Part shown: piece after piece, positions 1 to 64,000 of the stretch
How positions within the stretch are numbered: position 1 is the first letter of the stretch
Layout of the letters: each line of letters begins with the position of its first letter
NCBI GenBank assembly: GCA_902544525.1
Contig: CACCCN010000002.1
Coordinates: forward strand, 162,502-226,501
Length of the DNA stretch: 64,000 nt
Source of the DNA: an uncultured Pelagibacteraceae bacterium
GTDB taxonomy: Bacteria > Pseudomonadota > Alphaproteobacteria > Pelagibacterales > AG-422-B15
Direction: 5' to 3'
The notes under the pieces: generated by a model
Database searches by the model: none
What the model was told of the DNA's origin: nothing
Seen by the model: the letters and a program-made list of their open reading frames with translations, nothing else
Position numbers and translations under genes: made by a program

Positions 1-2
1 AT

Positions 3-428
3 TTCTTAATTAACAATAATGCTTTAAATATTCACATGGGTATTTCCCCATACTATCGTGGGACAGATTGTAATTTTTGGGCTCTATTTGATAATAATTT
101 ACATTTAGTTGGTGCAACGATACACTATCTATCAAAGGGCTTAGATAATGGCAATATTTTATATCATGCTATGTCAAACCTTAAATCAAATCCTTTTGAG
201 TATACTATGTCTACCGTGAAATCAGCTTTTTATTCTTTAATAGAAAGAATACAAGATAAAAGTATATTTAGAATGCAGTCAATTGAGCAAGATAGATCAA
301 AGGAGATAAGATATTCTAAAAATATAGAATTTACAGAAGAAATATTAATCCAATATAAAAATCAAAAGATTGATCTTGATAGTTTTTCATTCAATAATAA
401 TTTACTAATAAGCCCATATTTTTTATGA
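3..428 (+). CDS. Formyltransferase-family protein, C-terminal part (cut by window edge)
   Basis: The frame is open to the window edge, so this is the 3' part of a longer gene and the Met at 36 is internal. The visible residues NIHMGISPYYRGTDCNFW, followed by 'GATIHYLSKGLDNGNIL', match the conserved core of the formyl_trans_N fold (methionyl-tRNA, GART and sugar N-formyltransferases), with His in 'NIH' and the hallmark 'LDxGNIL'. Such enzymes transfer a formyl group from 10-formyl-tetrahydrofolate to an amine. Its place at the head of a surface-sugar cluster suggests an amino-sugar N-formyltransferase rather than Fmt; this is inference. Substrate-specific residues lie outside the window. Confidence 0.75.
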   Translation, partial: FLINNNALNIHMGISPYYRGTDCNFWALFDNNLHLVGATIHYLSKGLDNGNILYHAMSNLKSNPFEYTMSTVKSAFYSLIERIQDKSIFRMQSIEQDRSKEIRYSKNIEFTEEILIQYKNQKIDLDSFSFNNNLLISPYFL

Positions 429-568
429 CTTATCGTCAAAGCACAAGTAGTTATTTTTTATCAAATAAATATTATAATTTAGTAAATAGTATGATTTATG
501 TCGTAGCAGAAATAATTTTTTCTAAAAACAACAAAATATTACCTCTGTATTTATATACTAACTCATAA
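425..568 (+). CDS. Small ORF (47 aa), unknown
   Basis: An ATG overlaps the stop of the formyltransferase in the form ATGA and opens a 47-codon frame that ends at TAA 566-568. It is below the ORF-track cutoff. The product begins MTYRQSTSSYFLSNKYYN and is rich in aromatic and hydrophobic residues, without a clear membrane segment or motif. The overlap suggests translational coupling, but the ORF could equally be the remnant of a truncated gene. I do not recognise it. It fills most of the gap before the next gene. Confidence 0.3.
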   Translation: MTYRQSTSSYFLSNKYYNLVNSMIYVVAEIIFSKNNKILPLYLYTNS

Positions 569-587
569 TTTAATTTTAAAAAAATTT

Positions 588-2429
588 ATGAAAAAAATTA
601 TTTTGAGTAGTTATGAAAATTCACATAATAATTCTTCTCCAGTATATTACTGGAATGGATTTGGTAATTCAAAATACTATATTAGTAATTTTATAGAAAA
701 AAATAAGGATCAAATTAGAAATGAGTACCTTAAATTTATTGAAAATATAGATGCTGAAAAGCCAGGAGAAAAAAAGATAAGAAAAATATTTGGTATAAAT
801 AAATTTCATAATTTATGGCATATGTCAGCAATATATGAAAAGTGTCCAAATAAATCGTTAGCAATAAATGACTGTATAAAACTAATTGCTTTTGAAAAAA
901 TTTTAGATATTGAAAATCCAAAAATCGTTAGCTTAGATTCAAAAAATGTAAATCTTCATAAGTCTATTAAAATACTATGTTTAAGGAAAAAAATCATATT
1001 TGAAAATAATTTGAATTTACCATACTTTTTTTATTTAGATAGTAAAAGCTTAATACCTAATTTTTTAAAAACAATTATTTTTATTTTTAAAATATTCTTA
1101 TCAAGTTTATCAAGGGGGAGAAACTTAGTTAATAATAACTTTGAAAATCATATTTCTTTTATTTCATATTTTATAAATTTTAAAATCAAAAAAGATAATG
1201 ATAATACAATAAAGTTTTTTTCAGATTATTGGCATAATTTGCCAGATTTAATTTTTCAATATGATAAAAAGATTAATTGGCTTCACTTTGGCATTAATAG
1301 AAAGGCACCAAAAGAATTTAAAATATTAAAAAATAAAAAAGAATTGTTAAATAGTGCAAAAATAAGTCATTTACTTATTGATAATTATATTTCAATTAAG
1401 ATCTTTATTCAGTCATTAATTATTTTTTTAAATGTAAGTATTAAGTCATTAATTACTTTTAATATTAAAAAAATGTTTGATTTAAAGAATTCTAATATTA
1501 ACTTCTATACATTTTTAAAAAATGATTGGATTACTTCTACTCGTGGCTCTCAATTATTTTATTCGATTATTATCATAAAGATATTAGACAAGCTGTTCTC
1601 GAAGATTCCCAAACAAAAACTAGGATTCTATTTATTAGAGTATCAATCTTGGGAAAGAGCACTTATTGGTTCATGGAAGAAATTTAATCATGGAAAAATA
1701 ATAGGTGTAGAGCATACAAGTGGGTATATGAGATACTGGGATTTAAGATTTTATAAATCAATTGATTTTTATAAAGACACTAAAAATCTAAAATTTATGA
1801 ATGATTTCACTTGTATTAACGGGCCTAAATCAAAGGAGCTTTTAATTTGTAGTGGCTATCCAAAAAATAAAATCATTGAAGTTGAGGCGTTGAGATTTAA
1901 TTATTTAAATAAACATATTGATAAGTTAAATCCTACAAATTTTAGTAGCAATAAAATTCTCCTTATTGGTGACATAGATTACATTTCAACTAAAAATTTA
2001 TTGGAAGATATAAAAAAAATATATTTCAATTTAGAAAAAGATATAAAAATTTATTTTAGGCCACATCCAGGAACTCCTAATAAACAGATATTAATTAATT
2101 TTGCAGAAAGTTTGAGTATAAATATTTCTGAAAAGCCACTTATATCAGATATAAATTATAATGATAAAATAATAATAGTTGGAGGTAGTTCTGTAAGTAT
2201 TGAAGCCCTTCTTATGAATAAAACAACCATAATATATTTAAATAAAAATAAGCTTAATTTAAGTCCTATAAATTTTATTCATAAAATAAATTTTGTATCA
2301 AATAGCCAAGATTTACTGAGCTCAATAAATTCCAACTTAAAAAATAGAAATAGCAAGCAAGAGTTTTTTTGGTTGGATGATAATTTACCAAAATGGAAAA
2401 TATTTCTTGATAAGCAATTGAATTATTAA
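588..2429 (+). CDS. Surface carbohydrate biosynthesis protein (TIGR04326-like)
   Basis: 613 aa, soluble. The C-terminal half looks like a GT-B or capsule-synthesis Rossmann region: 'GVEHTSGYMRYWDLRFY' near residue 372, 'YFRPHPG' near 489, and 'GGSSVSIEALL' near 531. The last two resemble the HPG and glycine-rich loop plus acidic residue of polysaccharide glycosyl- or glycerophosphotransferases. The pattern is like the large 'surface carbohydrate biosynthesis protein' family (TIGR04326) found in O-antigen and capsule loci. The N-terminal ~300 residues show no motif I know. It is the last plus-strand gene before the minus-strand KDO-like module; the two converge near 2435. The catalytic role is inferred, not proven. 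Confidence 0.55.
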   Translation: MKKIILSSYENSHNNSSPVYYWNGFGNSKYYISNFIEKNKDQIRNEYLKFIENIDAEKPGEKKIRKIFGINKFHNLWHMSAIYEKCPNKSLAINDCIKLIAFEKILDIENPKIVSLDSKNVNLHKSIKILCLRKKIIFENNLNLPYFFYLDSKSLIPNFLKTIIFIFKIFLSSLSRGRNLVNNNFENHISFISYFINFKIKKDNDNTIKFFSDYWHNLPDLIFQYDKKINWLHFGINRKAPKEFKILKNKKELLNSAKISHLLIDNYISIKIFIQSLIIFLNVSIKSLITFNIKKMFDLKNSNINFYTFLKNDWITSTRGSQLFYSIIIIKILDKLFSKIPKQKLGFYLLEYQSWERALIGSWKKFNHGKIIGVEHTSGYMRYWDLRFYKSIDFYKDTKNLKFMNDFTCINGPKSKELLICSGYPKNKIIEVEALRFNYLNKHIDKLNPTNFSSNKILLIGDIDYISTKNLLEDIKKIYFNLEKDIKIYFRPHPGTPNKQILINFAESLSINISEKPLISDINYNDKIIIVGGSSVSIEALLMNKTTIIYLNKNKLNLSPINFIHKINFVSNSQDLLSSINSNLKNRNSKQEFFWLDDNLPKWKIFLDKQLNY

Positions 2430-2444
2430 CTAGAAAATTACTAT

Positions 2445-3104
2445 TTATATTATTTTAGCTTCTATAACTTCATCGAAATCTTTGAATATCTTATAGGAAA
2501 ATTTATTGCATATTTCTTTACCATCTTTCCAATCTGAATATCCTGATAAATAAATAAATTCTAAACTAAATTCATTTGCAGCTATCATATCCGACATTGC
2601 GTCTCCAAAATAAAAATTATTTTTTTTTGTGGGCTTATCATTAAGTACAATATTTATATTTTCAATCTTTGTCGACGGACTTCCATATATACCTTTGAAA
2701 TATCTATCTAGTTTTTTATATTTTAAGACATCTCTCAGTTCATTCTGTTCTGATCCTGATATAACATAACAGTGATAATTTAATTTATTTGCATTTTCCA
2801 AAAAAATTTTTACTCCATTAACTAACTCTGAGTTTTTTAAATTCATTATACACATACTTGAGTATTTATCTAATGCGTCATGATAGTCTTGTTGAATAAA
2901 ACTTTTTTTAATTTCAGTAAAAAAGTAATTTAATTTTTCAAATCTATTAATACCCTGATTCTTTTTATGATAATCTATAAATAAATCAACGTATTCTTTT
3001 TTTTCATTTTTTAGACTCTCTCTAAAAGCTTTAGTCTTAATTTGATTAGAGTCCAAGATAACCCCATCACAATCAAAGAATAAATTATGACTATGCGTTT
3101 GCAT
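2445..3104 (-). CDS. HAD-superfamily phosphatase (KdsC-like role inferred)
   Basis: 219 aa HAD hydrolase. Motif I is 'FFDCDGVILDSN' (nucleophile Asp and general-acid Asp), motif II is the Ser in 'YVISGSEQNE', and motif IV is 'FYFGDAMSDM'. A helical cap sits between motifs I and II, as in phosphoglycolate-phosphatase-type (C1) enzymes; true KdsC is a capless C0 enzyme. The gene overlaps the end of the CMP-sugar synthetase gene by 14 bp, so the two are translationally linked. In the KDO pathway a phosphatase acts just before CMP activation, so removing phosphate from the sugar acid made by the upstream aldolase fusion is the likely job. Substrate unknown. Confidence 0.8.
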   Translation of the reverse strand: MQTHSHNLFFDCDGVILDSNQIKTKAFRESLKNEKKEYVDLFIDYHKKNQGINRFEKLNYFFTEIKKSFIQQDYHDALDKYSSMCIMNLKNSELVNGVKIFLENANKLNYHCYVISGSEQNELRDVLKYKKLDRYFKGIYGSPSTKIENINIVLNDKPTKKNNFYFGDAMSDMIAANEFSLEFIYLSGYSDWKDGKEICNKFSYKIFKDFDEVIEAKII

Positions 3105-3834
3105 TAAAAATTTTTCTTACTTTTTTTAAGTCTCTTAATGTATCTACTGCAATCGATTTATTTGAGAGTTTTACCATCTTAACTTTTAATCCTTTCTCAA
3201 GAAAACGAAGTATTTCGATATCTTCAACCGCCTCTAACTTACTTTTTTTATTGAATAAATTGTTTTTAGTCAGAACATCTCTTGGAAATGCATAAATACA
3301 TACTTGCTTAAATGCATTTTTAAATAATTTTTTTTTCGTAATAGGGATAGGAGACCTACTTATATACAATAAATTGCTATCGTTATCTGTAACTATTTTA
3401 GGAACATTTATATTTCTAAAGTCTTTTTCGAAATCAATCTTAGACATACCGTTTATAATATATGATCTATTAGCATTATAGGACTTGATGATTTTTTTAA
3501 TATCTGAGGGACTAACTAGAGGTTCATCTCCTTGAACATTTATATAAAAAGTTCGTTTAATTTTTTTTGAAACTTCTATTACCCTATCTGTACCTGTTTT
3601 ACACTTACTGGAAGTCATTAAAAAATTCATTCCAACCTCTTTACAATGTGTTGCTATCTTATCGCTATCTGTAGCAACTAAAACTTTATCTTTGCCACTG
3701 ACCTTTATGCATGACTCCCATACCCTATTTAACATTGTTTTACCAAATATTTTAAGTAACGGTTTTCCTGGAAGTCTAGTTGAGTCATATCTAGCAGGAA
3801 TTATAATTAAATAATTATTATTTTTTCTACTCAT
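3091..3834 (-). CDS. kdsB: 3-deoxy-manno-octulosonate (or related ulosonate) cytidylyltransferase
   Basis: About 247 aa, the usual KdsB length. It carries 'IIPARYDSTRLPGKPL' (CTP-binding loop), 'VLVATDSDKI' and 'NVQGDEPLVS' (Mg-binding Asp), all KdsB signatures. It activates KDO or a similar 2-keto-sugar acid as CMP-sugar in the cytoplasm. I moved the start from the track's 3858 to ATG 3834: MSRKNN leads directly into the fold, and this ATG overlaps the upstream stop. It overlaps the HAD gene downstream by 14 bp. The unusual aldolase partner means the true substrate may be another ulosonic acid, and a second, canonical kdsB may exist elsewhere. Confidence 0.85.
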   Translation of the reverse strand: MSRKNNNYLIIIPARYDSTRLPGKPLLKIFGKTMLNRVWESCIKVSGKDKVLVATDSDKIATHCKEVGMNFLMTSSKCKTGTDRVIEVSKKIKRTFYINVQGDEPLVSPSDIKKIIKSYNANRSYIINGMSKIDFEKDFRNINVPKIVTDNDSNLLYISRSPIPITKKKLFKNAFKQVCIYAFPRDVLTKNNLFNKKSKLEAVEDIEILRFLEKGLKVKMVKLSNKSIAVDTLRDLKKVRKIFNANA

Positions 3835-5428
3835 TGTTATTAATTTGAGCAAAGCCATAGCTAGTTGGTGTTATGGATAAGATTTTTAATGAATTTTTAC
3901 ATTTTTTATATAATTTCAAGGATTTTAACATTTCATTTTGAAGTTTTTTGTCATCATATCCATCAAAACCAGCTAAATAGACATTTTTTGCTCCTCCAAT
4001 GGTTATCAAAGCTAAAGCATATATCGCTGTCAATTGAAATGGAATTGAACAAGATTTATGGTTTATATAAAGACATCCTTTAGTAATAATTGAACCATAA
4101 TCATTGATTTTTTTTTCAAGCTTATCTTTATTGGGAATATCTGATATCAAATCTTTTGGCATATATATAGGCTTATTTAAATCAAAATAATGTTTTGAGT
4201 CCATTAATATCCTAGATTTATTTGCGGAAACTATTCCATCTATAAATTCATCTGGTATTTGTTTTTGAATATTAATTGCTAATTTCAAAACTTTATTATT
4301 TTTAATAAAATCTAAAATCTCATTTCTATGAGTTTTGATGCTTGGACCATTACCAATTAAAAGTATATCTTTTCCACTGCACCAATTTTTTGCATTCCAG
4401 GAGCCATCATAATTTTCATTAGACTTTATTCTTACTTCATCTAAAGTTTCCTGATTATAGGAAGAAGAGGGTATTTCCTTCATATATTCAATAATTTCCA
4501 TTATTTGCTTCTGACTGTACCTCTGATCTGAAACCATTTCTTGAATATATGTTGGATGTATATTGTAATCAGCAGCTAAAGAATATAGATCACTAGCACC
4601 CCACTTATATTTGTTATGTAAACTCTCAAAATCTTCTGTAGAAATTTTCACTAGACCGTCAACTATATAGCTATTTGGCTTCAATTTATTAAGCTCGATT
4701 AAAAGTTTTTCACTCTTAGCATTTCCAGCGCCTCTTCCCATCCCTTTAACAGTAGAGTCTACCCAAGTCACGCCATTATCTATTGCGGTGAGAGTATTCT
4801 TTATTGCCATACCCTTATTATCATGAGTATGAATACCTATTGCTTTTTTCCAATTTTTTTTTATAGCCTTAGTTATATTAATTACGTCTTCTGGAGACAT
4901 ATTGCCCAATGAGTCTGCAAAATATAATACATCAACTATATTCCAGCTGGCTATTAATGAGGTTGCTTTTTCTATCTCCTCTATACTTCTTCCACCTGCT
5001 TGCATCATATTAAGACCCACCTCATAACCAAGTTCTTTTAGTGTTCCAACAATTTCCTTGCACCTATCAATATCTTTAAAATGTACCGCTACCCTAACTA
5101 AAGAAATTATAGACTCAGATTTAGGCAAATAAAGCTGTTCAACTTGTCTACTTATTCTTTCTTCACCAGAAAAAAAAATTGATGCATCAGACATGACGCC
5201 AACTTTAATTTTTTTAATGTTTTTTTTATGTTTTAAATGATTATCAAGGGAGTATGCGTAGGGTCCTAAATATGTATCACTTGAAAAATTTCTAAAACCA
5301 ATTTCTATTATATCAATTCCAGACTCTATAACTCTTGCTATATATTTATCAACAAGAGACTCATCAAAGTTCCAATTGTTATAGTAACCTCCATCACGCA
5401 ATGTGCAATCAAGTGTTGTTAAACTCAT
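3827..5428 (-). CDS. HMGL-like aldolase fused to a C-terminal Rossmann-like (DUF115/GT42-like) domain
   Basis: 533 aa with two parts. Residues 1 to ~290 form a DRE-TIM aldolase/synthase barrel: 'TLDCTLRDGGYYNNW' (catalytic Arg-Asp, metal Asp) and 'GIHTHDNKGMA' (metal His-x-His). This resembles 4-hydroxy-2-oxovalerate aldolase and HMG-CoA lyase. Residues ~350-533 start with 'DILLIGNGPSIKTH' and later have 'GGAKNVYLAGFDGY', reminiscent of DUF115/MptE-like and GT42 sialyltransferase folds. The stop overlaps the kdsB start (ATGAGTAG), so aldolase, CMP-synthetase and phosphatase are coupled. I infer a pyruvate-type aldol condensation giving a 2-keto-sugar acid. Which activity the C-terminal domain has is unknown. 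Confidence 0.7.
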   Translation of the reverse strand: MSLTTLDCTLRDGGYYNNWNFDESLVDKYIARVIESGIDIIEIGFRNFSSDTYLGPYAYSLDNHLKHKKNIKKIKVGVMSDASIFFSGEERISRQVEQLYLPKSESIISLVRVAVHFKDIDRCKEIVGTLKELGYEVGLNMMQAGGRSIEEIEKATSLIASWNIVDVLYFADSLGNMSPEDVINITKAIKKNWKKAIGIHTHDNKGMAIKNTLTAIDNGVTWVDSTVKGMGRGAGNAKSEKLLIELNKLKPNSYIVDGLVKISTEDFESLHNKYKWGASDLYSLAADYNIHPTYIQEMVSDQRYSQKQIMEIIEYMKEIPSSSYNQETLDEVRIKSNENYDGSWNAKNWCSGKDILLIGNGPSIKTHRNEILDFIKNNKVLKLAINIQKQIPDEFIDGIVSANKSRILMDSKHYFDLNKPIYMPKDLISDIPNKDKLEKKINDYGSIITKGCLYINHKSCSIPFQLTAIYALALITIGGAKNVYLAGFDGYDDKKLQNEMLKSLKLYKKCKNSLKILSITPTSYGFAQINNNE

Positions 5429-5443
5429 ATCAATTAATTATTT

Positions 5444-5514
5444 CTAAAAATTTTATTAAGGGCAGAACGTACAATATAGCTAGTACAAATTATCATGACA
5501 TTGAAACTATTTCA
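5444..5514 (+). pseudogene. Inverted fragment of an SDR epimerase gene
   Basis: On the plus strand this intergenic stretch encodes GRTYNIASTNYHDIETI, the same residues as positions ~236-252 of the minus-strand epimerase next door (coding DNA near 5770-5838). About 59 of 68 aligned bases match, with 29 consecutive identical bases. Over the matching 17 residues all differences are third-position and synonymous. The frame stops right after (TAG at 5515-5517). It is a gene scrap, not an expressed gene. Confidence 0.8.
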
Positions 5515-5590
5515 TAGCATATATTGATCATAAAATATTATTTTATATTGATTTAATTGCTACTGAAAGGAAATTATTTGCAAAATAATA

Positions 5591-6529
5591 TTACTGTTTC
5601 ATCCAATCAATTGTTTTTTTGATACCTTCTTCTAATGAAAGAGAATCTTTGAAATTAAGTTCCTCTACAGAGAGTGTATTATCAGCTTTTTTATTAATTG
5701 TGGTTAATACCTCAGGATCCTTTAAGTTTATAAGATCTCTTGATGCTCCTGTGTATGACCAAATAATATCAGCAATAGTTTCGATGTCATGATAATTTGT
5801 ACTAGCTATATTATATGTTCTACCTGGTATAAAATTTTTGGATATATTTATTAAAGCATCAACACAATCATCTATATAGGTACTTGATCTGTAGTGTCCC
5901 TTATATAAGTTTATTGGCAAATTATTTATTGCGTGGTAGCAAAACTTTGCATTAACAGATCTGTAAGGATGATAGGCTTCTCCTGGTCCATATGTGTTAA
6001 AAAGTCTAACAACTACATTATCTGAGTTGTACATTATTTCATGATTTTTTATTTGCATTTCATTGGTCCATTTAGAAATTGCATAGTCATTCATTTGTTT
6101 TATTTCAAATTCATCCATCACTGACTCTTTCATTAATTCATTGAAATCTCCATATACTTCAGATGATGAAAAATGGACTAATTTAAAAGGGGACAACGTT
6201 TGCAGTAATAGTAAATTTTTTAAACCGACTACATTTGAGCTCCACAATTGTTCAAAAAAATCTTCACCATTCCATCTTCCAAATTCGGCTGCACAATTAT
6301 AAATTATATCAAATGGACCATTATTCATAATGATCCTCTCAATCTGTCTATAAATACTTATATCACATCTTGTATATTCTAGTGGCTCATTACTCATCAC
6401 TTGAGAAAAGCCCGTTTGACCAGGGTGATGCAAAAGATCACATCCTAGCACACTATGGTTATTTTGTTTCAACTTCTCGACAAGCAACTTGCCAACAACA
6501 CCTTTGCTTCCTGTCACTAAAATTTTCAT
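5591..6529 (-). CDS. NAD-dependent sugar epimerase/dehydratase (extended SDR)
   Basis: 312 aa extended short-chain dehydrogenase. The Rossmann glycine motif is 'VTGSKGVVGK' (residues 5-14), the catalytic Ser/Thr region is 'SSSEVYGD' (121-128), and the YxxxK pair is 'YAISK' (149-153). Such enzymes convert nucleotide sugars by 4-epimerisation, 4,6-dehydration or reduction. Its ATG overlaps the end of the wecC-like gene by 4 bp, so wecB-wecC-SDR form one minus-strand operon. The product is probably a modified nucleotide sugar for O-antigen or capsule. Specific substrate not assignable. A fragment of a diverged allele lies inverted just downstream. Confidence 0.85.
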   Translation of the reverse strand: MKILVTGSKGVVGKLLVEKLKQNNHSVLGCDLLHHPGQTGFSQVMSNEPLEYTRCDISIYRQIERIIMNNGPFDIIYNCAAEFGRWNGEDFFEQLWSSNVVGLKNLLLLQTLSPFKLVHFSSSEVYGDFNELMKESVMDEFEIKQMNDYAISKWTNEMQIKNHEIMYNSDNVVVRLFNTYGPGEAYHPYRSVNAKFCYHAINNLPINLYKGHYRSSTYIDDCVDALINISKNFIPGRTYNIASTNYHDIETIADIIWSYTGASRDLINLKDPEVLTTINKKADNTLSVEELNFKDSLSLEEGIKKTIDWMKQ

Positions 6530-7692
6530 AAAATAGACATAACACGCTTGTTTCTTTTAAATAGGATTTTATCGAAAGTCTTATGTTTAACTAATGGGAT
6601 CAAAATATCATTATTTTTTATTTGTTCCAACGAAATTAATTTTTTTCTATACAGTGAATTTTCACTCATATCAAAGAGTGGATCACAAGCATAAATATTT
6701 TCATATTTTTTATAAAGTGATTGGAATATCTTTAATGCAGGCGCATTTCTTATATCATTGCAATCTTCTTTATAAGTCAGGCCTAGCAGTACAATCCTAA
6801 CTTTATTATTATCTAAAACAATTTTTTTTATTTTTTTTATACACCTTGTTGTAGTTTTGTCATTAATAAGTCGGCTATTTTTAAGAATTGTACTTTTATA
6901 AAAATCTGGAAGAAAATACGGATCTACTGGTAAGCAATGTCCTCCCACACCAATTCCATAGCTATGTAAATTAACTCTCGGATGCATATTTGCTAACTGA
7001 AATATTTTTTTGACGTTGAGATTGTTATTAGAAAGAATAAAATTTAATTCATTAGATAGAGCAATATTCACATCCCTAAACGAGTTTTCAACAAGCTTAC
7101 ATGCTTCTGCAGTTTCTAAATCTGTTTTTATAATTTGAGATTTAACAAATTTTTTGTATATATTTATTGCTTTATTAAGACCCCTATTTGTATTTGAACC
7201 AATAATTCGATCGTTATGTATCATTTCATTTATTGTGTTACCTGGAAATGCTCTTTCAGGAGAGTGAGCTATAAGAATATCTTCATTATCAATTTTCTTT
7301 ATAATGTTAGAACAAGTTTTTACAGGAATAGTAGACTCAATTATTAGTAAATCATTTTTTTTTAACAGCTTACGAATAGCATTTACAGCATGGTTTAAAT
7401 ATCTTAAATCTGCGGTAAATTTTTTATTTTTCTTTTTGATGGGAGTTGGTACACACACTATATAAACATCAGCTTTATTTAGTCTATTAGAAATTATAAA
7501 ATTTTTATTTACATTTTTGTTATTTAAAATTTGAAAAATATCATCATCAAAATATTCTTTTTTTGGTTTTAAAATTTTTTTTATACGATTTTTATCAAGA
7601 TCATAACCATAAACTTTTTGGTTATTTTTTGATAATAACAAACTAAGTGGAAGTCCTATTGCACCAAGTCCAATAATAGAAATCTTATTCAT
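6526..7692 (-). CDS. wecC: UDP-N-acetyl-D-mannosamine dehydrogenase (WecC-like)
   Basis: 388 aa UDP-sugar 6-dehydrogenase. The N-terminal NAD motif is 'IIGLGAIGLPLS', the substrate-binding region 'IAHSPERAFPGNT', and the catalytic Cys sits in 'GVGGHCLPVDPYFLP' (about residue 254). It oxidises UDP-ManNAc to UDP-ManNAcA with two NAD+. A C-terminal UDP-binding domain follows ('RIVLLGLTYKEDCNDIRNAPA'). It overlaps wecB by 8 bp, and that neighbour makes UDP-ManNAc, which supports this substrate over UDP-glucose. It is slightly shorter than E. coli WecC. Confidence 0.88.
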   Translation of the reverse strand: MNKISIIGLGAIGLPLSLLLSKNNQKVYGYDLDKNRIKKILKPKKEYFDDDIFQILNNKNVNKNFIISNRLNKADVYIVCVPTPIKKKNKKFTADLRYLNHAVNAIRKLLKKNDLLIIESTIPVKTCSNIIKKIDNEDILIAHSPERAFPGNTINEMIHNDRIIGSNTNRGLNKAINIYKKFVKSQIIKTDLETAEACKLVENSFRDVNIALSNELNFILSNNNLNVKKIFQLANMHPRVNLHSYGIGVGGHCLPVDPYFLPDFYKSTILKNSRLINDKTTTRCIKKIKKIVLDNNKVRIVLLGLTYKEDCNDIRNAPALKIFQSLYKKYENIYACDPLFDMSENSLYRKKLISLEQIKNNDILIPLVKHKTFDKILFKRNKRVMSIL

Positions 7693-8800
7693 TCAAAGTT
7701 ATCCTTAAAATTTTTCTAGAAGCATCTCCTTTGCCATATGGGAATGACTTAGTCTGATATTTATTTTGACTCTTACTAGAGATCATATCGTTAAAATCTT
7801 TGACAAAACTTCTAATTTCAAATGATGAGAGTTTTACATTTTTATTAATTACCTCTGACCTCTCAGTATACTCTCTCATTAAAAGCATTGGCTTACCTAA
7901 AAAAGCAGCCTCTTCCTGTATTCCACCGCTATCTGAAACTATAAGTTCTGATTTTGACATAAAATAGCAAAACAACATATGATCTATAAAATTCACACAT
8001 TTAAAATTTTCTTTATTAAATTTTCCCAAATATTTCTTATTAATCTGTCTAAGATAAGGACTCGGATGCACTGAGAATAAAAAAAAATAATTTTGATTAT
8101 TTTTTATTAATTCTTTTATAGCTATATAAAAATTAACAAGATTTTGATTTTGATTTTCTCTCCTATGCATTGTGATTAATATTAGTTTTTTCTTTCTTAG
8201 AATATCATGATAAAAATTAAAATCAGGATGTTTCAAATAAAGTTTTTCTTTGAGTGTTTTTTTTATACAGTCAATAACTGGATTACCAACTACATGAATC
8301 GTTTCTCTATTTATTCTCTCGCTTATTAAATTTTGAGCAGAGACTTTTGAAGGAGCAAAATTAATTTTTGCGATTACTGAAATCATTCTCCTGTAACTTT
8401 CTTCAGGCCAAGGATGGAGGTGATTGTAAGTTCTAAGTCCACTTTCAATATACGCTACCTTAATTTTATTATTATAAGCTGCTTGAGCTCCCATTAAGGC
8501 AGTTGCAGTGTCTCCCAGCACAAAGACATAGTCATATTTATGTTTAGAAAAATGATTATCAAGACTGCTCAACAGCTTGGAGGAAAACTTACTTAGTGTG
8601 ATATTTTTATTTTTAACATTTGAAATGTAATCAACTTTTAAACTGTATGTTTTAAGTAAAGGCAGTAAAATTTCGACATGCTGTTGGGTATTGAATATTT
8701 TAGTAGTAAAATTTGAATTATTTTTAAATTCAGATATCACTGGAAATAATTTAATTATCTCTGGCCTTGTTCCAAAAACAAACAAAATTTTTTTTTTCAT
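7685..8800 (-). CDS. wecB: UDP-N-acetylglucosamine 2-epimerase (non-hydrolysing)
   Basis: 371 aa, family length. Diagnostic blocks are 'FVFGTRPEIIKLFPVI' at the N terminus, 'GDTATALMGAQAA', 'ESGLRTYNHLHPWPEE', 'ITMHRRENQ' and 'DSGGIQEEAAFLGKPML' near residue 290. It interconverts UDP-GlcNAc and UDP-ManNAc in the cytoplasm. First gene of the wecB-wecC-SDR operon, so its promoter should lie in 8801-8910, just beyond the 3' end of the rRNA operon. No strong promoter hexamers stand out there. Confidence 0.92.
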   Translation of the reverse strand: MKKKILFVFGTRPEIIKLFPVISEFKNNSNFTTKIFNTQQHVEILLPLLKTYSLKVDYISNVKNKNITLSKFSSKLLSSLDNHFSKHKYDYVFVLGDTATALMGAQAAYNNKIKVAYIESGLRTYNHLHPWPEESYRRMISVIAKINFAPSKVSAQNLISERINRETIHVVGNPVIDCIKKTLKEKLYLKHPDFNFYHDILRKKKLILITMHRRENQNQNLVNFYIAIKELIKNNQNYFFLFSVHPSPYLRQINKKYLGKFNKENFKCVNFIDHMLFCYFMSKSELIVSDSGGIQEEAAFLGKPMLLMREYTERSEVINKNVKLSSFEIRSFVKDFNDMISSKSQNKYQTKSFPYGKGDASRKILRITLNE

Positions 8801-8910
8801 AAAATCGAATCAACTTGAGTTACTATCCTAAATACTAAATCATTAATGACTATTACATATAGTTTTTTCAAGATATTTTTATGTGAAGTAACAGTAATTT
8901 CACGTTTAGC

Positions 8911-9029
8911 AGACTTGGCAATGTCCTACTCTCCCATGCCTTAAGACATAGTACCATCGGCGCTGGAGCCCTTAACGTTCGAGTTCGGAATGGGATCGTG
9001 TGTAACCTCTCCGCTAAAACCACCAAGTC
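8911..9029 (-). rRNA. rrf: 5S ribosomal RNA
   Basis: The minus strand reads GACTTGGTGGTTTTAGCGGA and ends ...ACATTGCCAAGTCT. The terminal helix CTTGG/CCAAG closes it, and the loop B and C consensus 'CCCATTCCGAACTCG' is present. It is the last gene of the rRNA operon, ~119 nt, typical length. Confidence 0.97.
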
Positions 9030-9036
9030 AACAAAA

Positions 9037-9120
9037 CGTGAAATCAATACTAAAAAATTTTTTAAAGATTTAATTTATAAAGTGTTGCTTGAAGTGCATA
9101 GTTTATTTCTAGTACATAGA

Positions 9121-9129
<9 letters not shown>
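9037..9129 (-). other. 3' arm of the pre-23S processing stem
   Basis: In the transcript this spacer pairs with the sequence before 23S (11851-11959). GCTTGAT, TCTATGTAC, AAATAAACT and TGCACTT all find complements there, and further out TTTTTAGTATTGAT and TTCACG pair with 11935-11959. Together they form the long helix that RNase III normally cleaves to release pre-23S. Seen by eye; not folded computationally. Confidence 0.75.
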
Positions 9130-11850
<2,721 letters not shown>

Positions 11851-11857
<7 letters not shown>

Positions 11858-11959
11858 ATTCTATGTACAAAAAATAAACTTTTGCTTTTATTTTATGCAC
11901 TTTATTAATTAATTGAATTCTCTAAAAAATTTTATTTTTAGTATTGATGTCACTTCACG
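11851..11959 (-). other. 5' arm of the pre-23S processing stem
   Basis: Spacer between tRNA-Ala and 23S. It is complementary in segments to 9037-9129: AAGTGCA, AGTTTATTT, GTACATAGA and ATCAAGC in the inner part, ATCAATACTAAAAA and CGTGAA in the outer part. It would form the RNase III substrate enclosing 23S. Confidence 0.75.
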
Positions 11960-11983
11960 ATGTAAATGGAAAAGCTTAAAACT

Positions 11984-12059
11984 TGGTGGAGCTTACCGGG
12001 ATCGAACCGGTGACCCCCTGCTTGCAAAGCAGGTGCTCTCCCAGCTGAGCTAAAGCCCC
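11984..12059 (-). tRNA. tRNA-Ala (TGC)
   Basis: The minus strand folds as a 76-nt cloverleaf: acceptor GGGGCTT pairing with AAGCTCC, D arm GCTC, anticodon loop TTTGCAA giving anticodon TGC, T loop TTCGATC, encoded CCA. It sits in the usual place in the 16S-23S spacer, following tRNA-Ile. Confidence 0.98.
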
Positions 12060-12078
12060 TTAAAAAACCACCATAATA

Positions 12079-12156
<78 letters not shown>

Positions 12157-12192
12157 GGATATATTCGATAGGCTTCATAGTTTTAAACAAAT

Positions 12193-12215
12193 TGAAAGAG
12201 AAACGAGGACGGTAA
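12193..12215 (-). other. 3' arm of the pre-16S processing stem
   Basis: In RNA it reads UUACCGUCCUCGUUUCUCUUUCA. It pairs over 22 of 23 positions (with G-U pairs, one U-U mismatch) with the leader segment 13858-13880, enclosing 16S as an RNase III substrate. Confidence 0.85.
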
Positions 12216-12280
12216 GCTGTAAGAATTACTAAGTTAAAAAGTTTATAAATTTTGAAAACAAAATTCACAAACAACTCTTA

Positions 12281-13770
<1,490 letters not shown>

Positions 13771-13857
13771 AAAAATGACATACACAAACTTATTGGCGGT
13801 TTTACATAATAAATATGTAAATCCAATAAACGTGTACGATTATATTGTACTACAGTA

Positions 13858-13880
13858 TTACCGCCCACGTTTCTCTTCCA
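13858..13880 (-). other. 5' arm of the pre-16S processing stem
   Basis: In RNA it reads UGGAAGAGAAACGUGGGCGGUAA. It is complementary over 22 of 23 positions to 12193-12215 in the spacer after 16S. Confidence 0.85.
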
Positions 13881-13887
13881 AATATAC

Positions 13888-13900
13888 TTTTCCAAGAGCA
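13888..13900 (-). promoter_or_regulatory. boxA-like antitermination element
   Basis: TGCTCTTGGAAAA on the minus strand, close to the boxA consensus TGCTCTTTAAA bound by NusB/NusE, placed between the presumed promoter and 16S as in other rRNA leaders. Confidence 0.6.
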
Positions 13901-14222
13901 TAACGACAGACAAGATCTCTAGCTGTTTTATAGCAAACAGTTAAAAATCTAGTTTATTGTTATTAGTTAGAGCCAAATTTAGCCCTTCAAACCGCAATCC
14001 CAGATCATCTCCAGAAGAGGGTGAGAGAGGTTTTATAGTATAGGCCTAATAAGTCAAGGCAGATGATATAGAATAATTAAAAAGAAATAAGACACTAAAA
14101 TTATAAAAAAGTGTTTAATTACAATAACTTATTTATATAAAGAATTTTGTCGATCATTAGAAAATATCATTTTAAATAAATTTCTTTAAATATCTGAATA
14201 TAACTTTAAAAAAAATCAAATT

Positions 14223-15482
14223 ATGTCGCTAAAAAAGCTATACCTAATTCCATTATTGATTCTTTTTTTTATTTTCACTTATTACTTAATAAGAAACTTC
14301 TCTGATAATAAAATCTATATTGAAAATACCGAAAGTTCTTCTAGTGAAATAAAATTAGATGATACAAAAAATTTTTCGCCCTTAGTCGTTGAAGTTATTT
14401 ATGAAGATCTTTTACTTATAAAAGAAGGTCAAACATTTGGAGAGATTTTAAACAATTATGAAATTTCTAATTCGGTAAAATCTAAGATTTTAGAGTCATT
14501 AAATAGCAAAGTTGATTTAAGTAAATTAAATATTAATACTGAGATTAAAATTACTTTTACTAAAGAAAATGATTTAACTGAAATAAAAAGAATTAGCGTC
14601 CTAGACAAGGAAAATAACCATATTAAAGTTATTAAAAAAGACGATAATTATATTATTGAGACCTCGTCAATATTATCATTTACTAAACACGTCCTGAAAG
14701 AAGTTACTATTAAGGATAGCCTATATAAATCAGCAATTGAAGCAAATATTCCACCAAATATTATAATGCAATTTGTAAACCTGTATGCTTTTGATGTGGA
14801 TTTTCAAAGAGAAATTCGAAATGGAAATAAAATAAAAATTTTTTATGAAGTATTTTTAGACAGGAAACATATTGTTCGACAAACAGGTAATATTAAATTC
14901 GCCTCCTTGGCTCTTAGAAAAGATACTTACAATCTTTATAGATTTACAACTGATGATAATGGAAAATCTGAATATTTTGACTCAGAAGGAAAAAGTGCAG
15001 TTAAAGCTCTAATGAAAACTCCAATTAACGGCGCTGTTTTATCCTCTGGATATGGAATGAGAAAGCATCCAATTCTTGGATATGATAGAATTCATCAAGG
15101 TGTGGACTTTGCCGCGCCAAAAGGAACTCCAATAATGGCTGCGGGCACTGGTTTCATTGAAAAAATAGGTATGAATGGTGGTGCAGGAAATTATATTAGA
15201 ATCAAGCATCTCAATGGCTATAAAACTGCATATGGACATATGAGTAAATTTGCTTCAGGCATGAAAAAGGGAACAAAGGTTACGCAAGGCCAGACGATTG
15301 GTTTTGTTGGTTCAACCGGTATGTCGACGGGTCCACATTTACACTACGAAGTCATTTTTAATAATAAAAAAATTAATCCAATGAAAATGAAATTGCCTTC
15401 AGGAAGAAAGTTAAAAGGGAAAATTCTTGAGGATTTTGAAATTTATGTAGCTGATCTTAATAAAGAAATGCAGGTAAATTAA
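14223..15482 (+). CDS. M23 family metallopeptidase (murein endopeptidase-like)
   Basis: 419 aa. A single N-terminal membrane segment ('LIPLLILFFIFTYYLI', residues ~8-23) is followed by a LysM/OapA-like region ('LLIKEGQTFGEILNNYEIS'). The C-terminal LytM domain has zinc ligands in 'HPILGYDRIHQGVDF' (about 283-297) and 'GPHLHYEV' (about 373-380), plus 'TAYGHM'. It should be anchored in the inner membrane and cut peptide cross-links in periplasmic peptidoglycan, like MepM/NlpD-type enzymes. It is divergent from the rRNA operon, and its 3' end lies one base from the convergent DUF4167 gene. Confidence 0.88.
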   Translation: MSLKKLYLIPLLILFFIFTYYLIRNFSDNKIYIENTESSSSEIKLDDTKNFSPLVVEVIYEDLLLIKEGQTFGEILNNYEISNSVKSKILESLNSKVDLSKLNINTEIKITFTKENDLTEIKRISVLDKENNHIKVIKKDDNYIIETSSILSFTKHVLKEVTIKDSLYKSAIEANIPPNIIMQFVNLYAFDVDFQREIRNGNKIKIFYEVFLDRKHIVRQTGNIKFASLALRKDTYNLYRFTTDDNGKSEYFDSEGKSAVKALMKTPINGAVLSSGYGMRKHPILGYDRIHQGVDFAAPKGTPIMAAGTGFIEKIGMNGGAGNYIRIKHLNGYKTAYGHMSKFASGMKKGTKVTQGQTIGFVGSTGMSTGPHLHYEVIFNNKKINPMKMKLPSGRKLKGKILEDFEIYVADLNKEMQVN

Positions 15483-15483
15483 T

Positions 15484-15930
15484 TTATTTTTCTGTAGCCG
15501 CTGCTTTTTTTAAAGTTTTTTTCTTAGCTTGAGGAGTAGTTTCTGTCTCTACCTCTTCTTGCGTATCATCCATCGGAATGGGCTTCAAAACTTTTACAAT
15601 ATCTACAGGTTCACTATCAAGTTTTTCAGTATCTTCAGAGGTATTGCTACCATTTGGTTTTGATGATCTTGTCTCTGAATTATTTTTAAGATTTCTCTCG
15701 TTGATTACTCTTGCAAAATGTTCAGCATGTTGCAAATAGTTTTCTGCGGTTACATAATCACCTGCGGATGAAGCATCTTTTGCAAGGTTTTTATATTTTT
15801 CTAGAACAGTAGTTAAGTTGCCGGTAACTTTAGGTGCATTATTAGAAGATTCACCCTGTCTACGGTGGTGATTATTACTTCTCTTAAATGTTCTATTTTT
15901 ATTATTACTTCTTGAATTCGAAAATTTCAT
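15484..15930 (-). CDS. DUF4167 domain protein
   Basis: 148 aa. The N terminus is basic and Asn/Arg-rich ('SRSNNKNRTFKRSNNHHRR'), followed by the DUF4167 core 'YKNLAKDASSAGDYVTAENYLQHAEHFARVI', with an acidic, low-complexity C terminus ending in a Lys/Ala-rich tail. The family is typical of Alphaproteobacteria and usually lies next to prmC and prfA, exactly as here. The function is unknown; the basic N terminus suggests nucleic-acid binding. This is one of the better taxonomic markers in the window. Confidence 0.88.
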   Translation of the reverse strand: MKFSNSRSNNKNRTFKRSNNHHRRQGESSNNAPKVTGNLTTVLEKYKNLAKDASSAGDYVTAENYLQHAEHFARVINERNLKNNSETRSSKPNGSNTSEDTEKLDSEPVDIVKVLKPIPMDDTQEEVETETTPQAKKKTLKKAAATEK

Positions 15931-16031
15931 TTTAATTATTTATCTTGGAAATTTGCTTCTATTATTTTTTTTTAAAAAAATTAAGCAATCAATGAACGTA
16001 AACTAGTGTTAACTTTTGCAATAATCAAGTT

Positions 16032-16883
16032 CTAATTTATAATTTTTTTTGCAATAACACACCTAGGTATGTTTGCTAAATCAACTTTAGTTAAAATCTC
16101 AGTAAAACCATTGTTTTTCAGTAGTTTAGTGACCTCACTTGCTTGACCTAAACCAATTTCTAGAAATAAAAAAAAGTTTTTATCAATTCTTGAAGCTAGG
16201 TTACTTATAATTTTATTATATGCTTCAATTCCATTATTTTTAGAAAATAATGCTAAATGTGGCTCATAATCATATACATCTTTCTGTATATCTAAACTAT
16301 CTTGTGAAATGTATGGCGGATTAGACACAATAATATCAAACCCATTTAGATTATATTCGGCATAATCTTCATCTAGCAATTTTAGTCTCTCGTGATTTTT
16401 TAAAAGTTTTTTATTTTCATTTGCTATTTTAATTGCTTCCTTACTGATATCAATACCAATACCACTTGCATTAATATACTCTTGTAACAAAGATATGATT
16501 ATGCAGCCAGAGCCAGTGCCTAAATCGGCAATATTTAAATCTATTTTTTTATCAGGAAAATAACTTATTACGCTCTCTAAAATTAGTTCAGTTTCAGGTC
16601 TTGGTATTAATGTATCCTTAGTAACTTTAAATTCATCGTTCCAGAACGATTGTTTATTAGTAATGTATGCAATTGGCTCTCTTTTTATTCTTCTATCAAT
16701 GAGTTCAAAATAAGATTTAGTTATTTTGCTACTTATTTCATTTTTTTTAAATAATTCAAATTGTTCATTGTCGACAGATAGAATATGCTTGAAAATTATT
16801 TTTGCGTCTAAGTTTGGGTTCTCAACTTCAGCAGCATTTAATTTTTGTATACCGCTTAGAAATACTTCTTCGACCGTTACCAT
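16032..16883 (-). CDS. prmC: Release factor glutamine methyltransferase
   Basis: 283 aa. SAM motif I 'NIADLGTGSGCIIISLL' and the substrate-glutamine motif 'VSNPPYIS' (about residue 184) identify PrmC/HemK. It methylates the Gln of the GGQ motif in peptide release factors RF1 and RF2. It abuts its substrate gene prfA immediately upstream with no gap. Length is normal. Confidence 0.95.
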   Translation of the reverse strand: MVTVEEVFLSGIQKLNAAEVENPNLDAKIIFKHILSVDNEQFELFKKNEISSKITKSYFELIDRRIKREPIAYITNKQSFWNDEFKVTKDTLIPRPETELILESVISYFPDKKIDLNIADLGTGSGCIIISLLQEYINASGIGIDISKEAIKIANENKKLLKNHERLKLLDEDYAEYNLNGFDIIVSNPPYISQDSLDIQKDVYDYEPHLALFSKNNGIEAYNKIISNLASRIDKNFFLFLEIGLGQASEVTKLLKNNGFTEILTKVDLANIPRCVIAKKIIN

Positions 16884-17933
16884 TTATTGATTTTGGCTAG
16901 CTATTATTAAACCAGTTATAATTTCCTCAATACCATCTGCATTTAAAATTTGATCTAGTTTATACAAAGTTAAGTTTATTCTATGATCGGTAACGCGACC
17001 TTGTGGAAAATTATAAGTGCGAATTCTCTCGGACCGGTCACCACTGCCAATTTGTGACTTTCTTTTTTCTGACATTTCAGAGTCTTGTTTATTTCTCTCA
17101 AAATCATATAACCTGGACTTTAACACAAGCATAGCCTTAGCTTTATTTTTATGCTGTGATTTTTCATCTTGTTGAGTTACTACGATTCCAGATGGAGCAT
17201 GGGTTATTCTTACTGCGCTATCAGTGGTATTTACTGATTGACCCCCTGGCCCACTTGACCTAAACACATCTATTCTAAGATCTTTTTCTTCAACATGAAT
17301 ATCAACATCATCTGCCTCGGGTAAAACAACTACGCTGGCTGCTGATGTATGAATTCTACCTTGAGATTCAGTCTCTGGGACTCGTTGAACGCGATGAACA
17401 CCTGATTCAAATTTTAGTTTTGAATAAACTTTTTCGCCTGAAATTTTACAAATAGCCTCTTTAATTCCACCATGATCAGCATCAGAAGTTGACAAAAGTT
17501 CTAACTTCCACTTTTCAGTTTCTGCATAGCGCTGATACATGCGTAACAAATCGCCAGCAAATAGTGCAGCTTCGTCTCCACCTGTTCCCGCTCTGATTTC
17601 AACAATAACATTTTTTTCATCTAAAGGATCTTTTGGTACAAGGCTTACTTTAAGTATATTTTCAGACTCGTTTAATTTTTCCTTACATGAAGTGATTTCT
17701 TTTTTTGCTATTTCAATAATTTCTTCGTCATTACCCTGAATTAAAGATAGCAATTCTTCATGTTCCTTTTTATAGCTTTTATAAGTGTCTATGTTGTCTA
17801 CAATTGGTTTTAAGTCAGAGTACTCTTTGGAAATCTTGACAAACTGTTCATTATCTCCTGATGCTTGACTCATTAAATCTTCAAGCTCTTTACTTCTTAA
17901 TAAAATTTTTTCTAGTTCCTCTTCCTTAAGCAT
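16884..17933 (-). CDS. prfA: Peptide chain release factor 1
   Basis: About 349 aa. It has the GGQ catalytic loop '[17 protein letters not shown]' (about residue 230) and a PxT-type stop-codon recognition region '[18 protein letters not shown]'. It recognises UAA/UAG and triggers peptide release on the ribosome. I prefer ATG 17933 to the track's 17957: it overlaps the ispG stop as AATGCTTAA and gives the sequence MLKEEELEK. Downstream prmC modifies this protein. ispG-prfA-prmC look like one operon. Confidence 0.95.
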
Positions 17934-19017
17934 TTGTCTCGGCAACTCTTTCCTCAACCAGCTTGACTACTTTATTGACTATATCATCGTTAGATATTTT
18001 TTGATCAGTTACACCTGACAAATATAGCATATTACTTCCTTTGCCCCCTCCAGTTATACCAATATCACTATTAAGTGCTTCTCCGGGACCATTTACTATA
18101 CAACCAATAATTGATACGGTTATAGATTGTTTTATGTGCGATAGTTTTTCCTCTAAGACTTTGACAGTTTCAATAACTGGAAAAGCTTGTCGCGCACATG
18201 AAGGACATGAAATTATTTTTACACCACGAGATCTTAGATCAAGGCTTTTAAGTATTTCATAGCCTATTTTAATTTCTTCTACTGGATCTGCAGTTAGTGA
18301 AACTCTAATTGTATCTCCAATTCCTTGGGAAAGAAGTCTTCCTATACTCATTGAAGATTTTATTGAACCACTAACATAGGTACCGGCTTCTGTTAAACCT
18401 AAGTGAAGAGGATAATTGGTTAAAAGACTTAATTTTTCATATGCTGCAACCATTGTATGAACGTTTGAAGCTTTCACACTAATTTTAAAATTATCAAAAT
18501 TATTTGACTCAAGTAATTTTATATTTTCAAGAGCACTGTCTACTAAAGCATCGGCACCTGGTTCTTTATATTTATCTAATATTTTTTTATCAAGAGAGCC
18601 TGCATTAACACCTATTCGCATTGAGATTTTATTGGCTTTTGCGGCAGCTATGACTTCTTTTATCTTTTCTGGACCTATATTTCCAGGATTAACACGAAGA
18701 CAAGCAGCGCCTGAGTCTGCTGCTTCGAGTGCTCTTTTATAATGAAAGTGGATATCCGCAACTATAGGTATATCTGCAGTATTAACTATTTCTTTTAAAG
18801 CCTTAGTCGCATCAGTATTTGGACAAGAAACTCGTACAATATCTGCACCCTCATTTTCAAGAGATTTTATTTGATTAACTGTTGCTTCTACATCTTCTGT
18901 AATAGTGTTTGTCATAGACTGCACACTAATCAATGCATCTCCTCCAACTTTGACGTCACCAACCATTATTTGTTTGGTTTTTTTTCGGGATATTTTATTA
19001 TCAATATTATAGCTCAT
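17926..19017 (-). CDS. ispG: 4-hydroxy-3-methylbut-2-en-1-yl diphosphate synthase (GcpE)
   Basis: 363 aa, the short bacterial form. The N-terminal TIM barrel includes '[15 protein letters not shown]', and the C-terminal [4Fe-4S] domain has 'CPSCARQAF' (about 273) and '[10 protein letters not shown]' (about 305), which give three Cys and one Glu ligands. It catalyses the penultimate step of the MEP isoprenoid pathway, so this organism makes isoprenoids (and ubiquinone, see ubiG) from MEP. It overlaps prfA by 8 bp. Confidence 0.96.
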
Positions 19018-19067
19018 GATTTTTGTTTTCTCATATCAGCAGTTATTACTAATGATTTTATTAATAT

Positions 19068-20303
19068 TTATAATTTATCAAGTTCAAATATTTGATGTAA
19101 AGATCTAACGGCTTCTTCTGTTCTGGCCATATCAATAAGTACGCTTATTTTTATTTCAGAGGTAGATATTACTTCAATATTGATGTTGTTTTTTGAAAGA
19201 CAGTCAAACATTTTTGCAGCAATACCTGGTTGGTTTCTCATACCCGCACCTATAATAGATACTTTAGATAAATTGTTTTCACTAATTACCTTTTCATAAT
19301 TAATAGAGCTTTTTAAATCATCTAATATTTTTACAGATTGATCTAAGTCAGTGACTGGGACCGTAAAAGTTAAATTAGTTTCTTTTCTCTCAATAAAATT
19401 ATTTTGAACTATCATATCTACATTAATACTCTTATTAGATAGTGCGTTGAAGATAGTTGCTGCAATACCTGGTTGGTCCACTAGACCTATCACTGTAATT
19501 TTAGCCTCATCTTTTGAGTAAGCCACTCCAGATACAGCCTTACTTTCGTTATTCATTACTTCATCACTGATTACTGTGCCCATGTCATCTGGATGGAAAG
19601 TTGATCTAACTTGAACTTTTACATTATGATTAATAGCCGACTCTACAGATGATGTTTGTAATACTTTGGCACCCTGAGATGACATTTCTATCATCTCCTC
19701 ATAAGATATTTTGTTAAGTCGTTTCACATTGTCTGCCATTCTAGGATCAGTAGTATAAACACCGTTAACATCCGTATATATGTCACACCTTTCTGCGTTT
19801 AAGGCTGAAGCAAGAAACACTGCTGTATTATCAGAGCCTCCTCTTCCAATAGTTGTTATCCTGCCATCAGAACCAACTCCTTGAAAACCTGCTACAACTG
19901 CTACCTGTCGGTTTTTAAAACCATTTATAATTTTTTCATCCTCAATTTTAGATATAACTGAATGCCTATGATTTCCAGAAGTATAAATTGGAAGTTGCCA
20001 GCCCAACCAAGATCGAGCATCAATATTTAAATCTTTTAGCGCTAAAGCCATAAGACCAGAAGTAATTTGTTCTCCCGATGCGACGATTGCATCATACTCA
20101 GCGTCATCGTGAGCATTTTTATTTTCAGAATTTATTAAATTTATATTTTCAATTAACTTATTAGTAGTTCCTGACATTGCAGATACCACCACTGCAATAT
20201 TATGGCCTAAATCATACTCTTTTTTAATAATTTGTGCTGCTGACTTTATTAAATCTACTGATCCAACAGATGTTCCCCCAAATTTAAGGACTAAAATAGA
20301 CAT
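19068..20303 (-). CDS. lysC: Aspartate kinase
   Basis: 411 aa monofunctional aspartokinase. The catalytic domain begins 'VLKFGGTSVGSVD', with 'GRGGSDNTAVFLA' and 'DIYTDVNGVYTTDPR'. Two ACT domains fill residues ~265-411 ('VIGLVDQPGIAATIFNAL', 'IIGAGMRNQPGIAAKMF'). It phosphorylates aspartate for lysine, threonine, methionine and DAP synthesis; the ACT pair implies feedback inhibition by end products. It stands alone, divergent from ubiG. No riboswitch-like structure is evident in the 100 bp upstream. Confidence 0.96.
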   Translation of the reverse strand: MSILVLKFGGTSVGSVDLIKSAAQIIKKEYDLGHNIAVVVSAMSGTTNKLIENINLINSENKNAHDDAEYDAIVASGEQITSGLMALALKDLNIDARSWLGWQLPIYTSGNHRHSVISKIEDEKIINGFKNRQVAVVAGFQGVGSDGRITTIGRGGSDNTAVFLASALNAERCDIYTDVNGVYTTDPRMADNVKRLNKISYEEMIEMSSQGAKVLQTSSVESAINHNVKVQVRSTFHPDDMGTVISDEVMNNESKAVSGVAYSKDEAKITVIGLVDQPGIAATIFNALSNKSINVDMIVQNNFIERKETNLTFTVPVTDLDQSVKILDDLKSSINYEKVISENNLSKVSIIGAGMRNQPGIAAKMFDCLSKNNINIEVISTSEIKISVLIDMARTEEAVRSLHQIFELDKL

Positions 20304-20411
20304 AATTATTTATTACTTCGTGATGACTTTTGTTAATATTTTTCTATATGTTGTTATGGCTAGAATTAATGTAAATAGCTATATTTAGCAAGAATAAGTT
20401 TGGATCGAGCA

Positions 20412-21152
20412 ATGGAAGAAATTAAAAATACTATAAATACTGAAGAAATAAATAAGTTTTCTCAACTTGCAGATGAATGGTGGAAAATTGATGGTAAGTT
20501 CAAAACTCTTCACAAATTTAATCCTATTCGATTAAAATTTATTATTGATCAAACAATCACAATTTTTAACTGTGACCATAAAAATGAATTGCCGCTAAAA
20601 GGTATAAAAATATTAGATATAGGCTGTGGCGGAGGTTTATTATCTGAACCACTATCACGTCTTGGTGCCGAAGTAACTGGCGTGGATGCAGCAGAAAATA
20701 ATATTAAAGCAGCAAGTATTCATGCAAAAAAAGAAAATTTAGAAATTAATTATATTAATGGTGATATTGATAGTCTTAACCCTGATGAAAAGTTTGATAT
20801 AATATTGAATATGGAAGTAATTGAACATGTAGATAATACAGATTACTTCATGAAAAGTTGTTGTGATAGAGTTAGGTCAAATGGACTAATCTTTATGGCA
20901 ACTATAAATAAAACACTATTCTCATTAATTTTTGCAAAGTATATGGCTGAATATGTTCTAGGATTTTTACCCAAAGGAACACATGATTGGAATAAATTTT
21001 TATCTCCAGAAGAAATCTATGCTTTTCTAATTAAAAATCATTTTAATGTTAGAGAAACATTAGGGGTTAATTATAATCCAATTAAAAATAATTGGTCTAT
21101 TTCTCGATCAACTCCAGCAAATTACATGGTGCTTGGTCAAAAAAATAATTAA
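20412..21152 (+). CDS. ubiG: Ubiquinone biosynthesis O-methyltransferase
   Basis: About 246 aa class I methyltransferase. The N terminus 'EEINKFSQLADEWWKIDGKFKTLHKFNPIR' is diagnostic for UbiG, and SAM motif I is 'LDIGCGGGLLSEPLS'. It performs both O-methylations in ubiquinone synthesis, indicating respiratory, Q-based metabolism. The track starts at TTG 20400; I prefer ATG 20412 (MEEIKNT), four codons on. Confidence 0.95.
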   Translation: MEEIKNTINTEEINKFSQLADEWWKIDGKFKTLHKFNPIRLKFIIDQTITIFNCDHKNELPLKGIKILDIGCGGGLLSEPLSRLGAEVTGVDAAENNIKAASIHAKKENLEINYINGDIDSLNPDEKFDIILNMEVIEHVDNTDYFMKSCCDRVRSNGLIFMATINKTLFSLIFAKYMAEYVLGFLPKGTHDWNKFLSPEEIYAFLIKNHFNVRETLGVNYNPIKNNWSISRSTPANYMVLGQKNN

Positions 21153-21161
21153 GGGATAATT

Positions 21162-21971
21162 TCATGCCTTTAATGATGGAATTGCTCTTTGCGTAGCATC
21201 AACTTCTGCAAGATTAATTTCAGCCATCATTATCCCCACGCCTTTCTTTTTAATTTTAACATTAGTGCCCCACGGCGAGACTATAATACTATTTCCAAAA
21301 GTTTCTCTACCAGCATAATGACGTCCATATTGTGCTGGGGCAACAATGAAACAACCATTTTCAATTGCTCTAGCTTTTACTAGAGTTAACCAATGAGCTT
21401 TTCCTGTTGTTTTAGTAAAAGCAGAAGGTATAAAAATTATTTTACATCCCAATTTGGCAAGACTTCGATACATGTTTGGAAATCTCAAATCATAGCATAT
21501 ACTCAAACCAACTTTAGCCCATGGTGTTTTAGCAGTTTTTAATTTTTTTCCATTTTTATACAAACTTGATTCATTATAAATTTCTTTATCTGAAAGTTTT
21601 ACATCGAACATATGAATTTTGTCATAAGTTGAGATAATTATGCCTTTATTATTAATTAAGTAAGATCGATTAGAAAGTTTACTACTATTCTTAATTATTA
21701 AGGAACCAAGTAAAATCCATACGGAATGTGCTTTAGCTATCTTTTGAATTCTATTTAAAAAATTTGTATTATCTTTATTGGAACAGGCTAACACAAGCTT
21801 CTCTTTGTTAGGATGCATTATATTGGTATTTTCTGGAGTGGCTATAAATTGAGCTCCTTTTTTGATAGCGGAATTGATTAAAACCTCTACAACTTCTAAA
21901 TTTTTATTAATATTGGATTTACTGTTTATCTGAATACAAGCAATTTTTAATTTATTACTTTTTTTGTTCAT
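21162..21971 (-). CDS. Carbon-nitrogen hydrolase, Nit family (deaminated-glutathione amidase-like)
   Basis: 269 aa nitrilase-superfamily amidase. The catalytic triad is visible: Glu in 'IATPENTNIM' (about 44), Lys in 'YDKIHMFDV' (about 120), Cys in 'GLSICYDLRFPNMYR' (about 158). The last pattern and the size match the Nit1 branch, which hydrolyses deaminated glutathione, a metabolite-repair role. It overlaps the end of grxC by 17 bp, fitting a glutathione-linked pair. Alternative: omega-amidase. Confidence 0.88.
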   Translation of the reverse strand: MNKKSNKLKIACIQINSKSNINKNLEVVEVLINSAIKKGAQFIATPENTNIMHPNKEKLVLACSNKDNTNFLNRIQKIAKAHSVWILLGSLIIKNSSKLSNRSYLINNKGIIISTYDKIHMFDVKLSDKEIYNESSLYKNGKKLKTAKTPWAKVGLSICYDLRFPNMYRSLAKLGCKIIFIPSAFTKTTGKAHWLTLVKARAIENGCFIVAPAQYGRHYAGRETFGNSIIVSPWGTNVKIKKKGVGIMMAEINLAEVDATQRAIPSLKA

Positions 21972-22227
21972 CGATCAGCAAGCTGTTTAAATCACCACTC
22001 GCTGACAATGTGGCTAATTCACTATAGCCGCCTACGTGTGTATCATTAATGAAGATCTGTGGCACCGTTCTCATACCATTTGATTTTTCTAACATTTCTG
22101 TGCGCAGCTCACTATTATGTTGAATATTTAATTCTTCATAAGTTAGGCCTTTACTATCTAAAAGTTTTTTAGCGTGAACACAGTAGTTACAATAATCAGA
22201 TGTATAAACTTTAATTTTATTTTTCAT
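21955..22227 (-). CDS. grxC: Glutaredoxin 3
   Basis: 90 aa thioredoxin-fold protein. The redox motif is 'YCNYCVHAKKLL' (a CxxC with Asn-Tyr rather than the common Pro-Tyr), the cis-Pro loop is 'RTVPQIFIND', and the glutathione-binding 'HVGGYSEL' follows. It reduces disulfides and mixed disulfides with glutathione. Co-transcribed with the nit gene. Confidence 0.94.
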   Translation of the reverse strand: MKNKIKVYTSDYCNYCVHAKKLLDSKGLTYEELNIQHNSELRTEMLEKSNGMRTVPQIFINDTHVGGYSELATLSASGDLNSLLIDEQKK

Positions 22228-22276
22228 ATATAAACATATAATAGAGATTATATCTTAAAACAATAATTAAAAATTT

Positions 22277-23044
22277 ATGATTAATAAAAATAGATATATC
22301 ATGGCACGAAGTCGCTCACTCACTATGAGTGATACAAAAGATACTGTTGATCATTTTATCACTGATCGATTTATTGAAATAATATTAGACCATAAAAAAA
22401 CATTTAATAACGCCTTAATTATAGGTGATAGAAATAATTTTACTAAAAAAAAGTTAAGTGAAATTGGTATAAGAAATACTACACAAATCGATATTTCTAA
22501 CGAGGAAGAGTCTAAAAATTTTTTTATCCTCTCAAATACTGAAGTATTACCAGATCTAGAAGAATACGATTTAATTATTGGACTATCATTAATAAATTTT
22601 CTCGAAGATATTCCGAGCTTTTTGAAACAATTAAAAAATATACTGACTAAAGATGGGCTTTTACTAACAAGCTTTTTTTCAGAAAATAATATTCTTGAAC
22701 TTAAGGACTTATTTTCTAGAGTTGAATTAAACATATATGAGGGAATTTCTCAGAGATTCATGCCTATTATAGATATAAGAGAAGTAGGAGACCTAATTAA
22801 TAATATTGGATTTTTTGACACAGTAATAACAAGAGAAAAATTAGAATACAAATATGAAAATTTTAATGAAATGGTCTCTCACCTGCGTTTAATGGCTTAT
22901 ACTAATTTTCTTGATGTTAAAAATAATAAATTTATTACCAAACATTTCATAAATTCACTAGTTAATGATTTTGAAAAAAATAAAACTAATAGCTTATTCA
23001 AACTTAGTTTTGATATTTTAATTATAAACTCATGGAATAAATAA
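22277..23044 (+). CDS. SAM-methyltransferase-like protein (NDUFAF5-like), motif I degenerate
   Basis: 255 aa. The middle region 'EYDLIIGLSLINFLEDIPSFLKQLKNIL' followed by 'DGLLLTSFF' matches the part of class I methyltransferases after motif II. The arrangement and the neighbours grxC and argJ-mutT match the alphaproteobacterial NDUFAF5-like family, whose mitochondrial member helps complex I assembly. Oddly, the usual GxGxG SAM motif is replaced by 'NALIIGDRNNF', so SAM binding may be altered. The start could also be the Met at 22301 (MARSRSL). Function uncertain. Confidence 0.6.
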   Translation: MINKNRYIMARSRSLTMSDTKDTVDHFITDRFIEIILDHKKTFNNALIIGDRNNFTKKKLSEIGIRNTTQIDISNEEESKNFFILSNTEVLPDLEEYDLIIGLSLINFLEDIPSFLKQLKNILTKDGLLLTSFFSENNILELKDLFSRVELNIYEGISQRFMPIIDIREVGDLINNIGFFDTVITREKLEYKYENFNEMVSHLRLMAYTNFLDVKNNKFITKHFINSLVNDFEKNKTNSLFKLSFDILIINSWNK

Positions 23045-23045
23045 A

Positions 23046-23447
23046 TTAAAATTTTTTACTTTTTAAAATTTTTTGGATAATTTTTCTACTTGCTGGCAGC
23101 ATATTACAATCATTAAGCATTGCCTTATCTACCCATTTAATTCTTTGCTTTTCCATACCTTTAACTTTTCCTTGCCACTTGTTAGCAAAATAAACTTGCA
23201 TTGATAGAAAATAGTTAGGGTATTGATAAAAAATATTCATTAAAAACTGTAGGTTCTTAATTTCTATTTGAACTCCAAGTTCTTCATTTATTTCCCTAAC
23301 AGCAGCAGCATTGAATTGCTCAAAGTTTTTTACTTTGCCACCTGGAAACTCCCAAAAACCTTCCATGAATTTACCACTCGGTCTTTGTGTAATAAGAACT
23401 TTTCTTTTATTGGTTATAATTACACAAGAGCAAAATAAAACTCTCAT
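23046..23447 (-). CDS. mutT: NUDIX hydrolase, MutT-type
   Basis: 133 aa. It carries a full Nudix box 'GGKVKNFEQFNAAAVREINEELGV' pattern (Gx5Ex7REUxEExGU; here Phe-Glu at the first acidic position), preceded by 'GFWEFPGGK'. It probably hydrolyses 8-oxo-dGTP to avoid mutation. Its ATG overlaps the argJ stop (23444-23447), an alphaproteobacterial argJ-mutT pairing. Confidence 0.9.
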   Translation of the reverse strand: MRVLFCSCVIITNKRKVLITQRPSGKFMEGFWEFPGGKVKNFEQFNAAAVREINEELGVQIEIKNLQFLMNIFYQYPNYFLSMQVYFANKWQGKVKGMEKQRIKWVDKAMLNDCNMLPASRKIIQKILKSKKF

Positions 23448-24673
23448 GTTTTATAGGAAGCATTAATTCTGACATAATCGTAAGAGTAATCGCAAGTCAT
23501 CATTTTAGCGGTACCTTTGCCTATACCTAAATCAATAGAAATTATTATTTGATCATTTTTCATATAATTTTTAAGCTTTAATTCATTATATGCTGGACTT
23601 TGAGTTCCATTTTTTGCCACTATTTCTCTACCAATTTTGATTTTTAGCTTTTTTTTATTTATTGGCTCTCTTGATTTACCAATTGCCATAACAATTCTTC
23701 CCCAATTTGGATCCTCACCATAGATCGCAGTTTTAACTAAAGGTGATTGGGCTACAGAACGCGCGATGCTTTTTGCAGAATTAGTATTTTTTGCACCACT
23801 TACACTTATATTTACCAACTTTGTAGCTCCCTCTCCATCTCTTACTATTTGTTCAGATAAATTGCCCATAATAGTTTTTAATTTAAGCACAAAATCTTTT
23901 AACTTTCTGTCATTTTTGTTTTTTATATTTTTATGCTTAGATGCGTTCGTACTTATAAGCATTACAGTATCATTGGTAGATTCATCACCATCAACACTAA
24001 TAGTATTAAAAGTTTCCTCGTTTATTTCTGATAAAATAGATTGAAGCACTGATCTATTAATATTTGCGTCAGTAAAAATAAATCCAAGCATAGTGGCCAT
24101 ATTTGGCGCAATCATTCCAGAGCCCTTAGCAATACCTTTTATAGTCACTTTTTTGCCATCAATCATTGCGCTAGCTTCACTAACTTTAGGAAAAGTATCA
24201 GTTGTCATAATGGCTTTTGCGGCATTAAGCCAATTTGACTTTTTAGCTTTATCAAATTTTGATACTGCATTAATTATTTTTTTAAATGGAAAAGGTTCTC
24301 CAATAACACCTGTAGAAGCAACAAATATTTTATTAGAAAGAATATCAAATTTTTGACCAATAAAATTAACCAATTTGTGCATAGCTTTTGCTCCTGCATC
24401 ACCTGTAAATGTATTAGCATTTCCAGAGTTTATAATTATTGCTTTGACTTTTCCTTTTTTTAAATTTTTTTCATTCCAATCCAAGGTGATAGATCTTGTT
24501 TTTGATTGTGTAAAAACTTCTGCAATACTAAATTCTTCATCAAATAGAAAAAAAAGAACGTCCAGTCTAGAGTTTTTATATAAATTAGCTGTATAGGTAT
24601 AAATATTAATACCTGGAATCGGTCCCATTGATTTTATCTTCTTTGGAGCTAGTGGTGATACTTTATTTTTCAT
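23444..24673 (-). CDS. argJ: Bifunctional ornithine acetyltransferase / N-acetylglutamate synthase
   Basis: 409 aa. The self-cleavage site that yields alpha and beta chains is in 'APNMATMLGFIFTDA' (Ala-Thr, about residue 192); 'INSGNANTFTGDAG' and 'GEDPNWGRI' are further family blocks. It recycles the acetyl group between N-acetylornithine and glutamate in arginine synthesis. Divergent from secA with a shared 128-bp intergenic region. Confidence 0.95.
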   Translation of the reverse strand: MKNKVSPLAPKKIKSMGPIPGINIYTYTANLYKNSRLDVLFFLFDEEFSIAEVFTQSKTRSITLDWNEKNLKKGKVKAIIINSGNANTFTGDAGAKAMHKLVNFIGQKFDILSNKIFVASTGVIGEPFPFKKIINAVSKFDKAKKSNWLNAAKAIMTTDTFPKVSEASAMIDGKKVTIKGIAKGSGMIAPNMATMLGFIFTDANINRSVLQSILSEINEETFNTISVDGDESTNDTVMLISTNASKHKNIKNKNDRKLKDFVLKLKTIMGNLSEQIVRDGEGATKLVNISVSGAKNTNSAKSIARSVAQSPLVKTAIYGEDPNWGRIVMAIGKSREPINKKKLKIKIGREIVAKNGTQSPAYNELKLKNYMKNDQIIISIDLGIGKGTAKMMTCDYSYDYVRINASYKT

Positions 24674-24732
24674 TGTGTCTTTTGGCCTTTTTATTGTTTT
24701 TTTTAGCTAATAACTCTATGAGCGTTGATTAT

Positions 24733-24761
24733 TTGACAATGTTGTTGCAAGGTTTAAAAGT
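24733..24761 (+). promoter_or_regulatory. Possible secA promoter
   Basis: TTGACA (24733-24738) is a perfect -35. After 16-17 bp comes TAAAAG/AAAAGT, a weak -10. It lies ~40 bp upstream of the secA ATG. By-eye call only. Confidence 0.35.
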
Positions 24762-24801
24762 AATATCATTTTAAACTAATTTAGATTTATACTAAACTAT
24801 A

Positions 24802-27408
24802 ATGGCAAATTTATCCTCTTTTTTAGGCTCAATTTTTAGTCCTTACAATAAAAATAAATTAAAGAAATTTCAGGCCATAGTTAAAGAAATTAATGAAGTA
24901 GAAGCTCAATACGAAGGCAAGAGTCAATCTGAATTAATTCAGATTACTAATAAAATGAAGACTGATTATCAAGATGGTGTTGAATTAGATCAAATGCTTG
25001 TTCCAGCGTTTGCACTTGTAAGAGAAGCAGCAAAGCAAACTTTAAATCAGAGACATTTTGATGTTCAGCTGTTGGGAGGGTTAGTTCTTCATAACGGTGC
25101 CATAGCTGAAATGAAAACAGGAGAGGGAAAAACATTAGTTTCAACATTACCTGCTTTCCTAAATGCACTTAGTGGTAAAGGTGTACACATAGTTACTGTA
25201 AACGAATATTTAGCTAAAAGAGATTCTGAATGGATGGGGAGAGTTTTTAAATACTTAGGATTATCAGTTGGTTGTATTTCAAATGATGTGAAAACAAATG
25301 CTGAAAGAAAAGCAATGTATGAGTGTGATATAACCTATGGCACAAATAATGAATTTGGTTTTGATTATTTGCGTGACAATCTAAAGCTTCAAAAAATGCA
25401 TATGGTACAACGTAATCACAACTTTTGTATTGTTGATGAGGTTGATAGTATTTTAATTGATGAGTCAAGAACACCTCTAGTTATTTCAGGCGCTATTGAA
25501 GATAAGACAACATTATATAAAACTATAGATAGTTTAATTCCTAGCTTGAAACCAGAGGATTATGAAATTGACGAAAAATCTAAATCAATCAGTCTCTCAG
25601 AAATAGGCACAGATTCTGTTGAAAGGATCCTATCTGGAAAAAGTATTATGAAATCAGACTCACTATATGATGTTGAGAATGTTGCAGTAGTACATCACAT
25701 CAATCAAGGATTACGAGCCCATAAACTTTTTGAAAAAGATACTGATTATATTGTAAAAGATGGTCAAATTATCATTATTGACGAATTTACTGGAAGAATG
25801 ATGGAGGGAAGACGTTACGGTGATGGACTACATCAAGCAATAGAAGCAAAAGAGCGGGTTGCTGTTCAAAGCGAAAGTCAAACAGTTGCATCAATTACTT
25901 ATCAAAATTATTTTAGGCTATATGACAAGATTTCTGGTATGACTGGAACGGCATTAACTGAAGCAGAAGAATTTGCAGACATTTATGCTCTATCTGTTTT
26001 TGATATTCCAACTAATCAGCCGGTTACAAGAATAGACCAACAAGATGTTATATATCGGACATCGAATGAAAAATACGATGCTATTGTAAATCAAGTCTTG
26101 GATTGTAATAAAAAAAGTCAACCAGTCTTAATTGGTACAACAAGTATTGAAAAATCTGAAAAAATATCAAAAATTTTAAGTAAACAAAAAATTAAGCACA
26201 ACGTTTTGAATGCAAAACATCATGAAAAAGAAGCAGAGATTATTTCAAATGCTGGTTATCCTGGTGCAGTTACTATTGCAACTAACATGGCTGGACGAGG
26301 AACAGATATCCAACTAGGTGGTAATTTAGAATTTAGCTTGAATAAAAAAAATCAAAATATTGACGAAAATGAATTAATACAAGCAATTAAAAAAAATAAA
26401 GAACAGGTAATCGACTCTGGTGGTCTTTACGTAATTGGTAGTGAAAGACATGAAAGTAGACGCATCGATAACCAATTAAGGGGTAGATCTGGACGTCAAG
26501 GTGATCCAGGTGAAACAAAGTTTTTTCTTAGTTTGGAAGATGACTTAATGAGAATTTTTGGGTCTGATAAGATGGATGGAATGCTAAAATCATTAGGTTT
26601 ATCGGAAGGTGAGTCTATTCAACATTCTTGGATAACAAAAGCATTAGAGCGTGCGCAAAAAAAGGTTGAGGGTAGAAACTTCGATATAAGAAAAACATTA
26701 TTAAAATTTGATGATGTATTAAACGATCAAAGAAAGAATATTTTTGAACAACGTCTTGACTTAATGGATACGGAAGAAATTACCGAAACTATTAATGAAA
26801 TGCAGTATGATACTATCGATGAATTTTTAGATGAACATATACCTAAAGATTCCTATGTAGATCAATGGAATATTGATGGTTTAGAAGGTGATATTAAGAA
26901 TTATCTTGCAGGTATTTCAAATATTAAAACACTTGCTGAACAAGATGGATTTGATAAGGAGCAACTAAGGGAACACTTGTATGGTTTAGTTAGAAAAAAA
27001 TCTTCTAAAAGAGCAGAAGGTCATTCAAAAGAATCAGTAGAAAATTTAGAGAGAATGGTTTTGTTGAGAATTTTGGATGATAAATGGAAAGATCATATTA
27101 ATAATCTTGAGCAACTTAGACAAACTATTGGACTTAGGGGCTACGGACAAAGAGATCCTCTCAATGAATATAAAAATGAGTCATTTGCATTATTCGAAGG
27201 TCTATTAACAAATTTAAAAACCGATGTAACAAAAACCTTTTCAAGGATAGTCATCAAAGAGTCAAGCGAGGTGAATAATAGTGAAGAGAATTTTATTGAA
27301 GGTCCAAGTCAGGAACAAAAGCTTCAAAAGAAAGAAAAGGTGCCTAGGAATGCTCCTTGCCCGTGTGGTTCAGGCAAAAAATTCAAACATTGTTGCGGTA
27401 AAATTTAA
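24802..27408 (+). CDS. secA: Protein translocase subunit SecA
   Basis: 868 aa. Walker A 'EMKTGEGKTLVS' (about residues 104-115), DEAD-type box 'IVDEVDSILIDESRTP', arginine finger region 'GRSGRQGDPGETKFFLS', and a C-terminal zinc motif 'CPCGSGKKFKHCC'. It is the ATPase that drives preproteins through SecYEG; the C-terminal zinc tail binds SecB and lipid. Full length for an alphaproteobacterial SecA. Apparently monocistronic. Confidence 0.98.
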   Translation: MANLSSFLGSIFSPYNKNKLKKFQAIVKEINEVEAQYEGKSQSELIQITNKMKTDYQDGVELDQMLVPAFALVREAAKQTLNQRHFDVQLLGGLVLHNGAIAEMKTGEGKTLVSTLPAFLNALSGKGVHIVTVNEYLAKRDSEWMGRVFKYLGLSVGCISNDVKTNAERKAMYECDITYGTNNEFGFDYLRDNLKLQKMHMVQRNHNFCIVDEVDSILIDESRTPLVISGAIEDKTTLYKTIDSLIPSLKPEDYEIDEKSKSISLSEIGTDSVERILSGKSIMKSDSLYDVENVAVVHHINQGLRAHKLFEKDTDYIVKDGQIIIIDEFTGRMMEGRRYGDGLHQAIEAKERVAVQSESQTVASITYQNYFRLYDKISGMTGTALTEAEEFADIYALSVFDIPTNQPVTRIDQQDVIYRTSNEKYDAIVNQVLDCNKKSQPVLIGTTSIEKSEKISKILSKQKIKHNVLNAKHHEKEAEIISNAGYPGAVTIATNMAGRGTDIQLGGNLEFSLNKKNQNIDENELIQAIKKNKEQVIDSGGLYVIGSERHESRRIDNQLRGRSGRQGDPGETKFFLSLEDDLMRIFGSDKMDGMLKSLGLSEGESIQHSWITKALERAQKKVEGRNFDIRKTLLKFDDVLNDQRKNIFEQRLDLMDTEEITETINEMQYDTIDEFLDEHIPKDSYVDQWNIDGLEGDIKNYLAGISNIKTLAEQDGFDKEQLREHLYGLVRKKSSKRAEGHSKESVENLERMVLLRILDDKWKDHINNLEQLRQTIGLRGYGQRDPLNEYKNESFALFEGLLTNLKTDVTKTFSRIVIKESSEVNNSEENFIEGPSQEQKLQKKEKVPRNAPCPCGSGKKFKHCCGKI

Positions 27409-27423
27409 TTAATGACTAAAACA

Positions 27424-27494
27424 TTATCTCGGGATACCTAAAAAGATTTAGTGAGCATAGCATTAATTGCTATGATTATAATAACCCGAGATAA
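27424..27494. other. Three-stem structured intergenic element
   Basis: A perfect 10-bp inverted repeat, TTATCTCGGG (27424-27433) and CCCGAGATAA (27485-27494), encloses two hairpins: CTAAA/TTTAG with loop AAGA (27438-27451) and CATAGCA/TGCTATG with loop TTAAT (27456-27474). The result is a potential three-way junction. It sits 15 bp after secA and 16 bp after the convergent csp gene. No clear T-tract follows on either strand, so a simple intrinsic terminator is not obvious. It could be a bidirectional terminator, an mRNA-stabilising 3' structure or a small RNA. Confidence 0.6.
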
Positions 27495-27510
27495 ATAATA
27501 AGCTTATTGA

Positions 27511-27717
27511 CTATTCAACAACACTTAAGTTTACGGCAGATTCTTTACCTTTATTCTCTGCCATTTCATATTCTACTTTTTGGCCTTCATCTAGTCCACT
27601 AAGACCAGCTTTTTCAAGAGCTGAAATATGAACGAATACATCCTTGTCGCCACCTTCAGGTGCGATAAAGCCATATCCTTTTTTAGTGTTGAACCACTTA
27701 ACAGTACCTATTGCCAT
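27511..27717 (-). CDS. Cold-shock family protein
   Basis: 68 aa single CSD. RNP1 is 'KGYGFIAPE' and RNP2 is 'DVFVHISAL'; '[14 protein letters not shown]' is the classic start. It binds single-stranded RNA/DNA and acts as an RNA chaperone. Its leader holds a strong hairpin (27747-27773), suggesting control at the RNA level. An AGGAAT sequence precedes the ATG. Confidence 0.95.
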
Positions 27718-27746
27718 TATTTATTCCTTTATTTTTATTTATTAGT

Positions 27747-27773
27747 GTCTCATTAGCCACACAGCTAAGAGAC
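27747..27773 (-). promoter_or_regulatory. Hairpin in the cold-shock gene leader
   Basis: On the minus strand GTCTC-TTAGC and GCTAA-T-GAGAC pair as a 10-bp stem with one bulge and a 6-nt loop, ~30 nt before the csp ATG. Cold-shock mRNAs often carry structured, temperature-sensitive leaders. Alternatively it is read on the plus strand, where TTTT follows, as a terminator. The rest of 27774-27973 is A/T-rich with nothing I can name. Confidence 0.45.
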
Positions 27774-27973
27774 TTTTAATTATAAAATTGATACCAATAG
27801 AAAAATTAATCAAATAGAGAATAAAAAAAAGGATTAAGATTATAGAAATAATTTTGCCTTTTATTAGGTTCTGCTAAATATGTAAAATTTTTTTCTCCAG
27901 AGGAACAAAATTAATAATCAATTGCAGTTATATAATTGATAAACAAAAATAGCAATTTTTTAAAATAATATAA

Positions 27974-28921
27974 TTAATTGTTTTTGTTTAGATTTAGAAA
28001 GGTAAATACGTTTTCTGAGTTATTTTTCCACCAATTAAGGCCCATTTTCTTAATATTTTCTAAGTTTTTTTCTGAATAATCATCTAAATTCCAATTTATA
28101 TTTTCAGCTGCAGAATTTATTCTTAAATAATCTTTACCAATTAAATCTTTTAATATTTCATGATCGGCATGTGACTCTAGCAATATTCCTAATATATCAT
28201 TAGCTAACCAACCAAAAGGTCCCCAGGTTGAACTATCTTCACCGCTTAAATTTTTTACATGCATGCCCGTGCCCACGCTAAAGACTTTTATTTTTTCTGT
28301 TTCAAAATATTTCCTTGCTTCATTATAGCCAACTAGACATGGATTATTTGCAACAACTCCACCATCTATTAACCATGAACCATCTTCAACTTGTACTGTA
28401 GGATAATATAAGGGAGCTGCTGAAGTAGCATTAATAGCACTTATGACTCTTATGTTCCTGTCATTATAACTGGAAAGTACTCTCGGTTTTCTATCTTCAA
28501 CATCATAACTCAATACTGCAATAGGTTTTTCGCTATCACTTATAAGTTTATTTCCAAAATATCTCTCTAATAACTCTGTTCTAGACTCATTATTATATTT
28601 AGGCTTGGTTGTTAAAAAAAAATTTTTTGTCCAAAACGACCCCTTCATGCTCATCGCTAAATTATCTTGAGACCAAAAATCCTCTAGGTCATTCGCACTT
28701 GTTTTATTAATGACTAAGTGCATAGCACTTAAACCACCAGCACTCGTACCAATAAAAAAATCAAATAAGTCAAAAATTTTTTTACCACTTATCTTCTCTA
28801 ACTCTTTAAGAAATATAACAGTAGCCAGCCCACGAACACCGCCTCCATCTAGAGATAAAACTAGTTTATGGTCATCTTCTAATTTCTTAGATTTAAATAA
28901 GTTTAGTAATTCTTTTAACAT
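27974..28921 (-). CDS. Patatin-like phospholipase
   Basis: 315 aa. The oxyanion-hole motif is 'DGGGVRGLAT' (about 25-34), the nucleophile elbow 'GTSAGG' (about 60-65) and the catalytic Asp motif 'DGGVVANNP' (about 189), so the Ser-Asp dyad is intact. It is an acyl hydrolase on phospholipids or lipid esters. No signal peptide, so cytoplasmic or injected. Monocistronic, divergent from azlC. Similarity to CBASS-type patatin effectors was considered, but no cyclase gene is nearby. Confidence 0.88.
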   Translation of the reverse strand: MLKELLNLFKSKKLEDDHKLVLSLDGGGVRGLATVIFLKELEKISGKKIFDLFDFFIGTSAGGLSAMHLVINKTSANDLEDFWSQDNLAMSMKGSFWTKNFFLTTKPKYNNESRTELLERYFGNKLISDSEKPIAVLSYDVEDRKPRVLSSYNDRNIRVISAINATSAAPLYYPTVQVEDGSWLIDGGVVANNPCLVGYNEARKYFETEKIKVFSVGTGMHVKNLSGEDSSTWGPFGWLANDILGILLESHADHEILKDLIGKDYLRINSAAENINWNLDDYSEKNLENIKKMGLNWWKNNSENVFTFLNLNKNN

Positions 28922-28973
28922 GATATAATTCTAACTTGATTAATTTAATAATTTTATAAAAAAACTTCACATT

Positions 28974-29675
28974 ATGGCAACTAAATCCAGCGAACTTTTT
29001 AGGGGTGCAAAAGATATTTTACCTCATCACTTGGGAGTTTTTCCGTTTGGGCTTGTCTTTGGCGTTTTAGCTATTGCAAGTGGTCTTTCCCCACTTGAAG
29101 CAATATTAATGTCTTCAATTGTTTTTGGTGGTGCAAGTCAAATCGTTTTTGTGCAATTATGGTCAGCAGGAGTTCCGCCATTTATTGTTGGAACTTCTGT
29201 AAGTATCGTTAATTTAAGACACGTTTTGTACAGCGCATCTTTATCTCAATATATAAAAAATTTACCTTTAGTATGGAGATTAATATTAGCTTACTTTCTA
29301 ACAGATCAAACTTATGCCAATGGATTAAATCATTATCGATCCAATCAACTATCAAAGTATGATCATTATTATTTTCTTGGAAGTGGTTTAGCTCTATGGT
29401 CAGGATGGCAGATTGCTACAATTTTTGGTGTCTTGGGAGCAACTATTATTCCCAGTGAATGGTCTTTAACTTTTGCTATATCGTTAACTTTTATAGCAAT
29501 TGTAGCACCAATGATAAAAAGATTTTCAGATGTTGCTGCATGTATAACTACAGGAATTTTGGCTATCATTTTGCAACCTTTGCCATGGAAGTTATGGCTT
29601 ATTGCTGCTGGCTTTGGTGGTATTCTTATAGGTTGGTTTATAAATTATTTAATGAAAGAGGGTAAAAATAAATGA
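28974..29675 (+). CDS. azlC: AzlC family branched-chain amino acid exporter, large subunit
   Basis: 233 aa polytopic membrane protein. The signature is 'GVFPFGLVFGVLAIASGLSPLEAI' followed by 'SIVFGGASQIVFVQLW', and 'VNLRHVLYSASL' is a family hallmark. AzlC/AzlD (YgaZ/YgaH) export branched-chain or other small amino acids. It overlaps azlD by 4 bp (ATGA). Confidence 0.93.
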   Translation: MATKSSELFRGAKDILPHHLGVFPFGLVFGVLAIASGLSPLEAILMSSIVFGGASQIVFVQLWSAGVPPFIVGTSVSIVNLRHVLYSASLSQYIKNLPLVWRLILAYFLTDQTYANGLNHYRSNQLSKYDHYYFLGSGLALWSGWQIATIFGVLGATIIPSEWSLTFAISLTFIAIVAPMIKRFSDVAACITTGILAIILQPLPWKLWLIAAGFGGILIGWFINYLMKEGKNK

Positions 29676-29986
29676 TTTGGCTTATTATGATATACGCCGG
29701 TTTTTTAACTTACCTCACGAGATTTTCTATGTTCAGCAAATCATTCGCACGTTGGTTGCCTGGCTGGATTGAAACTCCATTATATTATGTGCCTATCACA
29801 ATGCTTACTGCAATAATAGTTCCTGAGGTTCTGTTAATAGAAGGCTCTCTAAATTTTTCTCTATCTGAAAATTTACGTTTAATAGCCGCAAGTTTTGCGA
29901 TTGTAGTAGCGCTTATAACGAGAAGTGTTTTTATAACAATTTTATCGGGATTGATTTGTTTGTGGATTTTACAATGGCTATTTTAA
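29672..29986 (+). CDS. azlD: AzlD family exporter, small subunit
   Basis: 104 aa with about four membrane segments. 'YAGFLTYLTRFSMF' near the N terminus, a 'YVPITMLTAIIVPE' block, and pairing with azlC identify it. Partner of AzlC in the inner membrane. Confidence 0.92.
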   Translation: MIWLIMIYAGFLTYLTRFSMFSKSFARWLPGWIETPLYYVPITMLTAIIVPEVLLIEGSLNFSLSENLRLIAASFAIVVALITRSVFITILSGLICLWILQWLF

Positions 29987-30030
29987 CAAATTTATGGACA
30001 AAATTTGAATTTACATTAGTTATTTAGAAT

Positions 30031-30423
30031 ATGAATGAAACAACCGAATATACTTTCTTAGGCCAGAGAATGGAAAATATCTCTATAATATATGGAGTTT
30101 TTCTAATTTTATGGGGGACAGGTGTAAGTTACTTAAGCTCAAGTGACTCAATTACTTCTTATATTCCATCTATGTTTGGAGTGCCTATATTAATCTTGGG
30201 AATACTAACAATTATGTTTCCTAGTAGAAAAAAATTGCTAATGCATATAGTGGTTTCTCTTGGGTTAATAGTATTTTTAGGAGGGCTTGATTTTTTTAGA
30301 AGTTTTGGGAATCTATTTGACAATTACTGGGCAGATAGTTCTAAGCTCATGATGTTGATCACTGGATTTGTCTTTACCTACCTGTGTGTAAAATCTTTTA
30401 TCTTCGCTAGAAAAAATCGATAA
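30031..30423 (+). CDS. Small integral membrane protein, unknown
   Basis: 130 aa with four predicted membrane segments ('IIYGVFLILWGTGVSYL', 'MFGVPILILGILTIMF', 'HIVVSLGLIVFLGGLDFF', 'LMMLITGFVFTYLCVKSF'). No motif known to me. It follows azlD by ~44 bp on the same strand and may be co-transcribed. It ends one base before the convergent nth stop. Confidence 0.75.
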   Translation: MNETTEYTFLGQRMENISIIYGVFLILWGTGVSYLSSSDSITSYIPSMFGVPILILGILTIMFPSRKKLLMHIVVSLGLIVFLGGLDFFRSFGNLFDNYWADSSKLMMLITGFVFTYLCVKSFIFARKNR

Positions 30424-31077
30424 TTAAGCTTTATTCGTAACAATAGGCTTCTTCCTATTTGGATAGCAAGTAGAACAAATCTTACATTCAAGTCCATAAC
30501 AGCTTCTTGCTTGACAGTACTCTCTGCCGTAAAAAATAATTTGTAAGTGAAGTTTATTCCATGATTGCCTCGGAAATAGTTTCTTTAAGTCTTTTTCAGT
30601 TTCAACAACATTTTTACCGCTTGTCAAACCCCATCTTTGGGCAAGCCTATGAATATGTGTATCTACAGGAAAAGCAGGATGGCCAAACCCTTGTGACATA
30701 ACAACACTTGCAGTTTTATGTCCAACTCCGGGAAGCTTTTCTAATTCAACAAAATCTTCAGGCACCTGCCCTTTAAATTTTTCTATTAAAATTCGTGATA
30801 GGTCATAGATTGATTTAGATTTTTTTGGCCCTAATCCACATGGCTTTATAATCTTATAAATTGTATTTAACGGAATTTTTTTCATTTGATGAGCATTATT
30901 TGCTTTTTTAAAAAGTAAGGGTGTTACTTGATTAACCCGTTCATCCGTACACTGTGCACTCAATAAAACTGCAATAAGCAATTCAAACTTATTTTTATGA
31001 TTTAGTGGTACAGGGATTTTTGGATAAATTTGATTCAATTTTTTATGAATAAAGGCAACCCGGTCTGCTTTTTTCAT
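30424..31077 (-). CDS. nth: Endonuclease III
   Basis: 217 aa. The helix-hairpin-helix 'LEKLPGVGHKTASVV' includes the catalytic Lys, and the catalytic Asp is in 'FPVDTHIHRLAQRWGL'. It is a DNA glycosylase/AP lyase for oxidised pyrimidines. The C-terminal iron-sulfur region 'YCQARSCYGLECKICSTC' has five Cys in an unusual spacing compared with the standard C-x6-C-x2-C-x5-C, so cluster ligation may differ. Confidence 0.92.
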   Translation of the reverse strand: MKKADRVAFIHKKLNQIYPKIPVPLNHKNKFELLIAVLLSAQCTDERVNQVTPLLFKKANNAHQMKKIPLNTIYKIIKPCGLGPKKSKSIYDLSRILIEKFKGQVPEDFVELEKLPGVGHKTASVVMSQGFGHPAFPVDTHIHRLAQRWGLTSGKNVVETEKDLKKLFPRQSWNKLHLQIIFYGREYCQARSCYGLECKICSTCYPNRKKPIVTNKA

Positions 31078-31082
31078 TATTT

Positions 31083-31913
31083 TTATTGATCAGGCTTCCA
31101 TTCAGGTCTGCCAACAAAACATAGAATCTTATCTTTGAATGATTTTGCTCTTCTGTAATCCTGATACATTGTAACCCAAAATTGAAATGTAATCTTTATA
31201 GGATTAAATGTTTTAACATTATCTCTTATTCCATAAACAACAGTATCTTTTTCATCAGCAAATGTTCCAAATATTCGATCCCATATAATCAAAAGGTTGC
31301 CATAATTTTTATCAATATACTCCTCATTGGACCCATGATGTACTCGATGTGATGATGGTGTAACGAATAAGTATTCCAATGGTCCAAGTCTTTTTATCCA
31401 TTGTGTGTGACTTAGTACACCCCATAAAGTTGAAATAATACCTGCAGCAGCTGTAATAATTGGATCAAAACCAATTAAAGGCATGAGCATAAAAAAAGGA
31501 ATTTTTGTTATTGGCCCAAACCAAGCCTGCCTTAATGCGACTGAAAAATTCATCTCCTCACTAGAATGATGATTCATATGTACTGCCCATAAAAATCTAA
31601 TTCTATGTGAGCAGCGATGATACCAATAATAAATAAAATCAATTGTAATAAATGTAAGCACCCATACTAATAAGGGGCTAAAAAGATCATTAATTGTTAA
31701 AAATTTAAATTGATATAAATAGATATAAAAAAATAAGATTGAACCTTTAGTTGAAAAATTAACCAAAATATTGCCAGCTAGTAAACCGTAGCCAGCCAAA
31801 CTATCTTTTAATTTATAATATCCCAAACCTTTGGCTGACGAATAAATGACCTCAGCCAAAATTAAACAAAGAACGATTGGAACACCATACTTATAAATTT
31901 CAAAATCTGCCAT
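31083..31913 (-). CDS. Sterol desaturase / fatty acid hydroxylase family protein
   Basis: 276 aa membrane di-iron enzyme. Histidine boxes are 'YYWYHRCSHRIRFLWAVH', 'MNHHSSEEMN' and 'SSHRVHHGSNEEYID', matching the FA_hydroxylase pattern HxxxH, HxxHH, HxxHH, with several membrane segments before and between. It probably hydroxylates or desaturates a membrane lipid or isoprenoid. The substrate is not inferable; nth is on the same strand 5 bp downstream. Confidence 0.88.
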   Translation of the reverse strand: MADFEIYKYGVPIVLCLILAEVIYSSAKGLGYYKLKDSLAGYGLLAGNILVNFSTKGSILFFYIYLYQFKFLTINDLFSPLLVWVLTFITIDFIYYWYHRCSHRIRFLWAVHMNHHSSEEMNFSVALRQAWFGPITKIPFFMLMPLIGFDPIITAAAGIISTLWGVLSHTQWIKRLGPLEYLFVTPSSHRVHHGSNEEYIDKNYGNLLIIWDRIFGTFADEKDTVVYGIRDNVKTFNPIKITFQFWVTMYQDYRRAKSFKDKILCFVGRPEWKPDQ

Positions 31914-31946
31914 ACACTGAAGTTATAACCTAATTTAAATAGCAAA

Positions 31947-33156
31947 TTAAGTATATTTTTTCACTAAAGGTTTTTCGTATATAGGAAAGTGCATTGCCGC
32001 TGAAGCGAAACCAAGACCAACACAAATCCACCACATAACGTCGTAAGACCCGTATAAATCGTAGAATCTTCCGCCAAACCATGACCCAGTAAATGAGCCA
32101 ATTTGATGAGATAAAAATGTAAATCCATATAGCATTGACATATATCTTGAACCAAAAATAACTGAAATTATACCGCTTGTAAGAGGTACGGTAGAGAGCC
32201 ATAAGACACCAAGTAGAGCAGCAAAAATTAAAATAGTAATTTCCGTTTTTGGTATAAAAATGAAAACTAAGAATAAAAACGATCGAAGACTATAGAGTAT
32301 TACTAGTAAGTTTTTTTTCGACTTGCTATCACCTAAATACCCAAACATAATAGTACCAACTACATTAAATAATCCAATTAAAGCTAACGACCATGAACCA
32401 ATCCAAACTGGTAGCGAGATATCTTCTAAATAAGCTGGCAAGTGAGTAGCCACAAATGAAACATGAAATCCACAAACAAAAAAACCTACCGTTAATAAGA
32501 TGTAGCTTCTATTGCCAAATGCCTCAACTAACACTGACTTTAAAAGTCGATCTTGATTACCTTCTCCACCTGAATTTTTAGAGGGTAGAGAAAGAGCTAG
32601 AGAAAATAAAAGCATAATAAGTGCTATAAAGCATAAGTAGACGATTGATCTTTGCCAATCAGTCGCTTCTATCATTGCTCCAGTTAAAGGCACAATTAGA
32701 AATTGTCCCAACGAGCCTGCAGCCATTACTATACCAAGAGATAAAGTTCTATGTTTTTCTGAAACTGCTTTCCCTACTGCACCAAGCACAACTGCCGTTC
32801 CACATCCAGCACACCCAAGGCCAAATATGGCTTGCGAAAAAATTAACATGACTGAGCTATTCACAAGCGAAAATAAGTATAGCCCTATTAGAAACAAGAT
32901 CACGCTATAGAGGGCGGCTTTGCCAGAGCCGTATTTATCAGCAATTGCACCAAAAATTGGTGAGCCAAATCCAATCATCAAAAAATTGGATTGCAATTGC
33001 TAATCCAAATATCTCCCGCCCACTTCCTAGTTGATTAGAAATCGGTATTAAATAAAGTCCCGATGAATGCCGAATACCAAAAGAAACTAACAAAAGTACG
33101 CAGCCCGCAACAATAACAATTAGAGATGTTGATTTTTGTGGAATAAAAAGTTTCAT
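31947..33156 (-). pseudogene. MFS transporter interrupted by a one-base frameshift
   Basis: Two overlapping ORFs (33156-32938 and 32996-31947) together make one ~400-aa, 12-helix MFS protein. The first supplies TM1 and ends sensibly at 'GREIFGLAIAIQ'; the second continues at 'FLMIGFGSPIFGAIADKYGSG', containing the loop 2-3 MFS motif. The frame switches at a run of six A (32980-32985; T on the coding strand), where five would restore 'AIQFLMIGFG'. This may be a sequencing or assembly indel, a real mutation, or slippage-based variation. Fairly MCT-like (monocarboxylate) in style; substrate unknown. Confidence 0.8.
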
Positions 33157-33175
33157 AAATAAAAAATTATATTAA

Positions 33176-34345
33176 ATGTATTTAATAGAAAATGATACAA
33201 ACCAATTATATAAAATGAAATTTTTACCTAACAAAAAATTTGCAAGAGAACATTTAGACTCCTTTATTGAAGAGCAAATTTTAGATTATACTCGACTAAG
33301 AAATTATGATTATGGTGTAAAGAATAGGAACAATGTATCTTTATTATCACCTTTTATATCTCACAGAATATTATTTGAATTTGATATTGTAAAAAAAGTT
33401 TTGAGCAAATATCCCTACTCAAAAGTTGACAAATTTATTCAAGAAGTTTTTTGGAGAGTATATTGGAAAGGTTGGCTTGAATTAAGACCTTCGGTATGGA
33501 GTGATTTTATAAAAAGCTTAGACAATTTTGAACAAAATCAAAATTATTTAAACGCTATTAATGGCAACACAAATATTGAGTGCTTTAACGAATGGGTCAA
33601 AGAAATAAAACAACATAACTACTTGCATAATCATACAAGAATGTGGTTTGCGAGTATTTGGATTTTTACTCTAAAGCTACCTTGGCAACAAGGAGCTGCA
33701 TTTTTTTTAGAACATTTATTTGATGGCGATGCTGCATCAAACACGCTCAGTTGGCGTTGGGTTGCAGGACTTCAAACAAAGGGAAAACACTATTTGGCAA
33801 AGTCTTGGAATATTGAAAAATTTACCCAAAATAAATTTTCAAATATCAACTTAAATGAGTCTGCTGAACCGCTAGAGGAAAGTATGTTTTATGAAATATC
33901 ACCTATAAATTATTCAAATAAAAATATTAATAATGAAGATCTAATTATGTTTGATACTGATCTATATTTAGATAATTACACGTCTAAGTACAAAAAAATT
34001 TTTTTGGTCTTACCTGATAATAATAATCGGCAGATTAATTTGAGTGAAAACGTTCTTAATTTTAAAAAAAATTTACTCGCAGATATTTCAAATACAGCAA
34101 ATAATATTAAAATAATTAAACACGATGAGCTTACAGAAATATTTACTACAAAAAAAGACTTTGACATAATTTACCCATTTATTGGCGAAAATTATGACTA
34201 TTTAAAACTTTTAGAAGCTGCATATGATCTCAATTTAAACATAATTTTTAAAGACGAAGATATATACTGCTGGCAATTTTCAAACAAAGGTTATTTTAAT
34301 TTTAAAAGTAATATTCCTAAAATTTTAGGTAAATTTATTATTTAG
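33176..34345 (+). CDS. Photolyase/cryptochrome FAD-domain protein with C-terminal extension
   Basis: 389 aa. Residues ~15-240 match the helical FAD-binding domain of photolyases: 'TRMWFASIWIF', 'LPWQQGAAFFLEHLFDGDAASNTLSWRWVAG' pattern with conserved Asp and Trp. The usual N-terminal antenna Rossmann domain is absent. Instead residues ~260-389 look alpha/beta ('KKIFLVLPDNNN', 'FDIIYPFIGENYDYL'), as if the antenna-like part sits after the FAD domain. Could be a light sensor or a repair enzyme. The start may be Met14 (33215), where family similarity begins. Divergent from the MFS gene. Confidence 0.75.
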   Translation: MYLIENDTNQLYKMKFLPNKKFAREHLDSFIEEQILDYTRLRNYDYGVKNRNNVSLLSPFISHRILFEFDIVKKVLSKYPYSKVDKFIQEVFWRVYWKGWLELRPSVWSDFIKSLDNFEQNQNYLNAINGNTNIECFNEWVKEIKQHNYLHNHTRMWFASIWIFTLKLPWQQGAAFFLEHLFDGDAASNTLSWRWVAGLQTKGKHYLAKSWNIEKFTQNKFSNINLNESAEPLEESMFYEISPINYSNKNINNEDLIMFDTDLYLDNYTSKYKKIFLVLPDNNNRQINLSENVLNFKKNLLADISNTANNIKIIKHDELTEIFTTKKDFDIIYPFIGENYDYLKLLEAAYDLNLNIIFKDEDIYCWQFSNKGYFNFKSNIPKILGKFII

Positions 34346-34380
34346 AAATTTAAATATTTATATTAACCTAATTAATAAAT

Positions 34381-34545
34381 ATGGCATTTACATTTGCATA
34401 CCTTGTTATACTTCTGTTGTTAATTGGACTAGTAATTAGAAAGCAGATAAATAAAATTAAAAGTGAAAAAACATTTGATGAAAGAGCTATGCTTTTAGCA
34501 TGGCTATTCCTTGGAGTTATTGGATTAGCAACTGGCGGTTTATAA
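34381..34545 (+). CDS. Small membrane protein (54 aa), unknown
   Basis: ORF shorter than the track limit: MAFTFAYLVILLLLIGLVIR, then a charged loop 'KQINKIKSEKTFDERAM' and a second hydrophobic segment 'LLAWLFLGVIGLATGG'. This gives a helical hairpin with two membrane spans. It lies 35 bp after the photolyase-like gene and 16 bp before ggt on the same strand, so it is probably in one transcript. Function unknown. Confidence 0.6.
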   Translation: MAFTFAYLVILLLLIGLVIRKQINKIKSEKTFDERAMLLAWLFLGVIGLATGGL

Positions 34546-34561
34546 TTTTAAATATTAATAA

Positions 34562-36355
34562 ATGAGAGCTAAACAATATTTTATTATTTTTATCATTTGC
34601 CTGCTTAATATATCGGTTAAATCTTCAGAAATATCCGATGAAGTATCTCCTGAAATTTTTGATTCAATCTCAGTTGAAGCTAGTGCACTGGGTGTAGAAA
34701 CTTCACTTCAAAAAAAAATAAGTGGTTATCCTGTAATAGCAGATGAATGGATGATCGTAACAGCAAATGCTTATGCTTCTATTGCTGGAGCAGAAATATT
34801 AAAAGATGGTGGAACTGCTGCTGATGCAATGGTAGCCGCACAAACAGTGTTAGGACTTGTAGAGCCTGAGTCATCTGGTTTGGGTGGTGGAGGATTTTTG
34901 GTTTGGTATGACAGTAATACAAAACAAGTCACAACATTAGATGGCAGAGAAACAGCTCCATCAAGTTCACAAGTGTCTCAGTTTCAAAATAAAGACGGTG
35001 AATCTATGAAATTTTTTGAGGCTGTAATAGGTGGATTATCAGTAGGAACTCCTGGTATACCGGCTTTAATGTTTGAAGCGCATAAAAAATGGGGCAATAA
35101 GCAATGGGGGCAGCTTTTTGCCTATGGTATTGGTTTAAGTGAGAATGGATTTATGGTTTCTAATAAGTTAGCGTCTTCGATACAACGAGATCTCGAAAGA
35201 TTAAAAACTTTTCAAGCAACTCGTGATTATTTCATGCCTGGCAATTTGCCACTAAACAATGGTGATATGATTAAGAATCAAGATTATGGAGATACCTTAA
35301 AAAAAATTGCATCCTCTGGAATTGATGAATTTTATTTAGGTAATATTGCCGACGACATAATTGACACTGTAAAACATGCAAAAAATAATCCAGGTTATTT
35401 ACAAAAAGAAGATTTAAAAAACTATAAAGTTATTGAGAGAAAGCCAATTTGCATTAATTATAAAATCTATGATATTTGTGGTATGGGCCCGCCCTCATCT
35501 GGTGGAATAGCAGTTGCGCAAATATTTAAAATTTTAGAAAATTTTGATTTAGAAACACTCAATAATCTTGATCCAATTACTTGGCAAATTATTGGTGATA
35601 CAATGCAATTAGTTTTTGCCGATAGAGGTCTTTATCTGGCAGATAGTGATTTTGTAAATGTTCCCATAGAAGCATTGATAAATGCAGGCTATCTAAGAAA
35701 AAGAGCAGGTGAAATTAATCCAGGAACTAAAACTGAAAATATTTTGCCTGGAAAACCAGTTGATAATTTAGCAATAAATTTAGCCAGCGATACCTCAATT
35801 GAAATGCCTTCAACTACACACATTTCAATAGTTGACCAGTATGGAAATGCACTATCAATGACCTCTTCAGTAGAAAATGCGTTTGGCTCTAGATTGATGA
35901 CACAGCATGGTTTTTTACTCAATAATCAATTAACAGATTTTTCATTTCAGTATGAAAAGAATGGTAAATTAATTGCAAACAGACTTGAACCAGGCAAACG
36001 GCCTCGTTCTTCAATGTCACCTACAATCGTCCTTAAAGATAATGTACCAGTACTTGTAATAGGCTCACCTGGTGGCAGTAATATAATTGGTTTTGTGATT
36101 AATGCTATTATTGGATTTATTGAATGGGATATGAATGTACAAGAAATTGTTTCAATGCCACATGCAATAAATAAATGGGGTAAATATGAAATAGAGGATT
36201 CAAGTTATGCCTCCAACTTAAATCAAGCTCTATCAGATATGGGCTATGAAACCAAAATAAGAAAGTATTACTCTGGATTGAACGCAATTAGCATAGGTGA
36301 GAAGTTAAAAGGTGGCTCAGATCCACGAAGAGAGGGAATTGCACTTGGTGAATAA
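34562..36355 (+). CDS. ggt: Gamma-glutamyltranspeptidase
   Basis: 597 aa, secreted (signal peptide 'YFIIFIICLLNISVKSSE', about 6-24). The autocatalytic Thr that starts the small subunit is in 'PSTTHISIVDQYGNALSMTSS' (about residue 419), and 'GSPGGSNIIGFVINAI' forms the oxyanion/substrate loop. It hydrolyses or transfers the gamma-glutamyl group of glutathione and related peptides in the periplasm, giving access to external glutathione as a sulfur and nitrogen source. Followed 17 bp later by a GcvT/DmdA-like gene. Confidence 0.94.
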   Translation: MRAKQYFIIFIICLLNISVKSSEISDEVSPEIFDSISVEASALGVETSLQKKISGYPVIADEWMIVTANAYASIAGAEILKDGGTAADAMVAAQTVLGLVEPESSGLGGGGFLVWYDSNTKQVTTLDGRETAPSSSQVSQFQNKDGESMKFFEAVIGGLSVGTPGIPALMFEAHKKWGNKQWGQLFAYGIGLSENGFMVSNKLASSIQRDLERLKTFQATRDYFMPGNLPLNNGDMIKNQDYGDTLKKIASSGIDEFYLGNIADDIIDTVKHAKNNPGYLQKEDLKNYKVIERKPICINYKIYDICGMGPPSSGGIAVAQIFKILENFDLETLNNLDPITWQIIGDTMQLVFADRGLYLADSDFVNVPIEALINAGYLRKRAGEINPGTKTENILPGKPVDNLAINLASDTSIEMPSTTHISIVDQYGNALSMTSSVENAFGSRLMTQHGFLLNNQLTDFSFQYEKNGKLIANRLEPGKRPRSSMSPTIVLKDNVPVLVIGSPGGSNIIGFVINAIIGFIEWDMNVQEIVSMPHAINKWGKYEIEDSSYASNLNQALSDMGYETKIRKYYSGLNAISIGEKLKGGSDPRREGIALGE

Positions 36356-36372
36356 TAAAGTATAAATTTAAT

Positions 36373-37557
36373 ATGACTGATCCAATCGATAAAAATTTTA
36401 AACAAGCATATCTTAGAGAAAATAAAGATGTAATTGCTAGGCATATAGAAGACAGTCCATTCATTAGTTTTTTAAATAGCGACAAAGTTATCAGGGGTAT
36501 TTATGCTGAGCGATATTTTCCCATTTCAGTTGATGAGAATATTATAGAAAAATACTGGCTGTTAAGACAAAAGGCAGCATTATTTGATGTCCCAGAAAAA
36601 CCAATTGAAATTACTGGCAAGGACTCTGAGAAATTTCTTGATTATATATTTTGTAGAGATTTAAGTGGGATAAAAATTGGCAGAGGGTTCTACTGCCTTG
36701 CATGTACTCCAAAAGGTGGCATCTTTATGGACGGTATATTATTCAAGCTTGAAACCGATAGATATTGGTATGTTCAAGCAGATGGTCAGTTTGAAACCTG
36801 GCTTTTAGCAAATAGTAATGGATTTAATGTTAACATATCGAATCCACATGTTTGGGTTTTACAAATACAAGGGCCTGCGTCTACTTCGGTGCTTAAAGAT
36901 GCATCTAATAATTCATTAGACGAGAGCTTTGGTTATTATAAATCTGATTTTTTTGACTTAGGTGGTCAAAAAATTTATGTTTCGAGAACTGGCTATACTA
37001 ATGAACTTGGTTATGAACTCTATTGTCCTTCTGATATTAATCATAAAGCCCTATGGGATCACTTAATGAAGTGTGGTGCTCCATATGGAATGGAATTTTC
37101 TTCAACTCGTGCCATGACTATGAGAAGAATCGAAGGTGGCATCAGAGAAAATCTTGTAGATATGGATACATCAGTTAATCCGTATGATGTTGGGCTGGGT
37201 CAATTTGTTAATCTTGATAAAGAAAATTTTATTGGCAAATCGTCACTAATAAACGCAAATAAAGAAAATAAACTCTTTGGGGTCATATGTAAAAAATCTG
37301 TACCTGAAGTTCATGCTAAAATAACAAAATCAGGAAAAGAAATAGGAAAAATAACATCTGGAGTTTTTTCACCTACTTTAAAATGTGGCATTGGGTTTTT
37401 GAGACTTAATTCTCCACTTAAAATTATTGGCGAAGAAGTTCAGATGATTTTGAGTGACGATTCAATAGAAAACTGTGAAGTGGTTGATTTACCATTTTTT
37501 GATCAGGAAAAAAAGATTGCTAGAGGTTTAGATACCACAATTCCAGACGTCAGTTAA
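36373..37557 (+). CDS. GcvT/DmdA-like tetrahydrofolate-dependent methyltransferase
   Basis: 394 aa. Blocks 'ITGKDSEKFLDYIFCRDLS', 'VLQIQGPAS', 'SRTGYTNELGYELYC' and 'CEVVDLPFF' follow the aminomethyltransferase/DMSP-demethylase fold, and the sequence resembles SAR11 DmdA in several of them. An N-terminal ~60-residue extension ('SPFISFLNSDKVIRGIYAER') differs. It probably transfers a one-carbon group from a methylated or aminomethylated substrate to THF; DMSP, glycine-betaine derivatives or dimethylglycine are possible. True DmdA identity is unproven. Co-oriented with ggt. Confidence 0.75.
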   Translation: MTDPIDKNFKQAYLRENKDVIARHIEDSPFISFLNSDKVIRGIYAERYFPISVDENIIEKYWLLRQKAALFDVPEKPIEITGKDSEKFLDYIFCRDLSGIKIGRGFYCLACTPKGGIFMDGILFKLETDRYWYVQADGQFETWLLANSNGFNVNISNPHVWVLQIQGPASTSVLKDASNNSLDESFGYYKSDFFDLGGQKIYVSRTGYTNELGYELYCPSDINHKALWDHLMKCGAPYGMEFSSTRAMTMRRIEGGIRENLVDMDTSVNPYDVGLGQFVNLDKENFIGKSSLINANKENKLFGVICKKSVPEVHAKITKSGKEIGKITSGVFSPTLKCGIGFLRLNSPLKIIGEEVQMILSDDSIENCEVVDLPFFDQEKKIARGLDTTIPDVS

Positions 37558-37684
37558 ACAAATATATCTCATTAAGCTGGTTCTTTAAACCATTGTGGAA
37601 AAGGGTCAGTCATTTTTTGATAACTTATTGTATAGTTAAAGTTCATACTGGCTAAATTTCAATAAATCATTATAAAATATATGT

Positions 37685-39976
37685 ATGAATATTGAGTATA
37701 AAGTTGAAAGATTTACAAAAGCCATCATATCAAACAAAATAAAAACACTTTTTGTAGCTTTAATTTTTATACTACTTGCTACGTCCGGTTTGCGTTTTTT
37801 AGAAACACCATCTGGATATAGATCTTTTGTTGAAAATGATCAGCCTAATTATCAAGATATTTTAAATATTGAGGAAAAATATGGAAATATTGATGTTCTT
37901 ACTTTCGTTATTAAGCCTAATGAGGGGGACATCTTTCAAAAAGATGCTTTGGATGTTATTAATCAATTAACTGAATTGTCCTGGAAATCTCCTTACTCAT
38001 CAAGAGTTAGCTCCTTGACAAATTATCAATATACTACGGTTGAAGGCGATGACATAAATATTAATGATTTTATTAATGATATTGATGCTTTAAACGATAA
38101 TGATTTACAAATTCTTAAAAAATTAGCATTACAAGAAAAAAATATAGTCAACTTCATATTATCTAAGAGTGCAAAGGTTAGTTTTGTAAATATTACGCTT
38201 GATATGCCAAATGATGTTGATTTTGTCGAACCTATTGCTTTTGCAGAAGAACAAAAAAAAATATTTAATGAAAAATATCCAAATATTTTTGTAACAGTTG
38301 CAGGCTCAGCGAGATTTTCACAAAATTTTCAAGAAACAGCACAAAGTGATGCTACTAATATGTATCCAGCATTTCTTGTTTTAATAATAGTACTATCTTA
38401 TTTACTTTTAAGATCTGTATTAGCATCATTACTATCATTAATAATTATATTTCTATCTATTTTGCCTTCAATGGGTTCTGCAGGATGGCTTGAATATCAG
38501 GTTTTACCTCCATTAATTATCGCTCCAATTGTAATTCTAACTATCGCATTAGCACATGCTATACACATTCTATCAATTGCACTTTCAAATATGAATGAAG
38601 GTATGCAAAAAGATGTGGCAATTATTGAAAGTATGAAAATAAATTTTATGCCAGTATTTTTGACAAGTTTTACCACTGGAGTTGGTGTCGCTGGAGTTAA
38701 TTTTGGTAATATTCCTGCTTTCAGTGAAATGGCTAATGCTGTTGTATTTGGTTCACTCTATAGTTTCTTGTTATCAATTACTGTTCTTCCAGCCCTATTC
38801 ATGATCATGCCAATAAAATCTAGCAAAAAAAATAATTTAATTTTGCCAGTTCTTCATGCACTTGGAAATTTAATTTTTAAATTTAAATATTATGTAATCG
38901 CAATTGTATCGCTAATAACTATATTTTTAGTGTCATTAATTCCTAGTTTGTATTTTGATGATGATTTTGATGCATACTTTGATCGTGTTGATGATTGGGT
39001 AGAAGTTAAAAATATTGTAAATGACGAATTTGGCAGCTCGTTCTTTATTTTTGCAAATATGGATTCTGGTGAAATAGATGGAATTACTGATCCTAACTAT
39101 CTTAATAAACTTGACGAATTTGCTAATTGGCTCGAAAGTCAAGATGAAGTTGTTACCGTATCAACAGTTGCAGATGTTATTAAAACACTTAATAAAAATA
39201 TGAATGCTGGATCTGAAGATTTTTATACAATACCAGATAGTAAGGCCTTAAACGCGCAATATTTTTTAATGTATGAGTTTTCGGTTCCTTACGGAATGGA
39301 TCTTAAAAATCAAATGACCGCCAATAAATCTCAGTCAAGATTACTCATCAGAATTAATAATGCCACATCAATTCAATCTAGGGCATTTCATCAAAGAACT
39401 AAGGAATGGATAGCTGATAATCTTGGATCATATGAATCAGATGGAATTGTCGGAATACCCGTCATGTTTCCCTATGTTTACCAAGAAAATACCCAAGGCC
39501 TCGTAAGGGGACTAATATTTTCTTTTGGCATAATAATTGTCGTAATTGGAGTGACGCTTAGAAGTGTTAGATTTGGTTTAATAAGTGTTGTGCCAAATGT
39601 TGTTCCGTTTCTTCTTGCCTATGGAGTGCTATCAATTTTCACAAAAGTTGTTACTTTCAGCCACACAGTAGCAATCTTAATCGCAATTGGTCTTGTCGTG
39701 GACGCAACTATTCATTTCTTAACAAAATTTAAAAAAGCAAACTCAATGAATTTATCTCCATACGATGCAATTCAATACTGCTATAAGTATGTCGGGTACC
39801 CGATTATAGTTGCTTCAGTTTGTTTATTTTCAGGTTTCTTATTTTTAATACAGTCAAGCTTCCAAACAAATTATGTTTTAGGTGGCATGTGTGCATTAAT
39901 TATTTTACTTGCATTAGTAATAGATTTATTATTACTTCCATCTCTTTTATTAATCTTTGGAAATAAATCACGATGA
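37685..39976 (+). CDS. RND/MMPL-family transporter
   Basis: 763 aa with twelve membrane segments in two repeats: TM1 near 20-40, TMs 2-6 near 225-375, TM7 near 400-425, TMs 8-12 near 610-755. Large periplasmic loops lie between TM1-2 and TM7-8. 'SIGxxVDATIHFLTKF'-like sequence ('AIGLVVDATIHFLTKFKK') is typical of MMPL/HpnN-type lipid transporters. The stop overlaps the start of the LolA-like gene by 4 bp, and the beta-barrel gene follows, so the three probably move a hydrophobic compound across the envelope. Confidence 0.85.
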   Translation: MNIEYKVERFTKAIISNKIKTLFVALIFILLATSGLRFLETPSGYRSFVENDQPNYQDILNIEEKYGNIDVLTFVIKPNEGDIFQKDALDVINQLTELSWKSPYSSRVSSLTNYQYTTVEGDDININDFINDIDALNDNDLQILKKLALQEKNIVNFILSKSAKVSFVNITLDMPNDVDFVEPIAFAEEQKKIFNEKYPNIFVTVAGSARFSQNFQETAQSDATNMYPAFLVLIIVLSYLLLRSVLASLLSLIIIFLSILPSMGSAGWLEYQVLPPLIIAPIVILTIALAHAIHILSIALSNMNEGMQKDVAIIESMKINFMPVFLTSFTTGVGVAGVNFGNIPAFSEMANAVVFGSLYSFLLSITVLPALFMIMPIKSSKKNNLILPVLHALGNLIFKFKYYVIAIVSLITIFLVSLIPSLYFDDDFDAYFDRVDDWVEVKNIVNDEFGSSFFIFANMDSGEIDGITDPNYLNKLDEFANWLESQDEVVTVSTVADVIKTLNKNMNAGSEDFYTIPDSKALNAQYFLMYEFSVPYGMDLKNQMTANKSQSRLLIRINNATSIQSRAFHQRTKEWIADNLGSYESDGIVGIPVMFPYVYQENTQGLVRGLIFSFGIIIVVIGVTLRSVRFGLISVVPNVVPFLLAYGVLSIFTKVVTFSHTVAILIAIGLVVDATIHFLTKFKKANSMNLSPYDAIQYCYKYVGYPIIVASVCLFSGFLFLIQSSFQTNYVLGGMCALIILLALVIDLLLLPSLLLIFGNKSR

Positions 39977-40761
39977 AATCTTATATTTTTTCATTTCTAA
40001 TCATAGTTATATGTAATGTACATACCTTTGCAATGTCAGATGAAGAAAAAGGACTCAAGATAGCTAAAGATGCCTATGATAGTACCCGAGGATATGTCGA
40101 TAGTACTTCTGAGCAAATAATGATTCTTATCGATCCAAAGGGTAATGAGGTAATTCGAGAAATCTCAGGTAAGAATTTTGAAAATATGGATCCGAATGAT
40201 GGTGATAAATCATTAATTTTTTTTAACAAACCTAAAGATGTTGAGGGTACAGTTATGCTGTCCCATACTCACGTCAATGATGATGATGATCAATGGCTTT
40301 ACTTGCCGGCGCTAGGAAGAGTCAAAAGAATTTCATCTAGTAACAAATCAGGGGCGTTTATGGGAAGTGAGATATCTTTTGAAGACTTCTCAGGCTTGGA
40401 TTACAGGAAATATGATTGGAAATATCTTGGTGAAGAAAATTATGAAAACGAAATTTGTTATAAATTAGAGTCTTATCCAAAATATAAAAATTCTGGCTAC
40501 ACAAAAAGAATTGGATTAACTGACCAATTGCTAAGAGCGCGAAAAATTGAATACTATGATAGAAAAGGAGATCTTTTAAAAACCATATATTTTGAGGATC
40601 ATAAACTTTATAATGAATCAATTTGGTTTGCCGACACTTTTAAAGTTGTAAATCATCAAAATGACAACATCACAATATATAAATGGGAAAATCGATTGCT
40701 AAATACAGGTCTTAATGAAAAAGATTTTGAAAAGTCTAGTTTAAGCCGCTTAACTGACTAA
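39973..40761 (+). CDS. Outer membrane lipoprotein-sorting (LolA-like, PF17131 type) protein
   Basis: 262 aa with signal peptide 'YIFSFLIIVICNVHTFA'. Core blocks 'DDDDQWLYLPALGRVKRI' and 'FMGSEISFEDFSGLDYRKYDWKYLG' are characteristic of the LolA-like family that accompanies MMPL transporters. It should be a periplasmic beta-clam carrying lipid or lipoprotein from the RND protein to the outer membrane. ATGA overlap with the RND gene; 2 bp before the next gene. Confidence 0.85.
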   Translation: MKSYIFSFLIIVICNVHTFAMSDEEKGLKIAKDAYDSTRGYVDSTSEQIMILIDPKGNEVIREISGKNFENMDPNDGDKSLIFFNKPKDVEGTVMLSHTHVNDDDDQWLYLPALGRVKRISSSNKSGAFMGSEISFEDFSGLDYRKYDWKYLGEENYENEICYKLESYPKYKNSGYTKRIGLTDQLLRARKIEYYDRKGDLLKTIYFEDHKLYNESIWFADTFKVVNHQNDNITIYKWENRLLNTGLNEKDFEKSSLSRLTD

Positions 40762-40763
40762 TT

Positions 40764-41957
40764 GTGATAAAAATCTCCGCTAAAAGTATATACTTATCTC
40801 TTATTGTTTATCTGATTTTAAATTCTTCTCCTATCCACGCTAGTGATTATAAAGCTTATGGCTTCATTCAACCAGAGATGTCAGTTTTTTTCAATGGCAA
40901 GGGTCGACATGGACAAAAAAATACCAATCTATCAATTTTTGGAAAAGGAACCTTTATTTCATATTTACAAAATGATGATGCAAAATTCTCAATTAATATC
41001 CTAGGACGTTATGATGATAATGATAGGGAGCTTAGGTACTTAGATTTTCAAAAGCTTAAATATGAGTATTTTTTTGATGATCTAGAATTTAAAATCGGCA
41101 ATGATATTATTTTTTGGGGTGTAAATGAGACATTCAATATTGTAGATATCGTCAACCAGTCAAATTTAGCAGAGGACTTAGCGGGAACAAAAAAACTTGG
41201 TCAAACTATGGCTTCATTATCTTACAGTCATGACTATGGTAAGTTCGATATTTATCTTATGTCTAATTTTCAAGAAAGATCATTTCCAGGAAAAAATGGC
41301 CGACCAAGGTTATCTATGGAAATTGATAAAAATACTGTGACTTATGAATCTTCAGCAAAAGATAAAAAGGTTGATTTTGCTATTAGATATTCAACTGTTC
41401 TTGATGATTTAGATTTTGGACTATCACATTTCTATGGAAACAATAGAGCGCCAGAATTAAAGCCTAACTCATCAACTTTAAAGTTTGATCCTCTTTATCC
41501 AATATTATCACAGACTGGATTAGACATACAATCAACTAAAGGTTCATGGCTTTATAAGCTTGAAAGCATAAGTGCTAAAAATGGAAATGAAAGACATTTT
41601 AGTGCTGCAGGTGGAATAGAGTACACTTTTTATGGAATCCAAAATACTCAAAGTGACCTTGGAATAATCATTGAATATATCTTTGATGATAGAAACAATA
41701 ATCCATTAAATAATGATGGAGTTTTAGGTCTCAGGTGGAATAGAAATGATATTAAATCAACAACCTTTTTAGCAGGTTTATTGATCGATTTAAGTGGAAA
41801 TTCTAATAGGCTACAGGCTGAATTTGAACAAAGGATTACCGATGATCTAAAGCTCTTTGTAGATTTTTCTCTTAATGGAAATATAAATCGAGCGGACTTT
41901 AGCTATCAATTTAAAGAAGATTCAAAAATAACTGTAAAGATTGCAAAGTATTTTTAA
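40764..41957 (+). CDS. Outer membrane beta-barrel protein (DUF1302/alginate-export-like)
   Basis: 397 aa starting at GTG (40764). The signal peptide 'IYLSLIVYLILNSSPIHA' is followed by a Ser/Asp/Tyr-rich beta-strand pattern; 'IFWGVNETFNIVDIVNQ' resembles the DUF1302 barrel motif 'WGxTxxxxxVDxxNP', and the protein ends in Phe (..KIAKYF), the Bam recognition signal. Likely an outer-membrane channel acting with the RND and LolA-like proteins. Downstream 41958-42061 contains no visible hairpin. Confidence 0.75.
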   Translation: MIKISAKSIYLSLIVYLILNSSPIHASDYKAYGFIQPEMSVFFNGKGRHGQKNTNLSIFGKGTFISYLQNDDAKFSINILGRYDDNDRELRYLDFQKLKYEYFFDDLEFKIGNDIIFWGVNETFNIVDIVNQSNLAEDLAGTKKLGQTMASLSYSHDYGKFDIYLMSNFQERSFPGKNGRPRLSMEIDKNTVTYESSAKDKKVDFAIRYSTVLDDLDFGLSHFYGNNRAPELKPNSSTLKFDPLYPILSQTGLDIQSTKGSWLYKLESISAKNGNERHFSAAGGIEYTFYGIQNTQSDLGIIIEYIFDDRNNNPLNNDGVLGLRWNRNDIKSTTFLAGLLIDLSGNSNRLQAEFEQRITDDLKLFVDFSLNGNINRADFSYQFKEDSKITVKIAKYF

Positions 41958-42061
41958 TTAAATTCTTTGTGACTTGAGGTTTAGTATAAAATAGGGAATT
42001 TAATTTCACGTTCTGTTGAAATAGACGCTGTAACTTTAAAGTGTTTCTATTAATTTATTTT

Positions 42062-42922
42062 TTATCTAATAAAAATATAATTAAATGACCTATCATATTT
42101 AGTGTTTCTAAACATCTGTTCATTATGTTTTTTGTGTAAAATTTTAAAATTATGTTTTTTCATTATTTGTATCAATTTAGTATACTGTTCAGTGAAGTTT
42201 TCATTTATTTCAATTGACAGACTTTTTATCTTTTGGTTACTTAAATATTTCATCGCACCCTCTAAAATAAGGTGTTCAATACCATCAACATCAATTTTGA
42301 TATAATCAGGTATCTCAAGTATGTGATTATCAAGTAAATAATTAATACTAGTACCAAGTAAGGTATAATTCATTTCAGATTGAAAATTTTTACCTTCGAA
42401 ATTAAAATTTTCACCAAATGAATTTAATGCGCTACCTTCAACAAATTGACCTTCTTTCATTGTAAAAAACTTATTTTCGACATTGGTAAGTGGAATTGGC
42501 ATTATTTTGATCTTTTTTTCAAATTTATTGATCGAAATATTTCTACTTAAAACTCTTAAATTTGAAGTGGAGGGTTCAAATGAAATTGTCTTAGAATTCT
42601 TGTGCTTTATTGCATTATAGATTGAATAAAGCCCAACATTAGCTCCAATATCCCAAAAAATTATTTCTTCATCGGTATTGAATGAATTAATCCATTCAAT
42701 TGTTTCTGGTTCTTTTGAAAAATAGCTATTTACTCTAAAATCAACAAGTTGATTAGGAACAAAAAAATTGATTTTTCTATCTAAAATTATTAACTCAGTA
42801 TAAGAATCATTTTCTAAAAATTCATTAAACCAAATTAATAGTTTTCTTTTTGTTACAAGAAAAAATATTTTATCAAAATAATATAGAGTTTTATAAAAAA
42901 AGCGACTTAGTTTTTTTATCAT
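42062..42922 (-). CDS. FkbM family methyltransferase
   Basis: 286 aa. The SAM motif is 'FWDIGANVGLYSIY' followed by 'ISFEPSTSNLRVLSRNI', with 'IDVDGIEHLILEGA' in the C-terminal half; all are FkbM signatures. These enzymes O-methylate sugars in polysaccharides or lipids. Third gene of a minus-strand operon with two unknown genes, probably glycan decoration. Confidence 0.9.
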   Translation of the reverse strand: MIKKLSRFFYKTLYYFDKIFFLVTKRKLLIWFNEFLENDSYTELIILDRKINFFVPNQLVDFRVNSYFSKEPETIEWINSFNTDEEIIFWDIGANVGLYSIYNAIKHKNSKTISFEPSTSNLRVLSRNISINKFEKKIKIMPIPLTNVENKFFTMKEGQFVEGSALNSFGENFNFEGKNFQSEMNYTLLGTSINYLLDNHILEIPDYIKIDVDGIEHLILEGAMKYLSNQKIKSLSIEINENFTEQYTKLIQIMKKHNFKILHKKHNEQMFRNTKYDRSFNYIFIR

Positions 42923-42925
42923 ATT

Positions 42926-43696
42926 TTAGCTATGATGAACGTCTAGATAATTATTTTTGTAACTAAAAACCGTTGGTCTCAAAAATAAACAATTAGATAT
43001 GATTGTTATAGTCTTTTTTACACCTATATCAATTAGCTTAGAACAACCAGCATTTAAAATATAGTGATTATTATCTAATGAAAATTTAATAATTTTTGTT
43101 GTTGGATTTGAAAAAAATAATTCATTTTTATCAAATCCTCCAAAATATTTTTGAATTCTGTAATGATTATTTTTAAATAAGGATGTTTTTACAAGATTAC
43201 TCTTTATTTTTCCATCGTAAGAGATTTTTGTTGATTTTGCCAACGTATTACCATGAACAAACGAATATAGATTTTGATTATGTGAATACCCAATATAACA
43301 ACGATTTGAAATTAAAACATCTTCTTCAATATTTTCTTCAGAGAAATGATGAATATAAAATACACCATAACTTTCTATTCCATTTAAATAATCTGAGTTT
43401 ATTTCTATTTCATTTGAGAGATCTAAATTATAATATTTCTTTTTTTTGATTAATTTATTTTCCTTTGAAAAAAAATGAATTTCTATCCATGAATCTTTAA
43501 CCTTATAAAAAATATTTAAAATATCCGAATATTTAAATATTGTTGTAAAATTGTTATCAGTTCTCCACGCAAACGCATCGCTTATGGATGAAGCTTCAAA
43601 TGTTCTTGTAGATATAGGAACAGGTCTAAATTTAAGAGAATTTCTGAGTGTGATCCCAATGCTAGATAAAGTAATATTTTTAACTAATGATTTCAT
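42926..43696 (-). CDS. Hypothetical protein in the FkbM operon
   Basis: 256 aa, no signal peptide or membrane segment. The sequence is beta-rich with many aromatic residues ('SYGVFYIHHFSEENIEED', 'CYIGYSHNQNLYSFVHGN'). I do not recognise it. It overlaps the preceding gene by 17 bp and is 3 bp from the FkbM gene, so it acts in the same process, probably modification of a surface glycan. Confidence 0.7.
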   Translation of the reverse strand: MKSLVKNITLSSIGITLRNSLKFRPVPISTRTFEASSISDAFAWRTDNNFTTIFKYSDILNIFYKVKDSWIEIHFFSKENKLIKKKKYYNLDLSNEIEINSDYLNGIESYGVFYIHHFSEENIEEDVLISNRCYIGYSHNQNLYSFVHGNTLAKSTKISYDGKIKSNLVKTSLFKNNHYRIQKYFGGFDKNELFFSNPTTKIIKFSLDNNHYILNAGCSKLIDIGVKKTITIISNCLFLRPTVFSYKNNYLDVHHS

Positions 43697-44444
43697 TAAT
43701 TTCTCTTTTTAACTCAGCTACTTTTGTAAATTTATTTTCACTAAATATATACTCATGAGGTGGGTGAGTATGCTCAAATGAAAGATGTTGATTTTTTACT
43801 GAAGCATATATTGGAATTCCAAGATAGTCTTTGGTAACTAAAAAAATTTCTGGTTTAATTAACTCTCGATCAAGCTCGATGCAGTTTGTATAATTTGTTT
43901 TAATTTGAAATTTTTCTTCTATATGTTTTGTTTTTATATTTACTAAATAGGCATCAAAATAATCTATTATTGGTTTCTCATATATGTTCTTTATAAATAT
44001 AAAATTTTTATCTGCATTCTTATTTCCTAGAGAGCATACAGAACTCAATATAGTGCCTTTTTTAGAAATCATAGAATATGGATATTCAGATTGATAAGAT
44101 GAGAAACCAGCATTTTCATGCATAAATATTTTTAAATTTGCTCGATAACTAGGAGATGTATCAGTAAAATTATTAAAGTTTTTAAGCTTCAACTTATCAT
44201 AATTAAATAGTTCCTCTGGATGTGCTAAAAAGTAAATCTCATTATTGGTATTTTTGTTACAATTGATGTAATAAAATTCAGGTGCTTCTTCTATTTTTTC
44301 AATTTTTTCAATAATCCAACAATCATTTTTTGGCCAACATTTATATAAATTTATTGTTTTTGATGTCACACCATTATTTTGAAAAGTTGGTATTTGAATT
44401 TCAGAGTCGAAAAGCTCGTTTTTTATGTTAAAGAAATAATTCAT
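43680..44444 (-). CDS. Hypothetical protein, first gene of the FkbM operon
   Basis: 254 aa, soluble. Notable stretches: 'ANLKIFMHENAGFSSYQSEYP', 'STLG'-less 'GTILSSVCSLGNK', and a His-rich 'LSFEHTHPPHEYIF' near the C terminus that could bind metal. No family recognised. It shares length, aromatic content and position with the next gene, but convincing homology between them is not visible by eye. No promoter motif is clear upstream. Confidence 0.7.
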   Translation of the reverse strand: MNYFFNIKNELFDSEIQIPTFQNNGVTSKTINLYKCWPKNDCWIIEKIEKIEEAPEFYYINCNKNTNNEIYFLAHPEELFNYDKLKLKNFNNFTDTSPSYRANLKIFMHENAGFSSYQSEYPYSMISKKGTILSSVCSLGNKNADKNFIFIKNIYEKPIIDYFDAYLVNIKTKHIEEKFQIKTNYTNCIELDRELIKPEIFLVTKDYLGIPIYASVKNQHLSFEHTHPPHEYIFSENKFTKVAELKREINEIIS

Positions 44445-44548
44445 TCAGATTTATTGAATTAATATATATATAATCAATACAATAAACATTTAAGTTAATT
44501 TAGTCTAGCTCATAACTATCTCTGTAACTATTGTAAAGGAATAAACAA

Positions 44549-44586
44549 GAACCCTCGATACGGTCACCCGCATACACGCTTTCCAA
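44549..44586 (-). other. Displaced tRNA-Ser fragment (copy 1)
   Basis: 38 bp identical to tRNA-Ser positions 46119-46156 (variable arm through the anticodon loop), in the same orientation. The T arm and acceptor end that should follow are eroded. Interpreted as the oldest attachment-site scar. Confidence 0.8.
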
Positions 44587-44668
44587 TTCATGAGTCCGAG
44601 ATTAGAGGATAATATTTTCCTATAAATGGGGGAATAAATCAGAGGAAGTATTTAATTTAATTTGGTTA

Positions 44669-44687
44669 TTTGGATAAGATTTGGATA
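44669..44687. repeat. Doublet repeat TTTGGAT-n4-TTTGGAT (possible integrase arm site)
   Basis: TTTGGAT occurs twice at an 11-bp period, 74 bp before the 3' end of tRNA copy 2. It is a variant of the TGTGGAA doublets at 44876 and 46024. Confidence 0.55.
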
Positions 44688-44742
44688 GAGATCAAGTTGT
44701 AATTAAAAAGTAAATATATTTAAAAGTATTTTTATTAAAGAA

Positions 44743-44801
44743 TGGCGGAAAGGATGGGATTCGAACCCACGATACGGTCACCCGCATACACGCTTTCCAA
44801 G
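44743..44801 (-). other. Displaced tRNA-Ser 3' half (copy 2, attachment-site scar)
   Basis: 59 bp matching the 3' portion of tRNA-Ser(GGA) from the anticodon stem to CCA, with two substitutions. The substitutions fall opposite each other in the T stem and keep base pairing. Beyond the anticodon arm, similarity is lost. This is the expected by-product when a tyrosine recombinase element integrates at the anticodon loop and restores the tRNA with its own 3' half. Confidence 0.85.
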
Positions 44802-44875
44802 CTGTCGCCACTAACAACGATCCTTGATTATCCCATAGTATATATACGTTACCGAGCATGTGAATCTTTATTTAG

Positions 44876-44894
44876 TGTGGAAGAATTGTGGAAG
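44876..44894. repeat. Doublet repeat TGTGGAA-n4-TGTGGAA (possible integrase arm site)
   Basis: Two TGTGGAA units at an 11-bp period, 75 bp inside the cassette from tRNA copy 2. 17 of 19 bases match the doublet at 46024. The stretch 44895-45057 also holds GAGTC/GACTC repeats, including the palindrome GACTCTGAGTC (44945-44955), and no gene. Confidence 0.65.
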
Positions 44895-45057
44895 TCATGT
44901 TCCATAAAAAGTGAATCAGATTCCACGTAGAGTCATCAAACTTGGACTCTGAGTCACATAAACTATTTTAGACTCCCTACCTACCCTGAGCCACGATGCA
45001 TGAATCCTGACACTGATTTAATTGAGATAGATGTAGTGAGGGTATATTTAGTTTACT

Positions 45058-45438
45058 CTAATAACTTGTTATAGTTAATTGCTTCATCTTAATTATTATA
45101 CACTTATTGAAATGATGAATTTGATGATTTTTTTTCTTTATTTCCCACTCTTCGTCTGAAGAAACAATAGGTCTGTTCAAGTACTCAAAAGAATTTTCGT
45201 CCAAGGCTTTTGGGTATTTACTTAAGTAGGCTTCTCTCTCTGCTATCTTTAATTGTCTTTTCTCTAAACCATCTGTAAACCAATCTGGATAAGGCTCTTT
45301 ATAGATTTCATCATAGCAAATATTTTTAGCTAAACGAATTTTTGCTGTATTAGTCCAGTAGTAAATAAACCCTAAAGTTAGAAGAGTTGTACAAACGAAT
45401 ACAATACTTAAATTCAATTTATGTTTCATTAGGCTCAT
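45058..45438 (-). CDS. Small single-pass membrane protein, cassette cargo (paralogue A)
   Basis: About 126 aa. N-terminal anchor 'LNLSIVFVCTTLLTLGFIYYW', then 'TNTAKIRLAKNICYDE' and a ~95-residue polar domain, probably periplasmic, with a second Cys near the C terminus. It is clearly related to the 45607-45975 product over the anchor and the first Cys. The start is ambiguous: GTG 45441 (track), ATG 45438 (overlaps the upstream stop as TGATG, preferred), or ATG 45429 (best match to the paralogue). Family unknown. Confidence 0.65.
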   Translation of the reverse strand: MSLMKHKLNLSIVFVCTTLLTLGFIYYWTNTAKIRLAKNICYDEIYKEPYPDWFTDGLEKRQLKIAEREAYLSKYPKALDENSFEYLNRPIVSSDEEWEIKKKNHQIHHFNKCIIIKMKQLTITSY

Positions 45439-45584
45439 CACCAGCTAGTTTTATCTGCACAATGTAGTTTATCTATACGGCTATCTACTTCTCTCATACA
45501 GTCTTGATACGGGGAAAAGATATAAAAAAATATACAGACAAGAATAAAGATTAATCCTATGTAAATAAATGGTCTGTTGTTCAT
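45438..45584 (-). CDS. Tiny single-pass membrane protein (48 aa), cassette cargo
   Basis: Missed by the track. MNNRPFIYIGLIFILVCIFF begins a single hydrophobic anchor. It is followed by a short tail with two Cys ('YQDCMREVDSRIDKLHCADKTSW'). The stop TGA overlaps the ATG of paralogue A. It looks like a shortened member of the same style: anchor, aromatic boundary, then Cys-bearing tail. Function unknown. Confidence 0.55.
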   Translation of the reverse strand: MNNRPFIYIGLIFILVCIFFYIFSPYQDCMREVDSRIDKLHCADKTSW

Positions 45585-45606
45585 ACTATTATTTAAATTT
45601 TATGCT

Positions 45607-45975
45607 TCACTTGATGGCTGTTAGGCATTCTATATAATTAGTTTCAGCTTTATTAATCATTTTTAATTCATGCTCTTCTTTGCTTACATTAACTCTTTCG
45701 TAAGAACAGTAGTTAAAATTTGAGTCTTTTGGATCTTCTAAGTCCACAAATAATCTACATGTATCCCAACTCGCCTTATTCATTAAATCACATTCTACAT
45801 ATCTTGTGCTACATTTTTTATATCTAGCATCTAATCTTTCAATCTTATTTTTTGTTTCAACTTCACAATATTGCTTTGCCACTCTTAAATCTGATGAGTT
45901 TGACCAATATAAAACAAAGGTAACAATTAGGACTGTTACACAGATAATAACCAAATTAATATTCACCTTACTCAT
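45607..45975 (-). CDS. Small single-pass membrane protein, cassette cargo (paralogue B)
   Basis: 122 aa. Anchor 'INLVIICVTVLIVTFVLYW', then 'SNSSDLRVAKQYCEVETKNK' and a polar, Cys-rich region (7 Cys after the anchor) that suggests disulfides in the periplasm. It aligns with paralogue A: YWSNSSDLRVAKQYC versus YWTNTAKIRLAKNIC, and a shared VS..E.E.K..N pattern near the C terminus. First gene of the three-gene cassette. Confidence 0.7.
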   Translation of the reverse strand: MSKVNINLVIICVTVLIVTFVLYWSNSSDLRVAKQYCEVETKNKIERLDARYKKCSTRYVECDLMNKASWDTCRLFVDLEDPKDSNFNYCSYERVNVSKEEHELKMINKAETNYIECLTAIK

Positions 45976-46023
45976 ATTAAACCTTAGCTCACGATCTACG
46001 ATTCAGCAAAAGTTTAGAATGAA

Positions 46024-46042
46024 TGTGGAAAGATTGTGGAAG
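46024..46042. repeat. Doublet repeat TGTGGAA-n4-TGTGGAA near intact tRNA-Ser
   Basis: Two TGTGGAA units at an 11-bp period, starting 75 bp before the 3' end of tRNA-Ser. That is the same distance and orientation as the TTTGGAT doublet before tRNA copy 2. Confidence 0.65.
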
Positions 46043-46098
46043 ATTAGCACTTTCCAACCAATTTGTTGGGAACGTTGTATATAGTTTTTGACTCTAGT

Positions 46099-46188
46099 TG
46101 GCGGAAAGGAAGGGATTCGAACCCTCGATACGGTCACCCGCATACACGCTTTCCAAGCGTGCGCCTTCAACCACTCGGCCACCTTTCC
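46099..46188 (-). tRNA. tRNA-Ser (GGA)
   Basis: 90-nt class II cloverleaf on the minus strand: acceptor GGAAAGG/CCTTTCC, anticodon loop TTGGAAA giving anticodon GGA, long variable arm, T loop TTCGAAT, then G and encoded CCA. It lies 7 bp downstream of lepA and is the apparent integration target for the adjacent cassette. Confidence 0.98.
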
Positions 46189-46195
46189 TATTTTT

Positions 46196-47998
46196 TTACT
46201 CCACTTTAAGAGCTGCTATAAATGCTTCTTGGGGAATTTCTACTTTACCAAAAGAACGCATTCTCTTTTTACCTTTTTTTTGTTTATCTAATAATTTTCT
46301 TTTTCTGTCTGTTGCTCCGCCACCGTGAATTTTTTCAATTACATTTTTTCTGAAGCCACTGACTGTTTCTCTAGCAATAATCTTTCCACCTATAGCTGCC
46401 TGTATGGGAACTGCAAATTGATGCCGTGGTATCAGCTCCTTTAATTTTTCGCACACCGCTCTACCTTTTTTTTCTGCAACTGATCTATGAACTATCATAG
46501 AAAGAGCATCAACTGGTTCAGCATTTACTAAAACACTTAACTTTACTAAATCACTTTCATTATATTTATCAATTTCATAATCAAAACTGGCATATCCACT
46601 GGATATAGATTTAAGACGATCATAAAAATCAAAAACTATTTCATTCAGGGGTAGATTATATATTAAAATTACTCTAGAGCCCGAATATGAAAGTTCTAAT
46701 TGGACTCCACGCTTATCCTCACACAAACTAATTATGGTTCCTAAAAATTTTTCTGGTGAAATTATAGTTGCCTTAATCCATGGTTCTGAAATTGATTTTA
46801 TTTTTGTTGTCTCAGGCATATCAGCGGGATTATGTAATTCAATCTGATTTCCACCAATCATAACTATATTATAAATTACGCTCGGTGCAGTTGTAATAAG
46901 ATCAATATCAAATTCTCTATCTAGTCTTTCCACTACAATTTCTAGATGTAATAAGCCTAAAAACCCACATCTAAATCCCATTCCTAAAGCTGCGGAAGTT
47001 TCTTGTTCAAAATGAAAACTTGAGTCATTTAATTTTAATTTACCTAGAGCATCTCTTAAAAACTTAAACTCGGCAGCATTAGATGGGAAAAGACCGCAGA
47101 AAACAACTGGCTGGCTTGGCTTAAATCCTGCAAGTGGTTGTGTTTTTTTATCTTTGGACAAGATGATAGTGTCCCCAACCTTAGTTTGTGCAACCTCTTT
47201 AATAGCAGCTGTAATATATCCCAGTTCACCAGCTTTTATTTCGTCAGACTGAACCATTTTAGGAGAAAAATAACCTACTCTTTCCACTATATGGTTACTG
47301 TCAGCTGCATGAAATTTTATTTCCATTCCTTTTTTTATAGATCCGTTGATAACCCTGACTAGAATTACTACACCAAGATAACTGTCATACCAACTATCAA
47401 CTAACATAGCTTTTAAGGTATCTTCCGTATCTGATGTTTCTGGTGGATTAAAGTTTTTTACTACACACTCAAGCACATTCTCTATACCTATTCCTGACTT
47501 AGCAGAAATTTCTAAAACATTATCAGTATTAATTCCAAGGATTGTCTCTATTTGTTCTTTTACGCGATCTGGATCAGCGGCTGGTAAGTCTATTTTATTT
47601 AATACAGGTATAATTACATGATCATTTTCAACAGCTTGGTATAAATTAGCTAGTGTTTGTGCTTCAACTCCTTGACTAGCATCAACAACTAGTAATGAAC
47701 TTTCGCATGCTGATAGAGATCGATTTACTTCATAACTAAAATCAACATGCCCGGGTGTATCAATTATATTTAAAATATATTCTTCGCCATTTTTTGCCTT
47801 ATAAATTAATCTAACTGTTTGCGCTTTAATTGTGATTCCTCTTTCTCTTTCAATATCCATTGAGTCTAGTATTTGATCTTTCATTTCTCTATCTGCTAGA
47901 GCGCCACAAAATTGAATTAGTCTATCCGCTAAAGTTGACTTACCGTGATCAATATGAGCAATAATAGAAAAATTTCTTATATGTTTTAATGGCTTCAT
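46196..47998 (-). CDS. lepA: Elongation factor 4
   Basis: 600 aa. GTPase motifs: G1 '[15 protein letters not shown]' (about 13-27), G3 'DTPGHVDF', G4 'NKIDLP'. The EF4-specific C-terminal domain ends '[20 protein letters not shown]'. It is a ribosome-associated translational GTPase that back-translocates stalled ribosomes. Shares the strand with pheT (18 bp away) and is followed by tRNA-Ser. Confidence 0.97.
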
Positions 47999-48016
47999 TT
48001 TATGTAGTTTTAATTA

Positions 48017-50413
48017 TTAGGACCGCACAACGCCAGCTGTTTTTTGCTGTATTAAATCAACAATTTTCTTACTGACGTCTTGTATTTCAGTCTCATTTAA
48101 TGTTCGATCTGATGCTTGCAAGGTGACTTTAATTGCAAGAGATTTTTTATCGTTTCCAATTGCCTCACCTTCGAAAACATCAAATATTTGAACATTTTTA
48201 ACTAGCTTTTCATCTGCTTTGAAGGGTAAGTTAATCATAGTTTTAGCTTCAACATCTTTATTTACAATAAAAGCAAAGTCACGATCTACAGTCTGAAAAT
48301 CACTTTCAAAATAACTCTCTTTATTTGTTGTTTTTTTGGAACTTAAGGGAACTTCATCAATAAATAGTTCAAAAGCTAAAACACGATTTTTTATTTTATG
48401 ATGTTTAATAATTTTCGGATGAAGTTCGCCAAAATAACCTAGGACTGTATCTTTGTTAATTATTAAAGATGCTGATCTACCTGGATGATACCAATCAGGA
48501 GCTCCAGTTTTAATTTCAATATTTTTATTTTTTGCCATTAAATGATTAACCAATGCCAATATATCTGCTTGAACATCATAAGAATCAAAATCAACTTTTT
48601 GAGAATTCCAATTTTTTTCAGTTTTAATACCCGACTTTAATCCACAAGCAATATTCTTTTGATCGCCTGGTGTATCAGATGTGAATTGACTTCCAACTTC
48701 AAATATAGAAAAGCTATCAAATCCTCTGCTAATATTTTTTTTTATTGCTGTCAGTAAATTCGGTATAAGACTTGGCCTTAAAATATCTAAATCCTCTGAG
48801 ATCGGATTTTTAATTTTTAGTCGTTGATTGTTTGAATAAAATTTAGAATCTTTTGAAGATGAAAATGACCATGTCACTAATTCATTGCCACCCCTTTGAG
48901 CAAGAAATCTTTTAGATCTAAGATTATTTTTATAAGTTCTACTTAATATAACTTCATTTATTTTATTTTCTGTTCTAATGGGTAGCACTGGTATTGCGTC
49001 AAAGCCTTTTATTCTTATTACTTCCTCACTTAAATCAGCTTCTCCATGGATATCATGTCTCCATGATGGAATAGTACACAATAAAATATTATTATTTTTT
49101 TTATTTTTGATACCCAATTTGTTCAAAATTTTTTCTATCTCACTTTGGTCTATTTCTATTCCTAAGCGACTCGAATTTTTTATTAAATCAAATGGAATTT
49201 CTTTTGTTTCAGTAGGTATATTGCCACAAATTTCGGTATCACTTATTTCTCCCCCACATATTTCTTGTATTAATAAAGCTGCTTTATCCAGCCCAATATT
49301 TAATGAATTGGCATCCACTCCTCTCTCGAAACGATATCGAGCATCGCTATCTATAAATAATTTTCTACCTGTATTAGCAGTATTTTCAGGGCTAAAAAGT
49401 GCTGACTCTAAAAGCACATTTTTGGTATCAAGATCACAAGATGAAGAAATTCCCCCAAGTATTCCACCTAAACCAAGTGCAGTTTTATCATCAGATATTA
49501 CACACATACCTTCTTCAAGAGAATATTCCTTATCATCAAGGCCAAAAAAAGCTTCATTTTTTCTTGCAGATCTTACGACTATATTTCCATTGATCTTATC
49601 TGCGTCATAAACATGCAATGGTCGGTTATAATCAAAAAGTATGTAATTAGTTACATCAACTAAAGCTGAAATAGGTTTTAGACCTATTGAGGTAAGTTTG
49701 TCTTTTAGCCACTGAGGGCTCTCGCAATTTTTTACATTTTTTATATAACGACTTCCAAAAGCATAGCAGCTTTTTTGATCAGCTTTTTTCTCGAAAGTAG
49801 TACTAATTGGATTTTTGTATTTTGATTGTATTTTAGGAACTTCTAATTCTTTTAAGTTACCAAGGCCAGCTGCTGATAGGTCTCGAGCAATACCATATAC
49901 TCCCAAACAATCTTGCCTATTTGGTGTTATTCCTATTTCAATCATTATGTTATCAAGATTCATTTGATCTACATATGAACTACCTACTTTAGAGTCTTCG
50001 GGCATTTGAATAATACCCTCGTGTAATTCTGAAATACCAAGCTCATATTCAGAACACAACATTCCACTTGACTCTACCCCTCGTATTTTCGCTACTTTCA
50101 ACTTCATTTGATTAACAGGTATTGTAGAACCTGGGGGGGCATAGACCGCTTTCATGCCCTTAGTGACATTAGGTGCACCGCAGACCACATCAACAATTTT
50201 ATTACCAATATTAACCTTACAAATTTTTAATTTATCAGCATTAGGATGTTTCTCTTCTTTAACAACTTCGCCAATAATAAAGTCACCATACAAAGCCACT
50301 GCATCTATTACTTCTTCTACCTCTAAACCTATCGCTGTTAATTTATTTATAATTTCTGTATCTGTAGCTTTGGTCTCTAAGTGCTCTTTTAACCAATCGA
50401 TCGTAAACTTCAT
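48017..50413 (-). CDS. pheT: Phenylalanine-tRNA ligase beta subunit
   Basis: 798 aa. N-terminal '[20 protein letters not shown]', an EMAP-like tRNA-binding domain (about 40-150), B3/B4 editing region, B5, the class II-like catalytic fold and a C-terminal ferredoxin-fold anticodon-binding domain. Pairs with PheS as an alpha2-beta2 enzyme. Overlaps pheS by 4 bp. Confidence 0.97.
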
Positions 50414-51483
50414 CTACTCAATCCTCCAGATATTGAAGGTATATCAAGAGGAACAAAGCCAAAATGTTTTAGCCAACGAAGATCATTATCATAGAATGTT
50501 CTTAAATCGCTTATTCCATATTTTAACATTGCCAATCGCTCTATACCTACGCCGAATGCATAACCTTGGTATTCGTTTGGATCGATATTTACATTTTTTA
50601 AAACGTTAGGGTGTACCATCCCACAGCCAAGAATTTCTAGCCAGCTATCGCCTTCACCTATGATAATTTGGTTTCCATCTTTTTTATATCCAATATCAAC
50701 CTCTGCAGATGGCTCAGTGAAAGGAAAATGACTGGGTCTAAATCTCATCTTTGGTGAACTTGTTTCAAAAAATTCTCTTAAGAATGTCTCAAGACATCCT
50801 TTTAAGTGACCCATATTACTATTTTTATCAATTACAAGTCCTTCAACTTGATGAAACATTGGTGTATGAGTTTGATCATTATCACATCTAAAAGTTTTTC
50901 CAGGTGCAATTAATCTAAAAGGTGGTTTTCCCTTAAGCATACTTCTAATTTGTACTGGCGAAGTATGTGTTCTTAAAACATTTGGCATCTCATCTGTTTT
51001 TGAGTTTACATAAAAAGTATCATGCATTTGTCTTGCAGGATGATTTTCAGAAGTATTTAATGCAGTAAAATTATTATAATCAGTTTCTACTTCTGGTCCT
51101 TCAGCTATACAAAAATCTAAATCAGCAAATATAGCTATCACCTCGTCTATTACCTGAGTTATAGGATGAATGCGACCTTCGGTTATTTGTGAAACTAAAG
51201 TAAGATCTAATTTTTCAGATGAAAGTTGCTTTGAGAGCTCCTCATCATCAAACGTCTCAGATTTTAAACTTATAAAATTATTTAAATCATTTTTAATATT
51301 GTTTAGCTCTTCTGCATGAGATTTTCTTTCCTCAGGATTTAATTCACCCAAACCCTTCATAAGATCAGTAATCTGACCTTTTTTTCCAAGAAACTGAAGT
51401 CTTATTTTTTCAAGACTTTCAATATCTTTTACTAATTTTTTACCAGCTTCTATATTTTTTTTAACTGAGTCAATTTTGCTCAT
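50410..51483 (-). CDS. pheS: Phenylalanine-tRNA ligase alpha subunit
   Basis: 357 aa class II synthetase subunit. An N-terminal coiled coil is followed by '[12 protein letters not shown]' (motif 1 area), motif 2 '[20 protein letters not shown]' and motif 3 '[13 protein letters not shown]'. Aminoacylates tRNA-Phe together with PheT. Part of infC-rpmI-rplT-pheS-pheT, usually one transcript. Confidence 0.97.
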
Positions 51484-51555
51484 ACAATTAGAGAATAACA
51501 GATTTACTAAAAGTCTGTAATATTATTATAAGACTTAAGAATAAGTAATTTGCGA

Positions 51556-51912
51556 TTATTTTGCAGTAGATTGAACTTTTTCAACTAGGTGCTTAAAAGC
51601 TTTTGGCTCATGCATTGCTAAATCTGCTAACATCTTTCTATCTAGACCTATGTCTAATTTTTTTAATCCGTTGATAAATACCGAATACGATAAACCAAAT
51701 TCTCGTACACCAGCATTAATTCTTTGAGTCCAAAGGCTTCTAAAGTCTCTTTTCTTTACTTTTCGATCACGATAGGCATACTGCATTGATTTTTCAACAG
51801 CTTGTTTTGCCACTTTGAAAGTATTTTTTCTACGGCCACGAAATCCACTAGCTTGTTTTATAACTTTTTTGTGTTTTGCGTGTGTTGTAACACCTCTTTT
51901 TACTCGAGCCAT
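51556..51912 (-). CDS. rplT: 50S ribosomal protein L20
   Basis: 118 aa, family length. '[19 protein letters not shown]' start and '[20 protein letters not shown]' are diagnostic. Binds 23S rRNA early in assembly. 11 bp after rpmI. Confidence 0.97.
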
Positions 51913-51923
51913 TTTATCCTCTT

Positions 51924-52121
51924 CTAACTATATGGTAGAAATTTTTTTACAATTCTTGCGTCTGCCTCACAGAGCAAAGTTGAACCTCGCTGGTTTCTTA
52001 TTTGCGAATTTGTGCGCTTAATCATTCCATGTTTTTTTCCAGCTTGATATGATTTAACTTTACCAGACGCAGTAACTTTAAATCTTTTAGATGCTGATTT
52101 TTTTGTCTTTAGTTTTGTCAT
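51924..52121 (-). CDS. rpmI: 50S ribosomal protein L35
   Basis: 65 aa, '[20 protein letters not shown]' start. The track start (52169) adds 16 residues not found in the family, so I use ATG 52121. Basic, small, next to rplT as usual. Confidence 0.95.
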
Positions 52122-52194
52122 ATGTATCTCAGAACTGAGGGTTATAACGCCTTGTAATGAAAAAAGCAAAATATTTAATTTAGTAGGAAATTGA

Positions 52195-52743
52195 CTAATT
52201 AGAAGTAAAAATTAGAGAATATTGTCGTCCTTCAAGCTTAGGCTCCTGTTCAATCTTACTAGTTGAAAGCATATCATCTTTAATTCTGCCCATCAACTCA
52301 TTGGCTTGATCATGATTTTGAAACTCCCTACCCTTAAACCTTATGGTAAACTTGACTTTATCGCCTGATTTTATAAATTTTTGTGCAGCTTTAACTTTAA
52401 AATTGTAATCATGCACATCAGTTCCTGGTCGCATTTTTATTTCTTTTAATATTGTTTCTTTTTGCTTCTTTTTTGCAACACTAGCTTTTTTTTGTGCTTC
52501 ATACTTATATTTACCAAAGTCTAGAATTTTACAAACAGGTGGTGTTACATTTGGTGAAATTTCTACTAAATCTAAACCAGCTGACTCGGCCTTTGTGAGA
52601 GCTTCTGAAATCTCTACTATGCCTATATTCTCACCTTTTTCATTTATGAGTCTAACAGTATCTGATGTGATTCTTTCGTTAACGCGGACTTTTGGTTCTT
52701 TTGGTTTAGAGTTAAATCTATTATTTTTTTTCAGTGTTGCTAT
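52195..52743 (-). CDS. infC: Translation initiation factor IF-3 (apparent AUA start)
   Basis: 182 aa. The track shows only the C-terminal domain from an internal Met (52434); the frame stays open upstream and encodes a typical IF-3 N domain ('[20 protein letters not shown]', '[20 protein letters not shown]'). An in-frame TAG lies four codons before ATA 52743, and AGGAG is spaced ~6 nt upstream, so the start is most likely AUA. IF-3 discriminates against non-AUG starts, and E. coli infC uses AUU for autoregulation, so this probably works the same way. The protein prevents subunit joining and proofreads initiator tRNA. Confidence 0.9.
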
Positions 52744-52760
52744 TTTAAGCTCCTATTATG

Positions 52761-54491
52761 TTAATTGACGGGCATCATACATTTTTTTTCAAAAAAATCA
52801 GTCAAATTCTCAAATTTAATTATTTCTTGGTCTTTTGATCCAAATTTACGAATTGAAATTGATTTATTTTCCTGCTCTTGCTTACCAACAATAAGCATGT
52901 AAGGAATTTTTTGTAATGAATTATCTCTTATTTTGTAATTAATTTTCTCATTTCTAGTATCTAAGTCTACTCTAATATCGCTAGATTTAAGCTGATTATA
53001 AATTTCATTAGCATAAGAATCTATCTCTGAAGTAATTGGGGCAACTACAGCTTGAACTGGTGCAAGCCATAAAGGCAAATTACCTGCATAATGCTCTAAT
53101 AAAATTCCTGTAAATCTCTCTAATGATCCAAAGAGTGCTCTGTGCAACATAACTGGGTGATGTTTTTGACCATCTTCACCGATAAATGTAGCACCAAGTC
53201 TTTCAGGCATATTTAAATCAACTTGAAGCGTTCCACATTGCCAATCTCTTCCAATGGCATCTCGCAATATAAACTCTAACTTTGGACCATAGAAAGCTCC
53301 CTCACCTGGATTATATGTGTACTCCAGTCCAGTAGCTTCAACAGCTTTTTTTAGGGCAAGCTCAGATTTATCCCAAATTTCATCACTTCCAACTCTCATT
53401 TCTGGACGATCTGAAAACTTAATTGATATTTTTTCAAAGCCAAAATCTTTATAGATACTCAAAATTAAATCACAAACAATTTTACTCTCCTCAGTGACTT
53501 GCTCGTCAGTGCAAAAAATATGAGCGTCATCTTGGGTAAATGCTCTGACTCTCATTAAGCCGTGTAATGCTCCCGATGGTTCATATCTATGAACTTTTCC
53601 AAATTCAGATATACGTAAAGGTAAATCACGATAGCTTTTCATTCCACTTTTAAAAACTTGAACACATCCAGGACAATTCATTGGTTTTAATGCATAGACT
53701 TTGTCTTCTTTTGCCTCTGTAGTGAACATGTTGTCTCCAAACTTTTCTAGGTGTCCAGAAAGTTCCCACAAAGATTTATCCATTATATCTGGTGTATTAA
53801 TTTCTTGATACCCAGCTTCGTCCTGACGTTTTTTCATATAATTAATTAAGTTTTGAAACAAAACCCAACCTTTAGAATGCCAAAACACAGCACCAGGAGC
53901 TTCCTCTTGAAAATGAAAAAGATCTAGTTCTTTTCCTAATTTTCTATGATCTCTTTTTTCAGCTTCTTCTAAATGCAGCAAGTAGCCATCTAAATCTTCT
54001 TGCGATTCCCAAGCAGTTCCATAAATCCTTTGAAGCATTTCATTATTAGAGTCGCCTCGCCAATACGCTCCAGCTACTTTAGTTAGCTTAAATGCTTTGC
54101 CTATCTCCCCCGATGAGTTTAGGTGAGGGCCACGACATAAATCAAACCATTCTCCGTGATAATAAATTTTGATTTCTTCATTTTCTGGAATTGTATTGAT
54201 TATCTCAACCTTGTAGTTTTCACCAATTTCACTGAATATCTCTATCGCTTTTTTTCTTGAAACAACTTTAAATGTAACTGGAACATCTCGATTAACGATT
54301 TCTTTCATTTTTTTTTCAATTTTTTCTAAATCTTTTTCAGTAAAGGGTGTTTCTCTTGCAAAATCATAAAAGAAGCCATTTTCAATTACTGGACCAATAG
54401 TGACTTTGGTCTCTGGATAGAGTTCTTGCACTGACATTGCCATGACATGTGCTGCATCGTGTCTTATTAGCTCTAATTTAGTCTGTTCCAT
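52761..54491 (-). CDS. thrS: Threonine-tRNA ligase lacking the N-terminal TGS domain
   Basis: 576 aa, about 65 shorter than E. coli ThrRS. It begins directly at the N2 editing domain ('[16 protein letters not shown]', with HxxxH at 11-15); there is no room upstream for the TGS/N1 domain. The catalytic core is complete ('[10 protein letters not shown]' zinc Cys, '[14 protein letters not shown]'-type motif 2, '[13 protein letters not shown]' motif 3), with the anticodon-binding domain at the end. Charges tRNA-Thr and edits Ser. infC follows 17 bp later. Confidence 0.95.
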
Positions 54492-54511
54492 AAAAATATT
54501 TATTATGCATA

Positions 54512-55441
54512 TTAATGACGTAAAGCAAGGTTATTCTTAACTTCCTCAACACTTATTTCCCGAATCTCTTCTTTTTTTAGTGTATTAACTTTGGATCCTA
54601 CTAACTGAGTTATTTTTGGATTTGTATGACTTGATAGAAGCCATGTAACAGGGCAGCCGACAGCTGCAACAATGAAAGTAGGCCCCGTGTCATTTGCTAT
54701 TGCACCAATTGCCTTGCTTGCCATAGTAGCTAAAAAACTTAGGTCTTTATTCGAATAATCAATAGTAGTGGGTGATAGACTTTTAATTTTTTTTATCTCT
54801 TCGCCTTCTGAGGAAGATTGTCCTAGAATTACGGTATCAATATTTTTTTCTTTTAAAATAATAGCAATTTCTGCAAAATTCTCTGCTGGCCATCTTTTAT
54901 GCTTATGTTTTGGAGAAGAACCAGGTAATAAAATTATAAAGTCATTACTAGGAAATTCATTTACATTATTTTTGATCATCCAATCAATTTCTGGCTTATC
55001 AGAGCTATCAATGTTAATTAACTTAAGCTGATTAATAATTCGATCTTTAATTGGTAATTGATTATCTTCACTAAAACTATATTTAAATTTTCCTCCATGT
55101 CTATTTCCAGACCATATAAGTTTAAAATTAAATATTTTTGTAAAAAAATAATAAATTGACGTTCGATCAGAATTTTGTAAATCAATAATTAAATCATAAT
55201 TTCTAGAAATAATTTTTAACAAAGATGTAATCCATAAATCTATTCGTAAAGGCGATGATCTAGATTCATATATAATCTCGTTAACAAAAATAATATTTTT
55301 TGTAAAAAAAATAAATTTTTTATCGGTCAAGAGTGTAATTTTACTATTAGGATATTTTGCTCTTATTGATTTTAATGGTCCAGTAATTTGAATAAGATCA
55401 CCTAAAGCACCGTGTTTAATTATAAGAATATTTTTAAACAT
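54512..55441 (-). CDS. Glycosyltransferase family 9 (heptosyltransferase-like)
   Basis: 309 aa. '[20 protein letters not shown]' at the N terminus and '[20 protein letters not shown]' in the C-terminal half are GT9 hallmarks. Likely adds heptose or a similar sugar to lipid A core in the cytoplasm. The start ATG coincides with the end of the GT4 gene (1-bp overlap), and thrS follows 20 bp later. Confidence 0.88.
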
Positions 55442-56583
55442 TAGGTTGACAAAACTTTATTGTAAATTTCAAGTGTTTGCTGGCACATTTTTTCAACCGT
55501 ATAATTCTCAATAATTAAATTACGTCTTTTAATTTGATAGCTTTTGTCAAGATACTGTTCACTGACTAACGCCTTTAAAATAGCATCAGCCAAGTCCTGA
55601 GGTTGATTTGGATCATAGAGAAAACCTGAGACACCGTTACAAATAGTTTCTTTATGACCGCCATGATCTGACGCAATTATAATTTTTCCCATTGATTGTG
55701 CCTCTACTGGAATTCTACCAAATGCTTCAGGGTCAGTTGAGCAGGACAATACAATATCTGCCAATGAATATATTAAATTCATTTTTTTTGAAGAACCAAC
55801 AAACTTAATGTTATCCTCAAGTTTGAATTCATTTATTTTATTTAATAAATTTTTCTTCAATTTGTCATTGTTAATGGGTCCAACAAATATTAACTCAAAA
55901 TCCCTGCTGATTTTTTCTTTCAAATAAAAAATGGCTTCAATAGCAATAGCGTGACCCTTCCAAAAAGAGACTCTGCCAGGAAGAACTATTTTAATGGAAT
56001 TTTTTCTCAATGCGTATTGGTCAATTTGTTGTTTAAGCAAATTGTCATCAATTAAAGATGGATTAAAATAATTTACATCAACCCCTCTTAAAATTATAGA
56101 TATATTTTCGCGGGTGTATAGATACTTTGTTCGTATTTCACTATAAATAAAATTCGAAATAGCAATAATGTAATCACCTCTTATCATTATTGAGTTGTAA
56201 AATTTCTTTACTTTATTGCTAAAATTATAAGTGCCATGAAACGTAGTAATAAATTTAATATTTGTTAACTTAGCTGCTAGATAACAACTCCACGCAGGAG
56301 CCCTACTTCTTGCATGAATTATATTGATTTCATTTTTTTTTATAATTTTTATTAATCTAAACACATTTATTAAGATTATTAGTGGATTCTTAGAGTGGAC
56401 AGGTATCTTATTTATCAATGTTCCATTATTTTCAAGTTGCTCGATTCTATAGCCAGTTGATGTTGCAATATGTGATTTCAGTTTATTTTTAATTAAAAAA
56501 TTAGCTACATCAAAACACCCTTGTTCGGCGCCACTAATATTTAGTGTGGGAATAACTTGTAAAACATTTGGTTTTTCTTGCAT
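55441..56583 (-). CDS. Glycosyltransferase family 4
   Basis: About 380 aa GT-B enzyme. 'LQVIPTLNISGAEQGCFDVA' starts the acceptor domain; 'IKIVLPGRVSFWKGHAIAIEA' and 'DPEAFGRIPVEAQSMGKIII' (EX7E motif) form the donor site. Probably LPS core or O-antigen. I prefer Met 56583 (MQEKPNV) over the track's 56613 because the first ten residues are not family-like. Divergent from the hydrolase gene. Confidence 0.9.
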   Translation of the reverse strand: MQEKPNVLQVIPTLNISGAEQGCFDVANFLIKNKLKSHIATSTGYRIEQLENNGTLINKIPVHSKNPLIILINVFRLIKIIKKNEINIIHARSRAPAWSCYLAAKLTNIKFITTFHGTYNFSNKVKKFYNSIMIRGDYIIAISNFIYSEIRTKYLYTRENISIILRGVDVNYFNPSLIDDNLLKQQIDQYALRKNSIKIVLPGRVSFWKGHAIAIEAIFYLKEKISRDFELIFVGPINNDKLKKNLLNKINEFKLEDNIKFVGSSKKMNLIYSLADIVLSCSTDPEAFGRIPVEAQSMGKIIIASDHGGHKETICNGVSGFLYDPNQPQDLADAILKALVSEQYLDKSYQIKRRNLIIENYTVEKMCQQTLEIYNKVLST

Positions 56584-56624
56584 ATCCAAATTAGTATTAT
56601 GTATATATAACATAGTAAATCATT

Positions 56625-57368
56625 ATGTCAGACAGTTCACAATATTTTATGTCATCTTCAAACGACAAGATAGCTTATAAATGTAATGGGCTAGAATCAG
56701 ACACAACAATATTTTTTTTTGGTGGTTATGCCTCTTCTATGACTGGCACTAAAGCGACGAGTCTTCAAAATTGGACACTCAAAAAAAATTTAAACTTTGT
56801 AAGATTTGATTACTCAGGACATGGAGAATCAGAAGGAAGTTTTAAAGAAGGGACAATAACAAAGTGGTCATTGGAAGCTGAAGAAATTTTTAACAAGTTT
56901 AAAAATAAAAAAAATATTATAATTGGATCAAGCATGGGGGGATGGATTTCTCTGATTGTCACAAAAAAAAATTTAAATCATATTAATGGAGTAATCGGTA
57001 TCGCTTCTGCTCCCGACTTCATAGTTGAGCAATGGGATAAATTAAGTAAGAACGAACAATTAGAATTTAAAAAAAGGGGGTCGATGTTTTTTCCAGATCC
57101 AGATCATGGCGACTACGAGGTTTCATATAAATTTGTTAAAGATGGTTTTAATAATTTATTACTAAATGATGAAATCAATATTAAATGTCCCATAAGATTA
57201 TTACATGGAAAGCAAGATAAAGTTGTTCCAGTGAATACATCTCAAAGAATTATTAAAAAGATTTTAAGTGAAGATAAAGATTTAATTGTTATAGACGATG
57301 GAGATCATAGTCTTTCTAGAATAGAAGATTTAAATATGCTATTTGATCAAATAGAGCACTTAGTTTAA
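56625..57368 (+). CDS. Alpha/beta hydrolase
   Basis: 247 aa. Nucleophile elbow 'GSSMGGWIS' (about 108), oxyanion region 'FFGGYASSMTGTKA', acid 'LHGKQDKVVP' and His in 'DDGDHSLSR'; the triad is complete. Cytoplasmic serine esterase or peptidase-like. Six bases before the DMT gene, so likely co-transcribed. Substrate unknown. Confidence 0.88.
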   Translation: MSDSSQYFMSSSNDKIAYKCNGLESDTTIFFFGGYASSMTGTKATSLQNWTLKKNLNFVRFDYSGHGESEGSFKEGTITKWSLEAEEIFNKFKNKKNIIIGSSMGGWISLIVTKKNLNHINGVIGIASAPDFIVEQWDKLSKNEQLEFKKRGSMFFPDPDHGDYEVSYKFVKDGFNNLLLNDEINIKCPIRLLHGKQDKVVPVNTSQRIIKKILSEDKDLIVIDDGDHSLSRIEDLNMLFDQIEHLV

Positions 57369-57374
57369 TTTTTT

Positions 57375-58271
57375 ATGACTAGAAATTTGAATACAGAAAT
57401 GAGCAACTATGCATTATTAGTATTTCTTGGTGCAATTTGGGCAGCTTCTTTTGTAGCCATAAAGTTTTCAAATTTAATATTTAATCCAATTGAGGTTGGC
57501 TTCTATAGAACTTTTATCGGCTCAATATTTCTTTTTTTAGCTGTAAAATATAGAGGTGGGAGTATTTCTTTATTTAGCGAAAATACTAGAGTATATAGCT
57601 TAATAGGTTTTTTGAATGCCTCTGTTCCTTTCACACTTTTACCTTATGGACTAATTACTTTGCCAAGCAATATTGGAGTCATAATATTGTCTGCAAATCC
57701 ATTCTTAGCGTTAGTGCTAGCACATTTTTTTACTTTGGATGAAAAGCTTTCGCTTAGAAAAGTAATTGGAAGTATTGTTGGATTTTCAGGTGTAGTTTTT
57801 GCAGTAGGGGTTGAAATTTTTGTAAGTGATTGGGACTCACTTATATCTGCTATCGCTATATATGTCGGAGCATCAAGCTATGTAATCTCTAATCTAATTA
57901 TTAGAAGAATTTCACACCTCCCTTCTGACATGGTTACTATGAATACTTTATTTTGGGGGAGTATTTGGCTTCTTCCTCTAGTGTTAATTTATGGAAACCT
58001 TCAAGAAATTGAATTTTCTTCTATACCTGTATTAGCCATAATTTATTTGGGTGTGATACCTACAGGCCTAGCATTTAGCTTGCGTCAGGTTCTAATCAGA
58101 AATGCAGGATCAACTTTCATGATGCAAGTCGGTTATATTATTCCCGTTTTTGGGGTGTTTTATGGATGGCTATTTTTAGACGAAAAAATTGGCTATTCTC
58201 TAATTATTTCAGTTTTATTAGTTGTCATCGGAATTGGTATTAGCAGAATTAGAGCGCCAATAAAAGAATAG
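57375..58271 (+). CDS. EamA/DMT-family permease
   Basis: 298 aa with ten membrane segments in two EamA repeats ('GAIWAASFVAIKFS', and 'YVGASSYVISNLIIRR' opening the second). DMT members export amino acids, purines or other metabolites. Substrate not inferable. Confidence 0.9.
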   Translation: MTRNLNTEMSNYALLVFLGAIWAASFVAIKFSNLIFNPIEVGFYRTFIGSIFLFLAVKYRGGSISLFSENTRVYSLIGFLNASVPFTLLPYGLITLPSNIGVIILSANPFLALVLAHFFTLDEKLSLRKVIGSIVGFSGVVFAVGVEIFVSDWDSLISAIAIYVGASSYVISNLIIRRISHLPSDMVTMNTLFWGSIWLLPLVLIYGNLQEIEFSSIPVLAIIYLGVIPTGLAFSLRQVLIRNAGSTFMMQVGYIIPVFGVFYGWLFLDEKIGYSLIISVLLVVIGIGISRIRAPIKE

Positions 58272-58292
58272 CATAATAGATTTTACATAATT

Positions 58293-60023
58293 TTATAAAA
58301 TTATAGTTTTAATATTTAATTCAAAAATTAAATTTTTAAGAGCGTTGGAATCAATTAAGTAAAGAGACTCTAAAATAGAAAAAATACTAAAATCATCTAA
58401 TGTATTCATTTCACTCCCACTATTTAAAATTAGTATTAATAATGCTGTTTCACCAACACTAGTATTAGACAGACTTTTTAAGTATTCTATAGTTTTAATA
58501 TTAGGCACTATTGTAGACACTTTTTTTAATTCACTTTTAGATTTCCAATAACTAGAAAGTTTGATTTGAGATGAAGTTTCGATATGCTTAGTAATTATAT
58601 TCTTATTAAAATCTGTAATTTTTTCACTTGAAACAATATTGCTTAATAAGTCTTGATTAAATTGGTCAGATACAATTTTGGAATTTAAATATAAATAATA
58701 CTCAATTAAAGAATACTCTAATTTTTGATTATTATTAAATTTTATAGTTTGAGACCATTGTTTACATTTATCATTATCATTATTTAAAAGTAATAATATA
58801 CAAATATTAAATGCTTGATTTTGTAGATTACCAGATGGTTTTATTACCTTAAATTTATCATAAATCATGTCATAGGTGTAATAAAGCAAGTTATTCTCTC
58901 GCATCACATTTACATATTCTGTAGCTAGATCTGATAAGTATTTTTGATCAGAAGTATTTCTTATCTCTGAAAATAGAAAAATTCTTTTTTCTAGATTATT
59001 TTTCGCATTTTTATAGCTAGATGTATTAAAAATATTATTATCATTTATATAGCTTTTATAGTTTTTTGCTAAAATATTTGAATTTATTAAATTTTTTTGA
59101 ACTAATTCTTCGATAATCCTTACTTTTTTTTCAGTTGTCTTTATGTTTGATAAGGCAAAATATTTTTTTATACTTAAGTTACTGTCTTCATTTATTAAAT
59201 TAGAAAAATCTATATTTTTATTTTTAATAAGACTTAATTTTAGAAGATTTAAATGCTTAATTTTATTTAATTCTATTTCTTGTCCATTAATATAAGTATT
59301 TATGAGATATAAAAATTCTTTATCAACTTTTCCTTGTTCCTGTAGTAATGATAATAATAAATCTGCAGCTGGTAAATTATTGGAAATAGTTTTACAGAAA
59401 GTTTGATATAATAATTTTGTTTTTTGATCTTTGAACTTATCAATATATTTTTTTTGACAGACTAATTTATGATTATCAGATATTAAAAAATGATTTAAAT
59501 AATTAATTAGGTGTTCGTCCGACCAGTCATCTTGACTAATTTGATCTAAAATTTGCTTAACAATTAAATCGTTTTGACTTTTTAAATAGTGTTCAAGTTT
59601 TAAATCTAAAAATACTTTATCATTATTTAAATTTTTTTTTGGTGGAGTAGATATTGTTAATAGTGTTTTATTTAATAAATCATTAAGGGTAACAGACCTA
59701 TATTGTACTGCAAGTTGCCTCATTAAAAATTCAACGTCATCAAATTCAGAGTTTTCCCACATAGTTGGACTAAAACCATTATTAGTTTGGTCATAAAATC
59801 CAATTGTATCGTATGCAGAATAATCTATGTCAGCTTGAGAAATGATTGGCACTGAATCTTGTTCAATTTCCCCACTCTCATAGGTACTTGCTGTATCATT
59901 AAAACTCGAATTACTTGATTGATCTTCTGACCATATTTCTAATGGCTCTGAGGTTACTGTTTCAGCATAAATACTAGTGAAACTTAAAAATAAAATAACT
60001 ACTATCGTAAATATTTTGGTCAT
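58293..60023 (-). CDS. Secreted protein, unknown, in the aroK neighbourhood
   Basis: 576 aa with signal peptide 'IFTIVVILFLSFTSIYA'. An N-terminal low-complexity acidic region is followed by 'GFSPTMWENSEFDDVEFLMR', a stretch similar to a conserved alphaproteobacterial secreted family next to aroKB ('GLxxxxWxGTxR'). The remainder is helical and Asn/Lys-rich, possibly TPR-like. Exported to the periplasm; function unknown. Confidence 0.65.
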   Translation of the reverse strand: MTKIFTIVVILFLSFTSIYAETVTSEPLEIWSEDQSSNSSFNDTASTYESGEIEQDSVPIISQADIDYSAYDTIGFYDQTNNGFSPTMWENSEFDDVEFLMRQLAVQYRSVTLNDLLNKTLLTISTPPKKNLNNDKVFLDLKLEHYLKSQNDLIVKQILDQISQDDWSDEHLINYLNHFLISDNHKLVCQKKYIDKFKDQKTKLLYQTFCKTISNNLPAADLLLSLLQEQGKVDKEFLYLINTYINGQEIELNKIKHLNLLKLSLIKNKNIDFSNLINEDSNLSIKKYFALSNIKTTEKKVRIIEELVQKNLINSNILAKNYKSYINDNNIFNTSSYKNAKNNLEKRIFLFSEIRNTSDQKYLSDLATEYVNVMRENNLLYYTYDMIYDKFKVIKPSGNLQNQAFNICILLLLNNDNDKCKQWSQTIKFNNNQKLEYSLIEYYLYLNSKIVSDQFNQDLLSNIVSSEKITDFNKNIITKHIETSSQIKLSSYWKSKSELKKVSTIVPNIKTIEYLKSLSNTSVGETALLILILNSGSEMNTLDDFSIFSILESLYLIDSNALKNLIFELNIKTIIL

Positions 60024-60101
60024 GTATAATGGCCCTCAGGGTAATAACGCATAATACTATTTAACATTCATATAACTATATATATCAACCTAAAAAATAA
60101 C

Positions 60102-60116
60102 TGTGATTAAATCACA
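60102..60116. promoter_or_regulatory. Palindrome TGTGAT-TAA-ATCACA before aroK
   Basis: Perfect 6-bp arms with a 3-bp centre, eight bases before the aroK ATG. It resembles a CRP/FNR-type half-site pair but with spacing one base short of the CRP consensus. Could be an operator or an RBS hairpin. Confidence 0.3.
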
Positions 60117-60123
60117 TTAAATA

Positions 60124-60669
60124 ATGTCAAAATTAAGCCCTTCTAACAATATTAATAACCTAGTAATAATTGGTCATATGGGCTCTGGTAAATCCACTAT
60201 AGCTCTGTATCTTGCAAAAAAATTGAGCTATAGCTTTATTGATACCGATGAATTAATTGTAAAAAAAATTAAAATGTCGATTAGTGAATATTTTAAAAAT
60301 TATGGTGAAAAAGAATTCCGCCTTATAGAAGAAAAAACTATTTTAGATTTATTAGATAAAAATACTAAAAATATAATTGCGTTTGGTGGAGGTGCTTTTC
60401 AAAGTTTTAGAGTTCGCCAAAGTGTGAAAAAAAATGCTATATCTATATGGTTAAAATGTGATTTAAAAACATTGGCTTTTAGGTGTTCAAGAAAAAAGAA
60501 TAGGCCACTGTTACAAGATAAAAATATAAGATCTGTTTTAAAGGAATTAAATAAACTACGTGCAGATAACTTTGCAAAAGCTAACTACACATTTAATGTT
60601 TCAAAAAAAACTAAATCAAAATTAACAAATGAAATAATTGCTAAACTAAATTTAAATGAAAACTATTAA
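60124..60669 (+). CDS. aroK: Shikimate kinase
   Basis: 181 aa. P-loop 'IIGHMGSGKSTIALYL' (about 14-29), 'DTDELIVKK', 'FGGGAFQSF' and lid 'RKKNRPLL' are standard. Phosphorylates shikimate on the chorismate pathway. Overlaps aroB by 14 bp. Confidence 0.95.
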   Translation: MSKLSPSNNINNLVIIGHMGSGKSTIALYLAKKLSYSFIDTDELIVKKIKMSISEYFKNYGEKEFRLIEEKTILDLLDKNTKNIIAFGGGAFQSFRVRQSVKKNAISIWLKCDLKTLAFRCSRKKNRPLLQDKNIRSVLKELNKLRADNFAKANYTFNVSKKTKSKLTNEIIAKLNLNENY

Positions 60670-61756
60670 ATTAAAAAATAAACAGATAAACTATTCTATA
60701 CTAATAGGTAATGGTATTTATAAAAGTACTGGCAGTATTTTAAAAAAATACTTAATTAAAAAAAGAGTATTTATAATTTGTGACTTAGTAGTATTTAATT
60801 TGTATAAAAAAAATTTATCTACTTCGCTAAAGCGCTCTAGAATTGAAGCTATTTTTATTCCTATTAAAGTTGATGAAAGGAAAAAAAATATAGCTACCGT
60901 CTCTACGCTTTCATCAAAACTTTTATCATTTAATATTGATCGTAAAGATACAATTATTGCATTTGGAGGAGGTATTCTTGGCGACATTGTTGGTTTTACC
61001 GCAAGTATAATTTTAAGAGGTGTAAACTATATACAAATACCCACAACTTTACTGTCACAAGTTGATTCTTCAGTTGGAGGAAAAACTGGAGTAAATAGCT
61101 CCTATGGAAAAAATCTTATTGGAACATTTTATCAGCCTAAATTAGTTATTATCGATACTGATGTTTTAAATTCACTTCCTAGACGAGAATTATTGTCTGG
61201 CTATGCCGAAATTATTAAATACGGCATAATAAAAGATATTAAATTTTTTAGATGGCTTTTGAAAAATGGTTATAAAGTAATCGAAGGAAATAATAATGCT
61301 AAAATTTACGCAATTTATAGAAGTTGCATAATTAAGGCGCAAATTGTTGAAGCTGATGAAAAAGAACAAGGAATTAGAGCTCTTTTGAATCTTGGTCATA
61401 CTTTTGGTCATGCAATAGAATCTCTAAATGAATTCAAAAAAAATATTATTCATGGAGAAGCAGTAGCTATTGGAATTAGATTTGCAACAAAGTTATCTTA
61501 TCTTGAGGGCTATATTAGCAACTTGGATTACAATAAAATAGTGAGTCACTTTAATGATATTGGCTTAAAAAATACACTGCCAAAAAATTTGAATAATATT
61601 AGTGCAAAAAAATTTGTATCTGAAATGTTAAAAGATAAAAAGGCAATAGATGAATCACTTACTTTAATTTTAATAAAAAGAATAGGATCGGCATTTATAA
61701 AAAAAGACTATTCTCAAAAAAAACTTTTAAAGTTGTTTAAGGAGATTACAAAGTAA
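60656..61756 (+). CDS. aroB: 3-dehydroquinate synthase
   Basis: 366 aa. 'FGGGILGDIVGFTASIILRG' (NAD loop), 'PTTLLSQVDSSVGGKTGVN' and zinc His in 'LGHTFGHAIE' and 'IIHGEAVAIG'. Converts DAHP to 3-dehydroquinate. Forms an aroK-aroB operon with the CorC-like gene 2 bp downstream. Confidence 0.96.
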   Translation: MKTIKLKNKQINYSILIGNGIYKSTGSILKKYLIKKRVFIICDLVVFNLYKKNLSTSLKRSRIEAIFIPIKVDERKKNIATVSTLSSKLLSFNIDRKDTIIAFGGGILGDIVGFTASIILRGVNYIQIPTTLLSQVDSSVGGKTGVNSSYGKNLIGTFYQPKLVIIDTDVLNSLPRRELLSGYAEIIKYGIIKDIKFFRWLLKNGYKVIEGNNNAKIYAIYRSCIIKAQIVEADEKEQGIRALLNLGHTFGHAIESLNEFKKNIIHGEAVAIGIRFATKLSYLEGYISNLDYNKIVSHFNDIGLKNTLPKNLNNISAKKFVSEMLKDKKAIDESLTLILIKRIGSAFIKKDYSQKKLLKLFKEITK

Positions 61757-61758
61757 TA

Positions 61759-63027
61759 ATGCTCTTTGATATTATTGTATTGTCAATATCTATATTAGTA
61801 CTTTTAGGACTTTCTGCTTTTTTTTCTGGTTCTGAAACTGCTCTAACCGCAAGCACTAGAAGCCGACTTACTGGTTTAAATATTAAAGGTAAAAAAAATG
61901 CTCAAATTGCTATAAAACTTTTAAATAATAAAGAGTCTCTTATTGGTGCAATCTTACTAGGAAATAATCTAGTTAATATACTTGCATCTTCTTTAGCCAC
62001 TAGTCTTTTGATAAAAATGTTTGGTGACTCTGGTATTGCATATGCAGTTTTAATAATGACAATATTAATCGTAATATTTGCTGAGATACTTCCAAAAAGC
62101 TATGCAATCTCTAATTCTGAAAAGATGGCTTTAGCAGTAAGTCCAATTATAAGACCATTTGTATTTTTTTTATCTCCAATAACTTGGGTAATGGAAAAGA
62201 TAGTTCATTTTATTTTAAGTATTTTAGGAATTAGTTATCAAAAAAATAGTAGATCTTTATCAGTGCAAGATGAAATACGTGGCACAGTAGATTTACACCA
62301 TAAAGAAGGTCGCCTCTATAAGTTTGATAAAGATATGGTAAAAGGTATTTTGGATCTCTCAGTAATAGGAATTGAAGATGTCATGGTTCATCGTAGTAAT
62401 ATGTTTACTGTTTCAATTGATGAAGATGCAGAAAATATTATAAATGCAGTTATAGACAGCCCATATACAAGAATTCCTGTATGGCATAATGATGCAGAAA
62501 ATATAATTGGGATAATTCATGCAAAAAATTTATTACGTTTGATTAGCTCAACGAGAGATAAGGTGATTTCAAAAGAGGACATTAAAAAAACTTTGCTCGA
62601 ACCATGGTTTGTTCCCGAAACAACTACTCTTAAAGAGCAATTACAGATGCATTTAAGTAAACGAACTAAACTTGCAATGATAGTAGACGAATATGGAGCT
62701 TTAATGGGTATGATAAGTCTAGAGGACATTATTGAAGAAATAGTTGGGGATATAAGTGATGAACATGATGTAATTGTGAAGGGTGTCAATGTAAATTATG
62801 ATGGAAGCTTTAATATTAATGGCAATGTTGAGATTAGAGATCTAAATCGTGAATATGGATGGGAACTTCCAGACAGTGAGGCAAACACAATATCTGGCCT
62901 TATTATACATGAATCAAGATCATTCCCGAATCCTGGACAAAAATTTAATTACTACGGTTTTCAATTTGAAATTTTGGATACAAAAGATAATCAGATATCA
63001 CTCATTAAGGTCATGAGCGCTCAATAA
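61759..63027 (+). CDS. CNNM/HlyC-CorC family transporter-associated protein
   Basis: 422 aa. The N-terminal DUF21/CNNM membrane domain has three to four spans ('GLSAFFSGSETALTAS' signature). A CBS pair covers ~205-335 ('MVHRSNMFTVSIDED', 'VDEYGALMGMISLEDIIEEI'), and a CorC_HlyC domain follows. Such proteins mediate Mg2+/Co2+ efflux or homeostasis. The 3' end overlaps the convergent bolA gene by 30 bp. Confidence 0.92.
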   Translation: MLFDIIVLSISILVLLGLSAFFSGSETALTASTRSRLTGLNIKGKKNAQIAIKLLNNKESLIGAILLGNNLVNILASSLATSLLIKMFGDSGIAYAVLIMTILIVIFAEILPKSYAISNSEKMALAVSPIIRPFVFFLSPITWVMEKIVHFILSILGISYQKNSRSLSVQDEIRGTVDLHHKEGRLYKFDKDMVKGILDLSVIGIEDVMVHRSNMFTVSIDEDAENIINAVIDSPYTRIPVWHNDAENIIGIIHAKNLLRLISSTRDKVISKEDIKKTLLEPWFVPETTTLKEQLQMHLSKRTKLAMIVDEYGALMGMISLEDIIEEIVGDISDEHDVIVKGVNVNYDGSFNINGNVEIRDLNREYGWELPDSEANTISGLIIHESRSFPNPGQKFNYYGFQFEILDTKDNQISLIKVMSAQ

Positions 63028-63297
63028 TTTAAATTCATTTATTGAGTAAAGTTTTAATACTAAAGCATGAATATGATGCTTGAGTTCTTCATTTAATATT
63101 TGATGAATTATTCTTTCTCTACTAATTTTATTTTTATTATTAAAATCTTCTGCAGCAATAATTAGCTTTATGTGAGAATATTCTCCTCGATCATTTGATT
63201 TATGATGACGATGCTGTTCTGAAAAGTTAATCAATTTAAAATAAAAAGGATCTATTTTTTCTTTTATTTTTTTTGTTATTATATTTTCAATTTCCAT
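62998..63297 (-). CDS. BolA family protein
   Basis: 99 aa BolA-fold protein: 'NKISRERIIHQILNEELKHHIHALVLKLYS' contains the conserved loop and the His used with monothiol glutaredoxins for [2Fe-2S] binding. Divergent from the J-domain gene (29 bp), a common alphaproteobacterial order. Its 3' end reads 30 bp into the CorC-like gene. Confidence 0.9.
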   Translation of the reverse strand: MEIENIITKKIKEKIDPFYFKLINFSEQHRHHKSNDRGEYSHIKLIIAAEDFNNKNKISRERIIHQILNEELKHHIHALVLKLYSINEFKLLSAHDLNE

Positions 63298-63326
63298 AAT
63301 GTTATTTTAGTTGTATTCTACACTTT

Positions 63327-63857
63327 ATGACACAGCAAAAATGTAATAGTCCTAATTGTAATACTATTGCTGAATATAGAGCACCACTTTCACCTAATAA
63401 CTTAGAGGAATACCAATGGTTCTGCTTGAAACACATAAAAGAGTACAATAAAAATTGGAATTATTTTGAGAATATGTCTGCGGATGAAATAGAAGAATTC
63501 ATAGAAAATGACATTATTGGGCATAGAAAAACTCATAAAATTGGGGCCAATAGAAGCAATTATTTTAATAAAACCAACGAAATTCGGGAAAATATATTTA
63601 ATTCATTTAATCACGTTGGAATTGAAGAATTTAGCTCTAATTCATTTAGAATTGAGTATACAAATGCATTGGCTGAATTAAATATAAATGATAAAAACTC
63701 TACCCTTGAAGATATAAAAAGTAAATTTAAAGATATTGTAAAACAACTGCACCCTGATACTGTTGGTTACAAAGAAGAAAATATTGAAAAGTTAAAAAAA
63801 GTTTTAGAGTCATATAAAATTATTAAAAATTATAATGAGCGATTTAAACCAAAATAA
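63327..63857 (+). CDS. J-domain protein with N-terminal Cys/His motif
   Basis: 176 aa. N terminus 'CNSPNCNTIAEYRAP' and 'WFCLKHIKEYNKNWNYF' provide Cys/His likely to bind zinc; the C-terminal J domain has HPD ('LKDIVKQLHPDTVGY'-like). This is the short alphaproteobacterial DnaJ-domain protein found between bolA and cobS. Presumed co-chaperone of DnaK. Overlaps cobS by 23 bp. Confidence 0.9.
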   Translation: MTQQKCNSPNCNTIAEYRAPLSPNNLEEYQWFCLKHIKEYNKNWNYFENMSADEIEEFIENDIIGHRKTHKIGANRSNYFNKTNEIRENIFNSFNHVGIEEFSSNSFRIEYTNALAELNINDKNSTLEDIKSKFKDIVKQLHPDTVGYKEENIEKLKKVLESYKIIKNYNERFKPK

Positions 63858-64000
63858 TCAAATTAAGCCTGACATTTCAATTTCAGTAAACCAAGCTTTT
63901 GGAATTGATACTGATTTACATGTTGATGGCTTTTCACAAAAATCATCCTATGTTCCAGAAATAGATACTAATTACTGCTTTGATAAAGCAACTACGATGG
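63835..64000 (+). CDS. cobS: CobS cobaltochelatase subunit, N-terminal part (cut by window edge)
   Basis: First 55 codons only: MSDLNQNNQIKPDISISVNQ, then 'AFGIDTDLHVDGFS' and 'VPEIDTNYCFDKATT'. This matches the start of alphaproteobacterial CobS, an AAA+ ATPase subunit of aerobic cobalt chelatase. The ATPase motifs are beyond the window. The preceding bolA / J-domain order supports the call; cobT is expected next. Confidence 0.88.
   Translation, partial: MSDLNQNNQIKPDISISVNQAFGIDTDLHVDGFSQKSSYVPEIDTNYCFDKATTM

Follow-up and report, generated by a model that had tools for sequence, protein, structure and literature searches.

Three small genes lie in a row on the minus strand of the window, the 64,000-nucleotide stretch of Pelagibacteraceae DNA analysed here. 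An earlier note, made from the letters alone, had taken them for the cargo of a genomic island, coding for an unknown family of tiny membrane-anchored, cysteine-bearing proteins. What kind of island carries such genes, how they came to this place, and what the proteins may do there are the questions raised by this locus.

The operon and the element that carries it

The three genes are the following.

45607..45975, minus strand: cargo gene 1 (P0001), 122-aa anchored Cys protein (ORF call, paralogue alignment)
45438..45584, minus strand: cargo gene 2 (P0003), 48-aa anchored Cys protein (similar layout only)
45058..45438, minus strand: cargo gene 3 (P0002), 126-aa anchored Cys protein, paralogue of gene 1 (ORF call, alignment)

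The presence of three consecutive minus-strand genes at 45058-45975, coding for proteins of 48-126 aa with an N-terminal anchor and a polar Cys tail, was confirmed at the ORF level. The length of P0002 is counted from an ATG, and an alternative GTG start is found at 45441. A spacer of 22 nt separates gene 1 from gene 2, and gene 3 overlaps gene 2 at TGATG, so that the genes of P0001, P0002 and P0003 form one operon. One of them had been said to be overlooked by the ORF track; this is the gene of P0003, which at 48 aa falls under the 60-aa cut-off and would therefore be missed.

In each of the three proteins, one hydrophobic stretch at the N terminus precedes a polar, Cys-containing tail. Their description as built alike therefore holds for the layout, but not for descent in the case of P0003, for which no tool detected homology to the P0001/P0002 family, and which lacks W24. 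P0001 and P0002, on the other hand, are clear paralogues over the anchor and the first Cys, as had been noticed (BLASTP in a single comparison: 40% identity and 77% positives over residues 3-37, E = 7e-11). In a whole-genome scan, a P0001 query retrieved P0002 at E = 7e-6.

The operon is bordered by an intact tRNA-Ser gene, recognised by ARAGORN, and by two copies of the tRNA 3′ half located downstream, which bears out its assignment to an island. The elements of this locus are listed below.

46099..46188, minus strand: intact tRNA-Ser (anticodon GGA), the site of integration, with a 3′ half that came from the insert (ARAGORN)
46024..46042, minus strand: left-end paired repeat CTTCCACAATCTTTCCACA, putative arm-type site (repeat comparison)
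44876..44894, minus strand: right-end paired repeat CTTCCACAATTCTTCCACA, matching the left pair (repeat comparison)
44743..44802, minus strand: displaced tRNA-Ser 3′ half, the attachment site at the far end of the youngest element (60 nt, 97%)
44587..44640, minus strand: canonical right end of tRNA-Ser elements ATTATCCTCTAATCTCGGACTCATGAA, remnant of an earlier element beside the older fragment (motif match)
44549..44586 (about), minus strand: second, older tRNA-Ser 3′ fragment (38 nt, 100%)
36373..44444, no strand given: remaining accessory island, with glycine-cleavage-T-like, MMPL-like and outer-membrane genes and an FkbM methyltransferase

The youngest element spans 44743-46098, about 1356 bp. 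Its only genes are the three anchored Cys genes, no integrase was found within it, and its right end is of a subtype other than that of most such elements. The T-arm pair of the intact tRNA is GAGGG/CCCTT, whereas the family-typical GTGGG/CCCAT is kept in the displaced copy, as predicted if the insertion replaced the 3′ half of the gene. In genome G005, of the same genus, the tRNA-Ser directly abuts the gamma-glutamyltransferase gene, whose end corresponds to position 36355 of the window, and about 9.7 kb of the window are accessory by this comparison. The 1.36-kb element is the youngest layer of this stacked accessory island. The glycine-cleavage-T-like gene at 36373-37557, which adjoins the gamma-glutamyltransferase gene, has a close homologue among the cargo of a tRNA-Ser cassette in genome G003 (L057:8832-10013), which suggests that older mobile layers are present in the window island. 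The window genome (G000) is a 1.26-Mb assembly, 87% complete.

Related cassettes at tRNA-Ser and livG

Copies of the tRNA-Ser 3′ half, with E values down to 1e-30, were found 0.6-3 kb downstream of the gene in 11 of the 53 genomes of the family, all of them drafts, one per species. One to four cargo genes lie between the tRNA and the copy. They code for small secreted proteins, a T5orf172 protein, methyltransferase-like and glycine-cleavage-T-like proteins, or pilins. The pilin arrays, found in G026 and G027 (L059:1689-3319, L061:71-2201), are made of 3-4 type IV pilins that share an almost identical N-terminal helix and diverge in their Cys-containing tails, and seven sister-cassette proteins match PF07963, the prepilin methylation motif. 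No integrase was found in any tRNA-Ser cassette, nor in any of the livG cassettes described below.

In most tRNA-Ser cassettes the right ends can be aligned over some 100 nt, and they fall into two or three subtypes. Across 397 genomes of the order, the right-end motif of the main subtype was found only beside tRNA-Ser fragments of this family, and backward controls gave zero matches. Empty and filled sites with matching flanks were found in two pairs of genomes (G001 empty and G003 filled, G020 empty and G010 filled). Clear left repeats are absent from the elements of G004 and G045, and the left end of the first element of G026 is cut by the contig end. The G004 cassette is doubtful, as its cupredoxin and cytochrome c genes are also present in the tRNA-Ser region of G007, where there is no fragment.

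Among 347 genomes of the order, other homologues of the P0001 family were found only in G043 (AG-461-F16) and G044 (AG-917-N15), in both cases just after livG. The far end of these insertions repeats the livG 3′ end, and paired repeats are again present. Copies of the livG 3′ end were detected 0.8-4.6 kb downstream in 18 of 35 livG loci, with empty sites among the others, and G036/G041 provide a pair of empty versus filled sites. The P0001 family is thus carried by a tRNA-Ser cassette in G000 and by livG cassettes in G043 and G044, which makes two genera and two targets. We checked whether the homologues are ordinary chromosomal genes in conserved, non-mobile contexts, the outcome that the earlier note had named as fatal to the cargo reading. 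All four family members found in the 347 genomes lie inside integrated cassettes, from which the family would always be mobile cargo. A second, unrelated cargo gene is also shared by both targets (G003 at tRNA-Ser and G020 at livG, 95% identity over 247 nt). The livG locus of G049 (L162) has a different end type, with AAGCGCCTA...AGGTCG repeats placed 3040 and 4009 nt after livG and an autotransporter as cargo; these ends are a further end family at the livG target.

Predicted role of the anchored Cys proteins

The four members of the family (P0001, P0002, P0004 and P0005) share a TM anchor, the motif YW.N..D.R....C and a C-terminal Cys. Residues N5, Y23, W24, R31, C37, E100, E101 and C117 (P0001 numbering) are invariant in their alignment, in which a conserved anchor contrasts with a divergent outer part (20-31% overall identity). 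Two further profile matches were rejected as members, one in G044:C12, out of frame over a FabG/ACP locus, the other in G020:C9, inside a longer, unrelated ORF of outer-membrane type.

P0001, P0002 and P0003 had no significant match in Pfam, NCBIfam and PADLOC, and the family gave sub-significant matches only with PHROGs and PDB sequences. One of these, EspA (PDB sequence match, E = 0.003), was discarded, the match being weak, coiled-coil-like and without fold support. A structure prediction, which had been proposed from the start, was run with AlphaFold2 from the four sequences. It returned a helical model (pLDDT 77, pTM 0.53), with a long N-terminal helix (6-63) and returning helices that include a C-terminal one (99-121), and Foldseek found no match to its fold in PDB and BFVD. 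The family therefore keeps the status of unknown that it had been given, with no match in Pfam, NCBIfam, PADLOC or PDB folds, and as far as these comparisons go the anchored Cys proteins constitute a previously undescribed family. Of the two conserved Cys, one is just outside the membrane and the other near the C terminus, which suggests an N-in/C-out orientation and a disulphide. We infer that the proteins are most likely periplasmic alpha-helical hairpins, anchored in the inner membrane and closed by a C37-C117 disulphide.

N-terminal hydrophobic segments, as in exported proteins, were found in 33 of 52 cargo proteins of both cassette types, compared to 12 of 50 background ORFs of the window (P = 7e-5); this enrichment is conservative, since evident signal peptides are present in several proteins scored as negative. 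The likely site of action is the envelope. The anchored Cys proteins, with their conserved anchor and fast-diverging outer part, would act there, plausibly against phage entry, and phage exclusion or surface variation is a possible role for them, as predicted from their layout, the cargo class and a shallow four-sequence model.

The earlier note had suggested superinfection exclusion, a modifier of cell-surface receptors or an inhibitor, roles that stay conjectural for these proteins. Two more specific proposals can be weighed. The first is that the anchored Cys proteins are superinfection-exclusion proteins of a phage or a satellite, blocking DNA entry at the inner membrane. Small exclusion proteins are alike in size, single anchor, periplasmic tail and phage-linked carriage, a resemblance that concerns layout only, and the cargo class is that of envelope proteins. 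However, the anchored Cys proteins have no sequence or fold match among known defence or exclusion families, nor to any phage, plasmid or viral protein, and no homologue was found in phage, plasmid and IMG/VR sequences. Moreover, the same cassettes carry pilins, a porin, autotransporters and enzymes, so that a role at the envelope need not be exclusion. We regard this first proposal as rather unlikely. The second, that the proteins are variable subunits of an envelope structure such as a pilus-like or tail-like surface fibre, draws on the pilin cassettes of G026 and G027, each with 3-4 pilins of constant N-helix and divergent Cys tails: like the type IV pilins of these sister cassettes, the window proteins combine a constant anchor with a variable Cys-bearing tail. 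Unlike them, P0001, P0002 and P0003 lack a class III prepilin signal (neither a G/FTLIE motif nor a match to the Pfam N_methyl family, PF07963), and there are only two paralogues per locus, which makes this second proposal unlikely.

Probable movement of the cassettes

In an automatic longest-common-substring test, left and right paired repeats agreed more within than between elements. Permutations gave 0/20000 for tRNA-Ser and 15/20000 for livG, figures that are approximate because of the shared descent of cassettes. Agreement within an element is to be expected where a single recombinase recognises the two ends. A second sign of movement comes from a cargo gene coding for a secreted, arylsulfotransferase-like protein of 420 aa, which is 97.8-100% identical at the DNA level in 12 species-level genomes, in which livG identity goes down to 75%. 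This is a striking case of recent spread across species. It lies in a recognised cassette in 10 of the 12 genomes, the far livG copy being not found in G014 and G029.

livG loci L153, L154, L156, L160, L165, L168, L171, L180, L181 and L182: arylsulfotransferase-like gene

No excision product or circular form of a cassette was seen.

The explanation that we consider probable is that of a system of integrase-less cassettes with envelope cargo, moved in trans by phage-type integrases. The operon would be the entire cargo of a 1.36-kb integrative cassette, devoid of integrase, inserted in the tRNA-Ser(GGA) of a Pelagibacterales genome. A cassette would consist of two ends, made of paired arm-type repeats and of an attachment core copied from the 3′ end of the target, placed around 1 to about 8 genes. 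At least two targets would be used, the tRNA-Ser and livG 3′ ends, and the cargo, mostly related to the envelope, would pass between cassettes of different sites. At least some cassettes would owe their movement to tyrosine integrases that phage-type elements with the same ends supply in trans. Cassette structure, empty and filled sites, the two targets, the sharing of cargo, the recent spread across species and the sharing of livG-type ends with an integrase element are all read from sequence comparison.

Alternatively, the cassettes may be deletion remnants of a larger integrase-bearing island (prophage, ICE or tycheposon) that decayed at the tRNA-Ser, with nothing still mobile. SAR11 genomes are streamlined, and the older fragment at 44549-44586 together with the stacked 9.7-kb island do speak of repeated insertion and decay. 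Decay is nevertheless hard to reconcile with the retention of both ends and their matching repeats in many independent small elements, with the same compact design in independent elements at two sites, with the same ends around unrelated cargo, and with a livG cassette gene 97.8-100% identical across divergent hosts. We find this alternative improbable. More improbable still is a spread of variants through homologous recombination in the conserved genes on either side, with the tRNA and livG copies as mere scars of ancient insertions: this mechanism was put forward for replacement islands of marine bacteria (PMC4033161) and for the phosphate islands of HIMB59 (PMC10734472), but livG, down to 75% identical in the hosts of the 97.8-100% identical gene, would be a poor substrate, the right ends stay conserved whatever the cargo and the flanks, and the same cargo is found at two different sites.

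A cassette system without integrases of its own needs a recombinase from elsewhere. Three cassette-bearing genomes, G045 (100% complete), G050 (99%) and G027 (93%), have only two Xer-sized matches each to PF00589 (tyrosine recombinase). From their size, their copy number and their presence in nearly all genomes, these two would be XerC and XerD. Some genomes are incomplete, and a resident integrase may be missing from their assemblies. Serine recombinases were rejected as cassette movers, being absent in 19 of 20 genomes.

A candidate helper was found on contig C19 of G003, which encodes a 519-aa integrase, P0006 (PF00589 1e-23; PHROG integrase 7e-41), distantly related to the integrases of known temperate phages, among them pelagiphages HTVC021P and HTVC048P. 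The start of P0006 is 48 nt from a right end that is 71% identical over 169 nt to the right ends of livG cassettes, contains the repeat GGTCGGGCCTAAGTCGTGTACGTACT and ends in the livG core. Unknown genes and then a family A DNA polymerase follow P0006 (L117:6370-13120), and the element, cut by the contig end, is probably a temperate phage. A phage attachment site commonly adjoins the integrase gene. As the cassette ends match those of an integrase-bearing, phage-like element, such an element would be the simplest source of recombinase in trans. The arrangement of an integrase gene adjoining an attachment end homologous to a cassette end was found for the livG type only. No integrase-bearing element with tRNA-Ser ends was present in the genomes, IMG/VR or phage records, and the helper step for the window element therefore rests on analogy with the livG type. 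Searches for a phage carrying the tRNA-Ser core returned only ordinary phage tRNA-Ser genes, which were discarded. We infer mobilisation in trans, by the same mode for the tRNA-Ser type.

By its architecture, the window element is of a known kind, the tRNA-targeted cassettes of additive genomic islands: it has a 60-nt copy of the tRNA at 97%, filled and empty site pairs, and the G005 junction. Such cassettes in additive flexible islands are described for ‘Candidatus Actinomarinales’ (PMC7771536), for Methylophilaceae, where fGI-2 lies at tRNA-Lys (PMC10872708), and for Alteromonas (PMC4119200); the Actinomarinales report finds no identifiable mobile elements (PMC7771536). The common traits are a small size, a location at tRNA genes, a directly repeated 3′ part of the tRNA, a variable cargo and streamlined marine hosts. 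The Pelagibacterales cassettes differ, as far as these reports were consulted, by defined ends whose paired repeats correspond within each element, by a protein-gene target, livG, by cargo common to both targets and by a candidate helper integrase of phage type that has the same end.

Tycheposons are also tRNA-targeted cargo elements of marine bacteria, but are described as 4-200 kb long with a tyrosine recombinase (PMC10872708), whereas the Pelagibacterales cassettes measure about 0.7-4.6 kb and have no recombinase; the window element, at 1.36 kb, falls outside that class. A dependence on phages for movement, suggested here, recalls phage satellites (PICMI/PICI). PICMI satellites encode an integrase, AlpA and a primase (PMC10803314), but no cassette carries an integrase, an AlpA-like regulator or a primase, which sets the window element apart from satellites as well. 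CALINs, integron cassette arrays devoid of integrase (PMC11389934), are an example of hitcher elements without an integrase, and are likewise cargo units dependent on an integrase in trans. Integron cassettes are recognised by their attC sites; the present cassettes would differ from CALINs by ends derived from tRNA or livG 3′ sequences with paired direct repeats, by the absence of an integron integrase and by usually one cassette per site.

In the open-access literature subset searched, no published description of such a cassette set in Pelagibacterales, or of the livG target, was found. A broader reading, which we hold tentatively and at a little less than an even chance, is that Pelagibacterales possess a system resembling integrons in function but unrelated to them, in which recombinase-free, two-ended cassettes with several targets freely exchange envelope cargo by means of temperate-phage integrases. 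The phages would thereby spread genes by which their own attachment and entry may be altered or blocked, and the anchored Cys proteins would be one of several dedicated cargo families. Bacteria of the SAR11 order count among the planet's most abundant cells, and are known for streamlined genomes with few mobile elements. Recombinase-free envelope cassettes that borrow phage integrases would explain the exchange of surface genes in these genomes. The cassette set provides ends, targets and a candidate enzyme that can be tested, and the anchored Cys family a defined, mobile and phage-linked candidate for functional work.

Other integrase loci, in G004 (by tRNA-Lys), G038 (with tRNA-Gly nearby) and G014, were set aside as helpers, neither end type being present there. 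The integrase gene of G004, a genome of the same genus, adjoins tRNA-Lys and is followed by phage-like genes (L118:6649-7826), possibly forming another tRNA-targeted element. The G014 locus (L120:6434-14844) is a satellite-like element, with an integrase that has an arm-binding domain and an AEP-TOTE primase/DUF5906 protein. It also encodes a small protein ending in RATWGWLDY, which resembles one ending in RPTWGWLDY in the livG cassette of G011.
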